Below are positions 1-64,000 of a DNA stretch of 64,000 bases, piece after piece. Position 1 is the stretch's first letter; the number at the start of each line of letters is the position of its first letter. The translations under genes and the position numbers were made by a program. The notes below the pieces were generated by a model, which ran no database searches, was not told the DNA's origin, and was given only the letters and a program-made list of their open reading frames with translations. Origin of the DNA: Marinobacterium mangrovicola (GTDB lineage Bacteria; Pseudomonadota; Gammaproteobacteria; Pseudomonadales; Balneatricaceae). The DNA is taken from NCBI RefSeq assembly GCF_004339595.1, contig NZ_SMFU01000011.1, forward strand, positions 1 through 64,000, written 5' to 3'.

Positions 1-87
1 AACCGCCAGCGGCCACATCGTGCGAATGGTGGCATCAGTCCGCTGGCGGCGGAAGAAAAACTTAAAACCGTGTCCGGGATTAGTTGA
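1..87 (+). CDS. C-terminal end of an IS3-like transposase (partial, cut by window edge)
   Basis: Frame 1 is open from the first base and stops with TGA at 85-87, giving 28 residues that contain RQRPHRANGG. A short segment with the RPH motif near the C-terminus is typical of the integrase (rve) domain of IS3-family transposases. Only the tail is visible, so the family call rests on this motif and on the terminal-repeat-like sequence just after the stop. The rest of the gene lies left of the window. Confidence 0.5.
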   Translation, partial: NRQRPHRANGGISPLAAEEKLKTVSGIS

Positions 88-93
88 CCACTA
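1..93 (+). mobile_element. Right end of an IS3-like insertion sequence
   Basis: The transposase tail is followed within a few bases by a probable terminal inverted repeat ending ATTAGTTGACCA near position 90. Structured repeat copy 1 begins immediately after it. The other copies have GAGCATCGCAG at this edge and copy 1 has only CATCGCAG, so the element seems to have inserted at or very near the repeat border. The left end and any target duplication are outside the window, so the exact boundary is inferred. Confidence 0.5.
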
Positions 94-270
94 CATCGCA
101 GCGTGAAAGAGAAACAAGGGAAAGGTTGTTTGAGCGAAGCGAGTTTCCTTTCCCGCTCTTTCAGGCGAGAAGCACAGGGAAATCGGCGCAGCCGATCAAG
201 CAGCAGGGGCGGTTTGGGATTGCCAAGGGACTTGTCCGCACAAGTCCCTTGGCTCGCCAGCAGGCGAAAC
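94..270 (+). repeat. Interspersed structured repeat, copy 1
   Basis: One of three copies in the window, here in + orientation. Four hairpins follow in order. A: outer stem GAAAGAG/CTCTTTC (105-111/156-162), inner stem GGGAAAGG/CCTTTCCC (118-125/147-154) and apical GCGAAGC (134-140). B: ATCGG/CCGAT (182-196). C: a 14-bp stem with loop CCGC (222-253). D: TCGCC/GGCGA (254-267). Linkers such as GAGAAGCACAGG and the stretch before stem C are conserved in sequence between copies. The open frame across it (84-290) is a by-product of the repeat, because the copies diverge according to base pairing rather than codons. Confidence 0.85.
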
Positions 271-362
271 GGGAGTTAAGTAAACGCTGATAGGTCTTCG
301 GCACGCGAAAAAATTAAACGAGTCACCTGGTTTAAAAAGCTTCCCATGAAGTAAGCGCAAGC

Positions 363-1856
363 TTACCCCTCAAGGTACCGACTCCGAATATGCCGAATAA
401 AATACTCCGGATTAGTCGCCTCTCCAGTCGCCTGAGTCATCAGCTCCTCTGAGCTGAGAAACGACCCCTTGTTCCAGATCTTCTCACCCAGCCACTGACG
501 CAGCAGCGTCACATCACCGCGCCCCAGGTGCGCATCCAGATCCTCCATATCCCGGTGCATGGCGGCAAACAGCTGTGCCGCGTTCAGGGCGCCTAGGGTG
601 TAGGAGGGGAAATAGCCGAACGCACCGGACGGCCAATGAATATCCTGCAGGCAGCCATCCTTATAGTTGCCGCGGGTATCCAGGCCCAGGTAGTCTTGCA
701 TTTTCTCTGCCCAGGCGTCGGGGATATCCTCTGCTTCCATTTCGCCGTTGATCAGCTTGGATTCGATCTCGTAGCGAAGCACGATATGCATCGGGTAGGT
801 GACCTCGTCCGCATCCACGCGGATAAAGCCGCGCTGCACATGGGTCATGGCGTGCCAGAACTCATCGTTATCCACCTCTTTCAACGCCGGGAAGTGGCGC
901 TGGATCATCGGCGTCAGGTATCGGACAAAGGGCTGAGACAGCAGCAGCTGCTTTTCAAACAGCAGGCTCTGGCTTTCATGAATACTCATGCTGCGCGCCT
1001 CGCCCACGGGCAGGCCGTTCCAGGCTTCCGGCAGCCCCGCTTCGTAACTGGCGTGACCGGTTTCATGCACCGTGCCCATCAACGCATCGATAAAGCCATC
1101 TTCGTTGTAACGGGTGGTGATACGGTGATCACCGCGCACGCCGGTGCTGAACGGATGGCTGCTGATATCGAGCCGACCGTTGTTGAAGTCGAACCCCAGC
1201 AGTTTCATCACCTCGCGGCTTAGCTGCTCCTGCGAGGCGACCGGGTAGTGGCCGCTCAGATCCACGTGGGGCCGGCGGCGCTGGCGCTCGATAACCGCGT
1301 TGATCAGCTCCGGCAGCTCCGCTTTGAGACCATCAAATACCTTGCCGATGGATGTGCTGGTATCGCCGCTGGAATAGAGATCCAGCAGGGCATCGTAAGG
1401 GGTGTCAAAGGCGCCACCGGCAGCATCCATGCGGGCTTTGGCTTCCTGGCGCGACAGGTTGACCAGCTCCTTGAAGTTACCGAGGAAACCCTGCCAGTCA
1501 TTCTTGCCACGCTGATCGCGCCAGGCGTGGGAGCAGCGGCTCGAGGCTAGCGACTGCGCCTGAACCAGGTCTGACGGCAGGCAGCTCGCCTGCAGCCACT
1601 GTCGATGCATCTCGCGCAGGCTCGCCTGTTCGTCGGCGCTGAGGGGCTGCTGCTGTGCTTCAGCGAACCAGTCGCCCAACTGCGGCGCCGTCAGCATCTC
1701 ATGCTGCAGCTGATGCAGCTCCGCCATCGCCTGGGCGCGGCTCTCGGCCCCGCCCGGCGGCATCATCACCTCCTGATCCCAGCCGAGGAAGGTGCTGGCG
1801 TGGGCAAGCCGGTTCAGTCGGGTGAACTGGTCAACCAAAGCCTGGTAGTGATTCAT
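363..1856 (-). CDS. Metallocarboxypeptidase, M32 family (carboxypeptidase Taq type)
   Basis: A 497-residue cytosolic zinc carboxypeptidase that removes C-terminal residues from peptides, at the usual length for family M32. The zinc motif is HETGH at residues 264-268. Other family marks are a DHRITTRY segment about 20 residues before it and HESQSLLFE after it. There is no signal peptide. An AAGGAG box lies 8 bases before the ATG. It appears to be a single-gene unit: upstream is a bidirectional terminator (2069-2102) that separates it from the TRAP operon, and downstream lie repeat copy 1 and the IS end. Confidence 0.93.
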   Translation of the reverse strand: MNHYQALVDQFTRLNRLAHASTFLGWDQEVMMPPGGAESRAQAMAELHQLQHEMLTAPQLGDWFAEAQQQPLSADEQASLREMHRQWLQASCLPSDLVQAQSLASSRCSHAWRDQRGKNDWQGFLGNFKELVNLSRQEAKARMDAAGGAFDTPYDALLDLYSSGDTSTSIGKVFDGLKAELPELINAVIERQRRRPHVDLSGHYPVASQEQLSREVMKLLGFDFNNGRLDISSHPFSTGVRGDHRITTRYNEDGFIDALMGTVHETGHASYEAGLPEAWNGLPVGEARSMSIHESQSLLFEKQLLLSQPFVRYLTPMIQRHFPALKEVDNDEFWHAMTHVQRGFIRVDADEVTYPMHIVLRYEIESKLINGEMEAEDIPDAWAEKMQDYLGLDTRGNYKDGCLQDIHWPSGAFGYFPSYTLGALNAAQLFAAMHRDMEDLDAHLGRGDVTLLRQWLGEKIWNKGSFLSSEELMTQATGEATNPEYFIRHIRSRYLEG

Positions 1857-2068
1857 TGTGGCTCCTTATCTGTAGCGCTGGGATCTGAGGGATAGCCTGG
1901 GTGAGCAAGCTTGCTAAAGATACTAGGTGAAGCCGGGCCGTTGAGCGACCGACCGCGAATAGCTGCAAGCTAAAATTGCCAGGTTTGAGTGCGGGATTAT
2001 AGCGAACCGCCGGCCATTAAGCTGAATCGAGAGGAGTAGGGTTATTCAGTGGGGCTGTAAAAGGGGGA

Positions 2069-2102
2069 GAAAAGCGGAGGCTGATAGAGCCTCCGCTTTT
2101 TT
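2069..2102 (-). terminator. Rho-independent terminator of the TRAP operon (bidirectional shape)
   Basis: A perfect 10-bp stem AGCGGAGGCT/AGCCTCCGCT (2073-2082/2088-2097) with a 5-base loop, a T run on the + side and an A run on the left that becomes T-rich on the minus strand. It lies 10 bases past the amidohydrolase stop, so its main client is the leftward operon. Confidence 0.85.
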
Positions 2103-2112
2103 ATGCAGCAGG

Positions 2113-3339
2113 TTAGAGGGTCTGCTTGTAGATGCGGCCGGCCTTCATGATCAGGCTCAGTTCGCTTTCCGGACGGGTCAGTACCTTGATGTCGTCCAGC
2201 GGGTTGTGCTCCAGCACCAGCATATCGGCGCGGGCGCCTTCGATGATTTCACCGAAGTCACCGGTGTAGCCAAAGGCGTCGGCGGCGTTGCAGGTGGCAG
2301 CACGGATCAGGTCGTCGGCGGGAACAACGTCGGCACGCAGGTTAAACTCGTTAAGCTGGTGACGCTCCATCTGGCCCAAAAGGTCAGAGCCAAACAGCAT
2401 TTTCACGCCGCTGCGCTGTGCCATCTCCAGGGCTTTACCGCCCGCTTCGAGCACGTCGAAGACCTTGTCCGCCATCGCTTTTGGCAGGCCGGCTTCCACG
2501 CCCTCTTTGGCCAGGGAATCGTAGATAACCAGCGTCGGTGTCAGGTAAGCATCGTGTTCGACGAACAGGCGGCAGCTTTCCTCATCCATCAGGTTGCCGT
2601 GTTCGATGGTTTTTACGCCACGGGGGATCAGGCGGTTGATAGCGCGTGCAGTGTAGGCGTGGGCCATGGTGTGGATGTTGGCGGCAGTGGCTTCCTGCAC
2701 GATGGCGTCGATCTCTTCCAGTGAGAACTGGGTGCTGTCGATACGATCGGTCGGGGAGGATACGCCGCCGGAGGCCATGATCTTGATCTGGGTTGCGCCC
2801 TTGCGGATCTCGTCGCGGCAGGCACGACGCACTTCAGCAACGCCGTCGCAGACGCGGCCAAGGCCCGCGCAGCAGAAGCAGCCTTCAAAGGTGTGTTGGC
2901 CGGCAGAGCGCATATCGCCATGGCCGCCGGTCTGGGAGATCGCCTTGCCGCAGTAGAGAATACGTGGGCCAAGCATGGCGTCTTCGTCGACCGCCTGGGC
3001 CAGGCCGTAGTCGGCGCCACCAGCGTCACGCACGGTGGTGAAGCCGCGCATCAGCATGCTTTCCAGCATCGGGCCGGTTTTAGCGGTCACGTAGAACGGT
3101 GACATGGTGCCCAGCAGTGCAAAGTTCGGTGTGATTGCTGTCACGTGTACGTGGGAGTCACACAGACCCGGCATCAGGAAGCGGCCGCGCAGGTCGATCA
3201 CCTGAGCGTCTTCAGACTGGATGGGGCTTGCGGATACCTGTGCGATGCGCCCGTCGCTGACCAGTACCTGCTGCTCGGCCAGAACTGTGCCGTTGCGGGA
3301 ATCGATAATATTGGCGTTGGTAAAAAGTACGTTTTGCAT
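2113..3339 (-). CDS. Amidohydrolase-superfamily metal-dependent hydrolase
   Basis: A 408-residue cytosolic amidohydrolase with the full binuclear set: HVH at 63-65, lysine 186 in IKIMASGG (the probable carboxylated bridging lysine), H227 in AHAYT, H247 in IEHGN, and D319 in FGSDL. This resembles the imidazolonepropionase / Xaa-Pro-dipeptidase-like branch, which hydrolyses amide or cyclic amide bonds. It is the last gene of the TRAP operon, 23 bases after dctM, with a GAGG ribosome site. It probably opens or trims the compound that the transporter brings in. Sequence alone does not give the substrate. Confidence 0.85.
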   Translation of the reverse strand: MQNVLFTNANIIDSRNGTVLAEQQVLVSDGRIAQVSASPIQSEDAQVIDLRGRFLMPGLCDSHVHVTAITPNFALLGTMSPFYVTAKTGPMLESMLMRGFTTVRDAGGADYGLAQAVDEDAMLGPRILYCGKAISQTGGHGDMRSAGQHTFEGCFCCAGLGRVCDGVAEVRRACRDEIRKGATQIKIMASGGVSSPTDRIDSTQFSLEEIDAIVQEATAANIHTMAHAYTARAINRLIPRGVKTIEHGNLMDEESCRLFVEHDAYLTPTLVIYDSLAKEGVEAGLPKAMADKVFDVLEAGGKALEMAQRSGVKMLFGSDLLGQMERHQLNEFNLRADVVPADDLIRAATCNAADAFGYTGDFGEIIEGARADMLVLEHNPLDDIKVLTRPESELSLIMKAGRIYKQTL

Positions 3340-3362
3340 TGTTAACCTCGATTAGCTGGGCG

Positions 3363-4670
3363 TTATTGCATCTGGGCGGGCAGATAGAGCGACAGCGCGG
3401 GGATGAGAATGATGAGGAGAAGGGCGATGATGTCCATCAGGATGAACCAGCTGACGCCTTTAAAGACCTCAGGAAGGGAAACGGTATTGCCTAGTGCGCC
3501 CTTGATCACATAGACGTTCAGACCGATAGGCGGTGTGACCAGGCCAACCTCCAGCAGCTTGACGACGATGATGCCGAACCAGACCAGGTTCATATCGGCA
3601 CCCTGCACCAGCGGCAGAATCAGCGGCAGAGTCAGAAGCATCAGGCCGATGGAGTCGATGAACATGCCCAGCACCAGGTAGATCAGGGCTACTGCCAGCA
3701 GAATCCACCAGGTTTCGGTGCTGACACTGAGAATCAGGTCAGAGAAAGCGCCCGGTACGCCACTCAGGGCGAGGAAGCGGGTAAAGAACAGCGAGCCGAT
3801 CAGGATGATAAAGATACTGGCGGTGCTGGAGGCGGTGTTGATGATCGCGTCTTTAACGGCAGCAAAGGTCAGCGTGCGGCGGCTGATGGCGATCAGAGCG
3901 GCGATACAGGTACCCACGGCACCTGCCTCGGTGGGCGAGAAGATGCCAAGGAAAATACCGCCCAGCACTGCACCGATCAGCAGTGGCAGCGGCCAGATCT
4001 CCTTGATGGCGTCGATCTTCTCCTGACTGCTGGCGCGCTCTGCGCTGTTACCCGCCAGTTCCGGGTTGCGTTTAACCCGCAGCATGATCATCAGGATATA
4101 GAGCCCCGCCGACATGATGCCAGGCAGAAAGCCCGCCATGAACAGCTGGCCCACGGACACCTGGGCGTAAACGCCGTACAGCACCAGCAGAACGCTGGGC
4201 GGAATCAGTGAGCCCAGGGTGCCGGACGCGGCGATGGTACCGGTGGCGAGACCGCGGTTGTAGTTGTGCTTGAGCATCTCCGGCACGGCGATACGTGACA
4301 TGGCCGCGGAGGTGGCCACGCTGGAACCGGAAGCCGCTGCGAAGAAGGCCGAGGCGATGACGCTGGAGACCGCAAGACCACCGGGCAGGCGCGCCAGGAA
4401 CAGACGCATGGCGGTAAACAGGCCCTGGGTCATGTTGGTGCTAGTGCACAGGTAGCCCATAAACAGGAACATGGGCGCCGCCGACAGTTCCCACTGGCCG
4501 GCGAAGTCAAAAGGTGTGGCCGAGACCATGCCCAGGGCGATGCCGAAGGTGGTCATCATGGCGATACCGACGATGGATACGAGGCCCAGCGCCACGCCGA
4601 TAGGGACTCGCAGGGCGATAAGGCCCAGGGCAATGGCGATTCCCGCCATACCGATCTGAAGGTTTGTCAT
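3363..4670 (-). CDS. TRAP transporter large permease subunit (DctM family)
   Basis: A 435-residue, strongly hydrophobic inner-membrane protein of the length and segment pattern of DctM, the subunit that carries the substrate across the membrane using the sodium gradient. Family features seen include GIALGM near the N-terminus, GTLGSLIPPSVLLVLYG in the middle and TPPIGLNVYVIKG near the C-terminus. AGGA precedes the ATG. It works with the small permease (4782-5282) and binding protein (5952-7088) of the same operon. The substrate is unknown. Confidence 0.95.
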   Translation of the reverse strand: MTNLQIGMAGIAIALGLIALRVPIGVALGLVSIVGIAMMTTFGIALGMVSATPFDFAGQWELSAAPMFLFMGYLCTSTNMTQGLFTAMRLFLARLPGGLAVSSVIASAFFAAASGSSVATSAAMSRIAVPEMLKHNYNRGLATGTIAASGTLGSLIPPSVLLVLYGVYAQVSVGQLFMAGFLPGIMSAGLYILMIMLRVKRNPELAGNSAERASSQEKIDAIKEIWPLPLLIGAVLGGIFLGIFSPTEAGAVGTCIAALIAISRRTLTFAAVKDAIINTASSTASIFIILIGSLFFTRFLALSGVPGAFSDLILSVSTETWWILLAVALIYLVLGMFIDSIGLMLLTLPLILPLVQGADMNLVWFGIIVVKLLEVGLVTPPIGLNVYVIKGALGNTVSLPEVFKGVSWFILMDIIALLLIILIPALSLYLPAQMQ

Positions 4671-4781
4671 AGGTTGTCCTACTGAATTAGAGACTCGGAA
4701 CGGTGCCGTAGGGCTGCTCCGGGTTCTTAAGTCATTGCACTTTTCTGTAGATCAGAGTTCGGCAGATCAAAGCTCGACAGA

Positions 4782-5282
4782 TTAGAGTGCCTTGCGTTCG
4801 GCAATCGCCTTCACCATGTTGGCAAAGGTGGCGATGCAGGTCGCGAAAAAGCCCACCGGCAGAGCCCAGCGGCTGGGCCAGATATAAAAGGTGAAATTGG
4901 CCATGGCCGTTTCCTGACTCTCGGTGGCGCGCAGCGCATCCAGTGTGCTCTGGTAACCGAGCATGCCGAAGTAAGCGATCCCCAAGAGGCAGGCAAACAC
5001 ATACAGCGGAAGCTTCATCGCCTCGGGCAGTCGCTGCACCACAACATCGACGCTGATGTGCTCACGTTTGTATTCCACATAGGCCAGCGACAGGAAAATC
5101 GCACAAACCATGTAGTAGAAGGAGACCACTTCCAGGGTACCCTGAAAGGAGTTGCCGAAAATAAACCGCAACACCACATCCAGGGTGATATGCAGTGCCA
5201 TCAGGGCTATGAAACAGCCGCTGACAAACAGGGTGGCTTTGGCTGCGAAGGACGCGCAGCGTTCGATGCCGTTGTAGAACAT
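4782..5282 (-). CDS. TRAP transporter small permease subunit (DctQ family)
   Basis: A 166-residue membrane protein with about four predicted transmembrane segments, including VSGCFIALMALHITLDVVLR near the start, matching DctQ in size and layout. DctQ helps DctM receive substrate from the binding protein. Its ATG lies 2 bases after the tetR stop codon and the GGAG box sits within the end of tetR, so the two genes are translationally close-coupled. The 111-base gap to dctM shows no clear hairpin. Confidence 0.92.
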   Translation of the reverse strand: MFYNGIERCASFAAKATLFVSGCFIALMALHITLDVVLRFIFGNSFQGTLEVVSFYYMVCAIFLSLAYVEYKREHISVDVVVQRLPEAMKLPLYVFACLLGIAYFGMLGYQSTLDALRATESQETAMANFTFYIWPSRWALPVGFFATCIATFANMVKAIAERKAL

Positions 5283-5284
5283 CG

Positions 5285-5899
5285 CTAGTTACTCCGTTTT
5301 ACCGGTAACAGTCCGGTGTTGGCGAGGGATTTTCGCCAGAATTGCAGCACATCCTGAAACAGCTTCGGATCGTCACGCCAGATGCCCTGTGCCGCCATAC
5401 CGCGCATCATGCAGAGCGTTGCGGTCAGTGCGACGCGGCTTTCGCTGGCGTTTTCAGCCTCTGCGGTCAGCTGTTCCCAGATCTGCTCCATCGATTCGTT
5501 ATAGTGCGCGGCCAGGGGCGTCAGCACATCGCGAATCGCCTCGTCGGTACGTGCAGTGGTCAGATACTCCAGCGCGATCTTGAACAGGTCGCCGGCGAAG
5601 TGATCCCACATCGCCTGCAGGAAAGTATCGAGATCGGCCGTGCCTTCGTTGACCTCGGCGGCGATCTGTTGAACCAGGCTGATCTCTTCGCTCAGCACCT
5701 TTTCCAGTGCCGCGTGCATCAGGCTTTCCTTGGTCGGATAGTGATGCAACAGTGCGCCGCGAGAGACTCCAGCCTGTTTCGCCACGTCGACCGTGGAGGT
5801 TTCCCGTATCCCTTTCTGCAGTATGCAGTCGAGGGTAGCCTGCATGATCAGACCCTGGGTTTCGGCGGAGCGCTCGGACTGTGAGCGTTTTTTCAGCAT
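5285..5899 (-). CDS. TetR-family transcriptional regulator of the TRAP operon
   Basis: 204 residues with an N-terminal helix-turn-helix (TVDVAKQAGVSRGALLHHYP, about residues 37-56) and a ligand-binding C-terminal domain typical of TetR proteins. It lies inside the operon, between dctP and dctQ, rather than divergent from it. Its level therefore rises with the transporter, which implies autoregulated feedback. The probable operator is the 24-bp palindrome at 7228-7251. The ligand is likely the transported compound or a breakdown product (inference). AAGGA precedes the start. Confidence 0.92.
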   Translation of the reverse strand: MLKKRSQSERSAETQGLIMQATLDCILQKGIRETSTVDVAKQAGVSRGALLHHYPTKESLMHAALEKVLSEEISLVQQIAAEVNEGTADLDTFLQAMWDHFAGDLFKIALEYLTTARTDEAIRDVLTPLAAHYNESMEQIWEQLTAEAENASESRVALTATLCMMRGMAAQGIWRDDPKLFQDVLQFWRKSLANTGLLPVKRSN

Positions 5900-5917
5900 G
5901 CTAATTCCTTACGACAG

Positions 5918-5943
5918 ACGCCCCTTTACTGTTAAAGGGGCGT
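5918..5943 (-). promoter_or_regulatory. Intercistronic hairpin after dctP
   Basis: A perfect 11-bp stem ACGCCCCTTTA/TAAAGGGGCGT with tetraloop CTGT lies in the 52-base gap between dctP and tetR. No T run follows on the minus strand. It is more likely a 3' RNA stabiliser or partial terminator that keeps dctP mRNA more abundant than the rest of the operon. Confidence 0.7.
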
Positions 5944-5951
5944 GGTTCCCA

Positions 5952-7088
5952 TTACCGGATGCCGTAGTCGGCGGGCAGGGTGTCGTAAATCTCCTGCTTA
6001 GCCAGCTCGGCCAGAGCGTCTTCGTCTTCCCGGTCGATATCCTTCAGCAGATTTTCCCACTTTTCATAGGTCTGCAGGTAGTCGTCAATCAGCGCCTTGC
6101 CATCGGCAATGTCGTACTTCTCTTCAACCAGGGTGTAGATGCCATCCAGGGACTTCTGGCGGAAGTCATCGGCAGACTTTTTAAGGTCCGCTTCCGGTTC
6201 AAACACCTGGTTACCCTTGGTCTTGGCTTCTTCCAGCGCAGACTCAGAGGACTTGATGTACTGCACCGCCATGCGGGTCATCGCTTTTGCGGTGGCCTGC
6301 TTGAAGACATCACGCTGAGCGTCGGTAAGGCCGGTCCAGAAACCGGGGTTAAAGCCCCAATGCGGGCCGGACCAATACATGCCGGTGGGCAGCAGGGTTG
6401 TGTATTCGGCCACTTCGTACATGGAGCGGTCGATCAGGTCGTTGGCGGCGTTGGTGGCGCAGTCGAGAGAACCACGGTCCAGACCTGTGTACATTTCGCT
6501 GGAGGGTACGTTAACCGGAATCGCGCCGGCTTCTTCCAGCCACTGGGAAACGGTGGAGCCGGCGGCACGAATACGCTTACCCTGAATCTCTTCCAGGTTA
6601 CGCACAGGTTCGCGGCAGAACAGGATGTAAGGCGGAGTTGCGTAAGAGCCCAGGTAAACCACGCCGGAGTTGTCCCACTCGGCCAGCTGAGTAGCGTTAT
6701 GGGTACTGAAGTCGGTGACGGCCAGGATGGTGGTCAGCGGGTCGGAGAAGTTAAAGCCCAGTTCCTGAACCGCATTGGCAACGGGCAGGTCAGCAGGAGT
6801 GTAGATCGCTGCGTGGCTTGCCACCTGTACCACGTTATCGCGGATACCCTGGAGGTTTGCGCGCGGTGCCAGCAGCACGGTACCGGTGTAGACCTTCGGG
6901 TTCAGATCGCCATTGGAGAGCTCTTTGACCGTTTCAGCCCACTCTTCATAACCGTACTTGGACAGCGGGTGCTGCTGGTCGTAGAAGGAGTTCGCCAGAA
7001 AACTGGTAGAGGCGGATGCCGGCGTTACCAGAAACGGCGCAGAGACGGCGGCCAGGGCCGTAATGATGCTTTTCTTGTTCAGTTTCAC
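5952..7088 (-). CDS. TRAP transporter solute-binding protein (DctP family), GTG start
   Basis: A periplasmic binding protein of the DctP family, 378 residues from the chosen start. The frame is open 18 codons further upstream (to 7142), but that extension precedes the signal peptide. The GTG at 7086-7088 gives M-KLNKKSIITALAAVSAP and an Ala-x-Ala cleavage site (TPASAS), with GGAG 7 bases before it. The mature part shows the family pattern: QHPLSKYGYEEWAETVKELS near the N-terminus, a GSYATPP strand region, and a probable substrate-carboxylate arginine near GKRIRAAG. First gene of the operon. The ligand cannot be read from sequence. Confidence 0.92.
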   Translation of the reverse strand: MKLNKKSIITALAAVSAPFLVTPASASTSFLANSFYDQQHPLSKYGYEEWAETVKELSNGDLNPKVYTGTVLLAPRANLQGIRDNVVQVASHAAIYTPADLPVANAVQELGFNFSDPLTTILAVTDFSTHNATQLAEWDNSGVVYLGSYATPPYILFCREPVRNLEEIQGKRIRAAGSTVSQWLEEAGAIPVNVPSSEMYTGLDRGSLDCATNAANDLIDRSMYEVAEYTTLLPTGMYWSGPHWGFNPGFWTGLTDAQRDVFKQATAKAMTRMAVQYIKSSESALEEAKTKGNQVFEPEADLKKSADDFRQKSLDGIYTLVEEKYDIADGKALIDDYLQTYEKWENLLKDIDREDEDALAELAKQEIYDTLPADYGIR

Positions 7089-7204
7089 GTGCTTCTCCCA
7101 TCGATTCGATTTGTTGTGGAAGTGGGCGCTTAGTGCCAACAAAAATTTGTGGCCGCAACGGGAAAACGGCTTGGGTTAAAGCGACCCAAACCCCTTGTTG
7201 AGTT

Positions 7205-7234
7205 GATACTAGGTAAACAACAATAAAAAAACAA
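7205..7234 (-). promoter_or_regulatory. Putative promoter of the TRAP operon
   Basis: Reading leftward, TTGTTT (7234-7229), a 17-base spacer and TAGTAT (7211-7206) form a weak sigma-70-like promoter about 110 bases before dctP. Its -35 region overlaps the palindrome at 7228-7251, which suits repression. Confidence 0.35.
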
Positions 7235-7251
7235 TCATGACTGATTGTTTT
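7228..7251 (-). promoter_or_regulatory. 24-bp palindromic operator, probable TetR site
   Basis: A perfect inverted repeat with 10-bp arms AAAACAATCA and TGATTGTTTT and spacer TGAC. It lies upstream of dctP, the first gene of the operon that encodes a TetR regulator. Its length and symmetry fit a TetR-family operator. It is the only strong palindrome in this gap. Confidence 0.65.
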
Positions 7252-7632
7252 ATGAATGTGGCTAAAAGTATCAATTCGGTGGGAAAACAGCATTAACTTC
7301 TTAATTTATTGGTTTTTTACATGGGTCGGCATATTTTGCACTGGATTGGTGCTGGTTTATGGTGGTTATTCAGGTTTTGGTGCAATTTTATATAGCGTAT
7401 AGCTATAGATATTTCTCGTACTGATAAATATTATTTGTCGCCAGGGTGCGTCAGGGTTGATCGCTCCCAGGTGTTCTCGGTCGATTACGAGCGCGCTTAC
7501 AAATCTTTTACAAACTCCATACATCTGTCTGACCAACCGGGAAGCGGCTGCTCCTAGAGTGCAATCAACGCGGCTCACCTCAGCCTGTGTCTCAGGTCGT
7601 GCCGCAATGAGCACATAAAAAGGAGCAAGGTC
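7252..7632. other. Intergenic region upstream of the vWA gene
   Basis: No convincing gene is present. A short minus-strand frame (7366-7614) has no ribosome site and no recognisable domain. The left part is AT-rich, as expected between two divergent promoters. AAGGAG at the right end is the ribosome site of the vWA gene. Confidence 0.6.
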
Positions 7633-8967
7633 ATGAACAGAAATTTTAAGATTGGACGATGGATGATGCCGCTGCTGCTAATGCTGGCCTTCATCTCAAC
7701 AACGTTGAGGGCTCAGGAGGTGGCGCTTGATCTGAGCCTGGCCACCCCGGTGATGGTGGCGGACCAGGTGCAAAAAGCGTTTATAAAAATCTCCCTTGAT
7801 GGTTTTGAACTGCCGGGCGAGCGGCAGCGCACACCGGCCAACGTGGCGATCGTGCTGGACCGTTCCGGCTCCATGAGCGGGGAGAAAATAGCGCAGGCGC
7901 GAGAGGCGGCGATCATGGCGCTGGAGCGTCTGGATCAACGCGATATAGTGTCCATCGTCGCCTACGACAATGCCGTGGAGGTTGTTGTGCCGGCCACCAA
8001 ACTGAGTGAGCCACAGCCAGTGTATCGTGCTATTCGCCGTATCCGCGCCGGCGGTAATACCGCGCTGTATGCCGGGGTCAGCCAGGGTGCCAGGGAGCTG
8101 CGCAAGTTTCTCGATCGCAACCGCGTCAACCGGGTGATTCTGCTCTCCGACGGTCTGGCTAACGTGGGGCCGCAGACACCCAGCGAACTGGGCCGCTTGG
8201 GGATGGAGCTGTCGCGCGAGGGGATCAGCGTTACCACAATAGGCCTGGGCCTGGGGTATAACGAGGATCTGATGACCCAGCTGGCGGGCATGAGCGATGG
8301 TAACCACGCCTTTGTCGAGAACGCCGCCGATCTGGCGAGAATCTTCCAGTACGAGTTCGGCGATGTGATGTCGGTGGTGGCTCAGGACCTAGTGATCGAG
8401 ATTCAGTGCCTTAACGGCGTGCGTCCGCTGCGTCTGCTGGGGCGCGAAGGCGAGGTCAGTGGCGACCGTGTCAGCACCCGTTTGAATCAGCTCTACAGCG
8501 AGCAGGAGAAATACCTGGTGCTGGAGGTGGAGGTACCGGCGCAGCAGGCGGGTAAAGAGCTGGAACTGGCCAAGGTGCAGATCGATTACGCCAATCTGGC
8601 CACCCAGCGACAGAGCCGTTTGGATGGCAAGGTGCTTGCCAGCTTCACTACCTCTGAAGCGGAGGTTGAACAGGCGCTGGATAAACCGGCACTGGAATCC
8701 GCCGTTGAGCAGGTGGCCAACGAATACAGCCGCAAGGCGGTGGAACGCCGTGACCAGGGCGATGTGGCTGGCGCTCGCAGTCTGATGGAAGAGAGCGCAG
8801 CCTATCTGGGTGCCCAGGCGGAAGCGCTGGCGTCACCGGAACTGAAAGCTCAGGAGGAGGAAGCGCTGCAGGATGCTGATAAGCTATCGTCAGAACAGGA
8901 CTGGAACCGTCAGCGCAAAGAGCTGCGTGAGAAACAGTATAAGCGCTCGAACCAGCAGTCCTATTAA
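7633..8967 (+). CDS. Exported von Willebrand factor A domain protein
   Basis: 444 residues. An N-terminal signal sequence or anchor (residues 10-28, ending LRAQ) is followed by a vWA domain (about 70-245) with a complete MIDAS: D76-R-S78-G-S80, a threonine in GGNTALYAG and an aspartate in LLSDGLANVG. A beta-rich middle and a charged, helix-prone C-terminal tail (about 360-444) complete it. vWA domains bind partners through a divalent metal, so this may be an envelope binding or assembly protein. It sits 92 bases before the sensor kinase on the same strand, with an excellent AAGGAG box. The link to that kinase is by position only. Confidence 0.88.
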   Translation: MNRNFKIGRWMMPLLLMLAFISTTLRAQEVALDLSLATPVMVADQVQKAFIKISLDGFELPGERQRTPANVAIVLDRSGSMSGEKIAQAREAAIMALERLDQRDIVSIVAYDNAVEVVVPATKLSEPQPVYRAIRRIRAGGNTALYAGVSQGARELRKFLDRNRVNRVILLSDGLANVGPQTPSELGRLGMELSREGISVTTIGLGLGYNEDLMTQLAGMSDGNHAFVENAADLARIFQYEFGDVMSVVAQDLVIEIQCLNGVRPLRLLGREGEVSGDRVSTRLNQLYSEQEKYLVLEVEVPAQQAGKELELAKVQIDYANLATQRQSRLDGKVLASFTTSEAEVEQALDKPALESAVEQVANEYSRKAVERRDQGDVAGARSLMEESAAYLGAQAEALASPELKAQEEEALQDADKLSSEQDWNRQRKELREKQYKRSNQQSY

Positions 8968-9059
8968 TCGCTGCTGAAAAGCTACCTGCGTTGCCGAATG
9001 CTGCTTCGGTAACGCTTTTGAGCAACCCTTACAGTCAATAATCCAAAGTCGGGAGTCAG

Positions 9060-11030
9060 ATGAAACGCCGAGCCGCCATACTGTTGACCCTGCTGGTCGT
9101 GCTGCCGCTGCTGCTGCTGGGCTGGCTCGGTTTCAAGTTTCAGCAGAACGAGCAGGAGCTGGTGGGGCTGCAGTTGCAGAAGCTGATCGAGCAGCAGCTC
9201 GAGTCGGTGGATAACCAGCTGCAGACCCACTTTCAGCAGCTCGAAATTCTGCTTCAGCGTCAGGCCGACAGTCTCTACCGTCTGGCCGATCCCGACTATC
9301 CCAGCAACCGTTTGCGCAACTTTGTCTTCGGTTCCGGCCAGGTACAGCAGCTGTTCGTTCTGGACCAGAATGACCAGCGCCTGTTTCCACCGCTCGATAC
9401 GCCGCTGAATGCTGGCGAACAGCGGCTGGTGGATGTGCTGGAGCCGCTCTGGAGCTCCCCCGGTCTGTTCCATCCCGGGCAGCCCGGTTCGCCTGTCTCC
9501 AATGAGGTAGCGCCGGCACAGATGGAGGAGCTAAGGGCCGCCCCAAGCCTGTCCAAATCGGCGGAGTACTTTGCCACCGGCCAGCTTGCCCAGCGCGCGC
9601 CGGCGGAGCTATCCGCGCCGATGAGTGACTACGCGGACAGCCAGGTCATGAAAAGCGCCGACAGTGCAAAGATCGAAATCGCAGATAGCGGTAAAAAGGA
9701 AAGCGCAGCAAACGATGGAGCCGACAGCGATAGCGCTGTCGCGGCGCAGCCCAGTGCCGAAGCTGAGGCCGAGATAGCATCCCGCGGTTCTTTCTCGAGC
9801 CGCCAATCAGCCGAGCAGCTAGCTGCAGCGCCGGAGCCCCAGCTGCGCTCCGATCTGGAAGGCAACGCTCTGTTGGAAAGCGCCGCTCAGCCTGAAGGAG
9901 AGAGCGCAAGCGGCGAAGAGAGCTCCGGCTGGATATCCTGGTACGTGGATTCCCGTCTGATGCACATCTTCTGGTGGCGCGATCCGGTGGGTCGCACCCT
10001 CGGCTTTGTCCTCGACCCCGGCCGTTTGCAGGCCGATCTGATCGCCCGTCTGCCGGACCAGCAGCAGGGCATTGAAGAGCTGGGCGATGCACAGATCCGC
10101 CTGCTCAATAGCCGTAACGAGAATATCTACAGCTGGGGCGATTACGCCGGTGATGGTCCCGCGCTGAGAAGCCTGGGCCTGAACCATCCGCTGGGAAGCT
10201 GGCGCCTTGAATACCATGGGCCTGGTCTGCAGCGTGCGACGCCTTCGCTCTGGCTGACACTGGCGGCGCCGTTGGTGCTGCTGGGGCTGGGGCTCACGGG
10301 GCTGGGTTACCTGCTCTATCGCGAACAGAAGCGCGAGTCGCTGCTGGCGCGGCAGCGGGTCAACTTCGTCAACCAGGTCTCCCATGAGCTGAAAACCCCG
10401 CTGACCAATGTGCGCCTCTATGCCGAGATGCTGGAGCAGCGCCTGGAGGGCGAAGCAGATCCCGCCACCGGACGCTACCTCGGCGTGATCACCGATGAGA
10501 GCCAGCGCCTGTCGCGGCTGATCGACAACGTGCTCAGTTTCTCGCGGCTGCAACGTCAGCAGCTCAAGCTGTCACCGCAACTGGCCGATCCGGATGAGCA
10601 GATCAGCCGGGTGCTGGGCACCTTTGCGCCCTTGCTGCGACAGCGCGGTATCGAGCCCTTGTTTGAACCGGGTATCGGTACCAGCCAACACTACGACAGC
10701 GCCGCGCTGGAGCAGATTCTCAACAACCTGCTGAGCAACTGCGAGAAATACGCCCCCGACAGCGGTGAGCTGAAACTCAGCTCCTGGATGGAAGGCTCGA
10801 TGCTCTCTATTCAGGTGCAGGACAACGGCCCCGGCATCGAGGACAGCGAGCGGGAGAGGGTTTTCGATCCGTTCTACCGCAGCAGCAGCCGTTTGACCGA
10901 TGGCGTTTCCGGCACCGGTATTGGCCTGGGGCTGGCGCGGGATCTGGCGCGTGCCCATGGCGGCGAGCTGAGCCTGGAGCGCTGTGAAAAAGGCGCCTGT
11001 TTTACGATTCGACTGGAGACCGGACGATGA
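9060..11030 (+). CDS. Membrane sensor histidine kinase with long low-complexity periplasmic region
   Basis: 656 residues. TM1 is about residues 6-25 and TM2 about 396-418. The periplasmic part between them includes a stretch (about 180-300) dominated by Ser, Ala, Glu, Asp and Gln. No HAMP domain is evident. The cytoplasmic kinase core has the H box SHELKTPLTN with phospho-acceptor H442, an N box near NNLLSNCEKYAP, and ATP-lid motifs DNGPGIE and GTGIGLGLA. Its last codons overlap the regulator start (ATGA), so kinase and regulator are translationally coupled. With the upstream vWA gene it may form an envelope-sensing unit. The signal is unknown. Confidence 0.92.
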   Translation: MKRRAAILLTLLVVLPLLLLGWLGFKFQQNEQELVGLQLQKLIEQQLESVDNQLQTHFQQLEILLQRQADSLYRLADPDYPSNRLRNFVFGSGQVQQLFVLDQNDQRLFPPLDTPLNAGEQRLVDVLEPLWSSPGLFHPGQPGSPVSNEVAPAQMEELRAAPSLSKSAEYFATGQLAQRAPAELSAPMSDYADSQVMKSADSAKIEIADSGKKESAANDGADSDSAVAAQPSAEAEAEIASRGSFSSRQSAEQLAAAPEPQLRSDLEGNALLESAAQPEGESASGEESSGWISWYVDSRLMHIFWWRDPVGRTLGFVLDPGRLQADLIARLPDQQQGIEELGDAQIRLLNSRNENIYSWGDYAGDGPALRSLGLNHPLGSWRLEYHGPGLQRATPSLWLTLAAPLVLLGLGLTGLGYLLYREQKRESLLARQRVNFVNQVSHELKTPLTNVRLYAEMLEQRLEGEADPATGRYLGVITDESQRLSRLIDNVLSFSRLQRQQLKLSPQLADPDEQISRVLGTFAPLLRQRGIEPLFEPGIGTSQHYDSAALEQILNNLLSNCEKYAPDSGELKLSSWMEGSMLSIQVQDNGPGIEDSERERVFDPFYRSSSRLTDGVSGTGIGLGLARDLARAHGGELSLERCEKGACFTIRLETGR

Positions 11031-11728
11031 AAGTGCTGATCGCCGAAGATGATCTCAACATCCGGCTGGGGTTGTGTGATCTGCTGGAAGCAGAGGGTTA
11101 CGACTGTATAGAAGCGGCCGACGGCGAGCAGGCCTGGACGCTCTACAGCGAGCGTATTGCCGGGCAGCCGGAGCCGGCACTGGTGCTGCTCGATATCATG
11201 ATGCCGAAGCTGGATGGCTACAGCGTCTGCAAACGGATCCGCCAGCAGGATCAGCAGATTCCGGTGATCTTTATCACCGCCAAGTCGGAAGAGATCGACC
11301 AAGTGCTGGGGCTTGAGCTCGGCGCCGATGACTACATCAAAAAGCCGTTTGGCAGCCGTGAGGTGATCGCCCGCATCCATGCAGTGACCCGCCGCTCTCT
11401 GGCGGCGGCTCAGCCGGAACCGGATAATGAAAGCTTCGAGATGGCGGACCTGAGCGTTTTCCCGGCGCAACTGCGGGCAGAGCGGGGCGGTGTAAAAATC
11501 GATCTGAGCCTGCGCGACATGCAGATTCTGCAACTGCTGCACAGCAACAGGGGCAGGGTGCTGAGTCGCGATGAACTGTTCGACCGCTGCTGGGGGCGGC
11601 GTTACCTGCCCAACAGCCGCACCCTGGATCAGCATATCTCCAAGCTGCGCAAGGCGGTGGAGCGCGACGTGCAGACACCGGAGATTATCGTCACCGTGCA
11701 TGGTGTCGGTTACCGCTACGACGGTTAA
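11027..11728 (+). CDS. OmpR/PhoB-family response regulator
   Basis: 233 residues. The receiver domain (1-120) carries acidic residues at EDD (7-9), phospho-acceptor D56 in LLDIMMP and lysine in YIKKPFG. The C-terminal winged-helix DNA-binding domain (about 135-232) ends with HGVGYRYDG, typical of the family. It starts inside the last codons of the kinase gene (4-base overlap), so it is almost certainly the partner. Target genes are not visible, though the vWA gene is an obvious candidate. Confidence 0.95.
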   Translation: MKVLIAEDDLNIRLGLCDLLEAEGYDCIEAADGEQAWTLYSERIAGQPEPALVLLDIMMPKLDGYSVCKRIRQQDQQIPVIFITAKSEEIDQVLGLELGADDYIKKPFGSREVIARIHAVTRRSLAAAQPEPDNESFEMADLSVFPAQLRAERGGVKIDLSLRDMQILQLLHSNRGRVLSRDELFDRCWGRRYLPNSRTLDQHISKLRKAVERDVQTPEIIVTVHGVGYRYDG

Positions 11729-11773
11729 TACCGCTGGCTTGAGCATTAGGAAGGACCAGGGGAAATAAGGAGT

Positions 11774-11799
11774 GGTGCCCGCCCGGTTATTCGGGCACC
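11774..11799 (+). terminator. Hairpin after the two-component operon
   Basis: Stem GGTGCCCG/CGGGCACC (8 bp) with a 10-base loop, 46 bases after the regulator stop. No T run follows, so termination is likely weak or factor-dependent. Confidence 0.4.
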
Positions 11800-11984
11800 T
11801 GTGAAGGTGAGCGCTTCAAGAGCCATCAGTGTGTGGAGTCGCGGGTGAGGCGCCGCGACAAAAATGGTACTTGCTCAACCTCCACTGAGACCACCTGAGC
11901 CGGACGACTGGAAGGGGAGGCAGTCGAATGGGGTCTCTGGGGAGTTGTTACTGCTTAATTTATAACCTCTTAATTTGGGACCAC

Positions 11985-12539
11985 TCAGGCCGGCGTGTGT
12001 TCCACCTCCTTTGCATCATTTGCTTCACGACGTTTGTGGCCGTCGCGCAGGTGGGAAATACCCTCGCCGCTGAGGCTCATGCCCTCCAGTGCGAACGCCT
12101 TGCCGAAGCCTTTTACATAGCGTCCGCGCCTTGGTGTCAGGCGGAACAGTTTGAAGTCGGTGAGCTTGCTCAGGCCTTCGATACGCGGCCCGAGACGATC
12201 GGCGAGATACCCGACTCCGGTGTGCCAGGCTTCGCTTTCGGTTTCGATCATCTCCGATTGCACCATGTAGCTGACACGACGGCGGGCGAACAGCTCTTCG
12301 GCACTGTCTTCGTCCTCGATAATCAGTAAAGACGCAACCCTGTTGTTCTGCAGGTTAACGGCGTGGATGGCGATTTCGCTAAGCAGCAGATAAATCTGCC
12401 CATCCACGCAGGTAAACGGTGCGTACGAGGCATAGGGCTCTCCATCCGGCGTCAGGGTCGAAAGCATCAGGCTGCGGCGGCTGTTGATAAACGCCAGTAC
12501 CTCGGCGGCGACTTTCTCGCCATGGTTGTTCAGAGTCAT
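11985..12539 (-). CDS. hutZ: Heme utilisation protein HutZ (split-barrel, heme-degrading family)
   Basis: 184 residues with the FMN-binding split-barrel fold of the pyridoxamine-phosphate-oxidase superfamily and the HugZ/HutZ subgroup features: RRSLMLSTLTPDGEPYASYA at residues 21-40 and a C-terminal RGRYVKGFGKAF segment. HutZ proteins bind heme in the cytosol and open its ring to release iron. It is the last gene of the TonB receptor-hutX-hutZ unit, and its start overlaps the hutX stop by 4 bases. In Vibrio the operon also contains hutW, which is not in this locus. Confidence 0.9.
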   Translation of the reverse strand: MTLNNHGEKVAAEVLAFINSRRSLMLSTLTPDGEPYASYAPFTCVDGQIYLLLSEIAIHAVNLQNNRVASLLIIEDEDSAEELFARRRVSYMVQSEMIETESEAWHTGVGYLADRLGPRIEGLSKLTDFKLFRLTPRRGRYVKGFGKAFALEGMSLSGEGISHLRDGHKRREANDAKEVEHTPA

Positions 12540-13000
12540 GATGCAAGTCCTGCGATGTTAGCGTTCAGAGGCTGTGCCTCGTTGGCCAAGGCGTCTTCCT
12601 TGACCTGTTGAAACGCCGTGATCTGATCCGAGAACAGGCTGCCGTACTCGTCGCGGCCGAGAAAAACCTTGAAAATCACCTCGCCCGCGGCATCGCAGAA
12701 GACAAAGGCGTAGCTTTCGCGACCGCCGCGCAGGCTCTCCTGAAAGCGGATCTCGCTGACCAGGTTCAACGCTAGATGGCCCTGAAAGCCAGCACCCTCT
12801 GGCACCAGATTGAAGTAGCCATGGCCCAGCTGCCCCTTGGGGAAGGGGCCTTTGAACTCGAACACCGAGCCGCCGTGCTGCACGATGGTCATCAGCTCAC
12901 CCCATTCGGTGAGCGCTTCCAGCAACCCCTGCGCCCGATCACCGGGCAGCACCGCGACTTTTCCTGTCGGTGCTAGCTCTGTCACAGCAAGTTCTGTCAT
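12536..13000 (-). CDS. hutX: Cytosolic heme carrier HutX (ChuX family)
   Basis: 154 residues of the HutX/ChuX heme-carrier family. In Vibrio cholerae HutX hands heme to HutZ. Family features include VLPGDRAQGLLEALTEWG near the N-terminus and GPFPKGQLGHGYFNL in the centre. It sits 11 bases after the receptor stop, overlaps hutZ by 4 bases and has a GAGGAG box. The tight hutX-hutZ pair and the neighbouring receptor strongly support the assignment. Confidence 0.9.
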   Translation of the reverse strand: MTELAVTELAPTGKVAVLPGDRAQGLLEALTEWGELMTIVQHGGSVFEFKGPFPKGQLGHGYFNLVPEGAGFQGHLALNLVSEIRFQESLRGGRESYAFVFCDAAGEVIFKVFLGRDEYGSLFSDQITAFQQVKEDALANEAQPLNANIAGLAS

Positions 13001-13011
13001 GGCAAGACTCC

Positions 13012-15129
13012 TCAGAATCGATAGGTGGTGGACAGAATCACTTCGCGACCGGCCTCATCCAGGCTCTCCCAGGCGCGGCGGTAATCCCGGTCCGTCAGGT
13101 TGTTTACGGTAAGGTCGAACGACAGCCCCGGCATCTGCTGCGGCGACCAGCTGGCGTAGAGGTCTGTCAGGGTATAGCCGTCGTAGGCGCTGCCATCACT
13201 TTCGGCGTAATCGGTATGGTTCTGCTGGCGGGCGTGCTGAACGCGCATGCCGGTGAGCAGCTGATCGCTCCAGAAGCGGTAGCTCAGATCCGCCTTCAGC
13301 GTATCCGCCGGAATATTGGTCAGATCGTCACCGGTTTCTCGGTCTTCGCCGCGGGTCATGCCGTAGCCCAGCTCCAGCTTCAGGCCGTTAAGGCGGTAGG
13401 CGGTGCTCAGCTCGAAGCCGCGCAGCCGTGCCTTGTCCACGTTGGTCCAGGTGGTGTAACCGGCATCCATCACCGGGGCGAAGCTCGGGTTGGTGACGAT
13501 CTGTTCGATAAAGTTATCCACCCGGTTCTCGAACAGGGAGAACTGCACGCTCAGCTCGTCATTGCCGATCAAGTTGTTCCAGTGACCGTTGGCGATAATC
13601 TCGGTGTTGGCGGCTTCCTCGGCATCCAGGTCCGGGTTGGAGATAAAGTTGTTACAGAAGCCGGGGAACAGGCAGAAGTGAGTGCCGGTGGTGTACAGCT
13701 CCTCGACGCTGGGTGCGCGGAAGGCGCGTTCATGACGCAGCGACAGGTTACCCCAGGTAACCGGTGACCAGGTCAGCGTGGCTGCCGGTGAAAAGGCGCT
13801 GTCGGAGCGGTCATCCATGCCATCCGCATCGGTGGCAAAGCGGTCAAAGCGGCCACCGAACTCGGCGGACCAGTCGTTACTCAGTGCCACCCGCGCCTGC
13901 ATAAAGGCGCCGATATTATCGGTTTCGCCGTCTGGCGGGGCGGGGCGGTTTGCGCCGCTGCGATGGCCGACAAAGTCTTCGTGGTAGCCGTCGATACCGT
14001 AGAGCAGACGCCAGTTATCCAGATCCGACTGGTTACTGAAGTTGAAGCCGTAGGACTCAAGCTCGGTGCTGTCGGCGCGGTCGTCGCTGATACGGGTTTC
14101 ATCCATATCCACTTCGCTGCGCCAGAGTGTCAGGTTGGCGTTAAGCAGTGGCGATGCGGTATCCAGGTTGTAACCCAGGCGGTAGTTGCGGGTGCGGGTG
14201 TCGCGGTCGATCATAAAGTTGCTGCCGCCCACCGGCGCGGCACCGTTGGACGGAACGGAGCCATCGCCATTGGCCTCCAGGTAGCTCAACTCCAGCGACT
14301 GGTCCGCATCGATCTGCCACTGCAGCTTGGCCAGGCCGCCGTTATCCTTGATCGCCGAGCCTTCCAGGTCGCTGCCGTCGCCCTGTTCGATATTGTTGCT
14401 GTCGCGATAGAAGCCGCCCAGCAGCCAGCTCACCGAATCCGCACGGCCGGCGATGGCGCCCACCGATGACTGCATATCGTTATTGGCGTTATGGCCGGTT
14501 TTCACCAGGCCGCCAAAGCTGGCGTCCCCTTCAAGCAGATCTTCCGGCGTCAGCGTTTCCTGGGCGATCACACCGCCGATAGCGCCGGAACCCCAGAGCG
14601 AGCTGGCCGGCCCCTTGATCACTTCGATGCGGCTGATCAGCTGCGGCGGCAGCAGGTAATCCGGGCGGTGGCCGGATTGGAAGTCCTGACGCACGCCATC
14701 CAGCGTCTGCAGCACGCGAGGACCAGAAAGACCGCGGATATTCACCGTTTGGCCATTGGCGCGGGGGCCGCCCTGAATACTCACGTTGGGCGAGGTGGCG
14801 ACCGCCTCGGGCACCGACTGCGGCTGCTGCTGGTCGAGGTCGTCCTGTTCAATCACTGATACGGAACGACCGCTCTCGCTCACCGTTTCATCGCTACGGG
14901 TGGCGTTGATTCTGATCTCGCCCAGGTTGAACTGTTGTTCCGCCGCCAGGCTTGCGCTCGAGATCGCGCAGAGGGCCGTGCCTATCGCCAGTGCCAGTCC
15001 GCAGCGGCCGGCAAGCTGTTTGTTTGCAAACCGATTACGGGTTTTGGCGTTGTTATCCGGTGTATCAGTAATTCCGTTTAGATCTACCTGTTGCTGCATG
15101 TCCCATCTCGCGTTCGAAGCCGTTGTCAT
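13012..15129 (-). CDS. TonB-dependent outer-membrane heme/hemoglobin receptor
   Basis: 705 residues. The signal peptide region (about 40-62, ending SLAAEQ) is preceded by an unusually long polar N-terminal stretch of about 40 residues. The plug domain has GEIRINATRSDETVSESG (TonB-box region), VNIRGLSGPRVLQTLDGVRQ and IEVIKGPASSLWGSGAIGG. A 22-strand-type barrel follows, ending in an aromatic residue (TTYRF), as expected for outer-membrane insertion. The barrel includes the FRAPSVEELY motif of heme receptors. Leading gene of the leftward heme operon, with AGGAG before the ATG and the Fur box about 35 bases upstream. A shorter start near the signal peptide cannot be excluded. Confidence 0.92.
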   Translation of the reverse strand: MTTASNARWDMQQQVDLNGITDTPDNNAKTRNRFANKQLAGRCGLALAIGTALCAISSASLAAEQQFNLGEIRINATRSDETVSESGRSVSVIEQDDLDQQQPQSVPEAVATSPNVSIQGGPRANGQTVNIRGLSGPRVLQTLDGVRQDFQSGHRPDYLLPPQLISRIEVIKGPASSLWGSGAIGGVIAQETLTPEDLLEGDASFGGLVKTGHNANNDMQSSVGAIAGRADSVSWLLGGFYRDSNNIEQGDGSDLEGSAIKDNGGLAKLQWQIDADQSLELSYLEANGDGSVPSNGAAPVGGSNFMIDRDTRTRNYRLGYNLDTASPLLNANLTLWRSEVDMDETRISDDRADSTELESYGFNFSNQSDLDNWRLLYGIDGYHEDFVGHRSGANRPAPPDGETDNIGAFMQARVALSNDWSAEFGGRFDRFATDADGMDDRSDSAFSPAATLTWSPVTWGNLSLRHERAFRAPSVEELYTTGTHFCLFPGFCNNFISNPDLDAEEAANTEIIANGHWNNLIGNDELSVQFSLFENRVDNFIEQIVTNPSFAPVMDAGYTTWTNVDKARLRGFELSTAYRLNGLKLELGYGMTRGEDRETGDDLTNIPADTLKADLSYRFWSDQLLTGMRVQHARQQNHTDYAESDGSAYDGYTLTDLYASWSPQQMPGLSFDLTVNNLTDRDYRRAWESLDEAGREVILSTTYRF

Positions 15130-15162
15130 ATTCTCCTATTACAAAAGCATGTAATTATTGCT

Positions 15163-15181
15163 AATGCAAATCGTTATCATT
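15163..15181. promoter_or_regulatory. Fur box between divergent heme operons
   Basis: TGCAAATCGTTATCA (15165-15179), read on the other strand as TGATAACGATTTGCA, matches the 7-1-7 Fur core TGATAAT-n-ATTATCA at most positions. It lies between the receptor start (15129) and hutB start (15289), with AT-rich promoter-like sequence on both sides. One site could therefore repress both operons when iron is plentiful. Confidence 0.75.
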
Positions 15182-15288
15182 AATATTTATAAAAGTTGAG
15201 CGGCGTAGTGGGGGCATGAAGCCAGCGCGACGCTCGTCAGGAAGTACAACCTTCGATACACAAAGCCTGCGATACAAAGGAAATAGCG

Positions 15289-16140
15289 ATGCTTTTGTCA
15301 GTGAGAATAGTGGTGATCGGTCTGGTTCTGATGTCGGCGATGCTGCTGGCGCCCGGAAGCTACGCGGAAGGCCTGCCAGGCAGCCAACGCATAGTGAGCA
15401 CCGATGGCGCGACCACCGAGATTCTGCTGGCGTTGGGGATGCAGGATGAGCTGGTCGCGGTGGATGTCACCAGCGTCCTGCCGGGCACCCTGGCCGATCT
15501 TCCCAGTGTCGGTTATCACCGCACACTGTCGGCGGAAGGGGTGATGAGCATGGATCCGGATCTCGTTGTAGGTAGCGAACATATGGGGCCGCCACCGGTG
15601 ATCGCCCAGCTGGAAGCCGCCGGCGTCAGCGTGGTGCGTCAGCCTTCTGCACACAGTATTGACGGTCTCAAGGCTAATATCGAACAGCTGGCCGCCAGTC
15701 TGGCCGACGGCGCCGACAGTAGCTCACTGCTTGGGGAAATCGATGAACAGCAGCAGAAACTGCAGCGGCAAAGCCTGAAAGGGATGCGGGCGATTTTTCT
15801 GCTGACTGCCGAAAACCGCCTGCGTTTGTCCGGCCAGGGGACTGCCGGTGACGCGCTGCTTAAACTGACCGGCGCCACAAACCCTGCCGACTTCGATAAT
15901 TACCGTTCGGTCACGGCGGAAACCCTGCTCTCCTATGAACCGGAACTGATCATCGTCGCCGCTGAGGGGGAAGCTGGTACGGCTGAGAAACTGCTCAGCG
16001 AACAGCCGCTGCTGAGCCATACACCGGCGGCGCAGAATAACCGCATCATCGCCGTGGATGGCCGCACATTGGTGGCCGGTATCGGCCCCGGTGCGGTGCG
16101 TGAGGCGCTGCGCGTGGTCGAGCAGTTGCAGGACAACTGA
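15289..16140 (+). CDS. hutB: Periplasmic heme-binding protein of the heme ABC importer
   Basis: 283 residues. The signal peptide ends SYAEG near residue 26. A two-lobed class III binding protein follows, with the start pattern SQRIVSTDGATTEILLALGM and VDGRTLVAGIGPGAVREAL near the end, as in HutB/HmuT. It receives heme from the TonB receptor and passes it to HutC. AAGGA lies 7 bases before the ATG. First gene of hutBCD, 1 base before hutC. Confidence 0.93.
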   Translation: MLLSVRIVVIGLVLMSAMLLAPGSYAEGLPGSQRIVSTDGATTEILLALGMQDELVAVDVTSVLPGTLADLPSVGYHRTLSAEGVMSMDPDLVVGSEHMGPPPVIAQLEAAGVSVVRQPSAHSIDGLKANIEQLAASLADGADSSSLLGEIDEQQQKLQRQSLKGMRAIFLLTAENRLRLSGQGTAGDALLKLTGATNPADFDNYRSVTAETLLSYEPELIIVAAEGEAGTAEKLLSEQPLLSHTPAAQNNRIIAVDGRTLVAGIGPGAVREALRVVEQLQDN

Positions 16141-16141
16141 G

Positions 16142-17167
16142 ATGCGGATTCCCGCGTTTCGGGTTGCGCTGGCGCTGATCGGCGCGCTTGCTATCAGCCT
16201 GGTGCTGTCGATCGCCACCGGCCCGCTGGCGCTGCCCGGCTCGCAAAGCCTGCTGGCACTTATCGATCATCTGTTCGACTCGCAGCTGGCGCAACTGCAG
16301 GAATATCAGCGCGCCGTCATTGTGGATATGCGCCTGCCGCGCACCCTGCTGGCGGTGCTGACCGGCGCGCTGCTGGCCCAGTGCGGCGCGGTGATGCAGG
16401 GGCTGTTTCGCAACCCGCTGGCGGACCCCGGCATTATCGGTGTGTCATCCGGTGCTGCGGTGGGCGCGGTGCTGGCAATCGTCGCCGCACCTGCGGCCTG
16501 GGTGGCCTGGGCTACACCGGTGGCGGCGTTTTCCACCGGTCTTCTGACCACGCTGGCGGTCTACGCATTGGCGCGCACAGCCAACGGTACCTCGGTCACC
16601 ATACTGTTGCTGGCCGGTGTCGCGCTGGCGGCGTTCGCCGGTTCCGCCATCGGCCTGATGAGTTACTTTGCCAGTGATCAGGATCTGCGCTCGCTCAGTC
16701 TGTGGCAAATGGGTTCTCTGACCTCAGCCTCCAGTCAGGGGTTGTTACTGTCACTGGCGGCCCTGGTTCTTACCTCCATCCAGTTTCAACGTCGCGCCGC
16801 TGCGCTGAATGCGCTGCTGCTGGGCGAGGCGGAAGCACGTCACCTGGGCATCCAGGTGGAAAGGCTCAAGCTTGAACTGATTCTGCTCACCGCCGTGGCA
16901 GTAGGTATCGCCGTGGCCAACACCGGGGTGATCGGCTTTGTCGGTTTGGTGGTGCCACATATCGTGCGCATGCTGGTGGGCCCGGATCACAAACTCCTGC
17001 TGCCGCTATCTGCAGTGTGCGGCGCATTGATGCTGTTGCTGGCGGATACGCTGGCACGAGTGCTGGTGCCGCCCGCGGAGATACCGGTGGGGATCATCAC
17101 CGCGTTGATCGGCGCTCCCTTCTTTCTTTTCCTGCTAATTAAACAGCGTAGGCTGGGGAAGCTTTAA
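16142..17167 (+). CDS. hutC: Heme ABC transporter permease (FecCD family)
   Basis: 341 residues. The frame is open back to 16058, but the ATG at 16142, one base after the hutB stop, gives a normal FecCD start (MRIPAFRVALALIGALAISL) and a conventional length. It has about ten membrane segments. Family marks are DMRLPRTLLAVLTGALLAQC, the NPLADPGIIGVSSGA region and GVIGFVGLVVPHIVRMLVGP, the loop that contacts the ATPase. It forms the heme channel of the inner membrane with HutD. The name hmuU is equivalent. Confidence 0.93.
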   Translation: MRIPAFRVALALIGALAISLVLSIATGPLALPGSQSLLALIDHLFDSQLAQLQEYQRAVIVDMRLPRTLLAVLTGALLAQCGAVMQGLFRNPLADPGIIGVSSGAAVGAVLAIVAAPAAWVAWATPVAAFSTGLLTTLAVYALARTANGTSVTILLLAGVALAAFAGSAIGLMSYFASDQDLRSLSLWQMGSLTSASSQGLLLSLAALVLTSIQFQRRAAALNALLLGEAEARHLGIQVERLKLELILLTAVAVGIAVANTGVIGFVGLVVPHIVRMLVGPDHKLLLPLSAVCGALMLLLADTLARVLVPPAEIPVGIITALIGAPFFLFLLIKQRRLGKL

Positions 17168-17168
17168 G

Positions 17169-17924
17169 ATGTTGAGAATCGAAAACCTTGTTTGTCACAG
17201 CGATGGCAAAAGTCTGCTCGATATCGAAGGGTTGCAGCTAAAAGGGGGAGAGACCCTGGCCGTGCTGGGCCCCAACGGTGCCGGCAAATCCACCCTGTTG
17301 CGAGCGGTCAGCGGCGACTGCGGCTACGATGGCGAGGTGCTGGTACATGGCCGAAACAGGCGCCACTGGCGGTCAAACTACCTGGCGCGTCATCTCGGCG
17401 TACTGCCCCAGGCCAGTGTGCTGACCTTTCCGTTTCTAGCACATGAGGTGGTGTCGCTGGGAGCGATTCCGCTGAAGCTGTCTCAGCGTTGCATGCGTGC
17501 AGAGATCCGGCGGGTGATGGAGCTTTGTGACTGTGACCACCTGAGTGAGCGCCACTTTCCCAGCCTCTCCGGCGGCGAGAAACAGCGGGTACAGTTGGCG
17601 CGGGTGCTGCTGCAGCTGAGCCAGGCGGAAGAGTCGCCGCTGCTGTTGCTGGATGAGCCCACATCGGCCCAGGACCTGGGTCACCAGCACCATATGTTGC
17701 GGCTGACCAATCAACTGGCTCGAGAGGGCTACGGCGTCATCAGCATCCTGCATGATCTCAACCACACCCTGCATTACTGCAAGCGCTGCATCGTGCTGGA
17801 GAACGGACGTGTACGCTACCAGGGCCAGCCCGATGATGTGCTGGTGCCGGAGCATATCGGCGAGATCTGGAACTACCGGCCGGCATATGGCTGGCTGCAG
17901 GACGATCGGCTGGTACTGGCTTGA
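17169..17924 (+). CDS. hutD: Heme ABC transporter ATP-binding protein
   Basis: 251 residues with a complete ABC ATPase set: Walker A GPNGAGKST (about residues 34-42), signature LSGGEKQR, Walker B LLLLDEPTS followed by AQDLGHQH, and an H-loop histidine in ILHDLNHTL. It starts 1 base after the hutC stop, with GGGGAAG as ribosome site. It powers HutC. The operon ends here, and repeat copy 2 follows 52 bases later. Confidence 0.94.
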   Translation: MLRIENLVCHSDGKSLLDIEGLQLKGGETLAVLGPNGAGKSTLLRAVSGDCGYDGEVLVHGRNRRHWRSNYLARHLGVLPQASVLTFPFLAHEVVSLGAIPLKLSQRCMRAEIRRVMELCDCDHLSERHFPSLSGGEKQRVQLARVLLQLSQAEESPLLLLDEPTSAQDLGHQHHMLRLTNQLAREGYGVISILHDLNHTLHYCKRCIVLENGRVRYQGQPDDVLVPEHIGEIWNYRPAYGWLQDDRLVLA

Positions 17925-17976
17925 TTAAGACTTATGCATGTCTAAGCTCTCCAGCGCTGCAGGCTTCTAAAGGCCG

Positions 17977-18165
17977 GTTTCGCCTGCTGGCGAGATAAGG
18001 TACTTGTACGGACAAGTACCTTATCAATCCCAAACCGCCCCTGAGGCTTGGTCGGCTGCGCCGACTTTCCTGTGCTTCTCAGCTGAAAGAGCGGGAAAGG
18101 AAACTCACCGCTTCGCGGCTCAAACAGCCTTTCCCTTGTTTCTCTTTCAGCCTGCGATGCTCGGC
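17977..18165 (-). repeat. Interspersed structured repeat, copy 2
   Basis: Minus-oriented copy with the same four hairpins. A: outer 18085-18091/18142-18148 (identical to copy 1), inner GGGAAAGG/CCTTTCCC (18093-18100/18128-18135), apical CCGCGAAGCGG. B: GTCGG/CCGAC (18051-18065) against ATCGG/CCGAT in copy 1. C: a 14-bp stem (17994-18025) with three base pairs swapped relative to copy 1, all compensated on the other arm. D: identical (17980-17993). It lies between hutD and the tannase terminator. The minus frame 17942-18211 across it resembles that of copy 1 only because of the repeat. Confidence 0.85.
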
Positions 18166-18290
18166 TTCGCCAAAGGGGATGGATCGCTGCATTAAGACGG
18201 GCAGTAGACATCGTGCTCTGCTATCAATCGGGCAGAGTAATTTCTAGTCTCGATCACCGCCTCTCTCGGAGGTAGTACAAGAGGGAAAGA

Positions 18291-18319
18291 AAAAGCCGGC
18301 CTTCAGAGGCCGGCTTTTT
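18291..18319 (-). terminator. Rho-independent terminator (tannase gene 1; bidirectional shape)
   Basis: Stem AGCCGGCCT/AGGCCGGCT (18294-18302/18307-18315), 4-base loop, T run on the + strand and A run on the left that gives a T run on the minus strand. It lies 15 bases past the tannase stop and can also stop rightward transcription from the heme operon. Confidence 0.85.
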
Positions 18320-18333
18320 GTTTCTTTATCGCG

Positions 18334-20013
18334 TTACTCGCAGCGGAAGCTGGCTGCGCTTTCGATATCGCCACCTTCGTAGACGGCGGTTTGCGGGTAG
18401 GCGCAGAGTTTGCGGGTGCGGTTATCTGACCAGCCTTCGAACTTCTCGCCGTTGCCGGCAGCGATGCTGGCGGTGACCGCCTCGGGCTCGTCGCCGCTTT
18501 CAACCCAGCCCACCAGTTGGGTGAACAGGTCGAAGTCATCGGTGGTTGGTCCCCCGGCGCAGTGGTTCATGCCCGGCACCGGGTAGAGTTTGACGAACTT
18601 GTCCGCCTCACCCTTGTAGTTCTCGTCCAACCGGTTGTACCAGTTAACGGTATCGTTATACGAGAACACCGGGTCAGCCACGCCGTGGAAGATGATCATC
18701 TTGCCGCCGCCGCGCTGGAACTTCTTCAACTTCGGATTTTTTGCGTCCGGCGGGGTCATGAACGCCATAGCGGATTCGTTGAACTTGCCGCGGCGGGCAT
18801 CGATCATGTCGCCGTCATTGGCGATATCGAAGTCCAGCAGGAAGTTGACCAGATCCTCCGGTGTACCACCGACGGCGGTGGGTGGGGTGGTAAATACCTG
18901 TGCCAGTGAGGAGGCGCCCATCACACCGATCAGCGGATAACCGCCCCAGGGCGGGATACCGCTGGAGATCTTCCAGAAGCGCCAGTCGCCACCGGCAATG
19001 CCGGAATCCCAGGCCCAGTCGCTGTAGATTGGGTTGCCTTTACGGTCTTTCGGGCCTGCGTGGATGGTTTTAAGCACTTCGGCCTTGTCCGGGTCGATGC
19101 AGTTCTCCGTTTCACCCACGGGGCAGACGTAGTTATCGATATTGAAGGTGGCCTGGCAGGCGGCAGTATTCGATACCAGGTCATCCTTTACACCGTCCAG
19201 GGTATCGCAGGCGTCCAGCACTGCAGAGGCGACCAGCAGGCGGTCGTGATCGGTCAGCGAGGTGCGCACATCGCCGGTCAGCGAGCTGAGTTGCTGCACA
19301 TCCAGGGCATGTTGTACCGCGGCCCGCGGCAGGTTAAAGCCGGGCGCGCCGATCAGGAAACCATCGTAGGCATTGCCCAGGCGCGAAGCCGCCACCATGC
19401 CGTGACGTCCGCCATTGGAACAGCCCACTCCGTAGGAGTATTGAGGATCGTTACCGTAAAAATTATGGATGATCTGCTTGGCGATGGGGGTCAGTACCTC
19501 GACGGTTTTGTAGCCGTAAAAGGAGCGGGCCTCAGGGTCCAGGCCAAAACGGGAACCGGCGGCAAGACCGGCCGTGGCGTTCTGGGCGGCACCATCATGC
19601 CCTGCATCGGATGAGAGCACCGCATAGCCACGACCCAGCGCGGTACGCTCCTGGTTACCGCTAAGCAGAGGACCGGTGGCAGCATTTACCGAGCCATCGT
19701 TGCCGCCGTTGAACTGGTGCACAAAGTCACCGTTCCAGTCATCGGGCAGGTTCATCTGAAACCGGACCTGATAATCCTGTCCATCTTCACCCACTCGCTG
19801 TGCCGTGGTCGCATTGATCCGGCAGTGGGCGGGCAGGGTATCGGTGGCGGCGACCGCCTCCTGGGAGGTGACTTCAACGCCGATCACGCCGAGCGTTTCG
19901 GTATTGATGTCATCGCAGATCATTTGAGCGGAAGCGCCCTGGGAGATAACAGCAAGAATCGCTGCGCTCAGCGTGGCCACGCCGAGACTGCGGCTAGCAG
20001 AATTACTACTCAT
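18334..20013 (-). CDS. Tannase/feruloyl-esterase family hydrolase, paralog 1
   Basis: 559 residues. The signal peptide ends GASAQM near residue 30, so the enzyme is secreted or periplasmic. The tannase family CS-D-HC arrangement is visible: GCSNGGRHG holds the nucleophilic serine next to a cysteine, VADPVFSYNDT holds the aspartate and GMNHCAGGP holds the histidine next to a cysteine. The two cysteines form the family's disulfide. Known members split ester bonds of aromatic acids (gallates, ferulates, mono-hydroxyethyl terephthalate). Its closest relative here is the adjacent paralog (20262-21941). It has its own GAGGAT box and terminator. The exact substrate is unknown. Confidence 0.9.
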   Translation of the reverse strand: MSSNSASRSLGVATLSAAILAVISQGASAQMICDDINTETLGVIGVEVTSQEAVAATDTLPAHCRINATTAQRVGEDGQDYQVRFQMNLPDDWNGDFVHQFNGGNDGSVNAATGPLLSGNQERTALGRGYAVLSSDAGHDGAAQNATAGLAAGSRFGLDPEARSFYGYKTVEVLTPIAKQIIHNFYGNDPQYSYGVGCSNGGRHGMVAASRLGNAYDGFLIGAPGFNLPRAAVQHALDVQQLSSLTGDVRTSLTDHDRLLVASAVLDACDTLDGVKDDLVSNTAACQATFNIDNYVCPVGETENCIDPDKAEVLKTIHAGPKDRKGNPIYSDWAWDSGIAGGDWRFWKISSGIPPWGGYPLIGVMGASSLAQVFTTPPTAVGGTPEDLVNFLLDFDIANDGDMIDARRGKFNESAMAFMTPPDAKNPKLKKFQRGGGKMIIFHGVADPVFSYNDTVNWYNRLDENYKGEADKFVKLYPVPGMNHCAGGPTTDDFDLFTQLVGWVESGDEPEAVTASIAAGNGEKFEGWSDNRTRKLCAYPQTAVYEGGDIESAASFRCE

Positions 20014-20226
20014 CGGTTGGATCCTCGGTACTTATAGTTATTGTCGAGTCAGTTATGAGCATCCCTGTCAGGTGAGACGCTCAGCTGATGTTGGGATTTA
20101 CTGTTTTTTACAAAAACAATACTGGTTCTCAACGTTGATTTCGTCAATGTCGGGCAGGGGGATTTAAGGCTTTGGCGAGCGGCTGGAGAAAGTTGGAGAA
20201 AAAGTGTTGGCGGGACGGTTATTGAA

Positions 20227-20248
20227 AGCCGGCCCCACAGGGCCGGCT
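20227..20248 (-). terminator. Hairpin after tannase paralog 2
   Basis: Stem AGCCGGCCC/GGGCCGGCT (9 bp), loop of 4, followed on the minus strand by TTCAAT. It lies 14 bases beyond the stop codon. The weak T run suggests partial termination, so some readthrough into paralog 1 is possible. Confidence 0.6.
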
Positions 20249-20261
20249 GTGGTGCATTGCT

Positions 20262-21941
20262 CTATTGGCAGGTAAAGCTTTCTGCGCTTTCGGGATCGCC
20301 GCTGCCGTCGTACACCGCGACCTGCGGATAGGGGCAGAGCTTGCGGGTACGCACCGGTGACCAGTCTGAGAAACGCTCTCCGTTACCCTCGGCGATACTG
20401 GCGGTAACCGCCTGAGGCTCATCACCGCTTTCCACCCAATCCACCAGTCGTGTGAACAGATCGAAATCGTCGGTAGCGGGGCCGCCGGAGCAGTGGTTCA
20501 TGCCAGGTACCGGGTAGAGCTTGACGAAATGGTTCGCCTCACCCTTGTAGTTCTCGTCCAGGCGGTTGTACCAGCTGACCGTATCGTTATACGAGAAGAT
20601 CGGGTCAGAAACCCCGTGGAAGATGATCATCTTGCCGCCGCCGCGCTGGAATTTCTTCATCTTCGGGTTATCCACATCCGGTGGTGTCATAAACGCCATG
20701 GCCGACTCATGGAATTTGCCGTGGCGGGCGTTGATCAGCCGGCCGCCGTTCTCCACATCGAAATCGAGCAGGTAATCCACCAGATCGTCCCCGGTAGGGC
20801 CGACACTGGCCGGTGGTGTTTCAAACACCTGGGCCAGGCCCGATGCGCCCATAATGCCGATCAGCGGGTAGTTATCCCAGAACGGCACGCCGCTGTTGAC
20901 GCGCCAGAAGCTCCAGTTGCTGCCCGCAATACCAGCATCCCAGGACCAGTCGCTGTAAAGAGATCCGCCTTTGCGGTCCTTGGGACCTGCGTAGATTCCT
21001 TTCAGCACCTCAGCTTTTTGCGGGTCGACACAGTTTTCCGTTTCACCGACCGGGCAGACGTAGTTATCGATATTGAAGGTAGCCTGACAGGCGGCGGTAT
21101 CCGAGACCAGGCTGTCTTCCAGCCCGTCCAGCGAATCGCAGGCATGCAGCACCGCCGAGGCTACCAGCAGACGATCCTCCTGGGTCAGCGATGTGCGTAC
21201 ATCGCCATTGATGCTGTCCAGCAGCTGCACATCCATGGCCAGCTGGACGGCGGCCTTGGGCAGGTTAAAACCCGGTGCGCCCAGCAGGAATCCATCGTAG
21301 GCGTCGCCGAGGCGCGAAGCCGCCACCATGCCGTGGCGCCCGCCGTTGGAGCAGCCCACTCCGTAGGAGTAGTGCGGATCGTTCCCGTAAAAGTTATGGA
21401 TCATCTGCTTGGCGATGGGGGTCAGCACCTCCACGGTTTTGTAGCCGTAATAGGAGCGCGCCTCCGGGTCGAAACCGAACTGCGCAGCACCGGCAAGGCC
21501 GGCCTGGGGATTGGCGTTACCGCTGTGACCTGCGTCGGACGAGAGCACAGCGTAGCCCAGCCCCAGGGCCGTGCGCTCCCGGTTGCCGCCCAGCAGAGGG
21601 CCGGTAGCCGCCGATACCGAGCCATCGAGGCCGCCATTGAACTGATGCACGAAATCGCCGTTCCAGTCATCCGGTAGATTCATCTGAAAGCGAACGGCGT
21701 AATCCTTGCCATCCAGCCCTACACGCTCGGCGGTGACCGCATCGATGGAACAGTAGGCGGGCAGGGCATCGGTGGCAGCCACCGGCTGGGCCGAAGTGAC
21801 ACGAACGCCGATCACGTTCAGCGTCTCGGTGGTGACCTCGTTGCAAACCAGCTGGGCCGAAGCCCCCTGAGATGCCGCCGTCAGGATGGCCGCGCTCAGC
21901 GTGGCCAGGGCAAAACGTCTTTGCGAAGCAAAACTACTCAT
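20262..21941 (-). CDS. Tannase/feruloyl-esterase family hydrolase, paralog 2
   Basis: 559 residues, exactly the length of paralog 1 and matching it at most positions throughout by eye. The signal peptide ends GASAQL. Catalytic sites are kept: GCSNGGRHG, SDPIFSYNDT and GMNHCSGGP. Differences cluster in the N-terminal third and in the lid-like middle region (for example PFWDNYPLIG against PPWGGYPLIG), where substrate choice would be set. GAGGG precedes the ATG. The gap to paralog 1 is 248 bases and holds a hairpin and a fresh AT-rich leader, so the two are probably transcribed separately. Confidence 0.9.
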   Translation of the reverse strand: MSSFASQRRFALATLSAAILTAASQGASAQLVCNEVTTETLNVIGVRVTSAQPVAATDALPAYCSIDAVTAERVGLDGKDYAVRFQMNLPDDWNGDFVHQFNGGLDGSVSAATGPLLGGNRERTALGLGYAVLSSDAGHSGNANPQAGLAGAAQFGFDPEARSYYGYKTVEVLTPIAKQMIHNFYGNDPHYSYGVGCSNGGRHGMVAASRLGDAYDGFLLGAPGFNLPKAAVQLAMDVQLLDSINGDVRTSLTQEDRLLVASAVLHACDSLDGLEDSLVSDTAACQATFNIDNYVCPVGETENCVDPQKAEVLKGIYAGPKDRKGGSLYSDWSWDAGIAGSNWSFWRVNSGVPFWDNYPLIGIMGASGLAQVFETPPASVGPTGDDLVDYLLDFDVENGGRLINARHGKFHESAMAFMTPPDVDNPKMKKFQRGGGKMIIFHGVSDPIFSYNDTVSWYNRLDENYKGEANHFVKLYPVPGMNHCSGGPATDDFDLFTRLVDWVESGDEPQAVTASIAEGNGERFSDWSPVRTRKLCPYPQVAVYDGSGDPESAESFTCQ

Positions 21942-22275
21942 CTAGAAAACCCTCGAAATTTATATTTATTGTTACGCGCCGACTCACCCGATTGGTGGGA
22001 GGCTCAGCGGTTGTTGGGTATGACTGTTGTAGCGTTGGCAATAGTGGTAGGCGGTGTCAGAGGCGTCTAGACAAATACCGAAAACGAACACATTTTCAGA
22101 ATATTCCTACAGGTTCTTACAGAGCGAAGCGGCATTCGTTTTTGAGCCTGTCGCCAATTAGTAGCAGATCGTCGATCAAAACCTTGCCAATCGAGCGGTT
22201 ACTAACCAGACTCAAGGCTTAAGCGCTAGCAGGGTAGTCAGCGCATACCGACAGGGAACCTAAGGATAAACGTCG
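21942..22275. other. Intergenic region between divergent tannase 2 and DUF2726 genes
   Basis: No gene recognised. It should hold the promoters of both divergent genes. AAGGA at 22263-22267 is the ribosome site of the right-hand gene. No strong palindrome was seen. Confidence 0.5.
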
Positions 22276-22857
22276 ATGGAATGGATGATTCTGTTCGTCA
22301 TTCTGCTGTTCGTGCTCGCGATCGCCGCGAAGAAACTCAATGCCGGTGCAGGCGCTGCCAAAGAAAGCGGCACCGACCACCGTTACCGCTCTCGCAAGAC
22401 CCTCTTCACCGCCGCCGAACGCTCCTTTCTCGGCGTACTCGATTCCGTTATTGACCCCGGCCAGCACCGCATCTTCGGCAAGGTCCGCGTGGCCGACCTG
22501 ATCGAACCGGAACCCAACCGCAATCGCGGTCAGTGGAAATCCGCCTTTAACCGCATCAACGCCAAACACTTCGACTTCGTTATCTGTAACGCCGATGACC
22601 TGACACCGCTGGCCGCCATAGAACTGGACGATGCCAGCCATAAGCAGAACAAACGCCAGCAGCGGGACGAGTTTCTGGAAAAGGTGTGTGGGCAGGTTGG
22701 CTTGCCGTTGGTAAGAGTGCCGGCTAAGCGGGGGTATCAGTTGGATGAAGTAAAAGCGGCGTTGGCTGGGGTTTTGGTTAAGACGGAAAAGGTTGTGGTT
22801 GGAGAGAAAGAAAATCTGGGTGAAGTTGAGGTGAATATATCTGGGGTGATTGGGTGA
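22276..22857 (+). CDS. DUF2726 protein with N-terminal membrane anchor
   Basis: 193 residues. One hydrophobic segment (about 3-19) is followed by a cytosolic DUF2726 domain (about 38-180). This domain has the family's FTAAERSFLGVLD start and the FDFVICNADDLTPLAAIELD core, which resembles the acidic strand of restriction-endonuclease-like folds (D...ELD). The C-terminal part, HKQNKRQQRDEFLEKVC followed by GLPLVRVP, is also typical. The function is unknown. A nuclease-like role has been inferred for such folds but is not shown here. AAGGA precedes the ATG. Stands alone. Confidence 0.85.
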   Translation: MEWMILFVILLFVLAIAAKKLNAGAGAAKESGTDHRYRSRKTLFTAAERSFLGVLDSVIDPGQHRIFGKVRVADLIEPEPNRNRGQWKSAFNRINAKHFDFVICNADDLTPLAAIELDDASHKQNKRQQRDEFLEKVCGQVGLPLVRVPAKRGYQLDEVKAALAGVLVKTEKVVVGEKENLGEVEVNISGVIG

Positions 22858-22995
22858 GTGCTTTCCCCAAAGCGGACGAAACGATTGAGCGACTGTTATT
22901 GCGGATACGCGCACAAAGCGGGCGTTAGATGGAGTAGGAACTTTGCGGTATCTATGACCCGAAACGGCTTAAGATAGGTCCTATTTCCAGGCAAA

Positions 22996-23024
22996 AAAAC
23001 GGGCCACAAGGGCCCGTTTTAATC
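22996..23024 (-). terminator. Rho-independent terminator of the cold-shock gene
   Basis: Stem AAAACGGGCC/GGCCCGTTTT (22996-23005/23011-23020), loop ACAAG, with an A-rich left flank that becomes a T run on the minus strand. It lies about 20 bases past the stop. Confidence 0.85.
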
Positions 23025-23042
23025 GTTTACTGAACTCGAGGT

Positions 23043-23252
23043 TCAGATCACGGAGATGTTTTCAGCCTGGAGACCTTTCTGGCCCTTAGTAACAGAAAAC
23101 TGAACTTCTTGGCCTTCAGTAAGGGTTTTGAAGCCTGAACCCGAAATCGCATTGAAATGGGCGAAAACGTCCGGACCACCGTTCTTCTGTTCGATAAAAC
23201 CGAAGCCTTTAGTTTCGTTGAACCATTTAACGGTGCCAGTAGTAGTAGACAT
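23043..23252 (-). CDS. Cold-shock protein, CspA family
   Basis: 69 residues forming a single cold-shock domain. It begins [20 protein letters not shown] and carries RNP1 (KGFGFI) and RNP2 (DVFAHF), the aromatic patches that bind single-stranded RNA or DNA. The frame is open 53 codons upstream to 23411, but that extension is not CspA-like. The ATG at 23250-23252 matches the family start. The ribosome site is weak and sits beside a 7-bp hairpin (23265-23283), so translation may be controlled by leader structure. Acts as an RNA chaperone. Confidence 0.95.
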
Positions 23253-23264
23253 AATATTATACTC

Positions 23265-23283
23265 GTTCAAAAAATGTTTGAAC
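23265..23283 (-). promoter_or_regulatory. Leader hairpin just upstream of the cold-shock start codon
   Basis: Inverted repeat GTTCAAA/TTTGAAC with a 5-base loop, 12 bases upstream of the ATG in a long AT-rich leader. CspA-family mRNAs are known for long, temperature-responsive leaders. A role as thermosensor here is inference. Confidence 0.5.
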
Positions 23284-23411
23284 ACTACAGCTAAAATGCT
23301 GAATATGTTCGGATAATGCTTTAAATAATACAGGAACTTATGAAAACAGAACGAGGTACATACGATTAGGCAGGACGTCGAAAAGGTGCATAAATGCAGG
23401 TTTACTCTCAA

Positions 23412-23883
23412 GCCAGCTCATAGTACGCTTATTATTAGCTGGGTAATAGCTTTATTTGATTTATTTTAATAAAAGGCTTTGGCCATAAATAAACCAATGC
23501 CTTTTCAATTGATTAGGGATCCTACGAAAAAGTATCTCAGCATGAGACTCTTCGCACTCTGCTGTGCTGAGCCCCCATGGGGTACCAACTCTCCTTCGGT
23601 GGCGACTGTGCCACCTAAATCGGTGGTTGGGGTCATTGAACCACTATATCAAGCAGAAAAGTGAAGCGCCCCTATTCGACCAGACACATCTATACCGCAA
23701 GCAAAGGCCGACAATCCAAACTGCAGAGACCGCTTTGGGCCAATCAAGGCAGTTACACTCTATACCTCCCATAGTCCGCTTCGTGCAGAAAGCTGACATG
23801 TTCTACATCCGGTCCACCGTCTTGAAACTCCCACCCCACGCCTCCATCTACCTAAGCACTGATTTGCTAAGGAGATCTATTCA
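23412..23883. other. Intergenic region between cold-shock leader and nfsB
   Basis: No gene supported. It holds the AT-rich promoter area of the cold-shock gene (about 23420-23500). A GC-richer stretch follows, with the small inverted repeat CTCAGCA/TGCTGAG (23536-23542/23565-23571) and the palindrome CCCCATGGGG. The short frames here have no ribosome site or recognisable domain. AAGGAG at the right end serves nfsB. Confidence 0.5.
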
Positions 23884-24543
23884 ATGTCTATAGTCGATGC
23901 CGCACGTGCCCGTTACACCACCAAAGCTTTCGACCCGAGTAAGAAGATTCCCGAGAGCCTGGCTGCGGATCTGCTGGAAACATTGCGCCTGAGCGCGTCT
24001 TCCACCAACTCTCAGCCTTGGCACTTTGTGGTTGCCAAGGATGATGCCGGCAAGGCCCGTATCGCCAAGGGTACCCAGGGCACCTACGCATTTAACGAAG
24101 GCAAGGTGAAGAACGCCTCTCATGTGCTGGTGTTCTGCGCGCCGAAAGAGGTGAGCGATGAGCATCTCTGGCAGGTGACCGAGCAGGAAGCCAAAGATGG
24201 CCGTTACCCTTCGGACGAAGTGAAGACCGATAGCTTCGAGAAGCGTAAGTTCTTCCGTAACCTGCACCGCGATGCCGGCCCGGTGGCGGAAAGCGCCTGG
24301 GCGGCGAAGCAACTTTACCTGGCGCTGGGTTCGCTCCTGCTGGCCGCTGCCGCTGAAGGTGTGGATGCCTGCCCGATCGAAGGCTTCGACCCGGAGGCGC
24401 TGGATGCGGAGCTGGGCCTGTCCGAGAAGGGGCTGACCAGCCTTGTTATCGTGGCGCTGGGTTACCGCGATGCGGACGCGGACTTCAATGTGGGTTTGTC
24501 TAAATCCCGCCTGTCGCATGAGGTGGTGTTTACCGAGCTCTAA
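23884..24543 (+). CDS. nfsB: Oxygen-insensitive NAD(P)H nitroreductase NfsB
   Basis: 219 residues, the size of E. coli NfsB and similar to it along the whole length. Shared stretches are YTTKAFDPSKKIPE at the start, SSTNSQPWHFVVAKDDAGKA (FMN contacts), KVKNASHVLVFCA, and PIEGFDPEALDAELGLSEKG near the end. It is a homodimeric FMN flavoprotein of the cytosol that reduces nitroaromatics and quinones by two-electron steps. AAGGAG lies 6 bases before the ATG. It stands alone, with a terminator following at 24581. Confidence 0.93.
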   Translation: MSIVDAARARYTTKAFDPSKKIPESLAADLLETLRLSASSTNSQPWHFVVAKDDAGKARIAKGTQGTYAFNEGKVKNASHVLVFCAPKEVSDEHLWQVTEQEAKDGRYPSDEVKTDSFEKRKFFRNLHRDAGPVAESAWAAKQLYLALGSLLLAAAAEGVDACPIEGFDPEALDAELGLSEKGLTSLVIVALGYRDADADFNVGLSKSRLSHEVVFTEL

Positions 24544-24580
24544 TCCTCTTCGACGAGCTGGACACCGAGCCATAAAAAGA

Positions 24581-24609
24581 CAAAGCAGCCATCTGGCTGC
24601 TTTGTTCGT
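24581..24609. terminator. Bidirectional hairpin terminator between nfsB and the MFS gene
   Basis: Stem CAAAGCAGCC/GGCTGCTTTG (24581-24590/24595-24604) with loop ATCT, followed by TTCGTTTTG on the + side. It lies between convergent genes and can serve both. Confidence 0.75.
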
Positions 24610-24633
24610 TTTGGGGCGAGTGAAAGGTAAGGC

Positions 24634-25809
24634 TTAGCTCGCGCCTACCAGCTCCTCTCCCTGTGCCTTCTTGTGTTTCTGGAACATCAGTACCAGCACC
24701 AGTCCCGCCGCTGAGGTGGCGGCACCGGCCAGCGCCACGCTGGGCAGACCCAGCCCCAGGTGAATCACTGCTCCGCCGAGGGCCGCGCCGGTGGCGTTAC
24801 CCAGGTTGAAGGCGGCGATGTTCATGGCAGAGGCGAGATTCGGTGCATCGCTGGCTTCGGATACCACCAGCGCCTGCAGCGGCGGTACCACGGCGAAGCT
24901 GGCGATACCCCAGAAGAAGATCAGAGGCGGCACGATCAGCATGTTCTGCATGGTGGCGGCAAAGACCGTCAGCAGGATCACCGTGGCCAGCATGGAGATC
25001 ACCAGGGTGCCGGTCAGGTTGCGGTCGGCAAAACGGCCAGAGAGCATGTTACCCACCGCAAGGCCCAACCCGTAGAGCACCAGCATGCTGGTGACGAACA
25101 AGGTGCCGACGCGGGTTTCATCCTGCAGGATCGGCGCGATATAGCTGAACACGGTGAACATGGAGCTGGAACCCACCACGGTCAGCAGCAGCGCGAACAG
25201 CACCGAGTTTTTGCCGAGCACACGGATCTCATTGGCGATGGTGGTCTGGCCATCCACGGCCAGTTTCGGCATGGAAGCGCGCAGGGCCAGCATGGTGATC
25301 AGGCCGATCACGGTCATCCCCATAAAGGCGCTACGCCAGCCCAGAGTTTCACCCACATAGGTGGCCAGGGGCACACCGCCGATATTGGCGATGGTGAGGC
25401 CGGAGAACATGGCGGCCACGGCGCCGGCACGCTTCTCCGGCGGTACCAGCTGGGTGGCGACCACAGCGCCGACACCGAAGAAGGCGCCGTGGTTGAACGA
25501 GGTGACGATACGGCCCAGCAGCAGGGTGCCGTAGCTATCGGACAGCGCCGAGATCAGGTTGCCGACAGTGAACAGGCTCATCGCCAGCAGCAGAAGACTG
25601 CGGCGCGACATTTTCGCAAAGCCCAGCGTCATGATCGGCGCGCCGACCACCACACCGAAAGCGTAGGCGCTGATCAGCATCCCGGCGGTGGGGATGCTCA
25701 CATCCAGGTCACCGGCAATGATCGACAGCATGCCCATGGGCGAGAATTCGGTCACTCCGATACCGAAGGCGCCCAGCGCCAGTGCCAGCAGGGGCAGGTT
25801 AAGTTTCAT
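24634..25809 (-). CDS. MFS drug/sugar efflux transporter (AraJ/YdhP-like, DHA1)
   Basis: 391 residues with about 12 membrane segments. The frame is open 33 codons further upstream, but the ATG at 25807-25809 follows GGAG and gives the standard start MKLNLPLLALALGAFGIGVT. DHA1-type marks are TEFSPMGMLSIIAGDL in helix 1, the LGRIVTSFNHGAFFGVGA motif and PLATYVGETLGWRSAF in helices 5-6. Probably an efflux pump of the inner membrane. It is divergent from the LysR gene at 26003, the likely regulator. The substrate is unknown. Confidence 0.9.
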   Translation of the reverse strand: MKLNLPLLALALGAFGIGVTEFSPMGMLSIIAGDLDVSIPTAGMLISAYAFGVVVGAPIMTLGFAKMSRRSLLLLAMSLFTVGNLISALSDSYGTLLLGRIVTSFNHGAFFGVGAVVATQLVPPEKRAGAVAAMFSGLTIANIGGVPLATYVGETLGWRSAFMGMTVIGLITMLALRASMPKLAVDGQTTIANEIRVLGKNSVLFALLLTVVGSSSMFTVFSYIAPILQDETRVGTLFVTSMLVLYGLGLAVGNMLSGRFADRNLTGTLVISMLATVILLTVFAATMQNMLIVPPLIFFWGIASFAVVPPLQALVVSEASDAPNLASAMNIAAFNLGNATGAALGGAVIHLGLGLPSVALAGAATSAAGLVLVLMFQKHKKAQGEELVGAS

Positions 25810-25919
25810 CAGGTTTTTCTCCAAGGTTTTTACATGTGGGGAATATACTGCATCGCAACAAGGCTGATAATCCGGTGCTGATGCCAACCAGCTGTGCATT
25901 GAATTCATAAATAAAGCGG

Positions 25920-25934
25920 TTGCGGCGGTCGCAG
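25920..25934. promoter_or_regulatory. Candidate LysR box between MFS and LysR genes
   Basis: TGCGGCGGTCGCA (25921-25933) is a T-N11-A dyad with 4-bp arms in the divergent promoter region. The arms are short and GC-rich, so chance is possible. Confidence 0.3.
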
Positions 25935-26002
25935 CAGGATGACGGAGTCATTAGACTCAAGGCTTGTTAACCCTTTGCCTGTCTTGCCCGTGAGAACCAT
26001 CA

Positions 26003-26914
26003 ATGGAAAACAGAAGAACAGACCGCACTGCCGAGATGGAGACCTTCCTGGCCGTCGCCTGCGCCGGGTCGTTCAGCGGTGCTGCTCGCGAGTCGGGGCT
26101 GACTCCCTCTGCAGTGAGCCGCTTGGTCAGTCGTATCGAGCAGCGCCTGGGTGTGCAGCTGGTGGTGCGCACCACGCGCAGCCTGCGTCTGACCCGGGAA
26201 GGGGAGGATTACGCCCTGGCGGCGCGGCGGATTCTGGCAGACCTTAACGAGACCGAAACCGCCATCGCCGACCGGGGCAGCCCCAAGGGGCTGGTACGCG
26301 TTAGCGCGGCGGTGGCGCACGGGCGACTTTATATAGTGCCGCTGATCCCGGAGTTTCTCGCCCGCTACCCCGATATCACCGTGGATATGCACCTCAGTGA
26401 TGAGGTCTCCGATGTGGAGGGCGGCCATATCGATGTGGCGATCCGCTTTGGGCCGCTGCCGGACAGTCTGCTTAGCGCCCGTCGATTGGGAGAAACCGGT
26501 CGCTCTGTGGTGGCTTCGCCGGAGTATCTTAAAAAGCATGGCTATCCGCGAGAGCCCCAGGATCTGGTGAACCACAACTGCATGGACTTCAGCTTCAAAC
26601 GGATTGAGCCGGGCTGGCCGTTCTGGGTGGATGGCGAAGAGATCATGCTGCCGGTGGATGGTAACGCCCACGCCAACAACGGCGAGACGCTGGTGCAGCT
26701 GGCGCTGCAGGGTGTGGGAATCACCCGGCTGGGGGATTTTCATATCGGGCCGGAGCTGTCCTCCGGGCGGTTGGTGAGCTTGCTCGATGACTATAACCCC
26801 GGCGATACCGAGGCGATTCACGCGGTGTTTATCGGCGGCAAAACGATGCCGGCACGGGTGCGGGTGTTTATCGATTATCTGCTGGAGAAGATGGAAGGCC
26901 CGGGCACGCTGTAA
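26003..26914 (+). CDS. LysR-family transcriptional regulator
   Basis: 303 residues. The N-terminal winged helix-turn-helix has FLAVACAGSFSGAARESGLT and PSAVSRLVSRIEQRLGVQL. The C-terminal effector-binding domain begins near GLVRVSAA and belongs to the CrgA/DsdC-like subgroup by its DVAIRFGPLPDS and HNCMDFSF segments. Divergent from the MFS pump, which it probably controls. The 3' end faces the Fe-ADH operon across a 12-bp hairpin. Confidence 0.93.
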   Translation: MENRRTDRTAEMETFLAVACAGSFSGAARESGLTPSAVSRLVSRIEQRLGVQLVVRTTRSLRLTREGEDYALAARRILADLNETETAIADRGSPKGLVRVSAAVAHGRLYIVPLIPEFLARYPDITVDMHLSDEVSDVEGGHIDVAIRFGPLPDSLLSARRLGETGRSVVASPEYLKKHGYPREPQDLVNHNCMDFSFKRIEPGWPFWVDGEEIMLPVDGNAHANNGETLVQLALQGVGITRLGDFHIGPELSSGRLVSLLDDYNPGDTEAIHAVFIGGKTMPARVRVFIDYLLEKMEGPGTL

Positions 26915-26944
26915 ATGGGGCTAAGGCCGCTACGGCAGATAGAA

Positions 26945-26982
26945 GACAAGCCCCTTTAGGACCCTGTGGTAAGGGGCTTGTC
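26945..26982. terminator. Long hairpin between convergent LysR and Fe-ADH genes
   Basis: A perfect 12-bp stem GACAAGCCCCTT/AAGGGGCTTGTC with a 14-base loop. There is no T run on either side. It lies 19 bases before the Fe-ADH stop and 30 bases after the LysR stop, so a shared transcription barrier is likely. Confidence 0.6.
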
Positions 26983-27001
26983 TAGCGTTACAGGCTTGGC
27001 A

Positions 27002-28189
27002 TTAACAGACGTAGCCGTCGAAGGCGCGCTCGGCGATGGCCATAAAGTCCGCCTCGGTCATGGCGACCGGGTTGGTCTGATGCTCGGCATCCTGGAAGGA
27101 GGCCTGGGCGATCTCTGCCAGGGCGCTGCGCTCGATGCCCAGCTCCGCCAGTGTATGCGGAATCGATAGCGACTTGCGCAACTGCAGCAGCCAGGCGATC
27201 ACGCCGTCGGCGGAGCGCTCTTCCAGATCCAGCAGCCTGGCCACGTTGGTCAGCTTCTCTTCGATGGCACCCTTGTTGTGCTCCAGCACATAGGGCAGCA
27301 GTACCGCGTTGGCCAGACCATGGTGAGTATCGAACAGTGCACCCACCGCATGCGCCATGGAGTGCACGGCACCGAGCCCCTTCGAGCTGAATGCCACCGC
27401 CGCGATGCTCGATGCAGACATCATATGCGCCCGTGCTTCGGCGTTGTGGCCATCCTTGAAACTAGGCTCCAGCCACTGTTCGCACAGGCGGATCGCCTCC
27501 AGCGCTATGCCATCGCACAATGGGTTGTAAGAGGGCGCCGCGTAGGCTTCCAGCGCGTGGGTCAGCGCATCCATGCCGGTCCAGGCGGTCAGGTTCGCCG
27601 GCAGGCCGGTGAGCAGCTGCGGGTCATCGATGATCGCAAAGGGGAAGTGCTCGGTGTGAAACGCTACCCGCTTGCGATGGGTTGCGGTATCGGTGATTAC
27701 GCAGAAACTGCCGGACAGCTCAGACCCTGTGCCCGCGGTGGTCGGGATGATCATCAGCGGCACAAAGAAGTTTTCGCCTTCCACCTTCGGCAGCAGGTCC
27801 GGGTTTTCCAGCTGACAGAACTCCCAGAGGCTGATGCCGTTGTTGGCGGTCAGTGAGACCGCCTTTGCCACATCGATGGCGCTGCCGCCACCGATGGCGA
27901 CGATGCCGTCGCAGCCATTGGCGCGATAGGCCTCGACGCAGGCGGTGACGCTATCGGAGGTGGGGTTGCTGCGGATATCGCTGAAGAGGCTCAGCTTAAC
28001 CTTCTGCTGATCCAGGGAGGCGATAAAGCTGTCGAAGAACGGCTGGCTGCGAACGCCCGGGTCGGTGACGACCAGCAGGCTCTGCAGTCCCTTGGCTTTC
28101 AGCAGTTCGGCGGTTTCAGCGCTGCGGCCCGCACCAAAGTGCACGGGCGGTACATAAGCGCTCCAGTCATTGAGCAGCGGATAGGTCAT
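27002..28189 (-). CDS. Iron-containing alcohol dehydrogenase
   Basis: 395 residues of the group III Fe-alcohol dehydrogenase family. The NAD-binding GGGSAIDVAKA motif is near residue 100, and metal ligands lie in an aspartate before THALEAY and in the histidines of GAVHSMAHAVGALFDTHHG. The open frame extends to 28255, but the ATG at 28187-28189, one base after the aldehyde dehydrogenase stop and preceded by GGGAG, is the obvious start. Last gene of the four-gene leftward unit with ureohydrolase, NCS1 permease and aldehyde dehydrogenase. It interconverts an alcohol and an aldehyde of that pathway (inference). Confidence 0.92.
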   Translation of the reverse strand: MTYPLLNDWSAYVPPVHFGAGRSAETAELLKAKGLQSLLVVTDPGVRSQPFFDSFIASLDQQKVKLSLFSDIRSNPTSDSVTACVEAYRANGCDGIVAIGGGSAIDVAKAVSLTANNGISLWEFCQLENPDLLPKVEGENFFVPLMIIPTTAGTGSELSGSFCVITDTATHRKRVAFHTEHFPFAIIDDPQLLTGLPANLTAWTGMDALTHALEAYAAPSYNPLCDGIALEAIRLCEQWLEPSFKDGHNAEARAHMMSASSIAAVAFSSKGLGAVHSMAHAVGALFDTHHGLANAVLLPYVLEHNKGAIEEKLTNVARLLDLEERSADGVIAWLLQLRKSLSIPHTLAELGIERSALAEIAQASFQDAEHQTNPVAMTEADFMAIAERAFDGYVC

Positions 28190-28190
28190 C

Positions 28191-29630
28191 TCAGACTCCC
28201 GACGGCTTGGTGATGTGCTTGATCTCGGTGAACGCGGCCAGACCCCAGGGGCCAAGCTCGCGGCCGATACCGCTCTTTTTCATACCGCCCCAGCTGGTTT
28301 CCGCCAGCACGCGCTGATCCGTGTTGATCCAGATATGGCCCGCTTCCAGCTCAAAGGCGAGGTTATCGGCACGCGCTTCATCGCTGCTGATTATCGTGGC
28401 GGCCAGACCGTATTCGCAGTTGTTGGCTTCGCGGATCGCCTCTTCATCGCTGCTGAAGGTACGGCAGCAGAGCACCGGGCCAAAGATCTCTTCGTTCCAC
28501 AGGCGGCTGCTCGCTGGCACATCGGTGTAGATAGTCGGCTCGATCATCAGTTTGCAGCTCGGATGGGCGTGCGCATTGCCACCGGTTAGTGCGTTGAGCC
28601 CTTCCTCTTTTGCGACCTCAAGGTAGGAGCTCACTTTGTCGAACTGCGCCCTGCAGGCGAGCGGGCCGAGTACGGAATCCTCTGCGCTCGGGTCGGAGGG
28701 CTTCATGCCGGCTACTTCGGCGGCCAGGCGTTCCAGCAGGGCCGGCGCGATCGATTCGTGCACCAGCAGACGAGAAGTCGCCGAGCAGATCTGGCCGTTG
28801 TTAAAGAAGATGCCGCCGATCACGGCGGAGGTGGCCAGCTCAAGGTCGGCATCTTCGCAGACGATAATCGAGGACTTGCCGCCCAGTTCCAGGCTCAGGT
28901 TCTTGATATCGGCGGCTACGGCGGTGGCGATACGGCCACCGGTTTCGGTGCTGCCGGTGAAAGACACTTTGCGCACATCCGGGTGGCGCACCAGCTCGGC
29001 GCCGGTCTCACCGGCACCGTAGGTGATGTTGACGACACCGGCGGGCAGTTCGACCGCGGCGCAGATCTCCGCCAGGTAAGACTCCGGCAGCGGTGTAATC
29101 TCCGACGGCTTGAGCACGACGGCGCAGCCCGCCGCCAGCGCTGGAGCCAGCTTCCAGGAGGTGGTCACCGTGGGGAAGTTCCAGGGCGTGATCAGCGCGA
29201 CCACGCCAACCGGCTCGCGGCGGGTGCGGCTGGAGAGGTCGTCGGCTTCTGTCTCAACCAGTGTGTTCTGCTGAGCGTCCTGTGCCCGCGCCAGTTTGGC
29301 GTAGTAGCGGTAGCAGTCGATGGAATCCAGCACATCAAAGCGCGCTTCGGAGATCGGTTTACCGCCGCTCAGGGTAATCGCCTGGGCGATAGTTTCGGAG
29401 CGCTTCTCGATCTCGCTAGCGATCCTGTCCAGGTATTCGCCGCGCTGGCTGAATGAAAGCCGGCGCCAGTCGCGCAGCGCACGGTTGGCGCTGGCGACGG
29501 CGTTATCCACATCTGCCGCACCGGACAGGGGATACTCGGCGATGGTTTCCTGGTTGTAGGGGTTAAACGAGGGAGCGTAGGCCTCTACCGGCTTCGCTTC
29601 CCCTGCGATGTAGTTTTCGATACGAGTCAT
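28191..29630 (-). CDS. NAD(P)-dependent aldehyde dehydrogenase (betaine/amino-aldehyde type)
   Basis: 479 residues with all ALDH signatures: PWNFP before the cofactor site, KPSEITP, SFTGSTETG, the ELGGKS glutamate motif, and the catalytic cysteine in NNGQICSATSR. By eye it resembles the betaine/4-aminobutyraldehyde group. The ATG at 29628-29630 lies 13 bases after the permease stop. A further upstream open extension overlaps that gene and is not ALDH-like. In a guanidino pathway it would oxidise an amino- or guanidino-aldehyde to the acid. Confidence 0.93.
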   Translation of the reverse strand: MTRIENYIAGEAKPVEAYAPSFNPYNQETIAEYPLSGAADVDNAVASANRALRDWRRLSFSQRGEYLDRIASEIEKRSETIAQAITLSGGKPISEARFDVLDSIDCYRYYAKLARAQDAQQNTLVETEADDLSSRTRREPVGVVALITPWNFPTVTTSWKLAPALAAGCAVVLKPSEITPLPESYLAEICAAVELPAGVVNITYGAGETGAELVRHPDVRKVSFTGSTETGGRIATAVAADIKNLSLELGGKSSIIVCEDADLELATSAVIGGIFFNNGQICSATSRLLVHESIAPALLERLAAEVAGMKPSDPSAEDSVLGPLACRAQFDKVSSYLEVAKEEGLNALTGGNAHAHPSCKLMIEPTIYTDVPASSRLWNEEIFGPVLCCRTFSSDEEAIREANNCEYGLAATIISSDEARADNLAFELEAGHIWINTDQRVLAETSWGGMKKSGIGRELGPWGLAAFTEIKHITKPSGV

Positions 29631-29643
29631 AGTTAACCGGGTT

Positions 29644-30990
29644 TTATAGTTGTGCGGTTGAAAGGTTCTGGCTGTTGCGCGCACCGAACAGCTTGGTCAG
29701 CACGAAATAGACCGTGGCCGCAAAAACAAAGGTCAGTGCGGTTGAGCCGATCTCCAGCGGCGCTGAATAGGTGAAGTAGATCGCAAACACAGCGCTGAGC
29801 ACGTAGGTGATCAGGGCAATGAAATTGAAATCCAGACCCTGGCCGGCTTTCTTGTTAACAGAGCTGTAGTTCACCGAGCTGTCGTTAAGGGTGCGGTTAT
29901 TGATCAGGTAGTAGTCGGTAATGATGATCGCAAACACCGGAATCATCAGTGCTCCTACCAGCAGAACCCAGTCTAAGAAGGACGCCAGCAGCATCTCCTG
30001 CAGCAGGGTGCCAAGGATGATCAAAACGCCCCAGAACAGCACGGCCACCGGGAAGCGCAGTTTCGGCAGTACGGACATGCTGCTCATCGATACGCTGTAG
30101 AGGCTCATGATGTTGGTGGTGACCACGGAGAGGAACATCACCAGCGAGCCCAGGGCGACATATTTGCCCTGCATGATATCCGCGGGGTCGTAGGTCGGGG
30201 TGTGGCCGCCGATGATGGAGAACGCACCGACGAGAATGCCCAGGCCCATGGCGATGATGGTGCCGAGCATGTAGCCGCTGACGATGCCGATGCCGCTGAC
30301 CTTCTTGCTCTTGCAGTAGCGGTTGTAGTCGCAGGGCAGGGTGATCCAGGAGAACGCGGTGGCCAGCACGATATCGAATACAATCGCCAGGGTGAGGCTC
30401 GGTGTATCGGACAGCGGCAGGTTTTTCACCTCGGTCAGGCCGTGCTCGCTGAGCAGCTTGTAGGTCACCGACAGTGCCATGATGAGCATCAGCGAGGAGG
30501 CGACGCCCTCGATCTTCTGGATGCCGGAGTGGCCGAGAATGGTGATCACCATCACCAGGCCCTGGGTAATAAAAATACACAGTACGATATTATCCAGGCC
30601 GAACACCAAGCTGGTCACTTTATTAAGGGCCATGGCACCGAGGTAACCCTGAATAAGAGACCAGCCTGCAAGTATCACCACGTTGAGGGCGGCAAAGATT
30701 TTAGAGCCGTGATAGCCGTAGGTTGAGCGGGCGATAACAAAGGTCGGCAGGCCGGTTTTGGTGCCGATAATCGCCACGGATGCCAGCGCGATACAGCCCA
30801 GGATGGAGCCGATCAGCACCGTCATAAAGGCGGAGTAGGGGGTGACATCGGGGATGAACATCTGTCCCGTCATGATGGTCGGAGTGACCAGTGTGGCTGC
30901 GGTCCAGAGAAAAATGGTTCCCAGAAGCCCCAGATTACGGTCTTCCGCACTAGTGGGGAGGATCGTATCGTGTCCGCTATGTATTTCCAT
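29644..30990 (-). CDS. NCS1-family permease (cytosine/purine/allantoin type)
   Basis: 448 residues with about 12 membrane segments. NCS1 marks are a long first helix TIFLWTAATLVTPTIMTGQM, VARSTYGYHGSKIF in helix 3, and CDYNRYCKSKK between central helices. The ATG at 30988-30990 follows GGAG and is preferred over an ATG six codons earlier with no ribosome site. NCS1 proteins import nucleobases, hydantoins and related nitrogen compounds. Next to a ureohydrolase, this one probably brings in a guanidino or ureido compound. Confidence 0.9.
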   Translation of the reverse strand: MEIHSGHDTILPTSAEDRNLGLLGTIFLWTAATLVTPTIMTGQMFIPDVTPYSAFMTVLIGSILGCIALASVAIIGTKTGLPTFVIARSTYGYHGSKIFAALNVVILAGWSLIQGYLGAMALNKVTSLVFGLDNIVLCIFITQGLVMVITILGHSGIQKIEGVASSLMLIMALSVTYKLLSEHGLTEVKNLPLSDTPSLTLAIVFDIVLATAFSWITLPCDYNRYCKSKKVSGIGIVSGYMLGTIIAMGLGILVGAFSIIGGHTPTYDPADIMQGKYVALGSLVMFLSVVTTNIMSLYSVSMSSMSVLPKLRFPVAVLFWGVLIILGTLLQEMLLASFLDWVLLVGALMIPVFAIIITDYYLINNRTLNDSSVNYSSVNKKAGQGLDFNFIALITYVLSAVFAIYFTYSAPLEIGSTALTFVFAATVYFVLTKLFGARNSQNLSTAQL

Positions 30991-31066
30991 TTTTAAAACT
31001 CCATGCACGTTTAATGTTTTATTGTTTTTCGCATTCGAGAGGTCTTGCTGCTTTGTAAGCGGCTGA

Positions 31067-31098
31067 ACAGGTGGTCGCTTCTGTGGCGACCGACCTGT
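31067..31098 (-). promoter_or_regulatory. Intercistronic hairpin between ureohydrolase and permease
   Basis: Stem of about 12 bp (ACAGG-TGGTCGC paired with GCGACC-(G)-ACCTGT, one bulge) in the 146-base gap. No T run follows, so it is probably a stabiliser or attenuator that favours the upstream ureohydrolase mRNA. Confidence 0.5.
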
Positions 31099-31136
31099 GC
31101 ATGGCTTTGGCGTTGCTTGTAGCTTTAGGTGTAGCT

Positions 31137-32087
31137 CTACTTATAAGTAACGCCGGGCAGAACGCAGAGCATTTCGTAAAGCAGGTTGGCGCCCAGCTGA
31201 GAGGTGTTTCCGCTCAGATCGTAGGGCGGTGAAACCTCAACCAGATCGGCGCCGACCAGGTTGAGGCCCTTGCAGCCGCGGACAATTTCCAGCGCCTGGA
31301 TCGAGGTCAGGCCACCCACTTCCGGGGTGCCGGTGCCCGGCGCCCAGGCCGGGTCGATACCATCGATATCGAAGGAGAGATAGACCGGGCCTTCACCCAT
31401 CAGCTGGCTGATCTCTTGCATCAGCGGCGCCAGGGATTTGTGCCAGCACTGCTCGGCGGTGAACAGGCGGAAACCCTGGCTCTCGCCCCATCTGAAGTCG
31501 TTGGCGGAGTAACCCTGGGCGCGCTGGCCGATCTGCACCACGCGGTTGCAGTCGAGCAGGCCTTCCTCGACCGCGCGGCGGAAGGTGGTGCCGTGGGCGA
31601 TCTTCTCACCGAACATGTTGTCGTTGGTGTCGGTGTGCGCATCGACATGGATAAGCCCCACCGGGCCATGCTTTTTCGCCATGGCGCGCAGGATCGGCAG
31701 CGTGATGGTGTGGTCGCCGCCGAGAGTCAGCGGAATCACTGAATAAGGGTTCAGCTGGGTGTAGTAGTCCTCGATGATGTCGACGGACTTCAGCAGGTTG
31801 TAGGTGTTGATCGGCACATCGCCGATATCGGCTACCTGCAGGGAGTCGAACGGCGCAGCGCCCGTGGCCATGTTGTAAGGACGGATCATCACGGACTCGG
31901 CGCGGATCTGGCGAGGCCCGTAGCGGGTGCCGGCGCGCTGCGAGGTACCGATATCCAGAGGAATGCCAACAAACGCAGCATCCAGACCCTCAGCAGTTTC
32001 GGCGAACGGCAGTCGCAACATGGTAGCGCGGCCGCCGAAGCGGGGCATTTCGTTGCCGCCCTGAGGTTGGTTGAGGGAGTTATCCAT
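31137..32087 (-). CDS. Agmatinase-family ureohydrolase (guanidino-compound hydrolase)
   Basis: 316 residues of the arginase/agmatinase superfamily, cytosolic. All six binuclear metal ligands are present: H126 in GGDH, D149, H151 and D153 in HVDAHTD, and D240 and D242 in SFDIDGIDPAWAPGTGTPE. The enzyme splits a guanidino group to urea and an amine. Agmatine, 4-guanidinobutyrate, 3-guanidinopropionate and guanidine itself are known substrates in the family, and sequence alone does not choose among them. First gene of the unit with an NCS1 permease and two aldehyde/alcohol dehydrogenases. AGAGGA precedes the ATG. Confidence 0.9.
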   Translation of the reverse strand: MDNSLNQPQGGNEMPRFGGRATMLRLPFAETAEGLDAAFVGIPLDIGTSQRAGTRYGPRQIRAESVMIRPYNMATGAAPFDSLQVADIGDVPINTYNLLKSVDIIEDYYTQLNPYSVIPLTLGGDHTITLPILRAMAKKHGPVGLIHVDAHTDTNDNMFGEKIAHGTTFRRAVEEGLLDCNRVVQIGQRAQGYSANDFRWGESQGFRLFTAEQCWHKSLAPLMQEISQLMGEGPVYLSFDIDGIDPAWAPGTGTPEVGGLTSIQALEIVRGCKGLNLVGADLVEVSPPYDLSGNTSQLGANLLYEMLCVLPGVTYK

Positions 32088-32623
32088 TATTTTGATCCTC
32101 TGTCTGTAGCGATGAGTCGACAGTCCTTAGCTGTCCTTATCGCGATACTAGGATCCGTAGTCGGCGTGTTAAATAGTAAAAAACAAAAAATCAGTTCAGT
32201 AATTTATGAAGTTTTTTATTTCTGTATATGTTTATTTATAAAGTATTTTTGGCTGGTCATATGGATTTTATTCAGTGTAATTATCTACGTTTTGAAATAA
32301 AAACAGAATGGTAAAGATTGTGGGTTAAGGTTTTATAAAGTTTTGGGGTGCGTGCTGGAAGGGCTCTGGTGGGTGAAATCTGCCAGAGGTCAAAGAGTAT
32401 ACAGGGAGCTATGAAACAGACTTAACCCCTTGTAATCACTGTGCTGCGTGGTATCAGGGCCTAGAGCAAAGGCTACTGTCTATGCCCTCAGTAGGCAGGG
32501 TCGGTGCGAAATCCATATCCGCTCAATTTATCCGTGAATGCTGGAGTAATCTGTCCGAGAGATCGAGCGCTTTTAGGGCTGCCTGGTCACTAGGGGAGGG
32601 ATACGCAGAATGGCTGGAACGGG
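32088..32623. other. AT-rich leader/promoter region upstream of the ureohydrolase operon
   Basis: 536 bases without a convincing gene. From about 32160 to 32340 the sequence is strikingly AT-rich compared with its surroundings, and it is followed by ordinary sequence that overlaps the 3' side of the diguanylate cyclase gene. A short frame with hydrophobic residues (32067-32300) reflects AT-rich codons and begins inside the ureohydrolase. No guanidine-riboswitch hairpin pair was recognised. Confidence 0.5.
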
Positions 32624-33679
32624 CTAACTCTGCGCTTCCACGTGCAACTCAACCACGCGATCACGACCGGAATCCTTCGCTACGTAGAGAGCATTGTCGA
32701 TCCGCGAAAAAATATCGTCGATGCTGTCGCCCGTGCGGTAGGAGGTAACACCAAAGCTGCAGGTGATCTTGAAGCCGGGGAAGAGTTCATACTCTGCGAT
32801 CAGTCGGCGCAGTTTTTCCGCACAGGCGGTGGCGCCTTCGAGTGGTACATCTGGGAATATCAGCACAAACTCCTCGCCGCCCCAGCGGCCGAAGAAGTCG
32901 ATGTCGCGGATATTTTGGGAGATAAACGCGGCCAGCTTTTTGAGTACTTTGTCGCCGGTTTCGTGGCCGAAGGTATCGTTGATGTTTTTGAAGTGGTCTA
33001 TATCGAACATCGCGAACGAAAGCTCGTGTCCGTAACGGTCAGAGCGTGATTTTTCGGTGCGCAGTTCCTCTTCAAACTTCTTGCGGTTGGGAATCTGGGT
33101 CAGCGGGTCGGTGTTGGAGATCTGCTCGATCTGCTCGATCTTCTGCTGCAGCTCGCGGTTTCTATTTTCCAGTTCCCGCGCCTTCTGGGTGATTAGTTTC
33201 TCAAGGGTGACATTGTCAGCCCTTAGCAGACGGTTTTGCTCAAACAGCTCCAGCTGAGCGGTTTTGCGTTCGTGAATATCGAGATGTGCGCCCAGGATAC
33301 GCGTGACTACACCCTCATCGTCGCGCGCGATAATCTGGGCGTTGTCTGTGATCCAAAGGTAGTGGCCATCCTGTTTTTTGCAGCGGTAATCGATGCTGTA
33401 GTGGTCGATCTTTCCAGCGGTGAACTGCTCGAAGTTCTGCATCACACGGGGGTAGTCATCGGGATGGATCAGATTTTCCCAGGTAAAAACGTCCTGTTTG
33501 AAAACACCCACTTCGTAGCCCAGCATACGGTACCAGCCGGGGCTGCGGACAACTTCGCCGGATGCTCGATTCCAATCCCAGGTGCCCTCGACAACCAGGT
33601 CCAGGAGGTTATTCAGGGTCGCGTCAGCGTCTTGCAGTGTAGCGTGCCGGTAGGTGATCGCTGGTTTTCGTTGTTCCAT
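32624..33679 (-). CDS. PAS-GGDEF diguanylate cyclase
   Basis: 351 residues. A PAS domain of the PAS_3 type (about 22-140, with GTWDWNRASGEVVRSPGWYR and WENLIHPDDYPR) is followed by a coiled coil (about 145-190) and a GGDEF domain (about 190-345). The active site reads GGEEF in GRWGGEEFVLIFP, and RDID five residues before it forms a complete inhibitory I-site. The enzyme should make cyclic di-GMP and be product-inhibited. No membrane segment. Monocistronic and upstream of the ureohydrolase operon on the same strand, but 536 bases away. Confidence 0.93.
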   Translation of the reverse strand: MEQRKPAITYRHATLQDADATLNNLLDLVVEGTWDWNRASGEVVRSPGWYRMLGYEVGVFKQDVFTWENLIHPDDYPRVMQNFEQFTAGKIDHYSIDYRCKKQDGHYLWITDNAQIIARDDEGVVTRILGAHLDIHERKTAQLELFEQNRLLRADNVTLEKLITQKARELENRNRELQQKIEQIEQISNTDPLTQIPNRKKFEEELRTEKSRSDRYGHELSFAMFDIDHFKNINDTFGHETGDKVLKKLAAFISQNIRDIDFFGRWGGEEFVLIFPDVPLEGATACAEKLRRLIAEYELFPGFKITCSFGVTSYRTGDSIDDIFSRIDNALYVAKDSGRDRVVELHVEAQS

Positions 33680-34053
33680 AACGGCATCCGGACCTGTTTA
33701 GAGAGTGTTGTTATAGGCGGACTAATTTAAGCTCTTTGAATTATAGCGGCTGAACAAGAGATATCTGTTGCACATTCATTACCCTGAACCCGGGCCTGCG
33801 CTTGCCGCCGGTCGCGGCTTGATTTCAGCCTGCTTAACTTCAGTCTATTTGTGGGCTGGTCGGCCAGTATGCTTATACGCGGCGCACAAGCGGGAGAAAT
33901 CGCCATGATGGCAGAACAGCACCGCAGAAATGCATCGCTTTCCTAGGATAGACGCCTGAAGTCGCTTTCGCCGAATTAGCCTGCATTAACGGGGCCCGGC
34001 ACGGCCATGCAGGCTGTCAGTGGCGCCTGTGAATCGGACAGGCAAGGGCTGAG
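33680..34053. other. Intergenic region between diguanylate cyclase and IclR genes
   Basis: 374 bases without a recognisable gene. It should contain the cyclase promoter at its left and the end of the iclR transcript at its right. A short inverted repeat GCCTGT/ACAGGC (about 34026-34044) lies just past the iclR stop, without a T run. Nothing else stands out. Confidence 0.45.
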
Positions 34054-34800
34054 TTAGAGCTGTTCAAGCAGCCCGGTGAGCATGGTGCGGGCTTCGAGCA
34101 GAGCAGCTTCCACTTGCGGTTTCATACTCTCATACCGGCTCAGCGGCATCGCTACTGAAAACGCATAGGGTTTGCCATCCGGCGCGATCAGGCCGGTACC
34201 GATGGCGCAGACGCCAAGGGCATGTTCTTCCCGGTCATAGGCCAGACCGCATTGGCGGACCTGCTCGATCTCTGTGAGAAGCGTGGGTAGATCGGTCAAC
34301 GTGTGCTCGGTCAGTGCTGTGAGTGTGCCGCTGAAGAGGCGTTCGATCTCCTGGTCGCTCATGCTGGCCAGCAGTGCCTTGCCGTTCGCCTTGGCGTGAA
34401 GAGGGCGGGGTTTATTGGGAAAGGAGACCACCCGGAGTTCCTGATCGGAGATGATGCGATCGAGAAAGGAGACCTCTGCGCCAAGGGCGGTGGAGATGTC
34501 CACGGTTTCATGGGTTCTGGCAAACAGGGTTTCCAGCACCGGACGCGCAGTGGAGATGATATTGGTTTCGTTTCGCTTGGCGATTTCCGCCAGTCCCCAG
34601 CCAAGGCGAACGCCCTTGCTGCCTGCCTCTACCAGTGATTCCAGAGCCAGCGCTTCAACGATGCGCTGCACGGTGGAGCGGGGCAGTCCGGTGGCGCTGG
34701 CGATGCTGCCCAGGCTTTGCGGCTTGTCTTTCAGTACGCGCAGTATGGCCGCTGCGCGTGATATCACCTGTATCCCCTGCGGAGCCTTTTCATTTTCCAT
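34054..34800 (-). CDS. IclR-family transcriptional regulator
   Basis: 248 residues from the ATG at 34798-34800. A TTG start five codons earlier is possible, but its AAGG is too close. The N-terminal winged helix (SLGSIASATGLPRSTVQRIV) and C-terminal effector domain (VDISTALGAEVSFLDRI, LHAKANGKALLA, YDREEHALGVCAIG) are typical. Divergent from the FMN reductase gene. The palindrome at 34928-34944 between them is the probable operator. Confidence 0.92.
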   Translation of the reverse strand: MENEKAPQGIQVISRAAAILRVLKDKPQSLGSIASATGLPRSTVQRIVEALALESLVEAGSKGVRLGWGLAEIAKRNETNIISTARPVLETLFARTHETVDISTALGAEVSFLDRIISDQELRVVSFPNKPRPLHAKANGKALLASMSDQEIERLFSGTLTALTEHTLTDLPTLLTEIEQVRQCGLAYDREEHALGVCAIGTGLIAPDGKPYAFSVAMPLSRYESMKPQVEAALLEARTMLTGLLEQL

Positions 34801-34927
34801 GACGGAGCTCTTCAAGCCTTGTTGGGTTACGCATGGTTTTATTAAGCCTGGTTTTATTACGCATTGTTTTGAGCAGTGTTCGATCGTTCATTTATTGCAT
34901 TTACATTATGCTTGTATTGCATAGTGG

Positions 34928-34944
34928 TACGGTAGTGTACCGTA
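34928..34944. promoter_or_regulatory. 17-bp palindrome, probable IclR operator
   Basis: TACGGTA-GTG-TACCGTA, with perfect 7-bp arms, midway between divergent iclR (start 34800) and the FMN reductase gene (start 35051). IclR-family sites are typically 14-17 bp palindromes in this position. Confidence 0.6.
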
Positions 34945-35050
34945 TTATGGTTTTTGTTTAGTATAGGCGTATCCGAACGTGGCTGGCAGTCAAAGTCGTC
35001 CTTTCCAGTACGTTTGATCCCGCATGTAAACAGATTTGGAGCTTATCGAT

Positions 35051-35614
35051 ATGAGCGACACAACCCAGACTTTCGTTACGCTGGTCGGCAGCCTGCGTAA
35101 AGGTTCTTTCCACGCGGCGATTGCAAGCTCTCTGCCGGAGTTGGCCACCAAGGGCGTTGAGATCAAGCCGCTCGGTTCCATCGGCGATATTCCGCACTAC
35201 GATGCTGACGTTCAGGCAGAAGGTTTCCCGGCGGCGGTTCAGGCCATGGCTGATGAGATCGCCAAGGCGGATGGTCTGATCATCGTGACGCCTGAGTACA
35301 ACTACTCTGTTCCCGGCGTACTGAAAAATACCTTGGACTGGATCTCCCGCGTGTCTCCGCAGCCGCTGGCCGGCAAGCCGGTACTGATTCAGACCGCTAG
35401 CCCGGGTAATGCCGGTGGTTGCCGCGCTCAGTATCACCTGCGTCAGATCCTGGTGTTCTTCGATGCGATGGTGATGAACAAGCCGGAAGCGATGGTGCCT
35501 CAGGTTCATAACAAGGTCAGCGACGATAAGCTGGTCGACGAAGAGACCCGCTCATTCTTGGCGGCGCAGCTGGAAACCTTCAGCGCCTTCGCCACACGCA
35601 TCAATCGCGACTAA
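35051..35614 (+). CDS. NADPH-dependent FMN reductase / quinone reductase family
   Basis: 187 residues with a flavodoxin-like fold. The FMN phosphate loop GSLRKGSFH is near residues 13-21, and the family motif TPEYNYSVPGVLKNTLDW is near the middle. It resembles the ChrR/YieF/azoreductase group, which reduces quinones, azo dyes or chromate using NAD(P)H. The ATG at 35051, with GGAG about 10 bases upstream, is preferred over a TTG five codons earlier. Probably under the divergent IclR regulator. Confidence 0.9.
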   Translation: MSDTTQTFVTLVGSLRKGSFHAAIASSLPELATKGVEIKPLGSIGDIPHYDADVQAEGFPAAVQAMADEIAKADGLIIVTPEYNYSVPGVLKNTLDWISRVSPQPLAGKPVLIQTASPGNAGGCRAQYHLRQILVFFDAMVMNKPEAMVPQVHNKVSDDKLVDEETRSFLAAQLETFSAFATRINRD

Positions 35615-35626
35615 TACCCGACGTCT

Positions 35627-35659
35627 CTGCCTGCTGGCGACCGTTTAACCGGCAGGCAG
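35627..35659 (+). promoter_or_regulatory. Hairpin just after the FMN reductase gene
   Basis: Eleven-bp stem CTGCCTGCTGG/CCGGCAGGCAG (one G-T pair) with an 11-base loop, 12 bases past the stop. It lacks a T run and is followed within 20 bases by a second, longer hairpin. Confidence 0.5.
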
Positions 35660-35675
35660 TAGGGTGATCCGCACC

Positions 35676-35741
35676 GGTGGGCTGCAGCCGTTGAATCCGA
35701 TATGAGCTTATCGGTGTTGTTGCAGCCCGCCTCCTTTATTT
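35676..35741 (+). terminator. Long two-part hairpin, probable terminator of the FMN reductase gene
   Basis: Outer stem GGTGGGCTGCA/TGCAGCCCGCC (35676-35686/35721-35731, one G-T pair) encloses an inner stem CCGATA/TATCGG. TCCTTTATTTG follows. Together with the preceding hairpin it makes an unusually strong double structure for a single-gene end. Confidence 0.6.
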
Positions 35742-35989
35742 GTCTGTTTCCAGAATATTGCCCCGTATCGAGCCAGGCGCTTTCATGCTGGTGCTTTAGA
35801 GTATCAGGCAAGTCTGGAGGTGGAATTTGCTACCTCTCTTTTACCTCTTTTCGCTCTAATAGCGGCTCCTAAAACCGGCGTTCCAGAGCGAGCGGCGGTG
35901 ATTCCCTCACACCTTAAACGTATGCGGCGGCAGGCAGCGGCTGTGGCGTGGGTGGTGTTATTTGATCGTAGTTATTCGAGAGCAGAAAA
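35742..35989. other. Leader region of the NepI-like gene
   Basis: No gene seen. It should contain the promoter of the MFS gene at 35990. A GAGAG stretch about 10 bases before the ATG is the ribosome site. Confidence 0.4.
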
Positions 35990-37216
35990 ATGGATTCAGC
36001 TAAAAGCGACGAGACTTCCGACGTCGTGCCAGAAGGCGTTAAAGAGGCTAACTGGAGTGGCGTTTTCGCCATGTCTCTGTGTGCCTTCGTGATGATCACC
36101 GGAGAGTTTATGCCGGTGAGTTTGCTGACGCCTATGGCCGCAGGGCTCGGGGTGACAGAGGGCGCGGTTGGCCAAGGGATCTCCATGTCCGGGGTGTTTG
36201 CCGTAATCGTTGCGCTGTCGATCTCAGCGATTGCCGGAAAACTGGACCGTAAAACGGTGCTGGTCGCGCTCACCGGGGTGATGTTGTTGTCCGGTGTATT
36301 GATCGCGCTGGCGCCTAACTACTTGGTGTATATGATCGGTCGGGCGCTGGTCGGCGTTGCCCTCGGCGGTTTCTGGTCCATGTCTGCATCGGCGGCGATG
36401 CGCATGGTGCCGATGGAGAAAGTCCCCAAGGCACTGGCGATCTTTAATGGTGGTAATGCACTGGCGATGGTAATTGCGGCACCGCTGGGCAGCTTTCTGG
36501 GATCGTTGATCAGTTGGCGTGGTGGTTTTCTGTTTCTGGTGCCGGTGGCGCTGATCGCGCTGGTCTGGCAGTGGATAACTCTGCCTTCCATGCCTGGCGG
36601 TAGCGAGGGGCGCAAGCTGCACCATATCTTCCGTCCGTTAAGACGCAGCCTGATCGCTGTGGGTTTCAGTGCCACCGCGCTGCTGTTTATGGGCCAGTTT
36701 ACGCTCTACACCTATATCCGCCCGTTCCTGGAAGGGGAAACCGGGGTTAGCGAGCAGCTGCTGACGCTGATTCTGCTGATGATCGGCGTGGCTGGATTTA
36801 TTGGTACCTCGCTGATCAGTCATGCACTCAAGGGCAACGTCTACCGCGCGCTGATGACGATGCCGGCGATCCTGGCGATCTGCGGCCTGCTGCTGGTTCA
36901 GTTCGGCGATCAGCTGGCTGTGGTGTTGGGCGTGCTGTTTGTCTGGGGCTTTGTCGCCACCTCTGCGCCGGTGGGATGGTGGACCTGGCTGTCGCAGTCT
37001 ATGCCAGATGATGCGGAAGCGGGCGGTGGTCTGATGGTTGCGATTATCCAGCTGTCGATCGGGCTCGGCTCCACCCTGGGTGGAGTGCTGTTTGACTACT
37101 CAGGGTTTGAAAGCGCGTTCTCGGTGAGTGCGGTGCTGTTGCTTTGTTCTGGCGGGATGGCGCTGCTCTGTATGGGCATCAGCCGTCGTGTTGTGCAGCC
37201 GCAGGTTGCATCCTGA
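35990..37216 (+). CDS. MFS transporter, NepI-like (purine nucleoside efflux family)
   Basis: 408 residues with about 12 membrane segments. It follows E. coli NepI closely in key places: NWSGVFAMSLC at the first helix, EFMPVSLLTPMAAGLGVTEG, the GRALVGVALGGFWSMSASAA motif with RMVP, KALAIFNGGNALAMVIAAP, and the LPVGW-like SAPVGWWTW in the second half. NepI exports purine ribonucleosides such as inosine and 6-mercaptopurine analogues. The substrate here is assumed from family only. It has its own leader and ends facing lrgB. Confidence 0.85.
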   Translation: MDSAKSDETSDVVPEGVKEANWSGVFAMSLCAFVMITGEFMPVSLLTPMAAGLGVTEGAVGQGISMSGVFAVIVALSISAIAGKLDRKTVLVALTGVMLLSGVLIALAPNYLVYMIGRALVGVALGGFWSMSASAAMRMVPMEKVPKALAIFNGGNALAMVIAAPLGSFLGSLISWRGGFLFLVPVALIALVWQWITLPSMPGGSEGRKLHHIFRPLRRSLIAVGFSATALLFMGQFTLYTYIRPFLEGETGVSEQLLTLILLMIGVAGFIGTSLISHALKGNVYRALMTMPAILAICGLLLVQFGDQLAVVLGVLFVWGFVATSAPVGWWTWLSQSMPDDAEAGGGLMVAIIQLSIGLGSTLGGVLFDYSGFESAFSVSAVLLLCSGGMALLCMGISRRVVQPQVAS

Positions 37217-37271
37217 CGCTGTATCCTGAGCCGTTGATCTCCGTCCTGGCGCAGGGCCAGGGCGGAATCGC

Positions 37272-37961
37272 TTAACCCAGCACGCTGGCAAACAGCGGTG
37301 CACCGATCACCATCGCCACGCCGGTAAAGATCATCGTCAGGCTGGCTATTACCCCTTCCTCACGGCCCAGTTCACGGGCTTTTGCAGTCCCCGCACCATG
37401 AGAAGCCGCGCCGAGCGCTGCGCCCTTGGCCAGGGGAGTGCGGATCTTCGCGACCTTGAATACGGTTTCCGATACGGCCATGCCGATAATGCCAGTCATG
37501 ATCACCAGCATGGCGGTGATATCCGGTACGCCGCCAAAGGAGGAGACCGCTTCCACCGCAAAGGGCGTGGATACTGAGCGTACCATCATGCTGCTGGCCA
37601 GCTCGTCAGGCAGTGGGAACAACTGCACCAGTATCCATGATGAGAGTAGCCCCAGCATCAAACCGGTGATCACGCCCAGCGTCAGCGTAATAGGATAGCG
37701 TCGGATTACGTCACGTTCCTGATAGATCGGCACCGCAAAGGCGATGGTGGCGGGTCCCAGCATCATCACCAGAAAGTGGGTGTAGAGGTAGTAGTCATCC
37801 AGCGGGATATCCACTGCCAGCACCAGCGCGATGATAGCCAGTGGAGCGGCCAGCATCGGGGCCAGCAGGATAATACGCTTGCGCCGGTAAGCGAGCTTGG
37901 TGAGGTAATAAAATCCGAGGGTGGCAACGAGACTGAGGATCGCCAGTAGCGAATCAGACAT
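37272..37961 (-). CDS. lrgB: LrgB/CidB-family membrane protein
   Basis: 229 residues with six or seven hydrophobic segments and the LrgB marks PATIAFAVPIYQERDVIRR, LLASSMMVRS-like SSMMVRSVSTPFAVE, and GAALGAASHGAGTAKARELG near the C-terminus. LrgB works with LrgA in the inner membrane. The pair is linked to control of murein hydrolase activity in Gram-positives and to carbon overflow or glycolate transport in plants. Overlaps the lrgA end by 8 bases. Confidence 0.92.
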   Translation of the reverse strand: MSDSLLAILSLVATLGFYYLTKLAYRRKRIILLAPMLAAPLAIIALVLAVDIPLDDYYLYTHFLVMMLGPATIAFAVPIYQERDVIRRYPITLTLGVITGLMLGLLSSWILVQLFPLPDELASSMMVRSVSTPFAVEAVSSFGGVPDITAMLVIMTGIIGMAVSETVFKVAKIRTPLAKGAALGAASHGAGTAKARELGREEGVIASLTMIFTGVAMVIGAPLFASVLG

Positions 37962-38361
37962 GCACAGTGTCCAGCATCCGGCGCTCGTTCATCCGCTTTT
38001 CCAGCGTGAAGATGCGATCAACGACCCAGGCGGTGCCGGTCAGCACCACCACGGTGCCGATGATCAGCGCGCCGATCAGCATCCAGCCATCATCCCGCAG
38101 CATCGACCAGTATTTCAGGATCGAGACCACGGGCGGGATAAAAAACAGCAACAGTTCGCCGAGCAGAAAGTTGGAGCCAGAGCGCACCGCTTTTTCCGGC
38201 ACCAGCCGGGTCAGCAGCAGAACCACCAGCAGCACCATGCCGATCACGCCGGCGGGCACCGGCAGATGTTCCAGCTCAACCAGCAGGTTACAGAGCCAGA
38301 ACAGACCGCAGAAGGCGGTGATTTGCAGAACAACAGAAAAAAGCGAGCGGGTGCGTGCCAT
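37954..38361 (-). CDS. lrgA: LrgA/CidA-family membrane protein
   Basis: 135 residues from the internal ATG at 38361. An ATG 12 codons earlier (38397) is also possible, and neither has a strong ribosome site. Four membrane segments carry the CidA/LrgA pattern: QITAFCGLFWLCNLLVE, PVPAGVIGMVLLVVLLLTRL and a central LGELLLFFIPPVVSIL. It forms a holin-like membrane complex with LrgB. The LysR gene at 38513 is divergent and presumably controls the pair. Confidence 0.88.
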   Translation of the reverse strand: MARTRSLFSVVLQITAFCGLFWLCNLLVELEHLPVPAGVIGMVLLVVLLLTRLVPEKAVRSGSNFLLGELLLFFIPPVVSILKYWSMLRDDGWMLIGALIIGTVVVLTGTAWVVDRIFTLEKRMNERRMLDTVHV

Positions 38362-38429
38362 GGGTATCCGGTGATTCAGGGGCGTGTGTGGCGGCATCGG
38401 GCGATGCCTGTGTCTGAATTAAGACTAAA

Positions 38430-38472
38430 GTTTAACGATCTTGGTGTGATAGATATAATGAATGTTAAACAT
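38430..38472. promoter_or_regulatory. Inverted repeats between lrgAB and its LysR regulator
   Basis: GTTTAAC (38430-38436) is mirrored by GTTAAAC (38464-38470), and the latter is the core of a perfect 11-bp palindrome ATGTTAAACAT (38462-38472). CTAAAG and CTTTAG flank them further out. This nested symmetry in the divergent promoter region is a plausible LysR binding area. Confidence 0.4.
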
Positions 38473-38512
38473 CGAATAGATGAGCTTTAGTTATGTTAAG
38501 TGGGCTAGGTAG

Positions 38513-39397
38513 ATGGATCTGCGCGAGCTGCGTTTTCTGGTTGAGATCGTCAATTGTGGTGGCTTCGGCAAGGCGGCGGAGGTGGTTCATCTGTCCCAGC
38601 CGGCGCTCAGCAAGGCGATCCGCGGGCTCGAGGAGGAGCTGGATGAAACCCTGCTGGAACGGGGTTACCGCGGTTCAAAAGTCAGGCTGACGCCAGCGGG
38701 TGAGGTGGTGTATCGCCACGCCGTGGAGCTGCTGTCGCGAAGGGAGCAGATGCTCCATGAACTGCACGCATTGCGCGGGCTGGAAACCGGCGAGCTGAAT
38801 ATCGGCCTGTCGCCGCTGGGCAGTGCCGAGATCTTCGCGCCGATCATCGCCCGCTTTCGTGCCACCTATCCAGAGATAGAGATCCATCTACGTGAGCGCG
38901 GCGGTGTCGAGCAGGAGGATGCGCTGCGCAATGGCGAGGTAGAGCTGGCTACCAGTCTGGTGCCCACCGATGCGGACGTGGACTGGCTGCAGATCTGTGA
39001 TGATCCGATGATGCTGACGCTACCCCAGGCGCATCCGCTGGCAGAGAAGAAAGCGATCCGACTGGAGGACCTGAACGGAGTTTCGATCATCGGCTTCGAC
39101 AGCAGCTTCCAGCTCAGCAAGCTGATCGGGGATACCTGCCGCAACAAGGGCTTTGAGCCGGATATCGCCGCGGAGGTGACCCATCCCGATTTCGGCCTGG
39201 CGCTGGTGGCCGCCGGCACCGGTGTGATGCTGTTGCCGCGACTCATTGCCGAACGGCACGTCACCGAGGGCGTGGTGGTGCGGCCGTTGGAAAGCTCCTC
39301 GTTGCGCTGGTCGCTGTCACTGATTTGGCGGCGTCGGGCCAGTCTCTCCTTCGCTGCCCGGGCGATGCGGGAGATGATCCGCGAAACGCTTCTGTAA
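38513..39397 (+). CDS. LysR-family transcriptional regulator (probable lrgAB regulator)
   Basis: 294 residues. The DNA-binding domain starts DLRELRFLVEIVNCGGFGKA, followed by VHLSQPALSKAIRGLEEELD. The effector domain includes GLSPLGSAEIFAPII and a CidR-like layout. CidR of Gram-positives is a LysR protein that activates cid/lrg genes, so divergent placement from lrgAB fits that role. AGG precedes the ATG. Confidence 0.92.
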   Translation: MDLRELRFLVEIVNCGGFGKAAEVVHLSQPALSKAIRGLEEELDETLLERGYRGSKVRLTPAGEVVYRHAVELLSRREQMLHELHALRGLETGELNIGLSPLGSAEIFAPIIARFRATYPEIEIHLRERGGVEQEDALRNGEVELATSLVPTDADVDWLQICDDPMMLTLPQAHPLAEKKAIRLEDLNGVSIIGFDSSFQLSKLIGDTCRNKGFEPDIAAEVTHPDFGLALVAAGTGVMLLPRLIAERHVTEGVVVRPLESSSLRWSLSLIWRRRASLSFAARAMREMIRETLL

Positions 39398-39508
39398 CCC
39401 CTCCTGTTAAGCTGCGGTCCCGGTCTACTGGTGTACATTTTGCAAACGTGAATGAATTGCTTAATGAACGCCTACATTGGCCACATCCACCGGCAAACAG
39501 GACCGCTT

Positions 39509-40045
39509 ATGTCGCATATTCCACCATCTTCCGAAGAGGAGTTCTGGGTGATTTGGAGCCCCTCCATGGGCGTGGTCGATACGGTCACATTTGAGCGGGT
39601 AGAAAACGGCCCCGAAGGGCGTCATGCCTGGCTCGACGAGCCCTACGAGATGGTTGGGCCGATCTGTCTGGATACGTTGGAAGAGAGCGGTCGGGTGGGC
39701 TTCGCCGCCTGTCTGGTGATGTCCCGTCAGCGCTGGCAGCAGGACCAGGTGGAACTGCGTCGGGAATCCCACAGACTGAGGCGCGAGGCGCAACAACGTG
39801 AGCAGGAGGCGTTTGTCCGTTTTAACCAGCGCCGCATGGCTGAACCCAGCCCCTTTGAGCAGTACTCGGAGCGTAAGCACAGGGAGTCCCTGAGCCTGCC
39901 GTTAGAAGGTGTTCTGGACGCAGCGCAGATCAAAACCGCGTATCGCCGATTGGCGCAGAAGCATCACCCGGATGCCGGCGGCAGCCAGGAAACGTTTGTG
40001 AATATTACCGCGGCCCGTGATGAGTTGTTGAAGCGGGCATTTTAG
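39509..40045 (+). CDS. Small J-domain protein
   Basis: 178 residues from the ATG at 39509, which has AGGA 7 bases before it. Earlier in-frame starts at 39452 and 39464 lack a ribosome site. The first 85 residues (WVIWSPSMGVVDTVTFERVE and on) match nothing recognised. A charged, helix-prone Arg/Gln/Glu-rich stretch (about 88-125) follows. The C-terminal J domain (about 128-178) has AAQIKTAYRRLAQKHHPDAGG with the HPD motif needed to stimulate Hsp70 ATPase. No zinc finger or DnaJ C-terminal domain, so it is a specialised co-chaperone of unknown client. Confidence 0.82.
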   Translation: MSHIPPSSEEEFWVIWSPSMGVVDTVTFERVENGPEGRHAWLDEPYEMVGPICLDTLEESGRVGFAACLVMSRQRWQQDQVELRRESHRLRREAQQREQEAFVRFNQRRMAEPSPFEQYSERKHRESLSLPLEGVLDAAQIKTAYRRLAQKHHPDAGGSQETFVNITAARDELLKRAF

Positions 40046-40066
40046 TAGGCACGAATCCGCCGCAGA

Positions 40067-40792
40067 TCAACTGCTAAACAGACCATAGCGCCAGCCGCGG
40101 ATCGCGATGATCACCGTGGCACCGTGGCGGTCATCGAACTCCTGGGCTACATCCTCCCGGTTGAACTCCTCGAACTCCCGCGCCAGGCGCTGCATACGGC
40201 GCTGGAATGCCTGGTTGGATGACTTCGACAGCATGCCATTAAGTACGATCAGGCTTTCGTCATCGCGCTGGAAGCGAGAGTTGAAATACTCGGCGGCGAT
40301 GCGCTGCTGGAAAAACTGCTGAATCGGTCCGTTCTCGATCCAGTTGAAGTTGGCGGCTACCTTCAGCTTGATCCGGTTTCTCGGCAACAGATCGATGATC
40401 TGCAGCTTGTCGAGCCGCGCCAGTTTCTGGATGCACAGATGCTCGTCGAGCTTATGCACGCTGACGATCTGCTCCAGCGTCCAGCGATTGAGCACGCAGA
40501 CAGTGATCAGCAGCAGCGTCAGGTCGCCGGCGATCTCTCGTTCCTGCTCCACGGTCAGCTGTTCGATCCGGCCCGAGTTCTCCTCCATCTGTTTCACCAG
40601 ATCGGTGATCTCCATCCCCATTAGCTGACAAATGGCATCCAGTCGCTCCAGTGAGAGTTGGTGGGTGGAGAGCAGTCGCTTGACGCTAGCCTCCGACAAA
40701 TCCAATGCTGTCGCGACATCGGCGTAGGTTTTGCCGTTGGCTTTCAGGCAGCGTTTGAGGGTATCGATCAGCGGTTTGGTCTGGCGGGCCAT
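40067..40792 (-). CDS. HTH (Cro/CI-type) transcriptional regulator with extended C-terminal domain
   Basis: 241 residues. The N-terminal helix-turn-helix (about 8-62) has KTYADVATALDLSEASVKRL and LERLDAICQLMGMEITDLV. The C-terminal 170 residues include QKLARLDKLQIIDLLPRN followed by KLKVAANFNWIENG, which looks like a second winged-helix fold. No known effector site was recognised. Convergent with the J-domain gene and 37 bases downstream of the FUSC gene on the same strand, so it may be co-transcribed with that gene. Confidence 0.8.
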   Translation of the reverse strand: MARQTKPLIDTLKRCLKANGKTYADVATALDLSEASVKRLLSTHQLSLERLDAICQLMGMEITDLVKQMEENSGRIEQLTVEQEREIAGDLTLLLITVCVLNRWTLEQIVSVHKLDEHLCIQKLARLDKLQIIDLLPRNRIKLKVAANFNWIENGPIQQFFQQRIAAEYFNSRFQRDDESLIVLNGMLSKSSNQAFQRRMQRLAREFEEFNREDVAQEFDDRHGATVIIAIRGWRYGLFSS

Positions 40793-40829
40793 AATGTTGT
40801 CCTTGGCGGTTGTGAGTCTTCCAGTGGAA

Positions 40830-41873
40830 TCAGCCTTGCTTCAGCAGCCGGTGCAGCACCCAGCCACCGATAAAACCGATAAGGCTGCCGAGAACCGTTT
40901 CGACAAAGCGTTCCTCCATCAGCGTGCTGAGATCGGTTTGCAGCGAGGAAGCCTCGGAAAAGATCAGCGTCATCGGCGTGATAAACACCAGCGCCAGGGC
41001 ATAGTTACGTACCACCAGCGACTGTATCGCGAAGTTGAAAAGACCGATCGCAATGGCAAGTACCAGTGTCGAGGGCTGAAAGCTGAACAGCAGCCAGGCA
41101 ACACCCAGGCCCATGGCGGTGCCGACAATGCGCTGCGCCTGGCGCTGCCACATATGGCGCAGGGAGTTACCCTGCAGAATCGCGGCACAGGCGATGGTGG
41201 CCCAGTAGGGTTTGAGCAGTTCCAGTTCACTGGCGATGTAGAAGGTGAGCGCAACGAACACGGCGCTACACAGGCCGTCTGCCAGGGTGGCGATCCAGGG
41301 ATCATCGGCGCTCTGGTTGGGCGGCAGTTTGCCCGGGCCGGCGGCAGGGTTCACCGGTACCAGCAGGTGATAGACCAGCATGCCGACTATAGAGGTCAGG
41401 CTGCCCAGCCCCAGTATCAACATCCGCTCTTCCACGGTCGGCATGCCGGGCGCGTGCAGTGTCGCGGTGATCGCTACCAGCACGAAGAAGAATCGTCCCG
41501 GCAGAGCCACCTGGAGAACGCGCACCACCAGGGTCATCACCAAGGTGATCAGAAACAGAATCAGCGTGGAGCCCAGCAGGGTGTCTGAGCTGGTGGCGCT
41601 GAGAAAGTAGGAGATCTGAAAGCCGATAGCCACCATCAGCAGGGTGAACAGCCTTTTGCCAAGATTGGCTTGAGGAATGTAAATAAACACCATAGCACCC
41701 AGGCAGCCGATAACGCCGAGGCTGAAGGCGCCGTAAAACGAGCCGATCAGTGCCGGTATCATGGCGCACAGGCCGGTCATCACCGGCAGGTGCCAGGGGC
41801 GGGCATGCTGGTTGATGCGGAAAAAGTCAGTGAACATCTGCCGGGCTGCAGAAAACCGCCGTTGCTCGCTCAT
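40830..41873 (-). CDS. FUSC/YccS-like inner-membrane protein
   Basis: 347 residues with two blocks of about five hydrophobic segments. It shows the pattern of FUSC-type (fusaric acid resistance/aromatic acid exporter-like) proteins: FRINQHARPWHLPVMTGL at the start, GCLGAMVFIYIPQ, and a second half with PYWATIACAAILQGNSLRHM and RIVGTAMGLGVAWLL. The cytosolic domain of full-size members is missing, as in the shorter subgroup. Probably exports small aromatic or toxic acids (family inference). AAGG precedes the ATG. Confidence 0.82.
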   Translation of the reverse strand: MSEQRRFSAARQMFTDFFRINQHARPWHLPVMTGLCAMIPALIGSFYGAFSLGVIGCLGAMVFIYIPQANLGKRLFTLLMVAIGFQISYFLSATSSDTLLGSTLILFLITLVMTLVVRVLQVALPGRFFFVLVAITATLHAPGMPTVEERMLILGLGSLTSIVGMLVYHLLVPVNPAAGPGKLPPNQSADDPWIATLADGLCSAVFVALTFYIASELELLKPYWATIACAAILQGNSLRHMWQRQAQRIVGTAMGLGVAWLLFSFQPSTLVLAIAIGLFNFAIQSLVVRNYALALVFITPMTLIFSEASSLQTDLSTLMEERFVETVLGSLIGFIGGWVLHRLLKQG

Positions 41874-42088
41874 CGTCGCTGGCCTTATAGAGTATATGAT
41901 CAGAGTAGCAGCCGACCGCGGAACAGGGAGGTGCGTGACTGCGGCACGGGAGTTTAGCGAAGTCGGGTATTAAAATATAATACCTTTTGGCGTCTATGGC
42001 GCGACTATAAACATGGAAGTTGTATCAGGTGTGGTTCTGACCAGAATGGCAGGACGAATAACCGTACAGAAACTGGAATCTGCCGACT

Positions 42089-45000
42089 ATGAATCAGCTC
42101 TTGAAGGTTAAGGGATTTATCGCCTATCTGCTGGTGGTTTTTCTCAACGCCTTTGTGGATCTTGGCCACAAAATCGTTATTCAGAACACCATCTTCAAAA
42201 CCTGGGATGGCGACCTGCAGGTGATACTGACCGCTGTAATCAATGGTCTGATCCTGCTGCCGTTTATTCTGTTGTTCTCTCCCTCCGGCTTTCTCTCCGA
42301 CCGTTTCCCCAAACCCAGCGTTATGCGCTATGGCGCGCTGGCGGCGGTGGGCGGTACCGCGTTGATCGGGCTGAGTTACCTGGCGGGTTGGTTCTGGGTG
42401 GCGTTTGGTCTGACCCTGCTGCTGTCGATTCAGAGCGCGATCTACTCGCCGGCCAAGTATGGTTATATCCGTGAGCTGCTTGGCGATGAGCGTCTGGCCC
42501 AGGGGAATGCCCTGGTGCAGGCGACCACGATTATCTCGATTCTGGGCGGGACCTTCGCATTCTCTGCGCTGTTTGAGCATTTCTATCAGCCGGACTTTTC
42601 CAGCACTACCGAGGTGATGCACGCCATCGCGCCGCTGGGTCTGGTGTTGGTGGCGCTCTCTTTCGTGGAGTGGATTCTGGCGGGTCGTCTGCCCAGGCGA
42701 GAAGCGGGTGAGCCGACTAAAACCTTCAGCTTCAAGACTTATATGACCGGCGGCTACCTGCGCGGTAACATCGGCGCGATTCGTGGCAGCCGGGCGATCT
42801 GGCTTTCCATTGTTGGCCTGGCCATGTTCTGGGCGATCTCCCAGGTGGTTCTGGCGGCGTTTCCGGCCTACGCCAAAGAGGTGTTGGCAGAGACCAATAC
42901 CCTGGTGATTCAGGGACTGCTGGCGGTGAGCGGTATCGGTATTCTGATCGGTTCCGTGGCCGCGGGTCGTGCCTCCCGCGCCCATATCGAGCTGGGCCTG
43001 GTGCCGCTGGGTGCCATCGGTATCGCGCTTTGCCTGATGCTGATGCCGGTGTCTGAAAGCCTGTTTTCCCTGGCGGCGCTGTTGCTGCTGCTGGGCGTTT
43101 GCGGTGGTCTGTTTATCGTGCCGCTGAACGCCCTGATCCAGTACACCGCACACTCCAGCAAGCTGGGTACGGTGCTGGCTGGTAACAACTGGATTCAGAA
43201 CCTGGCGATGCTCGGTTTCCTGGCGTTGACCGTGGTGTTCTCGCTGGTCGGTTTTAGCAGTCGTGGCCTGTTTTACCTGCTGGCGATCACCGCCATCGCC
43301 GGTGCCGCTTATACCTTCTACTGCCTGCCGCACTCGCTGGTGCGCATCTTTGCCGGTGTGATCCTCAAACGCAGCTACCGTGTCAGCGTGTCTGGCCTGG
43401 AGAATCTGCCCAAGCGTGGTGGCGTGCTGCTACTGGGTAACCATATCAGTTGGATCGACTGGGCCATCGTACAGATCGCCTGCCCGCGCCCGGTGCGCTT
43501 TGTAATGCTGCGCAGCATCTACGAAACCTGGTACCTGAAGCCGTTCCTGAAGTTCTTTGGCGCGATCCCGATCAGCGCCGGCAACAGCCAGGGCGCGCTG
43601 GCCAGCGTCAACGAATGCCTGAAAAACGGTGAGGTGGTGTGCCTGTTCCCGGAAGGGGCGATCAGCCGCACCGGTCACCTTGGCATGTTCCGCAACGGTT
43701 ATGAAAAAGCGGTCGAGGATGTGGAAGAGGGCGTGATCGTACCTTTCTACCTGCGCGGCCTCTGGGGTAGCCGTCTATCGCGCTCCAATAGCGAGAAGCT
43801 GCGTGAGAACACCCAAGATGGCTTTAAGCGTAACGTCATCGTGGCGCTGGGCCAGCCGCTGCCGCTGGAAACCAAGGCCGATGCGCTGAAACAGAAGGTG
43901 TTCGAGCTGTCCGTGAATGGTTGGGAAGATTACACCGCCAGCCTGGAGCCGCTGCCGCTGGCCTGGTTGAAGCAGGCCAAGCGCCATCCACGCGCGGTGA
44001 GCCTGATCGATACAATGGGCGATGCCCAGTTCAGTAATGCCCGTGTCATCGCCGGTACCACGGCCATGGCGCGCAGTATGAAAAAGATCTGCCGCGAGCA
44101 GAACGTGGGTCTGCTACTGCCCTCCAGCGCGGCCGGAATCATGGCCAACCTGGCGGTGATGCTGAACGGCCAGACCGCGGTGAACCTGAACTTCACCGCC
44201 GGTGTGGAATCGGTGCAGGCGGCGATCCGCAGCGCCTCTATCGATACGGTTTATACCTCCGCGCGTTTTATGAAAAAGCTCAAGACACGTGGTCTGGATA
44301 TGGATGCCATGCTGGCCGGTACCAAAATCGTGTACCTGGAAGATGTGCGCGCGAAGATGACCAAAACCCGTCTGCTGGGCCACCTGATCGGTGCCTATGT
44401 GCTGCCGGCTTCGCTGCTGTGCCGTCTGTATGGCCGTGGCGTGAAGCTGGAAAGCCCGGCGCAGATCCTCTTCTCTAGTGGTAGTGAGGGCACACCCAAG
44501 GGCGTGGTGCTGACCCACCGAAACCTGATGGGCAACATCAAGCAGATCAGCGATGTGCTCAACACCCGTAACGATGACGCGATGATGGCCTGTCTGCCGC
44601 TGTTCCACTCCTTTGGTCTCACGGTGAACAGTCTGCTGCCGATGGTGGAGGGGATTCCGGCGGTCTGTCATCCGGACCCCACCGATGCGCTGAATATCGC
44701 CAAGGCGATCTACCGCTACAAGGTCAGCATCCTCTGCGGCACCGCGACCTTCCTGCGCCTTTATACCCGTAACCGCAAGGTGGTGCCGGAGATGCTGGAG
44801 CCGTTGCGGGTAATCGTGGCCGGTGCGGAAAAGCTCTCCGCCGAGGTGCGTGACAGCTTTGAGTTGAAGTTCAAGAAAACCATCTTCGAAGGTTACGGCG
44901 CTACCGAAACTGCACCTGTGGCCAGCGTCAACGTGCCCGATGTGATGGACCCGAACACCTGGAAGCTCCAGGCCGGGCAGAAGAAGGGCAGTGTGGGTCT

Positions 45001-45541
45001 GCCGCTGCCGGGCAGCTGCTTCCGCATTGTTGACCCCGAAAGCCTGGAAACCCTGCCCACCGGTGAAGATGGCCTGATCCTGGTCTCCGGTGGACAGGTG
45101 ATGCAGGGCTACCTGAATGATCCGGAAAAGACCGACGATGCCATCGTCGAGCTGGATGGCCGCCGCTGGTACCGCACCGGTGACAAGGGGCATCTGGATA
45201 CGGATGGCTTCCTGACCATCGTCGATCGCTACTCCCGCTTTGCCAAGATCGGCGGCGAGATGATCAGCCTGGGTGCGGTGGAAGCCGCCGTGGCCGGGGT
45301 AGTCGATAGCGAGGCCGTCGAGTTCGCCGCTACCAATATCAAAGACGATAAAAAGGGCGAAAAGGTTGTGCTGCTGGTGACCGGTGCAGCGGATGAAGTG
45401 CGCCAGAAAATGATCGATGCGGGCGTGAACCCGCTGATGATTCCCGCCGAGGTGATCGCTGTTGAAGAGCTACCGAAACTGGGCAGCGGCAAGATCGATT
45501 ACAAGGGGCTCAAACAACGTGCGCTGGACGCGCTGGCATAA
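42089..45541 (+). CDS. aas: Trifunctional Aas: LplT-type transporter + acyltransferase + acyl-ACP synthetase
   Basis: 1150 residues in three modules. Residues 1-410: MFS lysophospholipid flippase like LplT. About 425-640: PlsC acyltransferase with NHISWIDWA (the HxxxxD site near residue 451) and FPEGAISRTG. About 650-1150: AMP-forming acyl-ACP synthetase with FSSGSEGTPKGVVLTHRN near 795, YGATETAPV, and a C-terminal lysine in GSGKIDYKGL. Together they import 2-acyl-lysophospholipids from the outer leaflet and re-acylate them with acyl-ACP. E. coli encodes LplT separately, and this three-part fusion is known in other Proteobacteria. Single gene, with an 88-base gap before the DUF2157 gene. Confidence 0.93.
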   Translation: MNQLLKVKGFIAYLLVVFLNAFVDLGHKIVIQNTIFKTWDGDLQVILTAVINGLILLPFILLFSPSGFLSDRFPKPSVMRYGALAAVGGTALIGLSYLAGWFWVAFGLTLLLSIQSAIYSPAKYGYIRELLGDERLAQGNALVQATTIISILGGTFAFSALFEHFYQPDFSSTTEVMHAIAPLGLVLVALSFVEWILAGRLPRREAGEPTKTFSFKTYMTGGYLRGNIGAIRGSRAIWLSIVGLAMFWAISQVVLAAFPAYAKEVLAETNTLVIQGLLAVSGIGILIGSVAAGRASRAHIELGLVPLGAIGIALCLMLMPVSESLFSLAALLLLLGVCGGLFIVPLNALIQYTAHSSKLGTVLAGNNWIQNLAMLGFLALTVVFSLVGFSSRGLFYLLAITAIAGAAYTFYCLPHSLVRIFAGVILKRSYRVSVSGLENLPKRGGVLLLGNHISWIDWAIVQIACPRPVRFVMLRSIYETWYLKPFLKFFGAIPISAGNSQGALASVNECLKNGEVVCLFPEGAISRTGHLGMFRNGYEKAVEDVEEGVIVPFYLRGLWGSRLSRSNSEKLRENTQDGFKRNVIVALGQPLPLETKADALKQKVFELSVNGWEDYTASLEPLPLAWLKQAKRHPRAVSLIDTMGDAQFSNARVIAGTTAMARSMKKICREQNVGLLLPSSAAGIMANLAVMLNGQTAVNLNFTAGVESVQAAIRSASIDTVYTSARFMKKLKTRGLDMDAMLAGTKIVYLEDVRAKMTKTRLLGHLIGAYVLPASLLCRLYGRGVKLESPAQILFSSGSEGTPKGVVLTHRNLMGNIKQISDVLNTRNDDAMMACLPLFHSFGLTVNSLLPMVEGIPAVCHPDPTDALNIAKAIYRYKVSILCGTATFLRLYTRNRKVVPEMLEPLRVIVAGAEKLSAEVRDSFELKFKKTIFEGYGATETAPVASVNVPDVMDPNTWKLQAGQKKGSVGLPLPGSCFRIVDPESLETLPTGEDGLILVSGGQVMQGYLNDPEKTDDAIVELDGRRWYRTGDKGHLDTDGFLTIVDRYSRFAKIGGEMISLGAVEAAVAGVVDSEAVEFAATNIKDDKKGEKVVLLVTGAADEVRQKMIDAGVNPLMIPAEVIAVEELPKLGSGKIDYKGLKQRALDALA

Positions 45542-45629
45542 CGGAATGTTGCAAAACTGGCCGCGTTGCTAAACGCAGCGGCAGATAGACAAGGGTTTTC
45601 AACATACCGCTCAATGAAAGGTGACGAAC

Positions 45630-46940
45630 ATGAGAGTGCTGCGATTGTTCAAGAAAGACCTCGCCCGAGAGGTCAGCGACTGGATCGGCGATGGCCTGAT
45701 CGAGCGCGCCCAGGGCGAAGCGATCCTCGCGCGTTACGGCGCAAGCCTGAATGAGGGCAAGGGCGGCAGCTTCGCCTACTACGTGCTCAGTGCCCTGGCC
45801 GTGATGTTCGCAGGCCTGGCGATGATCCTGGTGCTGTCCCACAACTGGGACGAGATTCCGCGCGCGGTGCGGATGCTGGGGTTGATCGGCGCCACGCTGG
45901 TGATCAACCTGATCGGCGGCTTGGAGATGCTACAGGGCAAGCAGCGCGCCGGTGTGCTCTGGCTCTTCTTCGGCGGTATCAGTTACGGCGCATCGATCAT
46001 GCTGATCGCGCAGATCTATCATCTGGGCGAACACTTCCCCGACGGCATCTTCTGGTGGGCGCTGGGGATTCTGCCGTTGGTATTTCTGACCCGCTCGCGG
46101 CTGATCGCGCTGCAGGTGCTGGTGCTCGCCAGCCTGTGGATGTATACCGAAGCCAGTACCGGCTTTATGCCCTATAGCTACCCAATATTTGCGCTGCCCT
46201 GCCTCTGGCTGGTGTGGACTCATCGCCGCTCGGCGCTGATCTTTCTCGGCTCGCTGGTGGGGCTGGTGGCCTGGGTCAACCTGCTGCTCGCCTGGGGGGC
46301 TGGTCGCTTTTACATCTACGATCCTTTTGCCGATCAGGTACCGCTAACGGTGGCACTGGGCCTTGCGATGATAGGTGCTGCCTGGTGGCTGATGCGCCAC
46401 GAAGAACCGCTAAAACGGGACTATGGCCAACTACTGCATCTCTACCTGCTGCGCGGCGCTATTCTCACGTTGCTGATATTGAGCTTTACCGAGTTCTGGC
46501 GCGACCTGATGCGCAACGACTACCTGATCGGCGTCTTCAATCCGCTGCTGCTGGCGCTGGGCACCATGATTGGCTTTACGCTGGCCCGCCCATCCGGTGC
46601 CAACGCCAGCGGGCCGATTCTGCTCAATGGTGCCTTCTTCACGCTGGCAGCGCTGCTGGTACAGCAGAACTGGGCAGACCCTATGTTCCTCGCCGTCGCT
46701 ACCAACCTGGTGCTGGTGATCACCGGGATCTGGCTGATCCGCCGCGGTGTGGATGATGCCGTCACTCACTTCTTCTACACCGGCGTAGCGGTGCTGCTGC
46801 TGACCGCCATGCTGCGCTACTTTGACCTGATCGGCGACTATATAGGCGGCGCGCTGCTGTTCATGGTGGCGGCTGCGGTGCTGTTTGGCGCTGCCCGCTT
46901 CTGGAGAAACCGCACAACCGAGGGCCAGGACCATGTCTAA
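45630..46940 (+). CDS. DUF2157 polytopic membrane protein
   Basis: 436 residues. A short soluble N-terminal helical region (1-50, with LIERAQGEAILARYG) precedes about ten to twelve hydrophobic segments, as in DUF2157 proteins. The ATG at 45630 lies after AAGGTG. A GTG three codons before is less likely. The last bases overlap the GDYXXLXY gene start by 8 bases, a pairing common in Proteobacteria that suggests a membrane complex. The function is unknown. Confidence 0.85.
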   Translation: MRVLRLFKKDLAREVSDWIGDGLIERAQGEAILARYGASLNEGKGGSFAYYVLSALAVMFAGLAMILVLSHNWDEIPRAVRMLGLIGATLVINLIGGLEMLQGKQRAGVLWLFFGGISYGASIMLIAQIYHLGEHFPDGIFWWALGILPLVFLTRSRLIALQVLVLASLWMYTEASTGFMPYSYPIFALPCLWLVWTHRRSALIFLGSLVGLVAWVNLLLAWGAGRFYIYDPFADQVPLTVALGLAMIGAAWWLMRHEEPLKRDYGQLLHLYLLRGAILTLLILSFTEFWRDLMRNDYLIGVFNPLLLALGTMIGFTLARPSGANASGPILLNGAFFTLAALLVQQNWADPMFLAVATNLVLVITGIWLIRRGVDDAVTHFFYTGVAVLLLTAMLRYFDLIGDYIGGALLFMVAAAVLFGAARFWRNRTTEGQDHV

Positions 46941-47493
46941 TTCAACAGCCTTTCATACCCCAGAGATCTCCGTGCCGGTGAATAAAAAACTGCTTGGCAT
47001 TGGCCTGCTGCTGACGTTGGTTTTGCAGCTGGGCGTACTCGGTACCGAATATCTGAGCTCCACCTGGCCACTGAAATATGGTGAACCGGTGCTGCTGAAA
47101 ACCGAACCGATCGACCCGCGCAGCCTGTTCCGTGGCAACTATGTTCGCCTCAACTACGGCATCAGTCGTGTCGATGCGGCGTTGGCTGTGGATCCGTTCC
47201 GCAAACACCAGACGGTTTTCGTGACGTTGAAGCAGGAAGGTAAATACCATGTCGCTGAGCGACTCCTGCATGAGCCGCCCGAGCAGGGCCCTGTGATCCG
47301 AGGTCGTATCCGCTGGGCCAGCGATCAGTTCTACCGTATCGACTACGGCATTGAGGCGTTCTTTATGCCCAAGGGAAAAGCGATAGCAGCGCAGAATGCC
47401 GTACGGGAAAAAGAGGCCTGGGCTCAGATCTATCTGCTGGATAGCGGCAAGGCGGCGATTGCTGATCTGATCTGTGAGGGCGGCTGTCTTTAA
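46933..47493 (+). CDS. GDYXXLXY-domain protein
   Basis: 186 residues from the ATG at 46933, within the end of the DUF2157 gene, with CCAGGA upstream. One membrane anchor (about 18-37) is followed by a periplasmic GDYXXLXY domain. The name motif reads GNYVRLNY here, an Asp to Asn change at the second position. Conserved DPRSLFRG precedes it and a long strand region with RIDYGIEAFFMPKGKA follows. The function of the family is unknown. Translationally coupled to the DUF2157 gene. Confidence 0.87.
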   Translation: MSNSTAFHTPEISVPVNKKLLGIGLLLTLVLQLGVLGTEYLSSTWPLKYGEPVLLKTEPIDPRSLFRGNYVRLNYGISRVDAALAVDPFRKHQTVFVTLKQEGKYHVAERLLHEPPEQGPVIRGRIRWASDQFYRIDYGIEAFFMPKGKAIAAQNAVREKEAWAQIYLLDSGKAAIADLICEGGCL

Positions 47494-47538
47494 GTCGTGC
47501 CTTAAGGTGTAAATGGCTAACTGAAATGCAGTATTCAG

Positions 47539-47568
47539 AGGCGCTCTGCTAACGGGGCGCCTTTTTTC
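47539..47568 (+). terminator. Rho-independent terminator of the aas/DUF2157 cluster
   Basis: Stem AGGCGC/GCGCCT (47539-47544/47557-47562) with a 12-base loop followed by TTTTTCTT. It lies about 45 bases past the GDYXXLXY stop. Confidence 0.8.
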
Positions 47569-47772
47569 TTGGTGCTGAGCAGAATTCGATTCAAAGTGTG
47601 CCCACTCCTGGCCTTATTTTCATCCGAATCGATCGCCGCTGCGTACTATAGAGCAGGGATACAGGATGATACTCAGTTATTAGTTCCATGAAGAGAAAGT
47701 GGACTCTGATACTGACTCAATCTATCTTTTACTGAGGTGTAATGTGTAGTCATCTACCGTCAGGTTCACTCC

Positions 47773-49335
47773 ATGCCCAACCCTTTATTTTCAAAGAAAA
47801 CAGTGCATCAGGCTTCAACTTCTCAAGCTGTAACCGAGAAGTTGAGTGATGCGCTTTCACCATGGAAGGTGGCTCTGATCGATGATGAAGATGATGTGAT
47901 CTCTATCTCAGAGATGGTGCTCAAGCGTGTGCTGGTTGATAGTCGTCCGCTGATGTTTTTAAAGGCGCACTCAGCGGCAGAGGCGAAGGCGCTGTTTGAG
48001 CAGCACAGCGATATCGCATTGGCGCTGGTTGACGTGGTGATGGAAGACGATCACGCAGGGCTTGATCTGATTAAGTGGATAAGAGAAAGCAACAAGAATA
48101 CAGCCACACGGCTGGTTTTGCGTACGGGGCAGCCAGGTGAGGCACCCGAAGAGGATGTGATCAGAGACTATGACATCAACGATTACAAGAACAAGGCGGA
48201 ACTGAACTCTACGCGGCTAAAAACCACCATCTACTCTGCGATTCGTTCATACCGAGATATTATCGAAGTCGAACGCGGCCACAAGGGGCTGGAAGATGTC
48301 GTCGACGCGACGACGCGAGTGCTTCAGTCCAGCAGCAGCGAAGCGTTTTGTATCCAGGTCTTAAAAGAAGCGAAAGACCTGCTTGGGCAAGTGTCTACCT
48401 CTTTTTATCTGCACTACCAGTTAGTCAATGCCTTGGGTAACCGGGAGCAGATTGTCCTCTCCTATGACGGCACTCGGTACCAGATAGACGCCAGCCTTGA
48501 TTGTGATATTTTTCCCGGGGGGATTCGTGACCGGGTCAATCAGGCGTTGGCCAGTAAGCAAAATGTAATATCGGAAGGGTTGTTCTGTAAATTCACTCAG
48601 CTTTCCGATAACAGCGAAAGTGTGGCCGCGGTGGCGCTGTCAGTACACCAGTCACGCTTGAGCCAACGGCTGTTAAATGTCTTCCTCAGCAAGGTTTCTA
48701 TTATCTTCGTAAACCTGATTACCCGTGAGGAGATTGAGCGCACACAGCAGGAGTTGATGTGTGTTTTGGGTGAGGCGATCGAAAAACGCAGTAAAGAAAC
48801 AGGCTCCCATGTGCGCCGCGTGTCGCTGATCTGTGAGTTTCTGGCGCAGCGCTTCGGGCTGGATGAGCACCTTGTGCAACTCATCAAGCATGCTACCCCG
48901 ATGCATGATATCGGAAAGATAGCGATTCCAGAGAGCATTTTGCATAAGCCGGGCAAGCTGGATGCTCAAGAGTGGGAAACAATGAAAACCCATGCTCAAG
49001 TGGGTTATGACATGTTGTGCCAATCCAGACGGGCTTTACCTCAGGTTGGAGCAAGTATCGCGCTGTATCACCATGAAAAATGGGACGGCTCGGGCTACCC
49101 GTCTGGCCTGAAAGGCGAAGATATACCGGTTGAAGGCCGGATCATGGCGCTGGCCGATGTAATTGATGCGCTGGCCGCGCGGCGTTCCTACAAAGAACCC
49201 TGGCCGGCGGAGCGGATTCTGAACTTGTTAAAAGAGGAGCGGGGCCGTCATTTTGATCCACAGCTGTGTGATTTGGCGATAGAGCACTTTGACAGCATCA
49301 TGGCGCTAAGAGCTATTTACCCGGATGAAGAGTAA
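47773..49335 (+). CDS. Response regulator with HD-GYP cyclic-di-GMP phosphodiesterase output
   Basis: 520 residues. The receiver domain (about 31-165) has acidic D37-D38, phospho-acceptor D87 in LVDVVMED, and a lysine in NDYKNKAEL. A middle region of the DUF3369 type (about 175-320) links to an HD-GYP domain (about 330-515) with the metal site HDIGKIAIPESIL and the HHEKWDGSGYPSGL motif. HD-GYP proteins degrade cyclic di-GMP. The convergent PAS-PAS kinase (49420-51081) is the likely partner. An AGG box precedes the ATG. Confidence 0.93.
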   Translation: MPNPLFSKKTVHQASTSQAVTEKLSDALSPWKVALIDDEDDVISISEMVLKRVLVDSRPLMFLKAHSAAEAKALFEQHSDIALALVDVVMEDDHAGLDLIKWIRESNKNTATRLVLRTGQPGEAPEEDVIRDYDINDYKNKAELNSTRLKTTIYSAIRSYRDIIEVERGHKGLEDVVDATTRVLQSSSSEAFCIQVLKEAKDLLGQVSTSFYLHYQLVNALGNREQIVLSYDGTRYQIDASLDCDIFPGGIRDRVNQALASKQNVISEGLFCKFTQLSDNSESVAAVALSVHQSRLSQRLLNVFLSKVSIIFVNLITREEIERTQQELMCVLGEAIEKRSKETGSHVRRVSLICEFLAQRFGLDEHLVQLIKHATPMHDIGKIAIPESILHKPGKLDAQEWETMKTHAQVGYDMLCQSRRALPQVGASIALYHHEKWDGSGYPSGLKGEDIPVEGRIMALADVIDALAARRSYKEPWPAERILNLLKEERGRHFDPQLCDLAIEHFDSIMALRAIYPDEE

Positions 49336-49419
49336 TGATCCTTTACGGGGTTCTTGCCTAAGTGTGATCGGTTTGGAAGTACCTTCGCTCCTAACACGGC
49401 TTCTAATCTCTGCGCTTCA

Positions 49420-51081
49420 CTAAAGCCTCTCTTTCACGTTAAACACGATGGTAAACTCAACTCCCTTTTTTTCTTCGCTCCGGCACCGAATGGTGCCGCC
49501 CAGGGCGTTGGTGACAATATTGTAGGTGACGTTTAGACCGAGCCCTGTACCACCATTAGCGCGGTTAGTCGTGAAAAAAGGCTCGAATATCTTCGGTAAA
49601 TCTTCTTTCTTTATCCCTTTACCATCATCTTTATAAGATAAAGAGAACTTTTTATCTGTCAGCTCGCGTAAGGCTATTTCAATGTTCCCAGCTGTGCTGT
49701 CACTAAAACCATGAGTAATAGAGTTGATTATAAGGTTGGTCAATAATTGAGAAAGTAGCCCTGGATTGGTGACAACATTATAATTGTCATCGCAATCGAC
49801 TTTTATGCTTACTTTAGATTTTCTCGCTACAGAGCTCAGACTGAAAATTATTTCATCTAGATAATCTTTTAGATTGATATTTCTTTCTTCTTCGCTCGTT
49901 TGGTCCACCGCAATCTGTTTGAAACTTTTGACCAAGTGTGCGGTTCTTTCCAAATTTTTGTTGATGATTTGCGAGAGCTCGGTAGCACTGTTCAGATAAG
50001 CTTCGAACATCTCTTCATCGAGCTCACCTTGCTGATACGACTTGCGTATAGCCTTGGTTTCGTCGATAAACTGAGTGATTCCCATAAGCCCCACACCCAC
50101 AGGTGTATTAATCTCATGGGAGACCCCCGCGACCAGTGAGCCCAGGCTGGCCATTTTTTCCGATTCAACCAGCTTTACCTGTGTCTGTTTCAGGTCTTGA
50201 ATCGTATGCTGGAGGTCTCTATTGGATTGGTCTAACTCAGCGTTGCGCTCGTAGATCTGAAACTCGAGCTCCTTTTTCTCGGAGATATCGCGAATAATGG
50301 CGTAGATGCAGTCGGTGCCATTGAGTGTAACTTTAATGATTATAACTTCTGTCCAAAAAACGGTACCGTTAGATTTTTGGTGCAACCACTCGAAACGTAC
50401 GCTGCCTTTATTCATACAGCTTTTTATAAGCTCAAGAGCAGCATCTTTAGACGAACGGCCGTCAGGTTGAAATGTAGGGGAAATATTTTTGGGGTGAATG
50501 CCGATAACATCTTCTTTTCTTTGGAAGCAAAACATTGTCAAGAAGGCTTTATTGCAGTCTATGTATTGCTGGCCATCAAAGATAGCTAGACCGTCCATTG
50601 ATTCGTTAAAAAGGGTTTCGAAGCTCTCCTTCTGTTCAGCAAGCTTTAATTCAAGCTGTTTTTTCTCACTGATATCTCGCCAGTTGGTGTGAAGAACCTC
50701 TTCGCCATCTAAAACCATCTTGGTAAGGATCACTTCACACCAAAAGGGAACACCCGTGGATTTTGTATGGATCCACTCAAAGCGAAGGCTGCCCTCGTCA
50801 TAGCAGCGGTTGATAAGCTCCAGCGCTTTTTCTGCAGAGCGTCTGCCGTCAAACTGGTATTCAGGCGAGAAGTGAACGGGGCCCTGGCCAATGAACTGCT
50901 CTTTCTTCTCCAGATCTACCAGATCAAGCATGGACTGGTTGCAGTCAACAAAGATGCCATCTTTGAAGATCGCCAAACCGTCTTTGGAGTGCCTAAAGAC
51001 GGTCTCAAACCCCTTTACCTGTTCTTTGACTTGTTTCATTTCCGCGCTAAACCCGTATCCGGCCAGTGACAAAAGTTCCAT
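49420..51081 (-). CDS. PAS-PAS sensor histidine kinase
   Basis: 553 residues, no membrane segment. Two PAS domains (about 20-145 and 150-270) resemble each other: each has a DGLAIF...DCNK/Q core and a PFWCEV/VFWTEV strand, so they arose by duplication. A coiled coil (about 270-310) leads to an H box GVSHEINTPVG and an ATPase domain with DDGKGIKKEDL and GGTGLGLNVTYNI. The start at 51079-51081 is the first ATG, but no good ribosome site is visible, so the N-terminus is uncertain. Convergent with and probably cognate to the HD-GYP regulator. Confidence 0.9.
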   Translation of the reverse strand: MELLSLAGYGFSAEMKQVKEQVKGFETVFRHSKDGLAIFKDGIFVDCNQSMLDLVDLEKKEQFIGQGPVHFSPEYQFDGRRSAEKALELINRCYDEGSLRFEWIHTKSTGVPFWCEVILTKMVLDGEEVLHTNWRDISEKKQLELKLAEQKESFETLFNESMDGLAIFDGQQYIDCNKAFLTMFCFQRKEDVIGIHPKNISPTFQPDGRSSKDAALELIKSCMNKGSVRFEWLHQKSNGTVFWTEVIIIKVTLNGTDCIYAIIRDISEKKELEFQIYERNAELDQSNRDLQHTIQDLKQTQVKLVESEKMASLGSLVAGVSHEINTPVGVGLMGITQFIDETKAIRKSYQQGELDEEMFEAYLNSATELSQIINKNLERTAHLVKSFKQIAVDQTSEEERNINLKDYLDEIIFSLSSVARKSKVSIKVDCDDNYNVVTNPGLLSQLLTNLIINSITHGFSDSTAGNIEIALRELTDKKFSLSYKDDGKGIKKEDLPKIFEPFFTTNRANGGTGLGLNVTYNIVTNALGGTIRCRSEEKKGVEFTIVFNVKERL

Positions 51082-51277
51082 CAATCAAGCTAGCAAATAA
51101 CCCGGGTAAAGCCACTCTTTGGTTCATGAACCTAGCTCGCGGGGGCGGGACGAGCGATCGGCGATCCCGGTGGCGGATATGTAGCCCAGCACTGGACGCT
51201 TCCGCAGAAGCTATGCATATTTAGATCGAAATCATGACTTGCTGAACATGATTACCCGTCATCGGATCTTCTTAGCA

Positions 51278-52510
51278 TTAAAAAATACTATCGTCCCAAG
51301 CGCCGCTGATACCATCCAGATAGATCACCGGTTGTAATTCTATCCCTGCCCCATATTCTGCGATCGCCCGCCCTTGTTCTTCATCGCTTAAAGCCGCTAA
51401 ATCTGCATTGTATTGCGATATTGATAGTGACCTTTGGTTTCTGGGTGTGAATTGGCGGGCGTCAGCCTCGCCTAAGGTGGCGTCATCCCAGGCTTTGGCA
51501 TAGGCGAACCCCAGCAGAAGGGCATCCCGGTGCTGCTTGCCCTGGTTTACCCAATAGTCCAGCGCGATATTGCTGTGACGTTCTTTGGTGATGGTGGATA
51601 GGTTTCTAATAATGGTGTTGTTGGCCGTTTCAGTGGCGTTTGGCAGATCTGAAAAGTTCCAGTAAATCAGCGCTGCTGAATCAAGGTTATTGTTGTTGGC
51701 TGCATAGGTTAAAAGCTGCAGCAGCGCTTGTTTATCACTCTCTGTGAGGGGATTTTTGCTCTCGTCGAACGGGCTCAGGTGTTCCCTGTCGAAGTACATC
51801 TCCACCAGGCGATTGAGTGGTCGAAAGTAATTCTGTTCGGCGCTCTTTTTCACTATTTCAAGATAACGCTGAAAGTATTCGGCATCAGGGCGGTCGTAAC
51901 GCGCGTATGCCAGTAGTGCATACTCGGCTTTGAGGTATCCTGCGGCTGTTCGTTGCTTTAATAGCTCAATGGCCACATCGCCCCATGCGTCATCACAGTC
52001 TCGGCGCATTCTCATTTCGCATGAATAGCGATTGTACTTAGGCGTAAGCCTTATTGCAGCGTATGGGTTGCCGAGCTTGGCCGCGGCTTTGAACAGTTCG
52101 GCGCCTTCGCTACCGGCAAATGCGTTGCTGCGATAGCTTATTTCCGCCAACCAAAACATGGCATCGGCGTTACCTTGATCCACCAGTGGTTTTAATAACT
52201 CACTGGCGTGTGTCCAGTTCTTTTGCTGGATGGCCACGAGCGCAGCATAGAGAGGCTCATCAGGGCGATAGGTGCTTGAGGCTAATAGATTGGGATTGAC
52301 GCCTTGATGTTGTTCAACAAAGACGAGTAAATCTTTTAAGGTGTCAGCCGCTGGTTTTGCGACCTCTTTATCTAGACCGGTCGGCCATTTTAGATAGAGG
52401 TAATAGCTAAACGTTGCTGCGCTACCAACGACCATCAGCTGCAGTAAGGCTTTGCTGAGCTGTTTTATTATCGCCATTTTGTTGTTGGCCCGATTCCCCT
52501 GCTTAGACAT
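51278..52510 (-). CDS. Membrane-anchored SEL1-like repeat protein
   Basis: 410 residues with an N-terminal membrane anchor (about 22-44) and an extracytoplasmic helical-repeat domain with SEL1/TPR-like units. These include KNWTHASELLKPLVDQGNADAMFWLAEI (residues about 97-124) and the next helix pair with AAAKLGNPYAAIRLTPKY. A cysteine pair in YSCEMRMRRDCDD may form a disulfide. It probably serves as a protein-binding scaffold in the envelope. No operon partner. AGGG precedes the ATG, and a later ATG at residue 12 is possible. Confidence 0.75.
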   Translation of the reverse strand: MSKQGNRANNKMAIIKQLSKALLQLMVVGSAATFSYYLYLKWPTGLDKEVAKPAADTLKDLLVFVEQHQGVNPNLLASSTYRPDEPLYAALVAIQQKNWTHASELLKPLVDQGNADAMFWLAEISYRSNAFAGSEGAELFKAAAKLGNPYAAIRLTPKYNRYSCEMRMRRDCDDAWGDVAIELLKQRTAAGYLKAEYALLAYARYDRPDAEYFQRYLEIVKKSAEQNYFRPLNRLVEMYFDREHLSPFDESKNPLTESDKQALLQLLTYAANNNNLDSAALIYWNFSDLPNATETANNTIIRNLSTITKERHSNIALDYWVNQGKQHRDALLLGFAYAKAWDDATLGEADARQFTPRNQRSLSISQYNADLAALSDEEQGRAIAEYGAGIELQPVIYLDGISGAWDDSIF

Positions 52511-52771
52511 ATCCCTGTTCTACTCGTGGCTAAATCGACGTTTAAATGCACGCCGCATCTTAACTTTTATTGGCCTTATAAGGATCTGATTTATAAGGTA
52601 AATCGCCCAGGTAAGCGGTTTTCACCCATTAAGAAAGGCGAGAGTTGTATCGATAACAACTGGGTTGAGGCTTGTCGCGGCGAGGGCACAGCTCTTTTCT
52701 GAAAACAGTTGCTGCCTGTGGTAAAGGTAATCGGCGGTATTACAGCAAGCGTGCCCCACGCAGATTTGTGA

Positions 52772-53737
52772 TTAGAGAAAACTCTGACTATCCACCGCTT
52801 GCCCGGAACCGATCAAACACGCCAACAGAATCCGTGCCTTCTTCGCATCCAGATCCTGCCCGCTGATAACGCCATTAGCGGTTAGATCGGCGAAGCTGCC
52901 CGGATATTCGTAGGCGGGATAGACGCGCCCCTGATCGCAGGCTGACGTAATTACCACCTTCATACCGCTATCGACCGCCGCTTTGATCGCTGGAAGCCAG
53001 CCGGGCGGCACATGGCCGCGGCCGAAGCCTTCGATCACCAGACCTTGCGCATTGCTGGTGCTGGCGGCGCGGATAAACAGATCCGACATACCCGAGGCTG
53101 CCTTGATCAACTGCACTACCGCCAGGGCGGGCAGGGTATCGAAACAGGCTTTGGCGGCGGTCGCAGTGCACTGGATAAATACCTCGCCCCGGTCGATGGT
53201 GCCGATCTGGCCGCCAGCGAAGCCGTCCACGTTGGAGGTGTGGACTTTGCGCACGGAACGGGGCGAGAAGATCTTTTCATTAAACACCAGCAGGGTGCCG
53301 GAGCAATCTGGCTGATCAGCGGCCGCCAGGGTGATCGCATCGCGGATATTGGCAAAAGAGTCGCTGCCGATTTCACCGGGAATCCGCTGGGAACCGGTAT
53401 TCACCACCGGCTTGTGGCTCGTAATGGCCAGTGAAAGAAAATAGCTGGTCTCCTCCAGCGTATCGGTGCCGTGGGTGATCACGACCCCGCTGATATCGGT
53501 GCGGATCAGGAAGGACTCCACCACTGATTTCAGCAGTAACAGCTTGTCGAAATCCATGGCGTTGCTGGGGATCTGAAAGGCGCTGAACACCTCCAGCTCG
53601 ACCTGATCCGATGACAGATCCTTATAGGCGCCAAGCAGCTTTTCGCCGGTAAGCTTGCCGGCAATTGAACGCCCGGTTTCCGGATCGGTGGTACAGGCGA
53701 TAGTGCCGCCGGTGGTTATTACCGCTATTTTTTTCAT
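52772..53737 (-). CDS. L-asparaginase (cytosolic type)
   Basis: 321 residues from the ATG at 53735-53737 that gives KKIAVITTGGTIACTT. An ATG four codons upstream is possible. No signal peptide, so it is cytosolic. Both catalytic threonine motifs are present: TTGGTIA near the start (T12) and THGTDTLEETSYF near residue 90. It hydrolyses L-asparagine to aspartate and ammonia. Its start lies 47 bases left of repeat copy 3, which separates it from the dsdA operon on the same strand. Confidence 0.9.
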   Translation of the reverse strand: MKKIAVITTGGTIACTTDPETGRSIAGKLTGEKLLGAYKDLSSDQVELEVFSAFQIPSNAMDFDKLLLLKSVVESFLIRTDISGVVITHGTDTLEETSYFLSLAITSHKPVVNTGSQRIPGEIGSDSFANIRDAITLAAADQPDCSGTLLVFNEKIFSPRSVRKVHTSNVDGFAGGQIGTIDRGEVFIQCTATAAKACFDTLPALAVVQLIKAASGMSDLFIRAASTSNAQGLVIEGFGRGHVPPGWLPAIKAAVDSGMKVVITSACDQGRVYPAYEYPGSFADLTANGVISGQDLDAKKARILLACLIGSGQAVDSQSFL

Positions 53738-53783
53738 GAGTTTTCTCATGTGGAAATCTTTTCGCTGCCGCGTTTAGGCGCAG

Positions 53784-53976
53784 GTTTCGCCTGCTGGCGA
53801 ATTAAGGGCTTTGATGGCAAAGCCCTTAATAATCCCAAGCCACCCCTGCCGCTTGATCGGCTGCGCCGATTTCCCTGTGCTTCTCACCTGAAAGAGAGGG
53901 ATCTCCAAACTCGCCGCTCCGCGGCTCAGACAGTCAATCCCTTTTTCCTCTTTCAGTCTGCGATGCTCGGCTGCGC
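53784..53976 (-). repeat. Interspersed structured repeat, copy 3
   Basis: Minus-oriented, between the dsdA 3' end and the asparaginase start. The architecture is the same with the most divergent stems. A: outer GAAAGAG/CTCTTTC kept (53890-53896/53948-53954), inner GGGAT/ATCCC (53898-53902/53937-53941) instead of GGGAAAGG/CCTTTCCC, apical GCCGC-GGA-GCGGC. B: ATCGG/CCGAT (53856-53870). C: a perfect 13-bp stem ATTAAGGGCTTTG (53801-53813) with loop ATGG and its complement to 53830. D: identical (53787-53800). Linkers match the other copies. Confidence 0.85.
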
Positions 53977-54074
53977 AGAAGGGGAACTACTGTCTGGCTC
54001 AGTTGGACTCGGTGTGATCGAGCCCTGTTTGTGCCTCCTAGCGTGACATGCGTTTTGGATAGCAGGCTTCGGCT

Positions 54075-55445
54075 TTACCGCCCAAAGGCTTCTTTCAAAG
54101 CCTTTTCACCCAGCGCGTAATACTTAGCGCGCTCTTCAGCAGGCACCATATTCCCGCCGGTCGCCCAGGCCAGATGGGTCGCGTTGTCCAGGCTACCGGA
54201 CAGACCGATCTGCGAAAGCGTGTCGCTCCCAGCCTTCTGCAACCAGGCAAAGCCCGGCAGACCTGCCGCGGCCGAAGGCTCGATGGAAAGCTGTTCCGCA
54301 TCGGTCATCAGCTTAACGAGAGCATGCATGGTGTCGTCGCTGGCGGTGTAGATCCCGTCCAGCAGTGGGTCCATCACGTCGCCCACGAAAGCGGAGGGGC
54401 GACCCACCGCCAGGCCATCGGCGCAGGTCAGGTTATCCAGGCCGATATCCTGCACGCTGATGCCGTTGTGCAGGCCGGAGTGCATCCCCAGCAGCATGCA
54501 GGGAGAGTGGGTCGGCTCTGCAAAAAAGCAGTGCACCGCATCGCCGAACACATGCTTAAGGCCAAAGGCCACGCCGCCGGGGCCGCCGCCTACACCGCAG
54601 GGCAGGTAGACGATCAGCGGATGCTGAGCATCGACGCTGATGTTCTGCTCCGCCAGCTGCTTTTTAAGCCGCAGTGCCGCGACGCTGTAGCCGAGGAAGA
54701 GGGTGGTGGAGTCTTCGTCATCAACGAAGTGACAACCCGGTGTCGCCAGAGCTTCTTCACGCCCCTGGGCCACGGCAACGCTGTAGTCGGATTTATGCTC
54801 GACCACGTTCACGCCCTTGGAGCGCAGCATCGCTTTTTTCCACTCGCGGGCGTCGGCGGACATGTGTACGGTCACATTGAAGCCGAGCTTGGCGCTCATG
54901 ATGCCGATGCTCAGGCCCAGGTTACCGGTGGAGCCGACCACGATGCCGTGCTTGGCGAACAGCGCTTTAAACGGTTCGCTGTCGAAGCAGGCGTAGTCGA
55001 TGCCTTCATGCAGCAGGCCGTTCTCTTCGGCCAGCTTTTCGGCGTACTGCAGCACTTCATAGATACCGCCGCGTGCCTTGATGGAACCGGAGATCGGCAG
55101 GTGGCTGTCGCATTTCACCAGCAGGTTGGCCGGGGTTTCGGTACCCAGCAGATCGGCTACCGCTTTGGCGCCTTTATCGACGCGGGTCAGCGGGGATTCG
55201 ATGATGCCGTTACGCTCGGCGGTCTCCGGGAACACCGCCTTGAAGTAAGCGGCGAAGCGTTCAAGCCGGGCGCTGGCGTCTTCAATATCGGCATAGTTCA
55301 GCGGCAGTTGCGCTTTGACCGATTCAAAAGAGCTGACCTTGGGATTGATCCAGAGGCGCTCGCGGCACTGCTGCAGATCGTCGAGAACCGGATCCTTGTC
55401 AGTGCTGGCCTTGGCGATCCAGTCAATGTAATTCAGGTTTTCCAT
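54075..55445 (-). CDS. dsdA: D-serine dehydratase
   Basis: 456 residues, close to the 442 of E. coli DsdA. PLP-dependent and cytosolic, it converts D-serine to pyruvate and ammonia. The PLP lysine is K123 in [10 protein letters not shown], and the phosphate-binding loop is [12 protein letters not shown]. Other marks are DCARCD-like [19 protein letters not shown] and [13 protein letters not shown]. Last gene of the leftward operon with the peptide-type ABC importer, amidase and TauE exporter, 54 bases after TauE. The usual dsdC regulator and dsdX permease are not here. Confidence 0.95.
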
Positions 55446-55499
55446 ACTCAGTTAAACCTCGGGCTGGCTGTTGTAGGGCAGTTGGATCGAAGTAGCCGG

Positions 55500-56285
55500 T
55501 TAGACCAGAAAGTTGATGCCGACAATCAAAAGTAAAGCCGAGAACAGGCGCTTAAGCAGTACCTGATCCAGACGGTGGGCCAGCTTCGCACCGAAGCGGG
55601 CAAAAAGCATGCTGGTGGCGCCGATACCTATCAGGGCCGGCAGGTAAACATAACCCAGGCTCCATTGCGGCAGACCTTCGGCCTGCATGCCAAACCAGAT
55701 AAAGGAGGCGGAGCCCGACAGCGCAATGGGCAGACCGCAGGCGGCGGAGGTGGCCACAGCGATTTTCATCGGAAAGCCACGCCAGCTCAGCAGCGGTACG
55801 GTCAGTGAGCCACCACCGATACCGAAGATCGCCGAAGCCCAGCCGATAAACACGCCTGAGCCGCCAAGGAAAACGCGGCCCACCGGTCTTTCTTCATGAC
55901 TGGCGGGTTTGAGCTGGAAGAACATCTGCACGGCGATGACGATCGCAAACACGCCGATAACGCGTTGCAGTACCTCACCACTGAGGAAAGAAGCGGTATA
56001 GCCTCCCAGTACGCTGCCACCAACGATCCCCACGCTCAGCATAGCCACCGCTGGCCAGCGCACGGCGCCGTGTTTGTGGTGCGCCATCACCGAGTTGATC
56101 GAGGTAAAAACGATGGTGGCTAGCGAGGTGCCCACCGCCAAATGGGTCAGGATCTCCGGCGAGATGCCCTGGGCGGTGAACATGTAGACCAGGATCGGCA
56201 CGATCACCAGGCCGCCGCCGATGCCGAAAAGGCCCGACAGCACACCGGCTACCGAGCCGAGGATCAGGAAGGTTATCCACTCCAT
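55500..56285 (-). CDS. TauE/SafE-family anion exporter
   Basis: 261 residues with about eight membrane segments. Two-fold repeat marks are GLFGIGGGLVIVPILVY in the first half and SAIFGIGGGSLTVPLLSWRG in the second. The family moves sulfite, sulfoacetate and other small organic anions. It lies between amidase and dsdA in the same operon, so it may remove an acidic product of the imported compound. GGAA precedes the start. Confidence 0.92.
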   Translation of the reverse strand: MEWITFLILGSVAGVLSGLFGIGGGLVIVPILVYMFTAQGISPEILTHLAVGTSLATIVFTSINSVMAHHKHGAVRWPAVAMLSVGIVGGSVLGGYTASFLSGEVLQRVIGVFAIVIAVQMFFQLKPASHEERPVGRVFLGGSGVFIGWASAIFGIGGGSLTVPLLSWRGFPMKIAVATSAACGLPIALSGSASFIWFGMQAEGLPQWSLGYVYLPALIGIGATSMLFARFGAKLAHRLDQVLLKRLFSALLLIVGINFLV

Positions 56286-56375
56286 GTTTATCTGTTCCGT
56301 ACTGCGTAAAAAGAGACCGGCATCACAGGGATGCCGGGTAAGCGAGGGGCACTTAGTTTACAGGCTTACAGTTGA

Positions 56376-57866
56376 TCAGGCGAAGCCGAGGAATCCTTCC
56401 ACTTCGCTGATCGGGCTGGCGTTTTTCAGGTAGGAGAGATCCACCTGTGGGCGCTCCAGCTCCACGTCACCTTTGAACAGGGTTTCCAGTTCGCGGGCGA
56501 ACGCCAGGGTTTCCAGATCGCTGCCGCGGCGACCGATGATCTGCAGACCGAACGGCATGCCGTCGGCATCGCGACCGGTGGGCAGGGTCACTGACGGGTG
56601 GCCGGCCAGGGTGGAGGCGTAGGCCATGGAGAGCCAGTGGTAGTAGCTCTGGGTCGGCTCGCCGTCGATCTCGGTCGGGAACAGCTCGTGCCAGTCACGG
56701 GGGCTGATGGTAGTGGTCGGCGCGACGATAAAGTCGTGGTGTTCAAAGAACGCCTGCCACTGACGGTAGAGCTTGGTCTGGTTGGTCAGTGCACGTACCA
56801 CGTCCAGCGCAGAGTAGCTTTCGCCCTCGATCACGTTGTCGTGAACGTTCGGGCCCACCTTGTCCGGGTACTGTTTGGCCAGATCGCGGTGATGACCGGA
56901 GAAGCACAGCGCACGGATCACGGCGAAGGTGTCGTCGGCGTTCAGGCAATCCGGGTGGGTGTCGTTGAGCTGACCGAACACATGGCCGAAGCGCTTCAGC
57001 TTGGCGTGGAAGCTATCCGCCACCAGCTTCTCGGTCATGGCGAAGCCGAAGTTGTGGGTGAAGGCGACACGGGCGTTACACAGGTCGTAGCGCGGCAGGT
57101 GACGGAAAGCTTCCGGGTTATGTGCCGCCTGGCCTTCGATCACCGGAGTCCAGGGGTCGCGACGATCCGGGCGGATCATGGCGGAGAGCATCAGCGCGGC
57201 ATCGTCCACGGTGCGTGCCATCGGGCCGTTCATCGACATCGGCAGCCAGCCCAGCGGACGGCTGTGACCGGGCACAACGCCCGGGGTGGCGCGAAAACCA
57301 ACCACGCCACAGAAAGAGGCCGGATTACGCAGGCTGCCGCCGGTGTCGGAACCGGTGGCCAGCGGGCTCATGCCGCAGGCCAGGGCCACGGCAGAGCCGC
57401 CGGAGGAACCAGCGCAGGAACGGGTAAGGTCGTACGGGTTGGCGGTTACGCCGTAGACCGCGTTGCGGGTGTTACCGCCGGCGCTCCACTCGGGGTTGTT
57501 GGCCTTGCCCATCATCAGCGCGCCTTCCTGACGCAGCTGCTGGATCATCGGGTCATCGCCCTTGGCGATGTTGTCGGCATAAATTTCGCTGCCGAAGGTG
57601 GTGGGCAGGCCTTCCACATCGACCATGTCTTTTACGGAAACCGGCAGACCGTGCAGGGTACCGAGCTTGTCGCCACGGTCGATGGCGTTCTGGGCTTCGG
57701 CGGCGGCTTTGCGCATCTTGGCGAAATCATCAACCACCAGAGCGTTAACGGCGTGGTTCACCTCTTCGGCGCGGGCGATGCAGCTTTCGGTCAGTTCTAC
57801 CGCAGACAGCTTCTTCGAAGCCATTAAACGGCGGGCTTCTGTGGCACTCAGATCACAAGGGTTCAT
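56376..57866 (-). CDS. Amidase-signature family amidase
   Basis: 496 residues with a complete Ser-Ser-Lys triad: K79 in PVSVKDMVDVEG, the cis-serine pair S154-S155 in CAGSSGGSAVA, and nucleophile S178 in GSDTGGSLRNPA. Cytosolic; it hydrolyses amide bonds. By eye it resembles bacterial aryl/alkyl amidases rather than GatA, which would sit with gatB and gatC. It lies 73 bases after the ABC ATPase gene and 90 before TauE, so it should act on the imported compound. Confidence 0.92.
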   Translation of the reverse strand: MNPCDLSATEARRLMASKKLSAVELTESCIARAEEVNHAVNALVVDDFAKMRKAAAEAQNAIDRGDKLGTLHGLPVSVKDMVDVEGLPTTFGSEIYADNIAKGDDPMIQQLRQEGALMMGKANNPEWSAGGNTRNAVYGVTANPYDLTRSCAGSSGGSAVALACGMSPLATGSDTGGSLRNPASFCGVVGFRATPGVVPGHSRPLGWLPMSMNGPMARTVDDAALMLSAMIRPDRRDPWTPVIEGQAAHNPEAFRHLPRYDLCNARVAFTHNFGFAMTEKLVADSFHAKLKRFGHVFGQLNDTHPDCLNADDTFAVIRALCFSGHHRDLAKQYPDKVGPNVHDNVIEGESYSALDVVRALTNQTKLYRQWQAFFEHHDFIVAPTTTISPRDWHELFPTEIDGEPTQSYYHWLSMAYASTLAGHPSVTLPTGRDADGMPFGLQIIGRRGSDLETLAFARELETLFKGDVELERPQVDLSYLKNASPISEVEGFLGFA

Positions 57867-57939
57867 AAATTTCTCTCTAAATCGTCAATTCGTCTCAAAT
57901 GCCTGGCGCTGAATTGCCAGGCGTTCTACTCGCGGGTGA

Positions 57940-59586
57940 TCAGCTGGCCGGTGAAAAGTTGGCAAAGTCCCAGGAGCGTCCCGGCGCCACTTCGATCAGC
58001 TGGCGCGTGTACTCTGCTGACGGGTTGCCCAGCACATCGCTGGCGGGGCCGTACTCGACCACCTTGCCGCGCTGCATCACCAGTACGTCGTCACAGATCT
58101 GTGCGGCCACGCGCAGGTCGTGGGTGATAAACAGCACCGCGATACCGAGGCGCTCCTGAATGTCATCCAGCAGGGCCAGCACCTGTGCCTGCACCGATAC
58201 GTCGAGGGCGGATACCGCCTCGTCCGCCACGATTACATCCGGCTCCATGGCCAGGGCACGGGCGATGGCGATGCGCTGGCGCTGACCACCGGAGAACTGA
58301 TGCGGGAAGCGATCGATGGCATCTGCCGGCAGACCGACCAACTGCAGAAGCTCGGCGGCACGACCCAGGGCGGCTTCGCGCTGGGCGCCATAGTTCATCG
58401 GGCCTTCGATCAGGCTGTCGCCCACGGTGCGGCGCGGGTTAAGCGAGCGGTACGGATCCTGGAAGATCATCTGGATGCGGTGACGGTGCGGCTTCAGGCC
58501 CACGGCGGTGAGGCCGGAGATCTGCTGGCCGTCGACACGGATCACGCCGTCTGTGGGATCGATCAGACGCATGACACAGCGCGCCAGGGTGGACTTGCCG
58601 GAGCCGGACTCGCCAACGATGCCAAGGGTTCGGCCTTCGTACAGCTTGAAGCTGATGTTGTTGACCGCCTTGGTGCCGGCCTTGGGCTTCTTGAACCAGC
58701 TCAACAGGCTGCGCGGCGGCGCGTACTCTTTCACCAGCTCGGCCACATCCAGCACCAGGCGCGGGCCACGCAGCGCACGCGCTTCACGCGGCGTCAGGCT
58801 CGGCACCGCCGAGAGCAGATCACGGGTGTACTGCTTCTGCGGGTTGGAGAGGATCTGTTTGACCTCGCCCTGTTCCACGATCACACCGAAGTGCATGACA
58901 CAGACGCGGTGAGCGATATCCGCCACCACACCCATATCGTGGGTGATAAACAGCACAGCGGTGCCGTGTTTCTCCTGCAGCTCACGGATCAGCTTGAGGA
59001 TCTGGTGCTGGGTGGTCACATCCAGCGCCGTGGTTGGTTCATCGGCAATCAGCAGCTTGGGTTTCAGCAGCAGCGCCATGGCGATCATGATGCGCTGGCG
59101 CTGGCCACCGGAGAGCTGGTGCGGGTAGCTGTCGTACATCCGCTCGATATCCGGCAGGTGTACCTGTTCCAGCGCATCCAGCACCCTTTCGCGGCGTTTG
59201 TTGGCCGGCTCTGAGGTATGGCAGGCCAGCACTTCGTCGAGCTGTCGGCCCACGGTCAGCACCGGGTTCAGTGCCGTCATCGGCTCCTGGAAGATCATCG
59301 CCATGCGGCTGCCGCGCAGTTCGCTGATCCGCTTCGGAGAAGCCTGCAGCAGGTCTTCACCGTCCAGCAGGATGCGACCGCCGGCGGCGCGCAGGGCGCC
59401 CTGCGGTAGCAGGCCCATGGTGGTCAGTGAGGAGACCGATTTGCCGGAGCCACTCTCACCCACCAGGCAGAGCGTCTCGCCGGGCTGGATCTCAAAGGAG
59501 ATGCCTTTGAGGATCTGTTTCGGATCTTTGGAGTCGGTTTCAACCACCAGGGAATCGACTTTCAGTACGGGATTTTCAGTGCTCAT
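57940..59586 (-). CDS. Fused two-domain ABC ATPase of a peptide-type importer
   Basis: 548 residues, a DppD-DppF fusion. The first ATPase (about 1-265) has [25 protein letters not shown] and [11 protein letters not shown]. The second (about 285-548) has [25 protein letters not shown] and [11 protein letters not shown], where the usual ADEP proline position reads Ala-Val. Both domains end in the oligopeptide-transporter tail type. Its ATG overlaps the permease stop by one base (TGATG), showing translational coupling. It powers import through the DppB/DppC-type permeases. Confidence 0.94.
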
Positions 59587-60476
59587 CAGCCTTCCCTCCG
59601 CTTCATTTTCGGATCCAGGGCATCGCGAGCGGCGTCACCAAGCAGGTTGACCGACAGGATGCAGAGTGACAGCAGCAGACCCGCCCAGAGAATCATCGAG
59701 GGGTTGAGCTGGAAGTAGATACGGCCCTCGGACATGATGTTGCCCCAGGTCGGTGTTTCAGAACTCAGGCCCACACCCAGGAACGACAGGGTCGCTTCGG
59801 TGAGGATGGCGGCGGCGCAGATATAGGTGCACTGCACGATCAGCGGCGCAAAGGTGTTCGGCATCAGGTGGCGCCAGAGGATGGTGCGGGTCGGTGTACC
59901 CATCAGCACCGCAGCTTCCACGAACGCCTCCTCACGGGTGGCCAGCACCTGGGAGCGCACCAGTCGCACGATCTGCGGGATCTCCGGCACCATAATCGCA
60001 ACCATCAGCGTCCAGAGGTTGGCCGAGGTCAGCGATACGATGGCAATGGCGGCGAGGATGCCGGGGATCGCCATCAGGCCATCCATAAACCGCATCAGGA
60101 TCGCGTCGAGAGTGCGGAAGTAACCGGTGAGCAGCCCCAGCGGCAAACCGATCAGGACGCAGAGGAAAGCCACGCCCAGGCCCACGGTGAGGGAGACCTG
60201 CGCGCCGTAAACCACACGGGAGAACAGGTCGCGGCCGTAGGCGTCGGTGCCGAGCAGATGTTCGGCGCTCATTCCCTGCAGGCGGTTGGCCGGTGAGAGT
60301 TCGACCGGATCATGGGTGGCGATCATTGGTGCGAAGATCGCCATCAGCACGATCAGCAGCAGGATGGTGGCCGCAATGATGGTGGCGGTTTTCGGGCGTA
60401 CCCGGAACACCTTGCTCATCAGCTTGTGGATGCCGCGGCTCGCAGGCATCTCGGTGGAGACAGTCTGTGCGTGCAT
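59586..60476 (-). CDS. Peptide-type ABC importer permease (DppC family)
   Basis: 296 residues with about six membrane segments and an N-terminal soluble tail. DppC marks are PANRLQGMSAEHLLGTDAYGRD, which precedes the pore domain, and the ATPase-contact loop EEAFVEAAVLMGTPTRTILW. One-base overlaps join it to both neighbours. It works with the DppB-type partner. Confidence 0.94.
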   Translation of the reverse strand: MHAQTVSTEMPASRGIHKLMSKVFRVRPKTATIIAATILLLIVLMAIFAPMIATHDPVELSPANRLQGMSAEHLLGTDAYGRDLFSRVVYGAQVSLTVGLGVAFLCVLIGLPLGLLTGYFRTLDAILMRFMDGLMAIPGILAAIAIVSLTSANLWTLMVAIMVPEIPQIVRLVRSQVLATREEAFVEAAVLMGTPTRTILWRHLMPNTFAPLIVQCTYICAAAILTEATLSFLGVGLSSETPTWGNIMSEGRIYFQLNPSMILWAGLLLSLCILSVNLLGDAARDALDPKMKRREG

Positions 60477-61417
60477 TAGTAACGGATCCTCGGGTCAGTG
60501 ATGGCGTAGGACAGGTCGATCAACAGGTTGATGACCACGTAGAGGCCGGCCGTGAGCAGAATTAGCGCCTGGATCACCGGATAGTCGCGTGACAGCACCG
60601 CATCCACGATCAGGCGGCCAAGGCCCGGGATGTTGAACACGGTTTCGGTGACTACCACGCCGGAGACCATCAGCGCGAAACCGGCACCAACCACGGTGAG
60701 GATTGGCACGGCCGCGTTACGCAGGGCATGGCGGAACAGTACGATGCGCTGGCCCAGGCCCTTGGCGCGGGCGGTACGGATGTAGTCTTCGCCGAGTACT
60801 TCCAGCATGCTGGCGCGGGTCATACGGGCGATTAGGGCGATATAGACAGAAGAGAGCGTCATCGCCGGTAGAATCAGGCGGGAGATGAACTCGCCAATGC
60901 CTTCATCGATGCTGCGGTAACCCTGTACCGGCAGCCATTTCAATTCGATGGCGAACACCTGGATCAGGATGTAGCCGATGACGAAGACCGGTACCGAGAA
61001 GCCAACCACGGAGGTCGACATCACCAGGTTGTCGATCCACTTGCCCTGTTTCCAGGCAGCGATAACGCCCAGGGGCACAGCGACAATAACGGTCAATGTA
61101 ATGGCGGCCAGAGCGAGACTGATGGTCGGCTCAAGGCGCTGGGAGATCATCGACATCACCGAAGTCTGAGAGATCAGTGAGGTGCCAAAGTCACCCTGAA
61201 GCAGGTTACCGATCCAGATAAAGAACTGGGTATGGAGCGGTTCGTTAAGGCCGAGGGCGGTACGGATATTATTGACCTGCTCGGCATCGGCCATTTCACC
61301 GGCGATGATGGTAGCGGGATCGCCCGGTGAAAGGCGCAGTAGTAAAAACACGGATAGTGCGACGACGAGCATGACGGGTATGGCGGCCAGCAGTCGACGG
61401 ATAAAGTAACCAAGCAT
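60476..61417 (-). CDS. Peptide-type ABC importer permease (DppB family)
   Basis: 313 residues with six membrane segments. DppB marks are FIRRLLAAIPVMLVVALSVF at the start, LRLSPGDPA, the EAA-type loop GEDYIRTARAKGLGQRIVLF, and IPGLGRLIVDAVLSRDYPVIQ near the end. GGGGGAT precedes the ATG. The stop overlaps the DppC-type start by one base (TAATG). Confidence 0.94.
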   Translation of the reverse strand: MLGYFIRRLLAAIPVMLVVALSVFLLLRLSPGDPATIIAGEMADAEQVNNIRTALGLNEPLHTQFFIWIGNLLQGDFGTSLISQTSVMSMISQRLEPTISLALAAITLTVIVAVPLGVIAAWKQGKWIDNLVMSTSVVGFSVPVFVIGYILIQVFAIELKWLPVQGYRSIDEGIGEFISRLILPAMTLSSVYIALIARMTRASMLEVLGEDYIRTARAKGLGQRIVLFRHALRNAAVPILTVVGAGFALMVSGVVVTETVFNIPGLGRLIVDAVLSRDYPVIQALILLTAGLYVVINLLIDLSYAITDPRIRY

Positions 61418-61455
61418 GGTTTATCCCCCGGATAGAGGTGAATCGGGATCGAGCA

Positions 61456-61475
61456 CCCCGCCCGGGCGGGCGGGG
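61456..61475 (-). promoter_or_regulatory. GC-only intercistronic hairpin after the binding-protein gene
   Basis: Perfect 8-bp stem CCCCGCCC/GGGCGGGG with a 4-base loop in the 98-base gap between the binding protein and DppB-type permease genes. No T run. Position and strength fit a 3' stabiliser that raises binding-protein output, as in the TRAP operon at 5918-5943. Confidence 0.65.
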
Positions 61476-61515
61476 CTTGTTACACAGTGTTGAAGCGAGG
61501 TTCCAAGCCTTAAGC

Positions 61516-63120
61516 TTAGTCCTCTTTCTTCATGCCCCAGAAGGCAGTCAGCGGGCCCTGAACGATGTCGGAGACATCATCGCGCCATGAGTTAACCAGT
61601 TTGAACTGACCCAGCGGGATGGTGTTGACCTCCTGCATGGCAAGCTTCTGCACGTCGATGACCTGCTGTGCTCGGGTGTCCGCATCGGTTGTTGCCGCAT
61701 ATTCTGCGCGCAGTTTTTCCATTTCCGGGATATCCGGCCAGCCGAAGTAGCTGCCGGTTTCACCGCTGGAGATCAGCAGCGGGTTAACCACCGGAGACCA
61801 GAGCGCATCGACGCTGTAGTTGGTGATGAACATGTTCCAACCGCCTTCGCTCGGCAGGTCCTTGCTGGCGCGCTGGCTGACAACGGTCTGCCAGTCCATC
61901 GGGCGCAGTTCAACCTCGAAGCCAGCCTTGCGCAGTGCCTGGGCAACAACGATCGGCTGCGGAGCGAGGGTGGCCACGTCGGTGGGCTGCAGAATCACTA
62001 CCGGAGTGCCGTCGTAGCCGGCTTCTTCGAGCAGTTTCTTGGCTTCTTCCAGGTCGCCGCCAGAGGTCAGAGACTCACCGTCAACTTCGCTGGAGCGCGG
62101 GTGGTTGCAGCCGAATACGGAAGCGCAAAGTTCATAGAAGCGCGGATCGCCGATCATCGCCGCCATCACATCTTCCTGGCTGACGGCCAGCAGTGCGGCA
62201 CGGCGGATGCGGGCATCGTTCAGCGGCGCGTGCAGGAAGTTCATACGTGCCACGGACATCCAACCCAGCGGGTCGTTTACGGCAGTGTGAACTTCAGGGT
62301 TGGCTTCCAGCAGCGGCATCAGATCGTAAGGAGTACGCTCGATGTAGTCGATATCGCCGCTGTTGATAGCGTTGATGGTGGTCTGTACGTCCGGCATGTT
62401 GATCCACTCGACGCGGTCCACATATACCTCTTTGCTACCGGAGGTGGCCTCTGGTGCTTCAGTACGGGGTACGTATTCATCGTACTTTTCGTAAACCACT
62501 TTGACGCCCGGCTGGAACTCGTCGGCGACAAACTTGAACGGGCCAGAGCCGATCTGGTTCGGCAGCGGCTCACCGTTAGGTACGCTGGCTACGGCTTCCG
62601 GCATCATGAAAGCCGGAACGGAAGAGGGCTTGGAGATCAGGCTGATCACTTCGCCGAACGGCTTGGCCAGCTTCAATTCGAAAGTTGTGTCATCAACAGC
62701 GGTGAGGCTCTCGGTGTTGGCCATCAGCAGCTTGCCGCCGGCATCGAAGGTGCCCCAGCGCTTCAGGGAAGCGATACAGTCAGCGGCGGTGACCGGCGTG
62801 CCATCGTGCCAGGTCAGGCCGTCGCGCAGGGAAAAGGTGTAGGTCATGCCATCTTCGGAGACTTCCCAGTCCGCCATCTGCGGCTGCGGAGCGTAGTCTT
62901 CGTCCAGACCCAGCAGGGTGTCGTAGATCATGTAGCCGTGGTTCTTGGTGATGGTTGCACTGCTGGCAACCGGATCAAGACCACGCAGCGCAGCGTGCAT
63001 GACGGCACGTACGGTGGTGTCAGCCTGAACGTTAGCAGCGAAGGAAAGAGCGCTGGCCATGCCAGCGGCTGCCAGCATACCGAGTCCTGTCGAACGGCGG
63101 TTGAACTTCGGTTTCAACAT
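61516..63120 (-). CDS. Periplasmic binding protein of a peptide-type ABC importer (SBP family 5)
   Basis: 534 residues. The signal peptide (about residues 14-34, ending ANVQADTT) is followed by a family 5 solute-binding domain: AALRGLDPVASSATITKNHG, the LGLDEDYAPQPQMADWEVSEDG region, FSLRDGLTWHDGTPVTAADC, and IGSGPFKFV in the middle. It binds oligopeptides, glutathione, nickel or opine-like ligands in various bacteria, and the ligand here is unknown. First gene of the operon, with AAGGAG ahead of the ATG. Confidence 0.93.
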   Translation of the reverse strand: MLKPKFNRRSTGLGMLAAAGMASALSFAANVQADTTVRAVMHAALRGLDPVASSATITKNHGYMIYDTLLGLDEDYAPQPQMADWEVSEDGMTYTFSLRDGLTWHDGTPVTAADCIASLKRWGTFDAGGKLLMANTESLTAVDDTTFELKLAKPFGEVISLISKPSSVPAFMMPEAVASVPNGEPLPNQIGSGPFKFVADEFQPGVKVVYEKYDEYVPRTEAPEATSGSKEVYVDRVEWINMPDVQTTINAINSGDIDYIERTPYDLMPLLEANPEVHTAVNDPLGWMSVARMNFLHAPLNDARIRRAALLAVSQEDVMAAMIGDPRFYELCASVFGCNHPRSSEVDGESLTSGGDLEEAKKLLEEAGYDGTPVVILQPTDVATLAPQPIVVAQALRKAGFEVELRPMDWQTVVSQRASKDLPSEGGWNMFITNYSVDALWSPVVNPLLISSGETGSYFGWPDIPEMEKLRAEYAATTDADTRAQQVIDVQKLAMQEVNTIPLGQFKLVNSWRDDVSDIVQGPLTAFWGMKKED

Positions 63121-63261
63121 CGTGTGGTACTCCTTAGCGGGTCTAATCTCAGGGGCATAACTTTATATAGGTCCGCACTGTTCTGTTGTCGTGCTTTGAC
63201 CCTGTTGCATTCGATACTAACGCTGGCTTTTGGCATGCAGTTAGATGTATTTTTCGAATGA

Positions 63262-63284
63262 GGTATTGCCTTTTCGGCAATACC
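63262..63284. promoter_or_regulatory. LysR-type operator (T-N11-A dyad) between the ABC operon and LysR
   Basis: Perfect 9-bp inverted repeat GGTATTGCC/GGCAATACC with spacer TTTTC. It contains the LysR consensus T-N11-A exactly (T63267, A63279). It lies 25 bases before the lysR start and about 140 bases before the binding-protein start, suited to control of both directions. Confidence 0.65.
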
Positions 63285-63309
63285 CTTCGGGGTGTGAAAG
63301 GATAGAGAT

Positions 63310-64000
63310 ATGAATGACCGGGCGCTAGTTGATAATGCGTTGCGATACTTTCTTGAGGTGGCTCGCCAGGGCTCAATCAATAAGGCTTCCAATGAGTTGC
63401 ATGTGGCTCCCTCGGCGGTGAGCCGGCAGATAGCGCGGCTGGAGTCGGAGCTCGGTACCCAGTTGTTTGAGCGTCTGCCCACCGGTATGCGCCTGAGTCC
63501 TTCAGGTGAACTGCTGGCCGGTCACGCGCGCAAGGCGCGCCTGGAGGCGGCAAGGATTATCGATGAGATCACCGGCCTTGAGGGGATTCAGAAGGGGATG
63601 GTTCACATCGCCAGCATTGAAGGCCTGGCGAGCTATCTGCTGCCCCATGTGATCGGGGAGTTTCGCAAGAAGTATTGGGGGATTCACTTCGATCTGCAGA
63701 TCTGTTCATCGGCGGAGGTGACGCGCCGGGTGCGTGAGGGTAATGCCGATATAGGGCTGGCGATCTCGCCGCCGCCTGAAAAGGATATCAAGGTGGAGAA
63801 GCGGATCATGGCGCCGATCTACGCGATCATGTCCAAGGATCATCCGCTGGCGTCGAAAAAACAGGTGACCCTGGCCCAGCTCAGCAGCTACCCACTGGCC
63901 CTGCCGACGCGCGATACCACCGTGCGTCAGCTATTCGATGTCAGCTGCAGCCGCCAGGGGCTGCTGATCGAGCCGGTGCTGGTGTGTAACTTTGTCAACT
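63310..64000 (+). CDS. LysR-family transcriptional regulator (cut by the right edge)
   Basis: 230 codons are visible and the frame is open at the window end. The N-terminal helix-turn-helix has VARQGSINKASNELHVAPSA and RQIARLESELGTQLFERLP. An effector domain follows (GMVHIASIEGLASYLLPHVI, DIGLAISPPPEK). The ATG has AGGA 8 bases before it. Divergent from the ABC-amidase-TauE-dsdA operon, it is the obvious regulator, with the dyad at 63262-63284 as its site. The C-terminal third is missing from the window. Confidence 0.92.
   Translation, partial: MNDRALVDNALRYFLEVARQGSINKASNELHVAPSAVSRQIARLESELGTQLFERLPTGMRLSPSGELLAGHARKARLEAARIIDEITGLEGIQKGMVHIASIEGLASYLLPHVIGEFRKKYWGIHFDLQICSSAEVTRRVREGNADIGLAISPPPEKDIKVEKRIMAPIYAIMSKDHPLASKKQVTLAQLSSYPLALPTRDTTVRQLFDVSCSRQGLLIEPVLVCNFVN

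Follow-up and report, generated by a model that had tools for sequence, protein, structure and literature searches.

The repeat that occurs three times in the window, the whole stretch of 64,000 nucleotides analysed here, belongs to a structured element that extends across the class Gammaproteobacteria and is absent from Rfam release 15, and this assignment is secure. The best explanation of the repeat, with a probability of about one half, is that it serves as an arm of a gene cassette which is exchangeable and non-autonomous. Outside the genome of the window (G000), inverted arms around exchangeable genes are well supported; within it they are seen at two loci, and pairing is weak.

Copies in the window and its genome—An earlier note on this DNA placed copies of about 180 bp at 94-270 (+), 17977-18165 (-) and 53784-53976 (-), and all three are present. 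Their extent had been drawn too short, as the true start lies 8-13 nt further upstream, at CCCCTT, and the element runs about 7 nt further downstream, to the limits given for copies 2 and 3 in Table 1. Copy 1 has lost its 5' arm, which is retained in the M. lutimaris counterpart (L046). G000, which has 4.98 Mb in 15 contigs, carries at least 40 copies, a few of them partial, which is far more than chance would give; the matches listed are 44, of which 4 are short self-complementary ones, and the copy number is a lower bound because 40 of 59 first-look candidates were scored. Copy 2 is retained at the same site in G003, with 92% identity over 3 kb, element included, and 99% identity in the element. 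Two adjacent ORFs on the same strand, 18334-20013 and 20262-21941, encode 559 aa each, and the G003 stretch beside the orthologous site matches this region at 76%, suggesting that the two may be tandem paralogues.

Table 1. Window copies with the parts of copy 2, and domains of cargo genes, located by window position or by locus.
Feature	Position or locus	Strand	Basis or remark
Copy 1	94..270	+	degenerate 5' arm of helix P1
Copy 2, complete two-domain element, 209 nt	17970..18178	-	covariance-model match
Copy 2 domain 1: P1 closing helix, conserved internal loops, hairpins A and B	18038..18178	-	alignment-derived coordinates
Copy 2 hairpin A: outer stem, covarying inner stem, covarying tip	18083..18150	-	covariation
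Copy 2 hairpin B	18051..18065	-	covariation
Copy 2 domain 2: hairpins C and D	17970..18037	-	covariation, pair counts
Copy 2 hairpin C, 14-bp stem	17994..18025	-	double changes at 10 of 13 modelled pairs, 78 copies
Copy 2 hairpin D	17980..17993	-	pair counts
Copy 3	53777..53984	-	end 27 nt upstream of the ATG of ORF 52772-53749 (-)
Cargo GIY-YIG	L070		Pfam scan
Cargo BRCT	L125		Pfam scan
Cargo HNH	L127		Pfam scan
Cargo PIN7/NYN	L128		Pfam scan
Cargo DUF4238	L129		Pfam scan
Cargo DUF6119	L131		Pfam scan
Cargo YoeB (YefM/YoeB-like)	L203		Pfam scan
Cargo DUF1493	L199		Pfam scan
Cargo M24	L207		Pfam scan
Cargo DUF4145	L211		Pfam scan

Anatomy of the element—The alignment of 78 Marinobacterium copies gives an element of about 209 nt with two domains. 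Domain 1 is closed by the long-range helix P1, in which 5' CCCCTTNNGC pairs with GC...GGGG of the linker that leads to domain 2. It has GCCGAGCATCGCAG and CGAGAAGCRCAGGG as its conserved internal loops and carries the hairpins A and B; domain 2 is formed by hairpins C and D. The four hairpins described by the earlier note are all present, but P1, a fifth helix, had been missed because the coordinates given in that note begin inside domain 1. The stem changes that the note reported are found again: three compensated pair differences in stem C between copies 1 and 2, A-T to G-C in stem B, and GGGAAAGG/CCTTTCCC to GGGAT/ATCCC in the inner stem of hairpin A.

Covariation was tested for all column pairs of the 209 well-occupied columns of the 78 copies, against a null in which columns evolve independently on a FastTree tree (60 simulations), an own analogue of R-scape and not R-scape itself. 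Eleven column pairs (49-96, 177-219, 176-220, 170-226, 8-149, 48-97, 61-71, 62-70, 129-143, 169-227 and 171-225) exceed every null value; all of them lie inside the proposed helices and pair in 77-100% of copies. The next-ranked pairs, with 0.02-0.2 expected by chance, include some outside the structure. Standard pairs fill 98.3% of 4361 pair cells against 88.2% after shuffling, double-change cells number 432 against a shuffled mean of 116, with double changes in 25 of the 56 pairs, and pairing falls to 34-48% when partners are slid by 1-3 columns. The proposal of selection on folding, with covariation above background once more copies are added, is borne out on these 78 copies. In P1, double changes occur at 8-149, 9-148 and 10-147, of which only the first is above the tree-based null, the other two having too little variation. 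Independent support for P1 comes from G200 and G217, in which domain 1 stands alone and has a greatly lengthened P1 as its closing stem; the sequence of this stem in the G200 copies (L187, L256) is unlike that in either G217 copy (L178), and the two G217 copies also differ from each other in it. Copy 2 folded alone has z = -5.0 (-5.9 for its reverse complement), and its minimum-free-energy fold contains P1, A, B, C and most of D.

Coding does not explain the element, as the earlier note had held. A whole-length open frame is found in 53 of 77 copies, but these frames are spread over all six, the best being open in 32 of the 77, and copy length modulo 3 takes every value; the coding explanation is rejected on both grounds.

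Distribution of the family—The window has no match in Rfam release 15 at gathering scores, and E-value searches of Rfam with 7 and 16 copy-bearing loci return only sub-gathering matches. No published description of the element, sequence strings included, is found in the open-access literature, a scope that leaves most subscription journals and preprints outside. An exact pattern run against 84,980 species genomes, a scan that may leave out the window's own genome, matches only Marinobacterium, with 35 of the 38 matches in M. lutimaris and 3 in M. litorale. The search of the genome and its relatives with a covariance model, as the earlier note had proposed, reaches much further: model R1 has matches in 42 of 116 family genomes (9 of 16 genera) and in 48 of 369 class genomes (42 of 272 genera), and in 14 of 398 genomes of a phylum sample, all from the same class, Gammaproteobacteria. 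Each of these tallies counts G000 too and uses stricter filters. The family extends across the class, and throughout it the loops GCCGAGCAUCGCAG, cUGUUUGAG, CGAGUUU and CGAGAAGCGCAGGGAA are constant while the stems vary, in an alignment fitted to the model.

The phage search gives no element matches. Of three plasmid searches, one gives no match and two give only short hairpin-C-like matches, and three plasmid stretches have no convincing model match (best E = 0.97). The modules of the element can occur apart: besides the solitary domain 1 of G200 and G217, a hairpin-C-like piece recurs at least 38 times in every one of seven Paraburkholderia records, where it lacks domain 1 in the two stretches examined, and occurs once in a Pseudoalteromonas plasmid (L262, L263, L264).

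Back-to-back pairs—Outside Marinobacterium the back-to-back pair is a common arrangement, and copies with a neighbour are preferentially paired in this way. When each genome is represented by its top-scoring copy, a choice made irrespective of pairing, a divergent partner lies no more than about 1.5 kb away at 33 of 67 loci, a same-direction partner at four and a convergent one at one, with none found at 29. These 67 loci represent the genomes with a locus retrieved rather than every matching genome, and leave out G000, G001 and G003. Divergent partners are present at 9 of 27 family loci (L098-L124), 19 of 29 class loci (L146-L174) and 5 of 11 further class loci (L244-L254), the rows of L119-L124 and L244-L254 being read by eye. 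Among 96 loci partly chosen for pairs, 60 neighbours within 3.5 kb comprise 46 divergent, 11 same-direction and 3 convergent cases, one of the last being an overlap of two model matches. The divergent gaps measure 17-155 bp in 32 of the 46 and 204-2021 bp in the other 14. The 5' ends of divergent arms point inward, and the interval between them is a short spacer or holds one to few genes. G000 has only six neighbour pairs within 4 kb (two divergent, four same-direction), so most of its copies are solo. By crude ORF calls, the 70 usable of 77 copies lie between convergent genes in 42 cases, between forward genes in 13, reverse genes in 11 and divergent genes in 4, and 19 copies are additionally overlapped by a long chance-type ORF.

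Exchange at fixed sites—Four related genomes (G042, G043, G052 and G053) carry different genes between arms at the same sites. At locus I the left flank and both arms are common to all four, and the cargo is a BRCT protein in G043 and G052, an HNH protein in G042 and, in G053, a small ORF that by eye is lipoprotein-like. On the right side, three genomes match directly in the flank and G042 only beyond an extra arm. At locus II both flanks match in all four, around four different cargos (L131, L199, L200, L201); these flanks are also found in G040, G041, G045 and G051, with no model match between them in G041, G045 and G051. The inter-arm length at locus III is 798 bp in G053, 1712 bp in G052 and 150 bp in G043, with one arm in G042. 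Locus IV has a pair with a 160-bp spacer in G053, a pair with 1.1 kb in G052 and one arm in G042, while G043 (L215) has only a short palindrome built from both outer arm ends, which looks like an internal deletion that may have lost the middle between the hairpin C stems.

Exchange is also seen in Marinobacterium. At one locus the cargo of G000 is a retron (L088) and that of M. lutimaris comprises three genes (L069/L066), and the flanks outside the arm cluster match on either side. The three genes encode a 514-aa P-loop-like and a membrane-like protein, both so described by eye, and an Mrr-like protein, whose Mrr_cat score of 18.5 bits is under the cut-off of 21. In M. litorale, the pair that encloses GIY-YIG (L070) has one flank only in common with this locus, at 87% over about 1.07 kb.

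The arms themselves turn over at fixed sites. At 16 sites where G000 and G003 match in both flanks, the elements are 96.5-99.5% identical in six cases and 83.4-93.6% in ten, and the flanks 85.6-98.8%; gaps are left uncounted, and the flank figure for copy 2 is 92%. At 11 of the 16, the G003 copy is closer to some other G000 copy than to the one at the corresponding site, at two of them by only about one point. Five more sites with one flank matched show 93.3 to 98.5%. The site of copy 3 in M. lutimaris holds a different copy, 84.3% identical, between flanks of 89.9 and 92.3%. No clean empty site was found; the best candidate is the site of the pair at 939 kb in G053, absent in G043, where the long right flank matches, as do 30 bp on the other side, and the junction is unrelated sequence. 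No consistent flanking direct repeat is present in 46 divergent pairs, in which 4-8 nt shared strings lie at scattered offsets (outer ends approximate, no shuffle control).

Cargo genes—The loci hold gene cassettes, and their defence content is a tendency. In G000 the divergent pair at C2:142760-145402, outside the window, encloses a 626-aa protein (L088 15055-16932) that scores 623 bits with PADLOC RT-Protease_XI (retron type XI) and matches Pfam RVT_1 and Trypsin_2. The protein inside the second divergent pair, of 634 aa, matches nothing in Pfam or PADLOC. The cargo sample comes from loci selected for their pairs, and the scan comprises 18 proteins, with several ORFs outside it, for example at L175, L177, L153, L201, L202, L205 and L208. 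Other than for the retron, PADLOC gives weak support or none: scores are 50 bits for the GIY-YIG protein (PD-T4-3), 27 for DUF4145 (PD-T7-4), 23 for HNH (ZorE) and 21 for BRCT (PDC-S48), and two further proteins score 14-15 bits. Many cargos have no PADLOC match (L089, L128, L131, L199, L200, L207, L149, L091, L203 and one L211 protein), so the label of defence cassette is not established. The identity of the element as a retron ncRNA is not supported: a retron reverse transcriptase lies in one of the two G000 divergent pairs, the other scanned paired intervals carry other genes, and at least 38 other copy positions in G000 lack a demonstrated retron gene.

Alternative readings—The best of the alternatives, itself unlikely, is a structured RNA family, regulatory or of the 3'-UTR type, which spreads as a repeat and whose pairs around genes are by-products of insertion. 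The bias to one folded strand, the class-wide loops of the model-fitted alignment and the occurrence of domain 1 alone in G200 and G217 would suit such a family, which however predicts neither the excess of divergent pairs nor the differing cargo between fixed arms. Orientation is moreover unbiased among co-directional neighbours (13 forward, 11 reverse, by the crude ORFs), and no promoter-like site is present in 500 bases around copy 2 in a search with the sigma-70 consensus only.

Also unlikely, and slightly more so, is the reading that copies are passive markers, lying in insertion-tolerant gaps between convergent genes, while cargo is exchanged by homologous recombination through conserved flanks. 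The position of 42 of the 70 usable copies and the conserved flanks of exchanged loci accord with this, and ordinary homologous recombination through the flanks could exchange the cargo. It does not account for mirror-image arms in many genera, with an interval of 17-155 bp in most divergent pairs, nor for the ten of 16 sites at which arms are only 83-94% identical and flanks 86-97%.

RNA and cruciform DNA had been offered as equals by the earlier note, and this parity does not hold. G.T cells number 81 against 17 A.C cells, and inferred gains 48 against 13, although helix selection by RNA rules, under which G.U is permitted, may have inflated the excess. Equal tolerance of both mismatches would be expected of a cruciform, so one folded strand is favoured, and a double-stranded cruciform or palindromic protein-binding site of the nucleoid or gyrase type is very improbable, even though both strands fold well. 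The folding strand seems to be the as-written one, which reads outward from each pair, and the folded molecule may be RNA or ssDNA, with a lean to RNA.

A terminator or insulator, which would fence cargo transcription from its neighbours, is highly improbable: many copies do lie between convergent genes and arms do read outward from the cargo, but the sole terminator-like match in copy 2 is a weak 5-bp one at the tip of hairpin A, two stronger ones are outside copy 2, and copy 3 lies 27 nt upstream of a same-strand start codon.

REPINs are hairpin repeats that often occur in inverted pairs, and the pairs described here, with their short spacers, resemble them. REP repeats with RAYT transposases (PMC2817692) are, like the element, chromosomal hairpin repeats, but the element is far larger, two-domain and class-wide. 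Movement of REPIN-like units by a REP-associated (Y1/HUH) transposase is the least credible alternative, for although Y1_Tnp (PF01797) matches occur in the element-bearing G000 (with stops), G001, G003, G013, G040, G045 (below cut-off), G074 and G122, there are none in the five element-rich genomes G041, G042, G043, G052 and G053, the domain is present in G039, G044, G047, G050 and G051, which have no model match, and no element lies at 23 Y1_Tnp loci. A present-day RAYT/Y1 partner is largely refuted by this distribution; an ancestral or distant HUH enzyme is possible.

Proposed mechanism and related systems—In the cassette reading, the arms would either move the unit or supply the homology for replacement of a resident cassette by an incoming one, and a separate enzyme would help in trans. 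We infer a causal role of the arms in the exchange, with folded RNA or ssDNA as the recognised form. The conserved loops and the strand bias suggest a folded single strand as the form bound by a protein, for which outward-read RNA would be likelier than ssDNA. Solo Marinobacterium copies, including the three in the window, would be single arms left by exchange or available for it. A wider reading, which is tentative and falls well short of even odds, is that of a class-wide, uncatalogued mobile cassette system, in which a trans-acting enzyme would recognise inverted arms of about 200 nt in folded single-stranded form (RNA or ssDNA) and which may shuffle single defence, toxin-antitoxin and uncharacterised genes among fixed chromosomal sites, in the manner of integrons but with neither attC arrays nor a linked integrase. 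If this is right, model R1 would be a signature for finding exchangeable cassettes across Gammaproteobacteria and would reach candidate defence genes possibly overlooked by ordinary island detection, and the question raised is what recognises the folded strand on both sides of the cassette. On a modest reading, there is still a strongly covarying, class-wide structured repeat that is missing from Rfam release 15.

Integron cassettes are small genes, often of toxin-antitoxin or defence type, that are moved as units through a folded single strand and have one attC per unit. The units described here differ in having two inverted arms and dispersed sites. The integron integrase model TIGR02249 is above cut-off in 8 of 15 element-bearing genomes and not above it in G001, G043, G045, G052, G053, G074 and G122. 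None of eight integrase loci of about 4 kb, a span that would miss a distant array, contains an element, and integron linkage is rejected for the genomes and short loci tested. G000 itself has an integron integrase well above cut-off (L265, C1:594124-595071), with no element in its locus of about 4 kb.

Intergenic repeats of P. fluorescens, described in passages of PMC2718517 as MITE-like and hairpin-forming, have a tail-repeat-tail gene bias, which the convergent-gene excess found here (42 of 70) resembles; two of them, R178 (101 bp) and R200 (320 bp), are likened to the element by that description only and not by sequence. TIMEs are Tn3-derived inverted-repeat miniature elements with 38-bp Tn3 ends (PMC4133298). 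MITEs and TIMEs share with the element a non-autonomous nature, inverted ends, empty and cargo forms and variable cores, but their arms differ from those described here, which have about 200 nt and a covarying fold. Neither target-site duplication (46 pairs) nor partner transposase is found here, the 18 cargo proteins having no transposase or recombinase match in Pfam. The 32 divergent pairs with 17-155 bp spacers are short non-autonomous units with inverted repeats, as MITEs are; in Marinobacterium the copies are mostly solo.

Some loci have more complex arrangements. At L179 (G292 C76) three same-direction copies lie 1.6-2 kb apart, and the intervals are toxin-antitoxin-like by eye (RelE/HigA-like, VapC/PIN-like and HicB-like). 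The densest cluster observed, at L246 (G861 C1), has five copies within 1.3 kb in the orientation -, -, +, -, +. Long Marinobacterium copies (L028, L040, L003 and others) reach about 450 bp and have palindromes near both ends, CCACCTCC..GGAGGTGG and CCACCTGC..GCAGGTGG.
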